The notes under the pieces are model-generated. The model was given only the letters and a program-made list of their open reading frames with translations. It ran no database searches and had not been told where the DNA came from. Positions 1 through 21,511 of a stretch of 21,511 nt of DNA are shown here, one piece after another. Every line of letters starts with the position of its first letter. The first letter of the stretch is position 1. Location of the stretch: the IMG/VR virus record IMGVR_UViG_3300046751_000767, positions 1 to 21,511 of that record; one strand, written 5' to 3'. The position numbers and the translations under genes are program-made. The DNA is from a virus.

Positions 1-1
1 A

Positions 2-244
2 GAAAGTTCAGTGCAGGACAAAATAGAAATCGTGGATTGTGGAGGTTGGAAAGTTTTTCAAGTCCGCACTGCGACCATCATAAGTCGTGACGGCACAGAG
101 ATCAGCAGATCGTTTAATCGTCACGTTGTTAACCCAACCGATGACGTTAGCAACGAAAGCGCAGACGTGAAAGCCCTTGCAACGCAATTTTTCACAAACG
201 AAGCAAAAGCGGCATACACGGCAGCACAATCGGAGGCAATTTAA
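2..244 (+). CDS. Small hypothetical phage protein, 5' end probably outside the window
   Basis: The frame is open from the first codon of the window to a TAA at 242-244, so the true start may lie upstream; a GTG at 11 is the first start codon inside. The visible part is about 80 residues. It has a beta-rich N-terminal half (IEIVDCGGWKVFQVRTATI) and an Ala-rich helical end. The stop overlaps the next ATG as TAATG, which indicates translational coupling within the late operon. I do not recognise a family; a small virion or tail-associated protein is a guess from position. Confidence 0.6.
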   Translation, partial: ESSVQDKIEIVDCGGWKVFQVRTATIISRDGTEISRSFNRHVVNPTDDVSNESADVKALATQFFTNEAKAAYTAAQSEAI

Positions 245-564
245 TGGCAGCAACAATTACATGGGTGGTATCGCAATGCGACCGCGCACTTAGCGATGGC
301 GGTATCAACAATATCCACTGGCGATGTAATGCGACGGAAACCGCTAGCGGCACTGACTACGCAGCAAGTTCATATGGCACCTGCGGACTTACTTACGACG
401 CAAGCAGCAGCGAATTCATTGCTTATGACAAAGTTACTCAAGAAAACTGTCTGACGTGGATCTATGCAAATGGCGTCGACAAGGACGCTATTGAGGCAGC
501 GTTGCAATCAGACATCGACTTAAAAATTACACCAACGGAAGGATATGGAACCCCATGGAGCTAA
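244..564 (+). CDS. Conserved phage protein, DUF7936-like
   Basis: This 106-residue protein starts at an ATG that overlaps the previous stop and has GGAGG about 8 nt upstream. It begins AATITWVVSQCDR and ends ITPTEGYGTPWS. This start and end style, an ITW opening and a TPTxxxGTPWS tail, is one I associate with a small conserved protein of marine and T7-like phages (DUF7936). The middle is polar, with alternating short strands and an acidic helix near residues 75-92. It has no membrane segment. Its place between small late genes suggests a minor virion or tail component, but no function is established from the sequence. The family name is from memory. Confidence 0.65.
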   Translation: MAATITWVVSQCDRALSDGGINNIHWRCNATETASGTDYAASSYGTCGLTYDASSSEFIAYDKVTQENCLTWIYANGVDKDAIEAALQSDIDLKITPTEGYGTPWS

Positions 565-737
565 CCCTAAAACTCGAACAAGGCGAGGTGCAGGACATCT
601 TGAACGTGCTAGGTGAGTTACCTAGCAAATCAGGAGCATGGCCACTGATGATGAAAATACAGGCGCAGGCGCAAGCGCAACTGCCAGAGCCAGAAGATGA
701 GCCAGCCGAGGATGAAGAGGCGGCAGTCGTTCAGTGA
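555..737 (+). CDS. Small acidic-tailed phage protein
   Basis: This 60-residue ORF overlaps the previous gene by 10 nt and ends in a GTGA overlap with the next. The N-terminal half is an amphipathic helix (ELTLKLEQGEVQDILNVLGEL) and the C-terminal third is highly acidic (PEPEDEPAEDEEA) after a QAQAQAQ run. The EVQxILNxLGELP arrangement is common among small phage proteins encoded near tail and lysis genes. The function is not known to me. The coupling on both sides supports a real gene. Confidence 0.55.
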   Translation: MELTLKLEQGEVQDILNVLGELPSKSGAWPLMMKIQAQAQAQLPEPEDEPAEDEEAAVVQ

Positions 738-922
738 CACCGACGCAAGAGGCCATCGCAAAGATCGAAGCGCTAGAGCGCGAGGTTGGCATTCGTCACG
801 AGGAAGTTGAGCGGCGGCTAGAGCGTGGTGACAAGCGCTTTGACAAATTGGAAATGATGATCTGGGGGGTGTACGCAACAGTCATAATCGCTGTCGCCTT
901 ACCACAATTGTTAGTCAGGTGA
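734..922 (+). CDS. XhlA-like coiled-coil membrane protein
   Basis: This 62-residue protein starts at a GTG within GTGA, overlapping the previous stop. Residues 1-40 form a charged coiled coil (IEALEREVGIRHEEVERRLERGDKRFDKLE). They are followed by one hydrophobic segment (MMIWGVYATVIIAVALPQLLV) that ends the protein. This coiled coil plus C-terminal transmembrane plan is that of haemolysin XhlA-type proteins, which are often encoded with phage holins and endolysins. Here it opens a run of membrane proteins leading to the holin and endolysin, so a role in lysis is plausible. A non-lytic membrane role cannot be excluded. Confidence 0.6.
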   Translation: MTPTQEAIAKIEALEREVGIRHEEVERRLERGDKRFDKLEMMIWGVYATVIIAVALPQLLVR

Positions 923-928
923 TGGCCG

Positions 929-1390
929 ATGGTGATAGAAAGCGTGCTGATGGCCTCAGCTGTCCTGAAACAAGTGTCAGATACGATTGGTGCAGTTAAT
1001 GAGGGCAAAGCATCTATAGAAACAGCGATGGGCTTGCTCGCGGATTTCGGCGCTGGGTTAAACGAATTTCAGAAGTCTAAATCGAGTGGATTTACGAAGC
1101 TCTCAAATGGCGACGTTCTGAAGCTCAGCATGATTCGTCGCAGCCAAGAGCGCTACGAGCATGAACTTAGAACGCTGCTGTTAGCGATGGATTCGACGCT
1201 ACTGGCGCAATACGACCAGGCGATTGCCGAAAACAAACGCAGGCATCAAGAGCAGCAACGGTATATGGCTAGAAAGAAAAAACAGCGAGAGGAATTGACA
1301 CGACAGCTGCTCGTAGGCGGCACCACACTTTTACTAGGGAGCGCGGTTGCTGTTGGTTTGGTCGCGTTAATCATCAAGGCATTCGGATGA
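929..1390 (+). CDS. Tail-anchored helical membrane protein of unknown function
   Basis: This is a 153-residue protein. The ATG at 929 lies 7 nt past the previous stop. Residues 1-100 are helical and polar. Residues 95-125 are very basic and Gln/Lys/Arg-rich (ENKRRHQEQQRYMARKKKQREE). A single C-terminal transmembrane segment follows (LLVGGTTLLLGSAVAVGLVALII) with a short tail. That layout fits a protein anchored in the inner membrane by its C terminus, or a virion protein that inserts there. It is encoded between the XhlA-like protein and the EF-hand protein and overlaps the next gene by ATGA. I do not recognise the family. Confidence 0.6.
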   Translation: MVIESVLMASAVLKQVSDTIGAVNEGKASIETAMGLLADFGAGLNEFQKSKSSGFTKLSNGDVLKLSMIRRSQERYEHELRTLLLAMDSTLLAQYDQAIAENKRRHQEQQRYMARKKKQREELTRQLLVGGTTLLLGSAVAVGLVALIIKAFG

Positions 1391-1608
1391 TTATGGCGTT
1401 TTTGCTGGTGATGATTGTTGATGGTGAACGCTTACAGACAGGAGACTTTCATTTTAGGAACGCTTACATCTGCAATCGCTTTGCTTATCTGTTGGAGACT
1501 GGTGCTATATCGCCGGTCGATAAACGCAGAGTGTACAACTCGCAAAAAAATCTGACGGCGTACTGCATCCCAGTGAAAGTGCGCCCTAATACGACGTTTT
1601 ATGACTGA
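1387..1608 (+). CDS. Small hypothetical protein with hydrophobic N terminus
   Basis: This 73-residue protein is ATGA-coupled to the gene before. It starts MIMAFLLVMIVDGE, a short hydrophobic stretch followed by a polar domain with two cysteines (ICNRFA and AYCIPVKVRP). This pattern recalls small proteins in lysis and late regions of marine podoviruses, but I cannot name a family. The N-terminal stretch is too short and lacks positive charges for a confident signal peptide. Position within the membrane-protein block suggests envelope association. Confidence 0.5.
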   Translation: MIMAFLLVMIVDGERLQTGDFHFRNAYICNRFAYLLETGAISPVDKRRVYNSQKNLTAYCIPVKVRPNTTFYD

Positions 1609-1945
1609 TATGAGTGGAAAACGATTACAGCCTCAAAGTGACTTCGAGCAGTTTGATGCAGACGGAGACGGGGTTGTCACGGACTCAGAATTGGAGATGA
1701 GTAGAGACTTGCAGAATTTAAAGCAATCCATGGAGAAGGCGCAGGCTCAGCGAGCGATGGCTTGGTTTGCTTTGCTCGGCATGTTGCTTTACCCGTCGCT
1801 GGTTGTTGTAAGCAGCTGGTTTGGACTGACGCAGGCGGCTGATTTGCTAGGGAACATGGCGCCAACGTATTACGTCAGCACTGCCGCGCTCGTCGCCAGT
1901 TACTACGGAGCGTCGGCCTGGCAGAACCGAGGGAATGGTAAATGA
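1601..1945 (+). CDS. EF-hand protein with two transmembrane segments
   Basis: This 114-residue protein has one textbook EF-hand loop near the N terminus. D19, D21, D23, the backbone position V25, T27 and E30 occupy positions 1, 3, 5, 7, 9 and 12 of DADGDGVVTDSE. A short helix follows, then two hydrophobic segments at about residues 50-75 (AMAWFALLGMLLYPSLVVVSSW) and 85-108 (MAPTYYVSTAALVASYYGASAW). A calcium-binding loop joined to a membrane hairpin and placed just before the holin suggests a membrane protein sensing or bound to Ca2+, perhaps an accessory holin. That role is inference. The start at 1601 overlaps the previous gene by 8 nt; ATG at 1610 is an alternative. Confidence 0.7.
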   Translation: MTDMSGKRLQPQSDFEQFDADGDGVVTDSELEMSRDLQNLKQSMEKAQAQRAMAWFALLGMLLYPSLVVVSSWFGLTQAADLLGNMAPTYYVSTAALVASYYGASAWQNRGNGK

Positions 1946-2319
1946 GTCTTATCGGCAGCCTGCTAGGCCCTGTGGCTGAAATCGCCGGCACTTGGATGAA
2001 GCAGCGTGGAGATGAGAAGCAGGCAAAGCATGAAGCGAAAATGCAGGTCATTCGTAATGGCGCAGAGTGGGAAGCCAAAATGGCCTCGGCGAGTGCGTCG
2101 AGTTGGAAGGACGAGTTTTGGACTGTAGTGCTAGCGATACCCGTATTCATGGTTGGTTACGCAATTGCCATGAATGATACGGCAGTGATAGATCGCGTTC
2201 AGATGGGGTTTCAGGCGTTGAATGCGCTGCCAGAGTGGTATCAGTACCTGCTCTTTTTAGCCGTCAGCGCATCTTTCGGTATACGCGGTGCAGACAAATT
2301 GATGAAGTTGCGGAAATGA
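1942..2319 (+). CDS. Holin, 3TM family
   Basis: This is a 125-residue protein. The N terminus (MSLIGSLLGPVAEIAGTWMKQRGDEKQAKHEAKMQ) is followed by the conserved-looking WKDEFW stretch. Two clear hydrophobic segments come next (TVVLAIPVFMVGYAIAM and YLLFLAVSASFGIRGADKL). The N-terminal GSLLGPV...G segment gives a third weak one. This matches the 3TMs_Phage-holin (GTA_holin_3TM-type) plan. It would open the inner membrane so that the endolysin encoded directly after it can reach the wall. It is joined to its neighbours by ATGA overlaps at both ends. Confidence 0.8.
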   Translation: MSLIGSLLGPVAEIAGTWMKQRGDEKQAKHEAKMQVIRNGAEWEAKMASASASSWKDEFWTVVLAIPVFMVGYAIAMNDTAVIDRVQMGFQALNALPEWYQYLLFLAVSASFGIRGADKLMKLRK

Positions 2320-2753
2320 ACAGCGAACGACTGACAAAAATGCTAAAGCGCCACGAGGGCGTCAGGAGTCATGCGTACAAATGCAGCGCGGGTTTTATCA
2401 CTTGCGGTGCAGGCAGGAATTTAGACCCTGCTGGCGGCATTGGGCTGAGCGACTCCGAGATCGACATGCTGCTTTCAAACGACATTGCTCGCGTCGATCA
2501 AGAGCTCAAAGACCGGTTCGGTTGGTACAGCAAACTTGATAGTGTTCGACGCGATGCAATGATCGACATAGCGTTCAACCTAGGCTTGACCAAGTTGCTA
2601 GGGTTCAAAAAGGCGCTGGCTGCCATGGAGACCGGCGACTACTACTGGGCCAGCATAGAATTCAACGCGAGCCGCTGGGCAGAACAAGTAGGGGATCGAG
2701 CAGAAGAGCTCTGCGATATGATCGAGACTGGTGAATACCGTGCCGCTGCTTAG
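2316..2753 (+). CDS. Endolysin, glycoside hydrolase 24 (T4-type lysozyme)
   Basis: This 145-residue muramidase would cleave the beta-1,4 bond between MurNAc and GlcNAc. The start at 2316 is within ATGA, shared with the holin stop. The catalytic triad is visible with family spacing: E14 in HEG, then C23 nine residues on, and T29 six further. The GH24 family allows Asp or Cys at the middle position. The GRNLD segment and the C-terminal LGFKKALAAME and FNASRWAEQVGDRAEEL helices also fit GH24. There is no signal peptide or SAR anchor, so export would depend on the holin. No Rz/Rz1 spanin pair is evident downstream. Confidence 0.9.
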   Translation: MNSERLTKMLKRHEGVRSHAYKCSAGFITCGAGRNLDPAGGIGLSDSEIDMLLSNDIARVDQELKDRFGWYSKLDSVRRDAMIDIAFNLGLTKLLGFKKALAAMETGDYYWASIEFNASRWAEQVGDRAEELCDMIETGEYRAAA

Positions 2754-4218
2754 CATCGCGCCACCACCAGGCGTCGTCAAAAACGGCACTGAACTCCAGC
2801 AGGCCAACAGCTGGTCTGATGCGAACTTGGTGCGCTGGTACGAAGGTTCGCTGCAGCCAATCGGCGGCTGGCGCGCTCGCACAACAACCCAGATGACCGG
2901 CGCCGTGCGCAAAATCATTGCGTACCTAGATTACACCCGAAACCGACGCACGGTTGCAGGCAGCCATAGCAAGCTATTTTTTATTGCAGAAGACAACACA
3001 GTAACCGACATAACGCCGGTCGGTTTTACTGCAGGCAGCGCAGACGCCGTGCAGAACCTTGGCTATGGCGGTCTGACCTGGAACCTATCAACCTGGAACA
3101 CACCGCGCCCCGATAGCGGCACTTATACGCCAGCGACTACCTGGTCACTGGATACTTTCGGACAGTTTGTCATTGGCTGCAGCACGTCTGACGGCAAGCT
3201 CTACCAGTGGGAAAACAACCCGTCGAACGTCGCTGCAGTGTTAAGCAATGCGCCCACCAACAACAACGCGGTCTTTGTCACAGAGGAACGCTTCGTCGTC
3301 GCCTTGGGTGCCAGCGGTATTGGCAACAAAGTGCAGTTTAGCGACCAGGAGGCCAGCAATACTTGGACGCCTGCAGCTACGAATCAGGCGGGTAGTTTTA
3401 CGCTCGCGACTAACGGCTCACTGATGCAGGGCGTCAGGTTGCGCGGCGAGAGTCTGCTTTTGACCGATGTTGACGCGCATACTATGCGGTTCCAGGGTCC
3501 GCCGTTTGTCTACGGCTTTCAGCAGGCCGGCACCGGCTGCGGCGTGATAAGCGCAAACAGCTGCGTCGTCGCTGACGGTGCTGCGTTCTGGATGGGCAAC
3601 AATGGCTTTCACGCCTACAACGGGTCAGTGCAAACCCTGCGTAGTAGTGTTGGCGATTTTGTCTTTAACAACATAAACCTTAATCAGCGCTCAAAAATCT
3701 TTGGCGTTCTCAATAGTCAATACAGCGAGGTGGTCTGGTTCTATCCGAGCTCAGGCAACAACGAAAACGACAGCTACGTTTCATACAACTACCGCACCAA
3801 CATTTGGCAGATAGGGACATTTGCGCGCACGGCCGGTTTTGACGTCGGCGCGTTTCGGTATCCAAACCTTGTCGATACCAACGGTATCATTTTCGAGCAT
3901 GAGGTCGGCAACAGCTACGACTCTGACTCGGTGGTCTTTGCGGAAACCGGGCCAGTGCAGATTGGCAACGGCGACAACGTCATGGTCGCAAGATCGCTGA
4001 TACCCGACGAGCAGACCCAAGGCGACGTCACGGCGACATTCAAAACGCGCTTTTTTCCAAACGGCACAGAGACCAGTCATGGCCCTTTTAACATGGCCAA
4101 CCCGACGAGCGTGCGATTCCAGGGCAGGCAGGTGCAGATGCGCGTGACCGGCAACGTTCAGACCAGCTGGCGCGTTGGCACGATGCGGTTAGACGTAGTG
4201 GCAGGTAGTAAGCGATGA
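2731..4218 (+). CDS. Large tail protein, resembling phage stabilisation (P22 gp10-like) proteins
   Basis: This 495-residue protein starts at GTG 2731, overlapping the endolysin end by 23 nt; GTG 2740 is an alternative. It opens with a typical phage phrase (LLSIAPPPGVVKNGTELQQANSWSDANLVRWYEGSLQPIGGWR). It then consists of repeated beta-strand segments rich in Gly, Asn, Thr and aromatics (TFGQFVIGC, NNGFHAYNGSV, YNYRTNIWQIGTF), consistent with a beta-propeller-like body. The GNKVQFSDQE and GESLLLTDVDAHTMRF segments resemble the P22 gp10 tail-needle-adaptor family, which closes the portal channel. The family match is by eye and moderate; a generic tail hub or adaptor is the alternative. Confidence 0.6.
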   Translation: MNTVPLLSIAPPPGVVKNGTELQQANSWSDANLVRWYEGSLQPIGGWRARTTTQMTGAVRKIIAYLDYTRNRRTVAGSHSKLFFIAEDNTVTDITPVGFTAGSADAVQNLGYGGLTWNLSTWNTPRPDSGTYTPATTWSLDTFGQFVIGCSTSDGKLYQWENNPSNVAAVLSNAPTNNNAVFVTEERFVVALGASGIGNKVQFSDQEASNTWTPAATNQAGSFTLATNGSLMQGVRLRGESLLLTDVDAHTMRFQGPPFVYGFQQAGTGCGVISANSCVVADGAAFWMGNNGFHAYNGSVQTLRSSVGDFVFNNINLNQRSKIFGVLNSQYSEVVWFYPSSGNNENDSYVSYNYRTNIWQIGTFARTAGFDVGAFRYPNLVDTNGIIFEHEVGNSYDSDSVVFAETGPVQIGNGDNVMVARSLIPDEQTQGDVTATFKTRFFPNGTETSHGPFNMANPTSVRFQGRQVQMRVTGNVQTSWRVGTMRLDVVAGSKR

Positions 4219-4421
4219 GGTTGCCGACACCAGGAAGTAATTTTGACCAGCGTGCAGAAACGCAGCGCAATCTGCTGATCGAGCAGGCTGACGATCTGAA
4301 CCGCAAAAAAAATCAGGACATCGAGTTGCGGAGCGAGCGGCTCATTTTGCAGTCGCCAGATGGCACGCGCTTCAAACTGCAAGTCGATAACAGCGGCAAC
4401 CTATCGGCGAGCAGCATATGA
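4215..4421 (+). CDS. Small conserved late protein
   Basis: This 68-residue protein is ATGA-coupled on both sides. It begins MRLPTPGSNFDQRAETQRNLLIEQADDLNRKK, a coiled helix. It ends with a short beta unit (ERLILQSPDGTRFKLQVDNSGNLSAS). This helix plus small beta-hairpin plan is common in small proteins encoded beside large tail proteins of podoviruses. It is probably a virion or assembly component. The function is unknown. Confidence 0.6.
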   Translation: MRLPTPGSNFDQRAETQRNLLIEQADDLNRKKNQDIELRSERLILQSPDGTRFKLQVDNSGNLSASSI

Positions 4422-4801
4422 GTGAGTTTGTTGAAGAGGATGTGTCTGTCGCGATGGAGCCTTACCAGCTGCTGATCGAGCGCGCGCTAAAGCATGCAGG
4501 CGGCAGTCATACGTTTACTGACGTCGTTGACCTGGTGCGTGCCGGCAAGATGTTCTTTTGGCCAGGCGAGCGTAGCTGCTTAGTCACGGAGTTTGTGCAG
4601 TATCCGCGCCAGCGGCTGTTGCACGTTTTTTTAGCAGCTGGCGACATGGATGAAATAAAGCGCATGGAACCCAGCCTGCGCACGTTCGCAGAGAGCGTGA
4701 AGTGCAGCGCCATCAGCTTGACTGGCAGACGGGGCTGGGTTCGAGCATTGGCAGACTTAGGATTTAAAGAGGGCCACACCATTGTGGTGAAAAATTTATG
4801 A
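4418..4801 (+). CDS. Small late protein with possible GNAT-like fold
   Basis: This is a 127-residue protein. The segments HTFTDVVDLVRAGKMFFWPGERSCLVTEFVQYPRQRLLHVFLAAGDMDEIKRMEPSLRTFAESVKCSAISLTGRRGWVRAL give a strand-strand-helix-strand order. The GRRGW motif is typical of a phage family often flagged as acetyltransferase-like. No clear acetyl-CoA loop is visible, so catalysis is doubtful. It is encoded just ahead of the putative ejection proteins and coupled by ATGA on both sides. It may be a structural or assembly factor. Confidence 0.55.
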   Translation: MSEFVEEDVSVAMEPYQLLIERALKHAGGSHTFTDVVDLVRAGKMFFWPGERSCLVTEFVQYPRQRLLHVFLAAGDMDEIKRMEPSLRTFAESVKCSAISLTGRRGWVRALADLGFKEGHTIVVKNL

Positions 4802-5442
4802 GCAAGAGCAGCACCGGCGCGAACATAAGCGCGGAGGACATCATCCGCATGAATCCGGATTTGCTAGGGCAAGTGGGTCAGGCACCACCCCAGAGTATCC
4901 CAGAGTCAATGCCAGAACCTGCACCGGCACCGATGACGACCGACCAAGCCATCGCAAACTTTTACGGCTCTGGCGACCGCATAACGCAGCCAGATATGGC
5001 GTATTTCGATCAGTTCCCATTGCCTAGTGATACGGGCAGAGCGCCAATGCCAGTCATGTCAGGACCACAACCAGGGACGGGTGCAGCGGGCAGCGGTATG
5101 GCAGCGCCTTTTGTCCAACCTATGCAAACGCCTGCAGAAGTGATGGCCGCCATGGCTACGCTAAGCCGAAGCGGGCGTGGGGGCAGAAAAAACGCACGGA
5201 CACGCAGAAGAGCGCGGGAAGTGGTCGACCGATTTGAGGAAGACCCAGACAGCTTTGCACCACCTGCCCCTGTGAACCTGGCTGGCATGAATTTGAGCGC
5301 ACAAATGCCGACAACTGCTTTTCAGCCGCAAATGTTGACGCCAGCACCGATGGCTCAATCTCCGGTCATGCCGAGTCGCGGCCCGATGGTGCCAATTTTC
5401 GATTTTGAAGACATGGAACGCGGCATGCGTTTTGGGAGATAG
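4798..5442 (+). CDS. Pro/Met-rich low-complexity virion protein with a basic patch
   Basis: This 214-residue protein is rich in Pro, Met, Ala and Gln (PESMPEPAPAPM, PMPVMSGPQPG, MLTPAPMAQSPVMP). A strongly basic helix lies near residues 125-140 (GRGGRKNARTRRRAREVV), followed by an acidic stretch (RFEEDPDSF). Most of it looks disordered. The basic patch could bind DNA or RNA. It directly precedes the Q/A-rich protein at 5445 with a 2-nt gap and is likely part of the same injected or internal virion set. I do not recognise a family. Confidence 0.6.
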   Translation: MSKSSTGANISAEDIIRMNPDLLGQVGQAPPQSIPESMPEPAPAPMTTDQAIANFYGSGDRITQPDMAYFDQFPLPSDTGRAPMPVMSGPQPGTGAAGSGMAAPFVQPMQTPAEVMAAMATLSRSGRGGRKNARTRRRAREVVDRFEEDPDSFAPPAPVNLAGMNLSAQMPTTAFQPQMLTPAPMAQSPVMPSRGPMVPIFDFEDMERGMRFGR

Positions 5443-5444
5443 CG

Positions 5445-7067
5445 ATGAGCCTAGGCAAAAACAAATCTGATAGCCGGCAAGAGTTCGACCCAGAGCTCAA
5501 AGGTTTACTTACGGAGACATTTCAAACGGGGCGCGCGTTATCGCAGCAACCGTTTCAGCCCTACAACCAAGCAACCGTTGCGCCGCTTAGCCCGGTGCAG
5601 CTTGAGGCGATGAACCAAACAGCTGACACCGCACGGGCTGGTGTAGGCCAAGGCGAGATTCGCGACGCCATAGCAACAACGCGGGCAGAGACTGGTTTTC
5701 AGCCCATGATGGTAAACGCGGGTCAAGTCACGGCACCGGGCCAAGTCGCCGGCGTAAACGCAGGCCAGGTCGGCACTGGTTTTGGCTTCGATCCAATCAC
5801 TAATCAACAGGTGCAAGGTCGCAGCGTGCAAGAGCAGCAAATTAGCCCGCTGTCTGTGTTGGGTGCGCCAAGCGTTGGTCAGACCAGTGCGGTTCAAACT
5901 GGGCAGATTGGCGTTGACCCAATCACCGCGCAACAAGTGCAGGGGCAGACGGTCGAGGGGCAGAGTCTTGCCCAGACTGATTTGTCACCGTACCAAAGTC
6001 AGTTTGACTCGGCAGTGGTCGACGCAGCGCTTGGCGACCTTGATCGAGCTCGCCAGATGACGCAAAACCAAAACAGAGCGCGTGCCGTCTCCGCTGGCGC
6101 GTTTGGCGGCGATAGGCAGGCGCTCGTAGAATCAGAGACCAATAGAAACTTCGCTGATCAAGCTGCGCGTACAGCAGCCAACTTGCGTCTGCAAGGGTTC
6201 AGGAACGCGCAGCAACAGGCTCAAGCGGACTTGAACAGAGCTCAGCAAGCAGGCGCGCAAACGGCGCAGCTGGGGCAACAGGCTGCACTTGCGAACCAGC
6301 GCGCAACCCTGGCGGGCGATACCACCAGTGCGCAACTTGGGCTGCAGGGTCAGACCGAAACAGGCCGGCAGGCGCTGCAGTCTGGCTTGGCAGCGCAGTC
6401 ACAAAACACGCAGCGGGCTTTAGCAGACCAGCGTGCCGCGCTGACGGCAGGACAGCAAAACCTGCAGGCGGATCTAGCCCGGCAGCAAGCGAACCAGCGT
6501 GCAGCGTTGCAGGCGGACACAACGTCAGCGACAAACCTGATGCGTGCTGACCAGCTGAACGCGGCCAATGCTTTGGCAGCGCAACAAGCGACGCAAGCCG
6601 GTCAGATTCAAGCAGCGCAGTTAGGTCAACGCGGAGACCTAGCGAATCAAGATGCTGCCATGCGAGCGGCTCTAGCCAATCAAAACGCGGCGCTGCGTGC
6701 GCAGCAGCTAGGCTTTCAAGCGCAGCAGCTGAACCAAGACGCAGGGCTTCGAGCAGCTTTGGCTAACCAGAGTGCAGCCGCACAAGGTTCTGGCATTCGC
6801 CAGGGCGCTGCCCAGCAGCTGGCAGGACTAGGCGGCGCGCTACGAGGCTCGCAGTTCGCAGACGCAGCTGCGTTGCAAGGTGTGGGTGATCTGCAGCAAG
6901 CCGCAGGGCAGCGCTTACTGGACGACAGATTCCGCAGATTCATCGAGCAGCGAGAGTTTCCATTTCGCATGTTTGATGTTCTGCGTAGTGGCGCTGGCAT
7001 ATTGCCGAATCCTCTGACGAGCAGTAGCAGAGGTCGCGGCACTAACATAGGTTTGCCGGGTGGTTAA
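5445..7067 (+). CDS. Q/A-rich helical internal virion (DNA ejection-type) protein
   Basis: This 540-residue protein has a disordered N terminus, then an imperfect duplication at about residues 115-175 in which DPITNQQVQG is repeated as DPITAQQVQG. A conserved-looking SALGDLDRARQ / NQNRARAVSAGAFGGDRQALVESETNRN segment comes next. About 250 residues of Ala/Gln/Leu/Asn-rich helix with LANQxAxLR-type units follow. A C-terminal module (RFRRFIEQREFPFRMFDVLRSGAGILP) closes the protein. I recognise this plan from many marine podovirus-like phages, where such proteins are annotated as structural or DNA-ejection proteins. The start ATG has no overlap with the previous gene. Confidence 0.65.
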   Translation: MSLGKNKSDSRQEFDPELKGLLTETFQTGRALSQQPFQPYNQATVAPLSPVQLEAMNQTADTARAGVGQGEIRDAIATTRAETGFQPMMVNAGQVTAPGQVAGVNAGQVGTGFGFDPITNQQVQGRSVQEQQISPLSVLGAPSVGQTSAVQTGQIGVDPITAQQVQGQTVEGQSLAQTDLSPYQSQFDSAVVDAALGDLDRARQMTQNQNRARAVSAGAFGGDRQALVESETNRNFADQAARTAANLRLQGFRNAQQQAQADLNRAQQAGAQTAQLGQQAALANQRATLAGDTTSAQLGLQGQTETGRQALQSGLAAQSQNTQRALADQRAALTAGQQNLQADLARQQANQRAALQADTTSATNLMRADQLNAANALAAQQATQAGQIQAAQLGQRGDLANQDAAMRAALANQNAALRAQQLGFQAQQLNQDAGLRAALANQSAAAQGSGIRQGAAQQLAGLGGALRGSQFADAAALQGVGDLQQAAGQRLLDDRFRRFIEQREFPFRMFDVLRSGAGILPNPLTSSSRGRGTNIGLPGG

Positions 7068-7478
7068 ATGTTTAATGAAATGATGGCCAATTTGGCTAGT
7101 AGCGTGGGCGGCGGATTGCTTGACCAAGACGAGCGCGCACAACCCGTTGAGCCCAAGGTAGACCCCAGCAGCGTCACCAATGTTGTGTCGCAGAGCTTGA
7201 GCCGTACCGGTGACCAGTTCGCAGATTTGATGGCGAACCCGTTTGGTGGCCTGCAAGGAAGCCTTCGAGCAACGGCGGACTTGGTTTCAAACCCAGTACA
7301 GGCATATGAACGGCAAGTGCTGCAAGCGATGGCTGGGCAATCTCGTGACCCTTACGCCAATTTCAGAACTACGCAGCAGCGAATGAATGAGGCTGATCTC
7401 ATGTTTCAAGACGCGCAACGATTAGTACAGCTGCCTACCGGCGGATTTATGAACGCGGCACAGATGAGGCTTATGTAA
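7068..7478 (+). CDS. Small late protein in the ejection block
   Basis: This 136-residue protein's ATG directly follows the previous TAA, and its own stop overlaps the next ATG (TAATG). It is mostly helical, with a Gly-rich N terminus (ASSVGGGLLDQDE), a central QSLSRTGDQFADLMANPFGGLQGSLRA segment and a Gln/Met-rich end. It has no membrane segment and no known motif. It lies between two putative internal virion proteins and is likely packaged or used in assembly with them. Confidence 0.55.
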   Translation: MFNEMMANLASSVGGGLLDQDERAQPVEPKVDPSSVTNVVSQSLSRTGDQFADLMANPFGGLQGSLRATADLVSNPVQAYERQVLQAMAGQSRDPYANFRTTQQRMNEADLMFQDAQRLVQLPTGGFMNAAQMRLM

Positions 7479-8737
7479 TGGCTGAAACAGAATTTCCTAT
7501 GAGCGACTACGACCAATACCTGCTTAATCAGGCGTTGGATCAGCAAATCATGCCAGGGGGCGTGCCAAATGTACCGATGCTGCCGCCTCAAGAAGTTTTG
7601 ATGGGAGAGCAAAGGCAGCAAACACTGCCATCACCGCAAAGGCCCTCAAATTTTCGAGAGGGCGTAACCAACTTCGTTCAGCAAGCTATTTTGAATCCGC
7701 TGCAGTATGGCTTGTATATGAAAGAGAGCCCGCGCAGAAGGGCTCAACGAATCAGCGCGGACTACCAGCAAGCACAGATCAACGACATTGCTCGTCGACA
7801 GCAACGGCGCAACAACTTGATGTTTGACTTAGCACAAGACATTAAACCTAGCGAGCGCGGCGTTTTAGCAAACCTGTCTTTGGATGAACTAGAAGATTTG
7901 GCGACGAGCAGGGTGAAAGACGTGAATCCATACGGCCTCGACTCCGATATGAAGGGCGTTCTTGCGCAACGCAATCTTTTGACGGGTGAGCTCAACATGG
8001 TGGCACCGCCCACCGACAGTCAGCGCGATATTTTTGCAGCCGGAGGATTTGAAAAGTTCCGAGAAAGAGAGATCGCGGGCATCACGGCAGAGGAAAATGC
8101 GAAGGCACAAGCGCAGCGCAAAAACATTCAACCAGAGGCGTATGAAAATTACCTGGCTGGTCTTTTCACTGAATCAACGGAAGCAGGCAGAGCCGCGCGC
8201 AGCCAGCTTGCAGAAGTCAACCTCATGGCAGATTTGCTGAAACGTGGCGCAGAAACTGGCTTTGGCGAGGCGACAAAAAATCAGCTTCGCAGCGTCTTCG
8301 ACAGTTTGGGTTTTGAGATTGATGTTAACGCTTTGCAGACTGGCGAGGGCCTTACAGCTTTCAGCAACAGACTGGCCTTGACTGTCCGTAACCCAGCTGG
8401 CGGCGCTGGTATGCCAGGTGCTATGAGTGACCCCGACCGACAATTCTTGGTGAGCACGGTGCCAGGGCTGGCCCGTACTGAAGCAGGCAACGCTTTGCTT
8501 ATCGCTGTCATGCAAAAACAGTTAGAGCGAAAAATCGAAATTTCCAGAATGGCTGTTGAGTATTTTGAGAAAAACAAGAGCATGGCCGGATTTGAGGATC
8601 TGATCGCTGAGTTCGCACAAAACAATCGGATGTTTGAAGACATCGAGAAACAAGCTCAGTCGCTTTTTGCTGCGAATCAAGAAGCGCAAGCGAACCGCCC
8701 AAATAGAGGCGTACCGCAAGAAGCGGACGAAGACTGA
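7478..8737 (+). CDS. Internal virion / DNA ejection-type protein
   Basis: This 419-residue, largely helical protein has a Pro/Gln-rich N terminus. A basic helical region is at about residues 80-115 (SPRRRAQRISADYQQAQINDIARRQQRRNN). A long coiled middle follows. A C-terminal module contains TVRNPAGGAGMPGAMSDPDRQFLVSTVPGLARTEAGNALLIAVM, followed by a charged helix. That PGAMSDxDRxFLxxxVPGL phrase recurs in phage proteins annotated as internal virion or ejection proteins. The protein is coupled by a one-base overlap to the large gene after it. The role is inferred from this phrase and the neighbours. Confidence 0.6.
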   Translation: MAETEFPMSDYDQYLLNQALDQQIMPGGVPNVPMLPPQEVLMGEQRQQTLPSPQRPSNFREGVTNFVQQAILNPLQYGLYMKESPRRRAQRISADYQQAQINDIARRQQRRNNLMFDLAQDIKPSERGVLANLSLDELEDLATSRVKDVNPYGLDSDMKGVLAQRNLLTGELNMVAPPTDSQRDIFAAGGFEKFREREIAGITAEENAKAQAQRKNIQPEAYENYLAGLFTESTEAGRAARSQLAEVNLMADLLKRGAETGFGEATKNQLRSVFDSLGFEIDVNALQTGEGLTAFSNRLALTVRNPAGGAGMPGAMSDPDRQFLVSTVPGLARTEAGNALLIAVMQKQLERKIEISRMAVEYFEKNKSMAGFEDLIAEFAQNNRMFEDIEKQAQSLFAANQEAQANRPNRGVPQEADED

Positions 8738-11031
8738 TGGCAAGACAAGAAGGCAAAATTTACGTTGAGTTTTTAGAAAACGAAGGCAACACGCCGCTGC
8801 GGTTTATGGGTGGCGACCAGACCGATTTAAGCAACTATAAGCGTTTAAGCACGACTGAGCGCATGTTTGAGAGTGCGCGCGGCACTGGGTTTAACCTAGA
8901 AGATCTGCCTAGCTTGCGAGACCTTATGGGCGAGGATGAGCAGCTGAGCCCCAACAGCAATTTGTGGCTAGCGATGGGTCAAGCGGGTGGCGAGGAAAAG
9001 CTCAAGAAAGTCGTATCTGGGTTCTTGCAAAACCCTGAGTTCAAAAACGACGAAAATGGCAGGCCAGTCGTCAGCTTTACCAATTCTGATGGTGGACGCA
9101 CTCGCGCCTACCTCAACAAACCCGGTCTTTCAGCACAAGACGCTGCACGGTTTTTAGGCGAGACCGCCGCGTTGACAGCAGGGGGTAGAGCCTTTGGCGT
9201 CGGCAAGCAAGGCGTCGGAATGTTGAGCAATGCCATGCGGATGTTTGCCGGTGGCGCAACAGGCAGCGCAGGCGCCGACATCGCCGCAGATACTTTATCT
9301 GGCCAGCCCGTGCTTGAAAGCGCACTCAATGTAAACGTGCCGCGTGCCGTAGAGACCGGCGTCGCAGAAAGTGCGTTTGGCACCATCGCTGATACCGTTA
9401 TGTTGGCCGCGCCAGCGTTACGAAATTTGATGAACCGAGGCGAACAAATCGTCGACCGCCAGGGTCAGTTGACTGAAAACGGGCAAGCGGCTCTCAAAGA
9501 GCTAGGCATCAACTATGATGAAACGTCCCAAGCCTTTCGGGATGAACTACTGCGTCGCACACTGAGCGGGGGCGAGCTCAACGCATCGCAAACCGCAATT
9601 CTCGCGGAAGCGCAAAGCCTGCCAACCGCAGTGCCAATGACGCGAGGCCAAGTGACTGGCATGCCATCCGAGCAGCTGCGCGAAGACATGATGCGCAAAG
9701 GCGTGTATGGCGAGGCTGTAGAGCAGCAAATGGCGCAGAATGTCGCTCGCCAAACCGACGCGCTTGAGTCCAATTTGAACGAAATGCAAAGGCAAATCGC
9801 GCAACGGACAGACCCTCGCGCGCAAACACTTTCAAGGGGCGAAGGCGCCGCGAATGTGCAAGACAGTCTTGCTCAACAAAGAATTGACGCGCGTAAATCG
9901 AAAAATCAAGCATACGAGCAAGCAAGGCTTGATGACGTTGCCTTGTTTGGTGGCACTTACTCAGGCGAAGGGGTGACCGAGTACAGTAAGCCAGCCATTC
10001 AAACTCTGGCGTCGCGAATTGAAAACACCTTGGCAAGAGACTTTACACGCGATGACTTACAGGGCGCGCCGACAACGCTCATCACTCAATTGAGAGATTT
10101 TGCTGCCAGACCCAATGGTCGTCCCGTATCAGTTCGCGAAATGTTTGAATGGCGACGCAGGCTCAACAACGCGATAGAAGGCGGTACGCCGACTGGCACC
10201 GCGTTGGGACAGACCAAGCGCCTTTTTGACGAGCAAATGAATAGCGCGCTTGATAGTGCCTTGATTCGCGGCAACCCCGATCAACTCAAAATGTGGCAAG
10301 ACGCCATCAAGGCGAACGCTGATTTTAAGCGCACGTTCGAGTCGGGCGACATGGTTGATCTGCTGACGGCGTTGCAACCTGGCACAGCGGTGGATCAAAT
10401 GAGTCTTAGGGTTGCGCCAGCTGATGCTGCCAATTTTATTTTCAACGGGTCAGACACTGGTTTTATTACAAAAAGAAACTTGCAGCGCGACCTGCTAAAA
10501 ATGCGTGATTTGTTGCCGCCGAGCGAGTTCGACCAGTTACGCCAAGAGCTTTTCATTCGCTTAACAGCGGGCGGCAAGACGAGAGCCGGGGATGTAAGCG
10601 GTGCGAAGATGCGCAGCGCAATCGAAAGCGCAGTCGAAAAATCAAAACCAGTTTTGAATGCGGCATTTTCGGCAGACGAAATTGCCCTCATGCGACAATT
10701 CGGTCGCGTGGCTGATCGAGTTCAAAACACAACAAAAAACACATCAAATACCGCTGTCGCAAACGCCAGAAATTTGCAGGAGCAAACTCGTGCGGTCATT
10801 ACCGCATTCGGCATGCGCGGACCTATGCTTGATAAGTTTTTAATTGGCTTGCCAGTCTTGAGCGCGACAGTAGGTCCTTCAGTCAGCCGTGCGCGCAGTG
10901 TCTTTACTTTACCGCAGCAACTCGATTACACGGGCTCAGTTCCGCGACTTAGTCCGTTACCTGTCGCTGCAGGGGCTGCAGCTATCACCGAAGAGCAGCC
11001 CAGCCTAGACGAACGGCTGTTACCGCAATAA
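8737..11031 (+). CDS. Large DNA ejection-type virion protein
   Basis: This 764-residue protein is the longest in the window. The N-terminal 130 residues are mixed alpha/beta. A Gly/Ala-rich hydrophobic stretch at about residues 130-200 (FLGETAALTAGGRAFGVGKQGVGMLSNAMRMFAGGATGSAGADI) could insert in a membrane. A TAVPMTRGQVTGMPSEQLREDMMRKGVYGEAVEQ segment follows, then long coiled helices to the end. The LTRGQxTG and YG(E/D)A phrases are typical of large injected proteins in podovirus-like phages. Its role would be forming a path for DNA across the cell envelope. No lytic transglycosylase motif is evident. Confidence 0.65.
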   Translation: MARQEGKIYVEFLENEGNTPLRFMGGDQTDLSNYKRLSTTERMFESARGTGFNLEDLPSLRDLMGEDEQLSPNSNLWLAMGQAGGEEKLKKVVSGFLQNPEFKNDENGRPVVSFTNSDGGRTRAYLNKPGLSAQDAARFLGETAALTAGGRAFGVGKQGVGMLSNAMRMFAGGATGSAGADIAADTLSGQPVLESALNVNVPRAVETGVAESAFGTIADTVMLAAPALRNLMNRGEQIVDRQGQLTENGQAALKELGINYDETSQAFRDELLRRTLSGGELNASQTAILAEAQSLPTAVPMTRGQVTGMPSEQLREDMMRKGVYGEAVEQQMAQNVARQTDALESNLNEMQRQIAQRTDPRAQTLSRGEGAANVQDSLAQQRIDARKSKNQAYEQARLDDVALFGGTYSGEGVTEYSKPAIQTLASRIENTLARDFTRDDLQGAPTTLITQLRDFAARPNGRPVSVREMFEWRRRLNNAIEGGTPTGTALGQTKRLFDEQMNSALDSALIRGNPDQLKMWQDAIKANADFKRTFESGDMVDLLTALQPGTAVDQMSLRVAPADAANFIFNGSDTGFITKRNLQRDLLKMRDLLPPSEFDQLRQELFIRLTAGGKTRAGDVSGAKMRSAIESAVEKSKPVLNAAFSADEIALMRQFGRVADRVQNTTKNTSNTAVANARNLQEQTRAVITAFGMRGPMLDKFLIGLPVLSATVGPSVSRARSVFTLPQQLDYTGSVPRLSPLPVAAGAAAITEEQPSLDERLLPQ

Positions 11032-11237
11032 TGGACGTCTCAATGACTAACGCACCAGCACCAGTCAGCTGGAAGACGGTCGCCGTGCAGCGCCAGGAAG
11101 TGCTGCGTACTGGCGGCGAGGGCGAGCTCATCCGCGAGGCCAGAGAAACCATTCAACCCACGTTGTATACGGCTAAAGATGGTCGTGTTGAAGTGCAGCA
11201 GCTGGCGTCGTCCTCGACACTTAATCTTTTGGTGTAG
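11031..11237 (+). CDS. Small protein ending the late operon
   Basis: This 68-residue ORF starts in a TAATG overlap with the ejection protein (ATG 11031; ATG 11043 is an alternative). It contains WKTVAVQRQEVLRTGGEGELIREARETIQPTLYTAKDGRVEVQQLA, with no known motif. Its stop codon TAG at 11235-11237 ends exactly where the left 26-bp attachment-site repeat begins. It is the last rightward gene before the convergent integrase. Function unknown. Confidence 0.5.
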   Translation: MDVSMTNAPAPVSWKTVAVQRQEVLRTGGEGELIREARETIQPTLYTAKDGRVEVQQLASSSTLNLLV

Positions 11238-11262
11238 CGTGGACAATCCGTGGACACTTTTA
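11237..11262 (+). repeat. Left arm-type repeat of attP (26 bp)
   Basis: The repeat contains two copies of CGTGGACA 13 bp apart, ending CACTTTTA. It is 25/26 identical to 11438-11463, with a single A/T difference. It starts at the last base of the late operon stop codon. It is a candidate integrase arm-binding site. Confidence 0.75.
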
Positions 11263-11280
11263 CGGCTAAATACAGCATTT

Positions 11281-11351
11281 CACAGCAAGCCACAGTAAGG
11301 CACCTTTGTAAGTTATTGTTTTCATTGGCTTCACAGTAAGCTACAGTCGGC
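11281..11351 (+). repeat. CACAGYAAGS repeats beside the core
   Basis: Two double elements are present, CACAGCAAGCCACAGTAAGG at 11281-11300 and CACAGTAAGCTACAGTCGGC at 11332-11351. They match at 15 of 20 positions, and each is itself built of two 10-bp units. They lie between the left 26-bp repeat and the tRNA core. They could bind integrase, excisionase or a host bending protein; the assignment is inference. Confidence 0.55.
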
Positions 11352-11365
11352 TGCAGGAGCAGGCT

Positions 11366-11393
11366 ATGGGTTCAAACCCCATCGTCCACCCCA
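11366..11393 (+). tRNA. tRNA 3' end fragment (probably tRNA-His), attP core
   Basis: The T-stem ATGGG/CCCAT closes a 7-nt T-loop TTCAAAC. The 3' acceptor strand CGTCCAC, discriminator C and CCA follow. No matching 5' acceptor, D-arm or anticodon arm lies upstream, so this is a fragment kept by the phage to restore the host tRNA after integration. Discriminator C73 is the hallmark of bacterial tRNA-His outside most alphaproteobacteria, so tRNA-His is the likely target. That identity is inference. Confidence 0.8.
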
Positions 11394-11437
11394 TTTAACT
11401 TATTGATTTGATTGACTTTTTTGTTGTCAGATTAGTC

Positions 11438-11463
11438 GCGTGGACATTCCGTGGACACTTTTA
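11438..11463 (+). repeat. Right arm-type repeat of attP (26 bp)
   Basis: This is the direct repeat of 11237-11262, 201 bp away and in the same orientation. Its last three bases are the integrase stop codon (TAA on the minus strand). It is a candidate integrase arm-binding site on the other side of the core. Confidence 0.75.
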
Positions 11464-12528
11464 TTCAACAGTGGCCCAGATGGCGGCCTGTTCAGCGTCC
11501 GCGTCAGCGTCAATAAATCGCGCGTAAGTGCTCAAAAACGTCTGCACAGAATGCCCTAGTATTTTGGCGCAGTAGGCTGGCTTCATGCCGGCTTCAAGCA
11601 TCCTGCAAGCGCATGAGTGGCGCACGTTGTAAGGATCACGATACCTAACCCCAGTGCTTCGCATCGCTCGCACTAATGCGCGCCCGGTATTGTTACTGCT
11701 CGTAAACGGCTGACCATACTGATTATTCACAATGTGATCGCTATGCAGCACTCTAGGGGCATCTAAGAGGGCTTTCTTGACAGCAGGGTGTACAGGCACC
11801 ATACGCTCGGTATCTGTCTTCGTGGTGCCCTCAGAGCCGTATACGCGGCTTTTATGGACGTGAAAAATGCCGTCTTTGTAATCAGACCAGCGCAAGGCAA
11901 TCACCTCGCCAGGTCGCATGCCGCAGTGGAATCGAATCAAATAAAAGATGCGCACGTTCTCTGGCAAGGCTGCAAGCAGCTGCCTCATCTCGTCCGCAGT
12001 GAAAGGGTCTATCTCGCGCTTCTCTTTCTTAATTTCTTTGGTGATCAGGCTGCACGGGTTTTCTGTTATCCACCGGCTTTTGATGGCAAGCTCAAAGACA
12101 CTGCCGCCGTCGTTGAGGATCTCGCGCAACGTCTTGGCTGACAGCTGCTTGCGGTAAATGCCGCGCATCATTTCTTGCACGTCGCCGTAACGGATCTGCG
12201 TGATTGGCCAATCGGCAAACTCAGGCATCCAGTAATTGTTCAGTCGGCTTTTAACGCTACGCCTAGCGCTCGGTTTGCCGCGCTCTAGTATATCGAGTCG
12301 CGTTTGCGCCAGTTCGCCAAAGGTAGGGCTGCGACCTTCTGGTCTGCCATCGTGCGGGTTTTCGAGTAAATCTTTGATGCGCCGCGCTCGTATCTGCGCG
12401 GCTTTTATTATGTTAGCTGGCGTGTAATTGAGCGTGAGGACTTCCGTGACGCGCTTTTTTCCGTCCATGAATTTGATTTGGCACTTGCCTCTGCGCTCAT
12501 AGACGCCGGTCGTTCTTTTGTCTGCCAT
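11461..12528 (-). CDS. int: Tyrosine-recombinase integrase
   Basis: This 355-residue site-specific recombinase would join attP to a host tRNA gene. The N-terminal arm-binding part spans residues 1-60 and the SAM-like core-binding part about 65-165. The catalytic domain runs from about 175. The catalytic residues are R205 (HCGMRPGE), a lysine near 237 (TTKTDTERMVPV), R303 in YNVRHS, H326 (ILGHS) and Y335 (STYARF). The usual first His of the HxxR box is Y300 here, a known variation. GGAGG lies 11 nt before the ATG. The gene lies next to attP and overlaps the excisionase out of frame. Confidence 0.93.
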   Translation of the reverse strand: MADKRTTGVYERRGKCQIKFMDGKKRVTEVLTLNYTPANIIKAAQIRARRIKDLLENPHDGRPEGRSPTFGELAQTRLDILERGKPSARRSVKSRLNNYWMPEFADWPITQIRYGDVQEMMRGIYRKQLSAKTLREILNDGGSVFELAIKSRWITENPCSLITKEIKKEKREIDPFTADEMRQLLAALPENVRIFYLIRFHCGMRPGEVIALRWSDYKDGIFHVHKSRVYGSEGTTKTDTERMVPVHPAVKKALLDAPRVLHSDHIVNNQYGQPFTSSNNTGRALVRAMRSTGVRYRDPYNVRHSCACRMLEAGMKPAYCAKILGHSVQTFLSTYARFIDADADAEQAAIWATVE

Positions 12529-12677
12529 GCCGTTATTGCCTCCAAGTCGTAGACAGTCGTGTTCGCAGGATCAGTCCAATAGTGAACGCCTTTGTCCCAA
12601 GCTTGCAACCGACGATGCCTGATTTGACCGTTTGTGTAGCCAGTAATCTCGGTCAGTTTTGCCTCAGTCACAATCAC
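12408..12677 (-). CDS. Excisionase-like DNA-binding protein (DUF1233-like)
   Basis: This is an 89-residue protein. I chose GTG at 12677 because a perfect AGGAGGTG lies 5 nt upstream and the start forms GTGA with the previous stop; an ATG at 12701 would add 8 residues. The first 60 residues form a winged-helix-like unit (VTEAKLTEITGYTNGQIRHRRLQAWDKGVHYW...TTVYDLEAITAWQ). It resembles putative excisionases of the DUF1233 type, where GxHY/W and YNLEEI-like phrases occur. The C-terminal 40 residues are Ser/Lys/Arg-rich and are read from DNA that also encodes the integrase N terminus. It would direct excision by binding attP. Confidence 0.75.
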   Translation of the reverse strand: MIVTEAKLTEITGYTNGQIRHRRLQAWDKGVHYWTDPANTTVYDLEAITAWQTKERPASMSAEASAKSNSWTEKSASRKSSRSITRQLT

Positions 12678-12910
12678 GGCTGCACCTCCTGTTGTAGCCA
12701 TCGGTCGATAAACTTACGAGCTTCGCGCAAATGGTTGACCGTTTGATTCTGCTCGCGAGTTGCGCGCAGGACGAGGTTTAGCACCTGCCCCTGGCAGTAG
12801 CCTTTGAAGTCTTGAGGCAGCATCTGCGTTGCGAGCGCGTCAGTGACGTCGCCCGTTTTTTGTTTCGCTGCATGGTTCCATTGCTCTGGGGTTGCGTCAT
12901 CAATACTCAT
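12674..12910 (-). CDS. Small protein, possibly DUF3310-like
   Basis: This 78-residue protein starts at ATG 12910, with AGAGA about 6 nt upstream; a longer start at 12946 is possible but lacks support. The sequence begins SIDDATPEQWNHAAKQKTGDVTDALATQMLP. It ends with FKGYCQGQVLNLVLRATREQNQTVNHLREARKFIDRWLQ. The GxxLxxxxRAxxK-like helix followed by LxxARxxIDRxL resembles DUF3310 proteins, common in phage replication regions and of unknown role. The resemblance is modest. It is GTGA-coupled to the excisionase. Confidence 0.6.
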   Translation of the reverse strand: MSIDDATPEQWNHAAKQKTGDVTDALATQMLPQDFKGYCQGQVLNLVLRATREQNQTVNHLREARKFIDRWLQQEVQP

Positions 12911-13139
12911 GAATATCTCTGTAAAAAGTGCGGCGGACGACAGCATTGGCGTGTGTAGGATCTAGGGCCCGCGCTTCATGCTGTCCATTTTTTAAAACCG
13001 CGTGCCGGGGAGGGATGCGGCTAAGGAGCCTCGGACGCCGCCGCTCGCCCGAGGTTTTCCGCCCTAAATTCGTTGCAGGCTTGCCAGACGGTGGCCTGCG
13101 CACCGGGCTTTTTTCAGGAGACAACCTATGCGCTGGCAT
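12900..13139 (-). CDS. Possible small arginine-rich protein
   Basis: This 79-codon frame starts in a TGATG overlap with the stop of the Cys-rich gene and ends 11 nt inside the next gene. It therefore fills an otherwise non-coding gap of 228 bp (12911-13138) in a tightly packed operon. The product is very basic (GRKTSGERRRPRLLSRIPPRH) and ends with ALDPTHANAVVRRTFYRDIHEY. I recognise no domain. The alternative is an untranslated spacer or small RNA: the same stretch has GC-rich hairpins, including CCTCGG/CCGAGG at about 13030-13055. The coding call rests on the coupling only. Confidence 0.35.
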   Translation of the reverse strand: MPAHRLSPEKSPVRRPPSGKPATNLGRKTSGERRRPRLLSRIPPRHAVLKNGQHEARALDPTHANAVVRRTFYRDIHEY

Positions 13140-13351
13140 CAAAACGGAATCTCCTCGATAAAATCTGGGCAAGCGCCTAGCTGCGCCATGAACGCGGCAG
13201 GTGGGCGGGCTTCGTACTTTTCGCACCAGCCAGGCAGCGAGGCCATGTGGTCGCAGAAAAAACAGTTTTTTGGGATACGCGCACGCGCCTCTTGCTCTGC
13301 TTTTTTCTGTTCGCGGAGCTCTGTCATCAGCTGCACCCAGTTTTCGCTCAT
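13139..13351 (-). CDS. Small four-cysteine (zinc-binding-like) phage protein
   Basis: This 70-residue protein has an N-terminal charged helix (ENWVQLMTELREQKKAEQEARAR). A compact C-terminal unit follows with C30 and C33 (CFFC), C43 (GWCEKY) and C61 (GACPDF), then the ending EEIPF. The spacing C-x2-C...C...C with a GWCxxYxxxPPxxF phrase suggests a metal-bound knuckle, probably zinc. Such small proteins are common next to phage nuclease and annealing genes. It starts at ATGA, shared with the exonuclease stop. No function is assigned. Confidence 0.65.
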   Translation of the reverse strand: MSENWVQLMTELREQKKAEQEARARIPKNCFFCDHMASLPGWCEKYEARPPAAFMAQLGACPDFIEEIPF

Positions 13352-14385
13352 ACCGTTAACCGCCCGTCAAACTCAGCGCGCAGCTGGTCTGTAATCGGCG
13401 CACCAATCACTGCAGGATCTGCAGCTGCAAGCTCGCTACTGGCATAGCCGCCAAGACCGTTACTGAACGTGTGACCGTTTTTGGTGTTGGTGTAGTGGAT
13501 CACTGTGTGGTCAGCTGACTCGACGGTCGCCCAAGATTCCAGCAGCGGCGGGATGTACCGATGTGCAGGGCAAGCGATACGCTGGTCCTCAAGAGACAAT
13601 GCCTGATCATGCTTCTCACACCACCAAAGGCCGTCGCCATCCATGCGGGGAGTTGCGTCAACGCATGTCCTGCAGCTGACCGCGGGCACTTTGTCCAGAT
13701 GACAGATCGCATGGTGGTCGCACCATTTGCATTCGTACCAGCTGGGGTTATCGCTTAGCCGCATCAGCGGCCGATCGCTTGCAATGACCTGGTGAGCGCG
13801 GCGTAGCATCGACTGCGCGTGCGCCTGGTCGTAGGGCACAATCTCTAAGTACAGCTGGTCGTTGTTTTTGTTGACCGCCTGGTACAGCGCATACTGCAGC
13901 TTCATTTGGTGCATGTAGACCTGCATTTGGCTGAAGTGCTGGGGCTTGCTCTCTTTGACGCCTTTTTTGTCGACGTCATTCCACGACTTCTCGTTGTGCG
14001 TTTTTTGCTCGCTGACCATGGGTGTGTCTTCGTACCCAGGTACGCCAATGAGCACGCCATCCAGGCTGCCGCCGAAGTGGCCGGCAACGTCCTCGATGCG
14101 CCATTGCTGACCAGTGTCTTCGTCAACGGCCCAAACGGTCAGCCCAGCGGCGCGCAGCCAAGCGTTCATCTCTGCTTCTTCACGCTGACCGCGCTCGAAC
14201 AGGCGCAGCAATCGTCCAGAGTGCTTGGTGGTCTCGCAGTGCCGGAAGACATACCAGAGATGCCGCTCGCAGGCATGGCCAATAAGCGAGGCGCCAAGGT
14301 GCGCGCGGCCGCGAGCGTTTTGCTTCGCGGCTACCGCGTCATCAATGGCGTCGCGCAGGTGGTCGGCGCGTACTACTTGGCCCAC
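13348..14385 (-). CDS. PD-(D/E)XK exonuclease, RecB/Cas4-like, of the recombination operon
   Basis: This is a 345-residue nuclease. The N-terminal GASLIGHACERHLWYVFRH and GRLLRLFERGQREEAEM motifs are followed by the catalytic core. That core has D109 (GGSLDGVLIG), E126-x-K128 (SEQKTHN) and the QMQVYM motif near 153-158, all standard for this superfamily. A Cys-rich C-terminal part follows (C219, C222, C228, C238, C241, C256, C272), which could hold an iron-sulphur cluster as in Cas4/AddB, or zinc. It would resect DNA ends for the annealing protein encoded just upstream in the operon (DUF669) and the Sak4-like ATPase. Overlap with the DUF669 gene is 13 nt. Confidence 0.85.
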   Translation of the reverse strand: MGQVVRADHLRDAIDDAVAAKQNARGRAHLGASLIGHACERHLWYVFRHCETTKHSGRLLRLFERGQREEAEMNAWLRAAGLTVWAVDEDTGQQWRIEDVAGHFGGSLDGVLIGVPGYEDTPMVSEQKTHNEKSWNDVDKKGVKESKPQHFSQMQVYMHQMKLQYALYQAVNKNNDQLYLEIVPYDQAHAQSMLRRAHQVIASDRPLMRLSDNPSWYECKWCDHHAICHLDKVPAVSCRTCVDATPRMDGDGLWWCEKHDQALSLEDQRIACPAHRYIPPLLESWATVESADHTVIHYTNTKNGHTFSNGLGGYASSELAAADPAVIGAPITDQLRAEFDGRLTV

Positions 14386-14888
14386 GGTGGCTGCTTGCCT
14401 GCCGGTTGCGACGGTTGCGCGGGTTCCGACGGTTCCGCAGGTTGCGCAGGTTCCGACGGTTCCGCGACTTGCGCGGGTTTGTCGTACGCGGGAGCGTAGG
14501 CGTCGATCCGGTTTTTAGGGGGGTAGCCGTTGCTGCCAGGCTCAGTGCTCACCTTGATTTTTATTTCCTGCATATGCAGTTCGTCGGTGTCTTCATAGCC
14601 ATCGTCAAGGCCCATGGCTTGGCATGCACTAGCCATGTCTGCTTTTGCTATTTTCTCGGCCTTTTCTGCACCAGGGCATACGACGTTATAGTTCTGCCAG
14701 ATCCGGCGGCCGTCGTAGCCGTCGCCTACAATGTGCCATTCCAGCACGATCATCGTGCCGCCTTTTGCGGTGGTCTTGATCTCGGAGTCCATCACCATCG
14801 CGTGATAAGTGCCGTCGGGTACTGGCGGCATGGCTGAGCCAGAACCGCTCACCTCAACGGTTGAGGTGTCAAAAGAAAATTTAGCCAT
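14373..14888 (-). CDS. DUF669 family protein, single-strand-binding/annealing type
   Basis: This 171-residue protein starts at ATG 14888 in ATGGCTAA, overlapping the Sak4-like gene's stop. The core (VPDGTYHAMVMDSEIKTTAKGGTMIVLEWHIVGDGYDGRRIWQNYNVV...EKIAKADMASACQAMGL...ELHMQEIKIKVSTEPGSNGYPPKNRIDAY) is the DUF669 fold. That fold is associated with phage recombination and ssDNA-binding functions. The C terminus is a low-complexity Pro/Ala/Glu/Ser tail built of AEPSEPAQP repeats, ending PPWAK, like the disordered tail of SSB proteins. The DNA repeats at 14403-14475 encode this tail. Confidence 0.8.
   Translation of the reverse strand: MAKFSFDTSTVEVSGSGSAMPPVPDGTYHAMVMDSEIKTTAKGGTMIVLEWHIVGDGYDGRRIWQNYNVVCPGAEKAEKIAKADMASACQAMGLDDGYEDTDELHMQEIKIKVSTEPGSNGYPPKNRIDAYAPAYDKPAQVAEPSEPAQPAEPSEPAQPSQPAGKQPPWAK
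14403..14475 (-). repeat. Short tandem repeats coding the DUF669 tail
   Basis: On the plus strand GGTTGCG and GGTTCCGACGGTTCCGC units alternate, giving an approximately 36-bp unit present about twice. On the coding strand they give the repeated AEPSEPAQP peptide. Such arrays change length easily by slippage and probably tolerate it because the tail is disordered. Confidence 0.65.
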
Positions 14889-15648
14889 TGGCTGCTTGCC
14901 CCTTCGTTGGTGGATAAATTGCGTCATGTAGCGCAGACCAGCTGAGATCGAGCTCCGCAGGTAGGCCGAAGCGATTTTTAGCAACATGCGCCGGTGTTTC
15001 TTCCGTTGCCATGACGCGGCGCCCAGTGCTGATTCCCCTCGACCTGGTGTTGCCAAACCCGGTTTCCTCTTTTTTGGTGGTGATTTTGTGACGGCAAAAA
15101 GCGACAACGTCGCTGGTCTCGGTGACTAAGGCGCTGGCACGCTGGTGCAGCTTGAGCTCATGCCGGGACACTTCTTCTATCTCAGGGTCTCGGTGCGCGC
15201 GGATGACCGAGTGCGCAATCAGAATGACGTGCATGTGCTTAAACTCGCGTAGGCCCGTCAGCTGCTTGATTATTTCGCGCCAAAGATCAGCGGCCGCCAA
15301 AAAACCTTTGCCGTACCCAGGGCTTTCGATGCTTTCCCAATTGTTGAGCTCACAAACTTTTTTCCAAATGAGCGGCTCTAAATGGTCAATGGAGTCAATC
15401 ACCACGGTTTTGTAGTCGTGATCCTGCTGTCCTAGCGTCATCACCATGTTCAAAACGTCGTCGTATGACGTAGCCAAGGGGAACGCATCAACCTGAAGGT
15501 TGCCGGCGCCGTCTTCCGTTTGGATAAAGATGGGCTTGGGCGCTTGGCTCGCCAGGGTGGTTTTGCCAACGCCCGCGTTTCCATAAACCACAAACTGAAT
15601 AGCCTGCGGCATGCTGGTCTTACTGATAGTCGATAGATCAAACGCCAT
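14881..15648 (-). CDS. Sak4-like RecA-fold ATPase of phage recombination
   Basis: This is a 255-residue ATPase. Walker A is GNAGVGKTT (residues 23-31) and Walker B is TVVIDSIDH with D85. The HVILIAHSVIRAHRDPE strand is a sensor-like element. The overall length and the order of neighbours (exonuclease, DUF669, accessory protein) fit the Sak4 family, a RecA-related single-strand annealing or strand-exchange helper in phages. The start ATG has AAGGAGG 5-6 nt upstream and overlaps the stop of the preceding gene by 11 nt. It acts in the cytoplasm on phage DNA. Confidence 0.85.
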   Translation of the reverse strand: MAFDLSTISKTSMPQAIQFVVYGNAGVGKTTLASQAPKPIFIQTEDGAGNLQVDAFPLATSYDDVLNMVMTLGQQDHDYKTVVIDSIDHLEPLIWKKVCELNNWESIESPGYGKGFLAAADLWREIIKQLTGLREFKHMHVILIAHSVIRAHRDPEIEEVSRHELKLHQRASALVTETSDVVAFCRHKITTKKEETGFGNTRSRGISTGRRVMATEETPAHVAKNRFGLPAELDLSWSALHDAIYPPTKGQAANG

Positions 15649-16054
15649 GCGGGGCCTCCTTGACGGTGATACCCGGCTTCTGAGGTTTCGCAGTAAAAAT
15701 CTTGGCGATGGTTTTGTAGGTATCGACTTCGTTGTTCATCAAATACCGCAGCTTGGTTTCGCTCAGCACCTCTTTTAGCTGAACCGGCTTGAGCTCGTCA
15801 GGGATGTCCTTCTTCACCGCCTTCCACGCCTGCCAATCGACTGAGTATGAGTCACCATTTTTGACGGTGACCTTGCGGCCGTCGGGCAGGGTGGTGGTCT
15901 TAGAACCCTGGGGCACTTGCTCCAGGTAGGGCAGCATGAGGGCCTCATGCTGTACGCGGGCCAGCCGCGCGTCTTCTTCTGCTTTTTTGAGCGCTTGCCA
16001 CTGATCGACCAATGTCGTCAGCGGCGGCTCGTTGTGATGTACGTTTACGTTCAT
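15638..16054 (-). CDS. Conserved accessory protein of the recombination operon
   Basis: This is a 138-residue protein. A charged N-terminal coiled coil (LVDQWQALKKAEEDARLARVQHEALML) leads into a compact domain. That domain contains TTTLPDGRKVTVKNGDSYSVDWQAWKAV and LRYLMNNEVDTYKTIAKIFTAKPQKPGITV. The same helix-then-small-domain plan is often found directly ahead of Sak4-like ATPases in phages; I cannot name a firm family. It is the first gene after the leftward promoter, with AGGAG 11 nt before the ATG. It may assist recombination or DNA binding. Confidence 0.65.
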   Translation of the reverse strand: MNVNVHHNEPPLTTLVDQWQALKKAEEDARLARVQHEALMLPYLEQVPQGSKTTTLPDGRKVTVKNGDSYSVDWQAWKAVKKDIPDELKPVQLKEVLSETKLRYLMNNEVDTYKTIAKIFTAKPQKPGITVKEAPHGV

Positions 16055-16086
16055 GTTCCGTATGTCTCCTGTGTAGTGACAAACGG

Positions 16087-16115
16087 AAGTTACAGGCGCG
16101 TGTTACGCCTGTCAA
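16087..16115 (-). promoter_or_regulatory. Leftward promoter of the recombination/integration operon
   Basis: On the minus strand a perfect -35 TTGACA (16110-16115), a 17-bp spacer and -10 TAACTT (16087-16092) precede the ATG at 16054 by about 30 nt. This is the best sigma-70-like promoter visible in the window. It would drive genes 16054 down to 11461. Confidence 0.7.
16092..16112. promoter_or_regulatory. Operator palindrome within the leftward promoter
   Basis: A perfect 7-bp inverted repeat, ACAGGCG and CGCCTGT with a 7-bp spacer, spans from the -10 box to the -35 box. Binding here would block RNA polymerase. The likely binder is the CI-type repressor or the Cro-like protein encoded nearby. 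Confidence 0.6.
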
Positions 16116-16130
16116 CGAATCGTAGACAAT

Positions 16131-16568
16131 TTATACAATCGGTGTTTGCAAGGTAATCACCACAGGGCTGCTCAGTTCTGCAGGCGCTTCTACCCATATC
16201 CCAAGTGACTTTGCTTCGCGACGCATCTCGTAGACGTCTTTTGACGCGATTGCGCAAACCAACGCCGGTTGCGATTTGTCTGGCGGGAAATACTGCAACT
16301 CGTAGGACCCATCCCAACAGTACATGATTAAGGGCATTTTTCTGCTGTATGAGCCGCTTTTGAAGTGGTCCATAATCGCGTCAAGCGTTGGGTGCTCGTA
16401 GCCCGCGTCCTTAAAATTGCGTTCCGTTTCCCGTAGCGGTTGCGATGCCCACCAGCCAGTCACCTCATAACTGCGTATGCCGTTCGGCATTTCGACTAAA
16501 TATCTATCGTCAGTGGTTAACATAAAGTTTATGTATTTATGAAAAAGACTACTTATTTCCATTTCCAT
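16131..16568 (-). CDS. Unknown protein co-transcribed with the repressor
   Basis: This 145-residue protein overlaps the repressor 3' end by 20 nt; ATG 16568 or ATG 16562 may be used. It contains FMLTTDDRYLVEMPNGIRSYEVTGWWASQPLRETERNFKDAGYEHPTLDAIMDHFKSG and SYELQYFPPDKSQPALVCAIASKDVYEMRREAKSLGIWVE, which looks like a small alpha/beta domain. There is no helix-turn-helix or membrane segment. Expression from the lysogeny operon suggests a part in immunity, superinfection exclusion or repressor control, but this is inference from position only. Confidence 0.6.
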   Translation of the reverse strand: MEMEISSLFHKYINFMLTTDDRYLVEMPNGIRSYEVTGWWASQPLRETERNFKDAGYEHPTLDAIMDHFKSGSYSRKMPLIMYCWDGSYELQYFPPDKSQPALVCAIASKDVYEMRREAKSLGIWVEAPAELSSPVVITLQTPIV

Positions 16569-16896
16569 TTGTTACTTCCTTGCCAGTTCTCTCTGCAGCC
16601 AGCAGCCGCTCCATTATTTTAATTACTGCCGCCTGGCTGTCAGGCGTCAGCGCTTCGATCATGTTTGCAACCTGCAAACTTTCCTTTTTATCGGACTCTT
16701 TACCAAACAACAGCCAGCTGGGGCTCACACCGAAAAACTCTGCCATCAGCACGATATGTTCGCGCGTCGGGGTTGCTTTATCGGTCTCCCATTTGTGGAT
16801 GGTGTTATGGTTGATGCCGGTGTCTGTCGCGAGCTCGCGCAGCGCCATGTCTCTGGCGGTGCGCAAATCACGCAATCGTGTACCTACTGTTTTCAT
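16549..16896 (-). CDS. CI-type repressor (HTH_3), short form
   Basis: This is a 115-residue DNA-binding repressor. ATG 16896 is preferred over 16968 because it has AAAGGAG about 10 nt upstream and starts the domain (MKTVGTRLRDLRTARDM). Helix-turn-helix: ALRELATDTGINHNTIHKWETDKATPTREHIVLMAEFFGVSPSWLLFG. The remaining 50 residues are a helical oligomerisation-type tail. There is no S24/LexA-type peptidase domain, so self-cleavage after DNA damage is not expected and induction must work another way. It is divergent to the Cro-like gene, with operators in between, and is co-transcribed with the 145-residue unknown gene. Confidence 0.85.
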   Translation of the reverse strand: MKTVGTRLRDLRTARDMALRELATDTGINHNTIHKWETDKATPTREHIVLMAEFFGVSPSWLLFGKESDKKESLQVANMIEALTPDSQAAVIKIMERLLAAERTGKEVTNGNGNK

Positions 16897-16916
16897 TCCA
16901 ATGTGTCTCCTTTGAC

Positions 16917-16933
16917 CCGCTTTTTTAAAGCGG
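16917..16933. promoter_or_regulatory. Inverted repeat in the repressor leader
   Basis: CCGCTTT and AAAGCGG form a perfect 7-bp inverted repeat with a TTT spacer. It lies upstream of the repressor's Shine-Dalgarno sequence. It could be an operator or an mRNA hairpin; the sequence does not decide between them. Confidence 0.45.
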
Positions 16934-16941
16934 CCGTCGAG

Positions 16942-16960
16942 TGTATACAATGTGTATACA
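16942..16960. promoter_or_regulatory. Double TGTATACA operator between repressor and cro
   Basis: Two identical self-palindromic octamers, TGTATACA, lie at 16942-16949 and 16953-16960. They are 11 bp apart, one helical turn. The position in the divergent region fits cooperative binding by dimers of the phage repressor. TATACA within it may also serve as a -10 box for the repressor promoter. Confidence 0.6.
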
Positions 16961-16982
16961 GCGAGCAACTGTCTACTAATTG

Positions 16983-17011
16983 TTGCGGCTGTATGCGTTA
17001 GCGCGTACAGT
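16983..17011 (+). promoter_or_regulatory. Rightward promoter with overlapping palindrome
   Basis: TTGCGG (16983-16988), a 17-bp spacer and TACAGT (17006-17011) form a plausible sigma-70 promoter. An inverted repeat, CTGTATGCG/CGCGTACAG with a TTAG spacer (16989-17010, one mismatch), covers the spacer and most of the -10. Transcription would begin about 17018, almost at the ATG at 17020, so the cro mRNA could be leaderless. Confidence 0.5.
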
Positions 17012-17019
17012 CACCGGCC

Positions 17020-17208
17020 ATGACGCCGACTAAAACCTTTGAAAAAATCCGCGCTGCGCAGCTGGCGCGAGACTTAAACCTGAACCGTCAAACCGTTTAT
17101 AAGTGGCAAGAGCGCGGACGCATACCAGCTGAGCGCGTCAAGGCTGTCGCGGAAGCAACGGGGCTTACGCTCGCGGAGCTACGACCAGACCTGTTCGCGG
17201 ATGGCTGA
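17020..17208 (+). CDS. Cro/YdaS-like helix-turn-helix regulator
   Basis: This is a 62-residue protein. The helix-turn-helix AAQLARDLNLNRQTVYKWQERGRIPAERVKAVAEATGLTLAELRPDLF is typical of Cro and YdaS-type phage regulators, including the closing ELRPD(L/V)F phrase. It is the first gene of the rightward early operon, divergent to the repressor, and overlaps the primase-helicase start by 8 nt (ATGGCTGA). It probably shuts off repressor transcription and so favours lytic growth. Confidence 0.85.
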   Translation: MTPTKTFEKIRAAQLARDLNLNRQTVYKWQERGRIPAERVKAVAEATGLTLAELRPDLFADG

Positions 17209-19156
17209 GGCGATGACCGACCGCGAGGGTGCGAGAGAGGAGGCGCGGCGACTGGTCGAAGAGGGACTGACGGTCGTGCCGGCTCACCCGGTTGAAAAGA
17301 GACCACTGGTGCCCTGGAAGCGCTACCAGGATCAACCGCCAGCAGAAGAAGAAGTAAACCACTGGCTGTCGACGCAGAAGTTTAGCGGCTGCAACTGGGC
17401 AATTCTGACTGGTCGGCAGGTGGTGGTGGTCGATACTGACTCAGATGAAGCGACCGTGTTTTGGGAGACGCAAGCTACCCACACGCCGCGGCGCACGATC
17501 ACGGCCAAGGGCAAGCATTTTTTTTACCAGGTCAATCCCAATTTCGAGGTGCGCAACGGCGTTAACCCAGAGCTCAAGATTGACCTGCGCGGCACTGGCG
17601 GCTGCGTCATTGCGCCCGGCTCGATCCATGAGACTGGGCACGTCTATTGTCGCGACGAAGACCCTGGCGTTGATACATGGTGGCGAGAGCTTCCAATGCT
17701 CACGGCTAAAGACATACGGCTGATCGACGGGTTCAATACGCCAAAGCCGCAGCCAGTCGAAAGCACTGGCTTTAACGTAACGGACGCGGGCTCCCATGAG
17801 GGCAGTCGGAACAACGACCTAGCCAGCGAAATTGGGCGTCTTATCAATCGGGGGCTCGACAAGGTCGACGCTTTCGAGCAGGCGCTACTCATTAACAAGC
17901 GCAACACGCCACCACTAGACGCGGATGAAGTGGCACGCACAGTAGAGTCGGTGTACCAAACAGCCGAAGACAATCGCGAGCGCGCTGAAGCAGAGCTCGC
18001 AAAGCAGCAAGAAAAGCAACCGACCAGCCTACAGCCAAAGCCCTTTGTGCTAGGTGACCCTGAGCAGCTGCCGGCCCGGCAGTTCGTCTGGGGGCATGCT
18101 TACCCGCGCGGGGTGGTGAGCGTCACGGTAGCGCCAGGCGGGCTAGGTAAAAGCACCATCATCACTGCCGAGGCCGTTGCGATGACTACCGGGCAATCTT
18201 TTTTGGGCCGGCATACGGACGCTCGCAAGTGCTGGCTCTGGAATCTCGAAGACCCGATAGACGAGATATACCGCAAGGTGTATGCCATCGCGCAGCACTA
18301 CCAGCTGACGCAGGCAGACATCGCCGACCGGCTGCTGATCAATAGCGGGCGCGATGAGCCGCTCATCTTGGCGCAAACCATCGGCGGTCATAACCTGCTG
18401 ACGCCGGTCGCGGACCAGCTGACTGAGCACATCATCGCCAACAAAATCGACTGCGTGATCGTTGACCCGTTTGTGAGCAGCCATCAGCTGAGTGAGAACG
18501 ATAACGTCGCGATCGACATGGTCGTCAAACGCTGGGCACAAGTGGCCAGCGACAGCAACTGCGCCATTCACTTGGTTCACCATGTTCGCAAAGACAATGG
18601 CATGGGCGGCGCTTCCGTTGCCGACGCCAGGGGCGCAAGTGCCCTGGTCGACGCGGCACGCTTTGTCCGCCGACTGCAGCGCATGACCGCGGACGAGGCC
18701 CGCAACGCGGGCATCGACGAGGACCAGTTCTGGCGCTACACCCGCGAAGGCGACAGCAAAAACAATCTGTCACCACCATCAGCTGATAGCACCTGGCGCA
18801 AGCTCATCAGCATCGATCTACCAAACGGCGACAGCGTAGGCGTAGCAGAGCACTGGCAGTGGCCTGATGCGTTTAGCGACGTGACACGCAATGACCTAGA
18901 GGCCGTGCAGCGGCGCGTTGCCAGTAGCGAGTGGCGCGAGAACCCAAGGGCCAAGGACTGGGTGGGCATTGCCGTTGCGGAGGCGCTAAACCTCGACGTC
19001 AACGACTCTTATAACAAGGCCAAGATCAGGCAGCTGCTGCGGACCTGGATAGAGAACGGTGCGCTGCGCGTGACTGAGCAACCAGACAAGCACCGCAAGA
19101 TGCGGGCCTTTGTGTCGGTTGGGCAGTGGATGCATGAGGGTGAGGTGGATGAGTAG
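17201..19156 (+). CDS. Primase-polymerase fused to RepA-type helicase
   Basis: This is a 651-residue replication protein. Residues 10-180 form a bifunctional primase/polymerase (prim-pol) domain: D78 and D80 in VVVVDTDSDE, H106 in GKHFF and D128 in LKIDLRGTGG. A helical linker leads to a RecA/AAA_25 (RepA-like) helicase with Walker A APGGLGKST (311-319), Walker B VIVDPF (D422) and the HLVHHVRK strand near 460. The C terminus may be a winged helix (WVGIAVAEALNLDVNDSYNKAKIRQLLRTWIENGAL). It would start and unwind phage DNA replication. ATG 17201 overlaps cro; ATG 17213 is an alternative. Confidence 0.88.
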   Translation: MAEAMTDREGAREEARRLVEEGLTVVPAHPVEKRPLVPWKRYQDQPPAEEEVNHWLSTQKFSGCNWAILTGRQVVVVDTDSDEATVFWETQATHTPRRTITAKGKHFFYQVNPNFEVRNGVNPELKIDLRGTGGCVIAPGSIHETGHVYCRDEDPGVDTWWRELPMLTAKDIRLIDGFNTPKPQPVESTGFNVTDAGSHEGSRNNDLASEIGRLINRGLDKVDAFEQALLINKRNTPPLDADEVARTVESVYQTAEDNRERAEAELAKQQEKQPTSLQPKPFVLGDPEQLPARQFVWGHAYPRGVVSVTVAPGGLGKSTIITAEAVAMTTGQSFLGRHTDARKCWLWNLEDPIDEIYRKVYAIAQHYQLTQADIADRLLINSGRDEPLILAQTIGGHNLLTPVADQLTEHIIANKIDCVIVDPFVSSHQLSENDNVAIDMVVKRWAQVASDSNCAIHLVHHVRKDNGMGGASVADARGASALVDAARFVRRLQRMTADEARNAGIDEDQFWRYTREGDSKNNLSPPSADSTWRKLISIDLPNGDSVGVAEHWQWPDAFSDVTRNDLEAVQRRVASSEWRENPRAKDWVGIAVAEALNLDVNDSYNKAKIRQLLRTWIENGALRVTEQPDKHRKMRAFVSVGQWMHEGEVDE

Positions 19157-19964
19157 GCTGGTGGTCATCAGCCTTGGCGCTGGCGTGCAGTCATCAGTCA
19201 TGGCGCTCATGGCGGCAAAGGGCGAGATAACGCCTATGCCTGATTGCGCCATCTTCGCCGACACGCAAGCGGAGCCAGACCATGTCTATGAATGGCTAGA
19301 TTGGCTTGAGACACAGCTGCCTTTTCCAATTCATCGAGTAACAGCTGGCAACTTGCGCGACGACCTGATTGCAAGCTCGCAAACGGGAGCGAGGGTGCCA
19401 AATCCACCGCTGTTCGTGCAGACGCCGAAGAGTGACGGGATGCTGTTTAGGCAATGCACCGTCGATTACAAAATCACGCCTATTTACAAAAAGCTGCGCG
19501 AGCTTATTGGGCTGAAGCCAAGGCAACGCGCGCCAAAGCAAGTCGCGGTCGAGCAGTGGATAGGCATAAGCCAAGACGAAATCCAGCGCATGAAGATGAG
19601 CCGCGACAAGTGGGTGGAGAACCGCTGGCCGTTGCTTGAGAAGCGCATGAGTCGCATTCATTGCCTACAGTGGATGAAGGATCACGGTTACAACGAACTA
19701 CCGCGCAAAAGCGCCTGCACGTTTTGCCCGTACCACGACAACGCGACTTGGCGTGAAATGCGGGCGAACGACAAAAAGTCATGGACTGAAGCTGTCGTGG
19801 TTGACCACCTAATTCGCGACGGCATCAACCAAACCGCCAAGGGTAACAAACTCTACCTGCACCGCAGCCGCGTGCCGCTGGACGAGGCTGACCTTCGCGA
19901 CCCTGCAGAGAACCAACAGACTTTTTCTTTTATGGACGAGTGCGATGGGATGTGTGGTGTCTGA
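19149..19964 (+). CDS. PP-loop ATPase of the PAPS-reductase type
   Basis: This is a 271-residue protein. ATG 19149 overlaps the previous stop by 8 nt and has GGGTGAGG upstream; the longer in-frame start at 19110 has no support. The PP-loop variant SLGAGVQSS (8-16) is followed by FADTQAEPDHVYEWLDWLE and WIGISQDEIQRMK, typical of a phage family annotated as PAPS reductase-like. Four cysteines, C103, C172 and C190-x2-C193, are placed as in metal- or cluster-bearing PP-loop sulphur-transfer enzymes. The CDGMC end adds two. A role in DNA or nucleotide modification is inferred from the methyltransferase that overlaps its end. Confidence 0.75.
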   Translation: MSRLVVISLGAGVQSSVMALMAAKGEITPMPDCAIFADTQAEPDHVYEWLDWLETQLPFPIHRVTAGNLRDDLIASSQTGARVPNPPLFVQTPKSDGMLFRQCTVDYKITPIYKKLRELIGLKPRQRAPKQVAVEQWIGISQDEIQRMKMSRDKWVENRWPLLEKRMSRIHCLQWMKDHGYNELPRKSACTFCPYHDNATWREMRANDKKSWTEAVVVDHLIRDGINQTAKGNKLYLHRSRVPLDEADLRDPAENQQTFSFMDECDGMCGV

Positions 19965-21204
19965 TGTGGATCATTCCGGCCAACTACCCACAGTCCTCTC
20001 GCTATGCACTGGATACGGTGGCATCGAGCGAGGACTTGAGCTTGCCGGGTATCAACATAGAACAGTCGCTCATGTGGAGATCGAAGCCTTCGCCGCTGCG
20101 AACTTGGTTGCAAAGATGGAGGCGGGACAGCTGGTTCCGGCACCTGTGTGGACGGATCTTAAAACCCTGCCAGCACACTGCTTTCGAGACAGAGTTGATG
20201 TGCTCACTGGCGGTTATCCCTGCCAGCCGTTTAGCGCCGCTGGACTGCGCAAAGGCGCCGAAGACCCAAGACACCTCTGGCCATTCATCTACGACCACAT
20301 ACGAACAATTAGACCTGTTCGCTGCTTTTTCGAGAACGTCGAAGGACACATCAGCCTGGGACTCAGACAGGTCATCGATGATCTGGTCGGACTTGGTTAC
20401 GAAACGACGTGGGGAATATTCAGCGCGGCTGAAGTTGGCGCACCTCACCAGAGAAAGCGGGTGTACATCTTGGCCTACGCCAACAGCGCAGGACAACAAC
20501 CAAGTGAGTGGCAACCCAAATCACCCGAAGCGCGGCACAACGCTGGGCGGGGCAGTCAGGCAATGGCCGACGCCAACAGCCAGCGACAGCGAGGGCGGGC
20601 CGAGACAGCAGGATGGCAAGCGGGGCCGGGCGCTGAAGGATCTGCCGCAACAAATGTGGCCGACGCCGACGACACAAGACTCGAACAAAGCGACCAAGAA
20701 GATGCGCGACGACCATCAGAACAACCTGACGGCAGTAGTTTTCGATCAGCCGCAATATCCCACGCCAGCAGTGGGAGACGTCGAGAAGTATCGGATGCAG
20801 GGCGACAGTCAAGCCTCGAAGAACTTAGTAGCACTGGCCAGACAGGGGAAGCTGGAGCAGTTTCCGACGCCGACAGCGCGGGACTACAAGGGCGGTTACA
20901 AAGAAGAAGCCCTGACGAGGAAGGACGGCAAGAGCAGGCGTTTCGACGCGCTACCGAACGCGGCGATCAACGGCCAAGGGACAGACAAAGTGAGGGGCCA
21001 CTTAGCAGCAAATTGGGTCGAGGGTTTGATGGGCCTGCCTCTTGGATGGACGGATCTTGGGAAATGGGGGTCGAGCGAGTGACCAACGGCCAAAACCACA
21101 GGGTTGACCGGCTGCGGTTGCTTGGTAATGGAGTAGTGCCACAAACGGCGGCCAAGGCGTGGATTGTGCTCAATGACCAGCTAATAAAGGCCATGCGTGA
21201 ATGA
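19945..21204 (+). CDS. DNA (cytosine-5) methyltransferase
   Basis: This 419-residue enzyme transfers a methyl group from SAM to cytosine C5. Motif I is LSLCTGYGGIERGLELAG (18-35) and motif IV is GGYPCQPFSAAG with nucleophile C93. Motif VI is ENV (130-132) and motif VIII is QRKRVYILAYA (169-179). Motifs IX/X follow at about 385-407 (RVDRLRLLGNGVVPQTAAKAW). The stretch between, about 180-360, is the target-recognition zone. It is low-complexity, with recurring ADA(N/D)S-type phrases, and is also open in another frame. ATG 19945 lies inside the PP-loop gene (20-nt overlap). It probably protects phage DNA from restriction. Confidence 0.9.
   Translation: MGCVVSDVDHSGQLPTVLSLCTGYGGIERGLELAGYQHRTVAHVEIEAFAAANLVAKMEAGQLVPAPVWTDLKTLPAHCFRDRVDVLTGGYPCQPFSAAGLRKGAEDPRHLWPFIYDHIRTIRPVRCFFENVEGHISLGLRQVIDDLVGLGYETTWGIFSAAEVGAPHQRKRVYILAYANSAGQQPSEWQPKSPEARHNAGRGSQAMADANSQRQRGRAETAGWQAGPGAEGSAATNVADADDTRLEQSDQEDARRPSEQPDGSSFRSAAISHASSGRRREVSDAGRQSSLEELSSTGQTGEAGAVSDADSAGLQGRLQRRSPDEEGRQEQAFRRATERGDQRPRDRQSEGPLSSKLGRGFDGPASWMDGSWEMGVERVTNGQNHRVDRLRLLGNGVVPQTAAKAWIVLNDQLIKAMRE
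19964..21082 (+). CDS. Overlapping-frame WPTP-repeat protein
   Basis: A second frame within the methyltransferase gene is open for about 370 codons. ATG 19964 forms TGATG with the PP-loop stop; the real start may be later (for example the Met at about 20198 or 20366). It encodes five repeats: WPTPTAQD (from 20471), WPTPTASD (20564), WPTPTTQD (20657), YPTPAVGD (20756) and FPTPTARD (20861). The first three are each 93 nt apart. It ends ANWVEGLMGLPLGWTDL. I recognise WPTPxAxD plus NWVExLMGxPxGWT as a recurring phage protein. Whether it is translated, or is a by-product of the methyltransferase code, cannot be settled here. Confidence 0.5.
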   Translation: MWIIPANYPQSSRYALDTVASSEDLSLPGINIEQSLMWRSKPSPLRTWLQRWRRDSWFRHLCGRILKPCQHTAFETELMCSLAVIPASRLAPLDCAKAPKTQDTSGHSSTTTYEQLDLFAAFSRTSKDTSAWDSDRSSMIWSDLVTKRRGEYSARLKLAHLTRESGCTSWPTPTAQDNNQVSGNPNHPKRGTTLGGAVRQWPTPTASDSEGGPRQQDGKRGRALKDLPQQMWPTPTTQDSNKATKKMRDDHQNNLTAVVFDQPQYPTPAVGDVEKYRMQGDSQASKNLVALARQGKLEQFPTPTARDYKGGYKEEALTRKDGKSRRFDALPNAAINGQGTDKVRGHLAANWVEGLMGLPLGWTDLGKWGSSE

Positions 21205-21356
21205 ATGAATACGTGAATAGCGTTTGCGCCAGTGGGCTGTTTCTGACTGGCGCAGACTGGCGCAGTCGCAACCGCCAGATACAGTGCTGCGCCGGTACTA
21301 ATTTACTAGTACCGGCAGCTAACTACTGGCGCACTTTTTGGGGGCTGCAAAAGTAG
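21201..21356 (+). CDS. Possible 51-residue ORF
   Basis: An ATGA overlap with the methyltransferase stop opens a 51-codon frame ending in TAG at 21354-21356. The product (NEYVNSVCASGLFLTGADWRSRNRQIQCC...) has no recognisable motif, and the same DNA carries several repeats and a long palindrome. A regulatory or replication spacer is therefore an equally good reading. Confidence 0.3.
   Translation: MNEYVNSVCASGLFLTGADWRSRNRQIQCCAGTNLLVPAANYWRTFWGLQK
21225..21333. repeat. ACTGGCGCA iteron-like repeats
   Basis: The 9-mer ACTGGCGCA occurs directly at 21246-21254, 21256-21264 and 21325-21333, and inverted (TGCGCCAGT) at 21225-21233. The first two direct copies are in tandem, 10 bp apart. A degenerate copy may lie at 21353-21361. 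This density in 110 bp suggests a protein-binding array: an origin or an operator. Confidence 0.6.
21291..21316. promoter_or_regulatory. Perfect 10-bp palindrome within the repeat array
   Basis: GCCGGTACTA and TAGTACCGGC flank the 6-bp spacer ATTTAC. No T-run follows at once (ACTTTTTG comes about 17 nt later), so an operator or a cruciform is more likely than a terminator. Confidence 0.55.
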
Positions 21357-21362
21357 TGGCGC

Positions 21363-21511
21363 GTGAGTGTCGCAGATAAGCCAAGCAGTGCAGGCGAGCG
21401 GTCGCTGGCAGCGCAGCTGCAGGCGGCCGGCGTGCCGTATTTGCAGGAGCAGGTGCTCATACCTGGCCGCAAGTTTCGGTTTGACTTCTTGCTTAGCGAC
21501 ACAGACTTGAT
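21363..21511 (+). CDS. Truncated nuclease-like gene, runs off the right edge
   Basis: GTG 21363 opens a frame with no stop to the window end (49 codons). The sequence ADKPSSAGERSLAAQLQAAGVPYLQEQVLIPGRKFRFDFLLSDTDL has the E...L..QL.AAG....E......R.FRFDF pattern. That is the N-terminal half of DUF559/VSR-like PD-(D/E)XK endonucleases common in phages, where RFDF carries the first catalytic Asp. The E-x-K part would lie beyond the edge. An in-frame TAG lies 7 nt before the start. Its use in phage recombination or host DNA cleavage is inferred from the family. Confidence 0.6.
   Translation, partial: MSVADKPSSAGERSLAAQLQAAGVPYLQEQVLIPGRKFRFDFLLSDTDL

Follow-up and report, generated by a model that had tools for sequence, protein, structure and literature searches.

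The genome fragment analyzed here (the window, 21,511 nt of a viral record) very likely encodes a heterodimeric, or split, C5-cytosine DNA methyltransferase with two subunits encoded in different reading frames that overlap over almost their full length; we place the probability of this reading at about 0.88. The alpha subunit would supply motif X as well as motifs I-VIII, which serve AdoMet binding and catalysis. The beta subunit, read in the +1 frame relative to alpha, would supply an array of WPTP cassettes in place of target-recognition domains, followed by motif IX. We predict that ribosomes arriving at TGATGTG, after the PP-loop gene, initiate beta at the ATG and alpha two bases further along, at the GTG. 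In the proposed mechanism the two chains assemble into a single enzyme that methylates phage DNA at a sequence or sequences set by the cassettes. The computational support comes from open frames under selection, a constraint divided between them, the split of motifs IX and X, paired starts, cassette exchange, and single-chain relatives. There are no expression, proteomic, or methylome data, and translation of both frames, assembly, and methylation are inferred.

Gene layout of the locus

The coordinates of the features are listed in Table 1. From its ATG, beta lies wholly inside the alpha gene. The WPTP frame contains no stop over 19892-21079; its stop codon is at 21080-21082, so that beta ends within alpha. 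Five [W/Y/F]PTP repeats start 93, 93, 99, and 105 nt apart, and NWVEGLMGLPLGWT is found near the end of the frame. An earlier note, made without database searches, had claimed a second frame open for about 370 codons, five such repeats with the first three exactly 93 nt apart, the NWVEGLMGLPLGWT end, and bases that read as MADANS/VADADS-type peptides in one frame and WPTP peptides in the other. All of this held. Its claim that the methyltransferase frame has all core motifs failed: motifs I-VIII and X (RLLGNGVVP) are in alpha, and motif IX is in the WPTP frame.

Alpha meets the criterion for a C5 methyltransferase, with motifs I, IV (PCQ), VI (ENV), and VIII all in one chain. The Pfam DNA_methylase family (PF00145) matches alpha at 3.1e-31 over residues 17-195 only, corresponding to motifs I-VIII, and the PHROG match is phrog_363 (3.5e-57). 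No Pfam match was found for beta alone. Beta matches phrog_1008, 'DNA methyltransferase' (1.1e-30), and the motif X end of alpha weakly matches the C-terminal part of the same family; together these matches were the earliest indication that beta is part of the enzyme.

The neighbors of alpha and beta are the PP-loop and primase genes. A cognate restriction enzyme was sought, and the next gene after alpha, which is cut by the window end, has no Pfam match. The first listed start of the PP-loop gene is TTG 19110, and the true start may be further downstream. PP-loop-like genes also flank the methyltransferase in three other loci (upstream in L109, downstream in L100 and L105). This proximity, and the fact that in the window the PP-loop gene adjoins and overlaps alpha/beta, suggest a functional link. 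Elsewhere in the window are genes for a Prim-Pol/AAA primase-helicase (17201-19156), a tyrosine integrase (11461-12528), and a Cro/C1-type repressor (16549-16968), because of which the virus looks temperate. The intergenic stretch after alpha (21220-21333) contains direct and inverted copies of (A)CTGGCGCA, among them two perfect copies of GACTGGCGCA in tandem at 21245-21264. A perfect inverted repeat of 10 nt lies at 21291-21316. This stretch could be an operator, origin, or terminator.

Table 1. Features of the alpha/beta locus in window coordinates
Feature	Position	Strand	Basis or remark
Source of window	1 to 21,511		IMG/VR virus record IMGVR_UViG_3300046751_000767
PP-loop / PAPS-reductase-like gene	19110..19964	+	phrog_424, 1.4e-47; TGA overlaps beta ATG (TGATG)
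Beta subunit (WPTP frame, +1 to alpha)	19964..21082	+	372 codons from ATG 19964; phrog_1008, selection, stop avoidance
ATGTG double start	19964..19968	+	ATG = beta, GTG = alpha, one G common to both
Alpha subunit, putative C5 cytosine methyltransferase, motifs I-VIII and X, without IX	19966..21204	+	PF00145, phrog_363
Alpha start choices			GTG 19966; in-frame alternatives upstream: ATG 19945, GTG 19957
Alpha motif I (LSLCTGYGG)	19996..20022	+	alignment of homologues
Alpha motif IV (PCQPF, catalytic Cys)	20218..20232	+	alignment of homologues
Alpha motif VI (ENV)	20332..20340	+	alignment of homologues
Alpha motif VIII (QRKRVYIL)	20449..20472	+	alignment of homologues
Region B (motif VIII to motif X)	20473..21114	+	alpha is a weakly constrained spacer (DADS/DANS peptides); constrained protein in beta frame
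Beta cassette 1 (WPTPTAQD..., cluster A)	20471..20563	+	
Beta cassette 2 (WPTPTASD..., cluster E)	20564..20656	+	
Beta cassette 3 (WPTPTTQD..., cluster G)	20657..20755	+	
Beta cassette 4 (YPTPAVGD..., cluster M)	20756..20860	+	
Beta cassette 5 (FPTPTARD..., cluster J)	20861..21001	+	
Beta motif IX (LAANWVEGLMGLPLGWT)	21002..21052	+	family consensus LNPxWVExLMGxPxGWT; in beta in 125/125 loci; in-frame counterpart in single-chain relatives
Alpha motif X (RLLGNGVVPQT)	21115..21147	+	

Selection on both frames

Homologous loci were gathered twice independently, with beta and with alpha as the query. With either query the +1 frame is open in the homologues, aside from truncated contigs and one small group of related loci (L068, L069, L072, L073, and L077) described below. 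When synonymous alpha codons in the window were shuffled, 5.5 stops were expected in the WPTP frame before motif VIII and none was seen (P=0.0003); the remaining frame carries eight stops over the same region. Across 90 loci, the region before motif VIII (region A) has 3 beta-frame stops versus 265.5 expected. Shuffling of beta codons in region B, at 89 loci, leads to an expectation of 358.6 alpha-frame stops, and there are none. For comparison, +1-frame stops occur about as often as expected in five single-chain relatives. Among six canonical phage methyltransferases, stop depletion is significant in only one (P=0.006).

We estimated overlap-aware omega from 41 disjoint locus pairs, classing each substitution by what it does in the two frames, with kappa 2 and without correction for multiple hits. 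Before motif VIII, omega_alpha is 0.33 (0.30-0.37) and omega_beta is 0.76 (0.68-0.83), a value that indicates only weak constraint on this part of beta. From motif VIII to X, omega_beta is 0.31 (0.22-0.42) and omega_alpha is 0.80 (0.61-1.03). Thus, the two proteins divide the constraint, with alpha constrained in the first half and beta in the second. Region B substitutions number 403 at alpha codon position 1, which is beta position 3, versus 134 and 187 at the other positions. The loci are distinct by sequence, yet not all are independent.

These computational results show that the WPTP frame is a gene under selection and that both frames are open under selection; translation is inferred. 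The dual coding proposed in the earlier note is supported by the phase-specific substitution, the avoidance of stops in both directions, and the conserved paired starts. Its suggestion that the zone between motifs VIII and X is shaped by the second frame is supported by the omega values there. Two outcomes that it had named as refuting, stops in homologues at normal frequency and a lack of synonymous constraint, were checked and neither was met.

Division of motifs IX and X and single-chain relatives

Motifs IX and X were located with HMMs in 125 distinct complete loci. Motif IX is never in alpha and is in beta in every locus. Motif X is in alpha in 114 loci, one of which is the window, in beta in nine, and undetected in two; it never occurs in both. 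Taken together, the two window frames have the IX-like segment and the motif X expected of a C5 enzyme. Where X is in beta, alpha in most cases terminates no further than about 80 nt from motif VIII. Regular-expression screens for the motifs produced false negatives, with beta or alpha apparently missing from L061, L072, L089, and other loci, and were superseded by the HMM motifs and by reading of the frames.

In some relatives the same elements occur in one chain. A Nocardioides sp. J54 contig (L111, the same as IMG/VR L194) encodes motifs I-VIII, PTP repeats, an IX-like segment, and X in a single chain, and this order recurs in the mycobacteriophages DillTech15, mcgavigan, Moonbeam, and prophiFSQJ01-1 (L196 and L206-L208 are among the single-chain loci). 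The Nocardioides locus, a prophage, matches both the alpha family phrog_363 and the beta family phrog_1008 (2.9e-43). The beta profile matches the single-chain profile over the repeats and motif IX with 97% probability (E 4.8e-11). Based on the division of IX and X, the single-chain relatives, and this profile match, we interpret beta as the half of the same enzyme that contributes target recognition and motif IX, an identity that the earlier note did not propose. That both chains are needed is inferred.

The label IX for the beta motif is based on its pattern, its position, and the single-chain relatives, without a significant direct match to canonical enzymes. The L111 segment LSPRFVEFLMGLPAGW aligns with motif IX of M.HhaI, LHPRECARVMGYPDSY, and this alignment is not significant alone. 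Comparison of beta with six canonical methyltransferases by hhalign gave no significant match (E 0.7), and a search of the PDB with the beta profile found nothing. AlphaFold2 predictions for beta alone, from the window and from a type-2 relative, were of low confidence (pLDDT 56 and 54), and the fold was not shown.

Paired starts

Of 98 distinct loci, 97 have a beta start with an alpha start just downstream of it, at a distance of 2 nt (88 loci), 5 nt (five), 8 nt (one), or 11 nt (three). The 2-nt pairs are mostly ATGTGGAT, which is read as MWI.P in beta and M-D in alpha. Over the 98 loci the beta start codon is ATG in 84, GTG in 10, and TTG in four, and the conserved start usually has a purine-rich Shine-Dalgarno-like stretch. 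In 13 loci an alpha-frame stop lies no more than 10 nt upstream without an intervening start, so alpha must start at or after the paired-start point. In the window the junction with the PP-loop gene reads TGATGTG. The earlier proposal that a TGATG coupling to this gene offers a start for the second frame is supported by the conserved paired starts.

In the small related group mentioned above, the beta frame has a stop followed immediately by an ATG, as CATAAAAAATGCAATA in L068, L072, and L077. The essential part of beta may start internally in these five loci, with the upstream piece serving as a translated leader, a possibility that is inferred. The leader would comprise the first 107-108 codons, and termination-reinitiation is possible. 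In another virus (L013/L118; 4353-4357 of L013), alpha has an in-frame TAA between motifs VIII and X, and beta is intact. The TAA is also present in a second contig (L014/L119). Both exceptions, the interrupted beta frames and this alpha stop, weigh against the two-subunit reading.

Cassette arrays

The beta proteins of 98 loci comprise 286 segments, and near-identical segments recur in varied order and with varied neighbors. Over motifs I-VIII the window alpha is 92-94% identical to that of L008, L009, L012, L015, L018, and L021, and the cassette strings of these loci differ from the window string, A-E-G-M-J. The first cassette is ~76% identical to one cassette of Escherichia phage ESSI2, although a tblastn search with the full-length window beta reached just 11% coverage in that phage. 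The best shared cassette is more similar than alpha, by at least 12 points of identity, in 51 of 403 locus pairs.

Tandem exchangeable segments between motifs VIII and IX meet one criterion for multispecific methyltransferases with tandem target-recognition domains (TRDs). The WPTP repeats act as exchangeable cassettes where the target-recognition region stands. They probably choose the target, although this role is inferred, and recognition of one target per cassette is inferred by analogy. A bolder reading, toward which we lean with limited confidence, is that this broadly distributed family of phage enzymes has a specificity subunit formed by a shuffling cassette array in the second frame of its own catalytic subunit, with a shared ATGTG start. 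A change of cassette would then alter two proteins at once, and one enzyme could have several specificities.

Alternative explanations

The open frame might merely reflect alpha codon usage or GC-rich composition, with VADADS repeats read out of frame and no gene present. It is true that the same bases give MADANS/VADADS and WPTPTA in the two frames, and an open frame in region B alone is unsurprising given alpha (P=0.13). However, substitutions in region B favor the third position of beta codons, stops are absent from region A, where alpha dictates the sequence, at nearly all of the 90 loci (3 versus 265.5 expected), and the starts are conserved. We regard this explanation as all but excluded, because selection on the beta frame is seen.

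Two other explanations accept beta as coding, and both appear very unlikely. Alpha could be a complete one-chain methyltransferase, and beta an overprinted, independent phage protein with another job. Consistent with this, beta alone is without a Pfam match, and its start lies at the beginning of the gene, a long way from the recognition region. However, motif IX is always in beta and never in alpha, motif X switches between frames, and single-chain relatives fuse the alpha and beta parts. An unrelated overprinted beta was rejected on these grounds. Alternatively, programmed frameshifting could yield a single polypeptide, with ribosomes moving from alpha to beta past motif VIII and returning to alpha ahead of motif X. 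The collinear motif order (I-VIII in alpha, IX in beta, X in alpha) would fit, and a single-chain ancestor is plausible. However, a separate start is conserved for beta, usually accompanied by a Shine-Dalgarno-like stretch, the beta frame is open under selection through region A, which frameshifting would not need, and alpha ends just after motif VIII in several relatives. The split enzyme with two separately started subunits remains our preferred reading.

Distribution, annotation, and significance

One search matched more than 500 viral stretches, a number that is a lower bound. Related loci occur in Flavobacteriaceae, Verrucomicrobia, Actinoplanes, Alicyclobacillus, and others, and a more distant subfamily is present in E. 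coli chromosomes and Enterobacteriaceae plasmid records. ESSI2 DNA was matched in 66 of 5426 E. coli genomes. For the Enterobacteriaceae subfamily the motif HMMs score weakly, and the pattern LNPxxxxWLMGxP was read by eye in the +1 frame.

Beta is unannotated in all six Enterobacteriaceae records inspected (L210-L215; E. coli chromosomes, and Klebsiella and Salmonella plasmid records). One of these, L211, is annotated as two incomplete methyltransferase fragments, though long alpha and beta frames are both open. The plasmid collection describes its own gene table as incomplete. Given the six records without beta and the gene marked as incomplete fragments, beta has probably been missed widely, and current annotation likely records only the alpha half in most cases.

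The locus presents two long genes of prokaryotic viruses that overlap on the same strand nearly in full, and this overlap is conserved. If the split-enzyme reading is true, there is a clear reason for both frames: they encode the halves of one enzyme. If each cassette sets a target, the arrays would offer ready-made modular specificities for cytosine methyltransferases and a natural experiment on the coevolution of overlapping frames.

Comparison with known systems

The closest precedent is M.EcoHK31I (YGGCCR), a two-polypeptide C5 methyltransferase with motifs I-VIII and X in the larger subunit and IX in the smaller (PMC3404938), the same motif layout as in the window. M.EcoHK31I likewise has its beta subunit encoded in an alternative frame within the alpha gene. 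However, its predicted TRD is placed in the larger subunit (PMC3404938), and it belongs to a Type II restriction-modification system, whereas window-type loci sit in phage genomes. The window beta, in contrast, holds cassettes, overlaps alpha along its whole length, and starts beside the alpha start. By analogy of motif layout, the window-type enzyme may work like M.EcoHK31I; its activity is inferred. In M.AquI (CYCGRG), also composed of two polypeptides, a catalytic chain has motifs I-VIII and a second chain has the distal recognition region, IX, and X (PMC3404938). The nine relatives of the window locus with motif X in beta resemble this arrangement, but the window, with X in alpha, does not meet the M.AquI-type criterion of IX and X in the second chain.

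Actinobacteriophage DNA methylases (DillTech15 gene 66, mcgavigan, and Moonbeam) share the motif order with PTP repeats in one chain, and split actinobacteriophage pairs (KHumphrey 42/43 and BellusTerra 80/79) have it in two adjacent annotated genes. They differ from the window locus in that the annotated genes overlap little or not at all and the single-chain forms have a normal frequency of +1-frame stops. The C5 methyltransferases of SPR and phi3T are multispecific, with tandem TRDs in one chain. Like them, window-type loci have variable, exchangeable segments between motifs VIII and IX, next to a catalytic part that varies little; unlike them, the array lies in a second frame.

In PHROG, families 363 (alpha) and 1008 (beta) are both named 'DNA methyltransferase'. 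The literature search, which could not reach most subscription papers, returned no account of these families as overlapping halves, nor of the window-type family. By motif layout, the window-type locus is a variant of the split C5 methyltransferase already known from M.EcoHK31I, and its new features, within the literature searched, are the near-total overlap, the ATGTG start pair, the second-frame cassette arrays, the switching of motif X between frames, and the breadth of the family.
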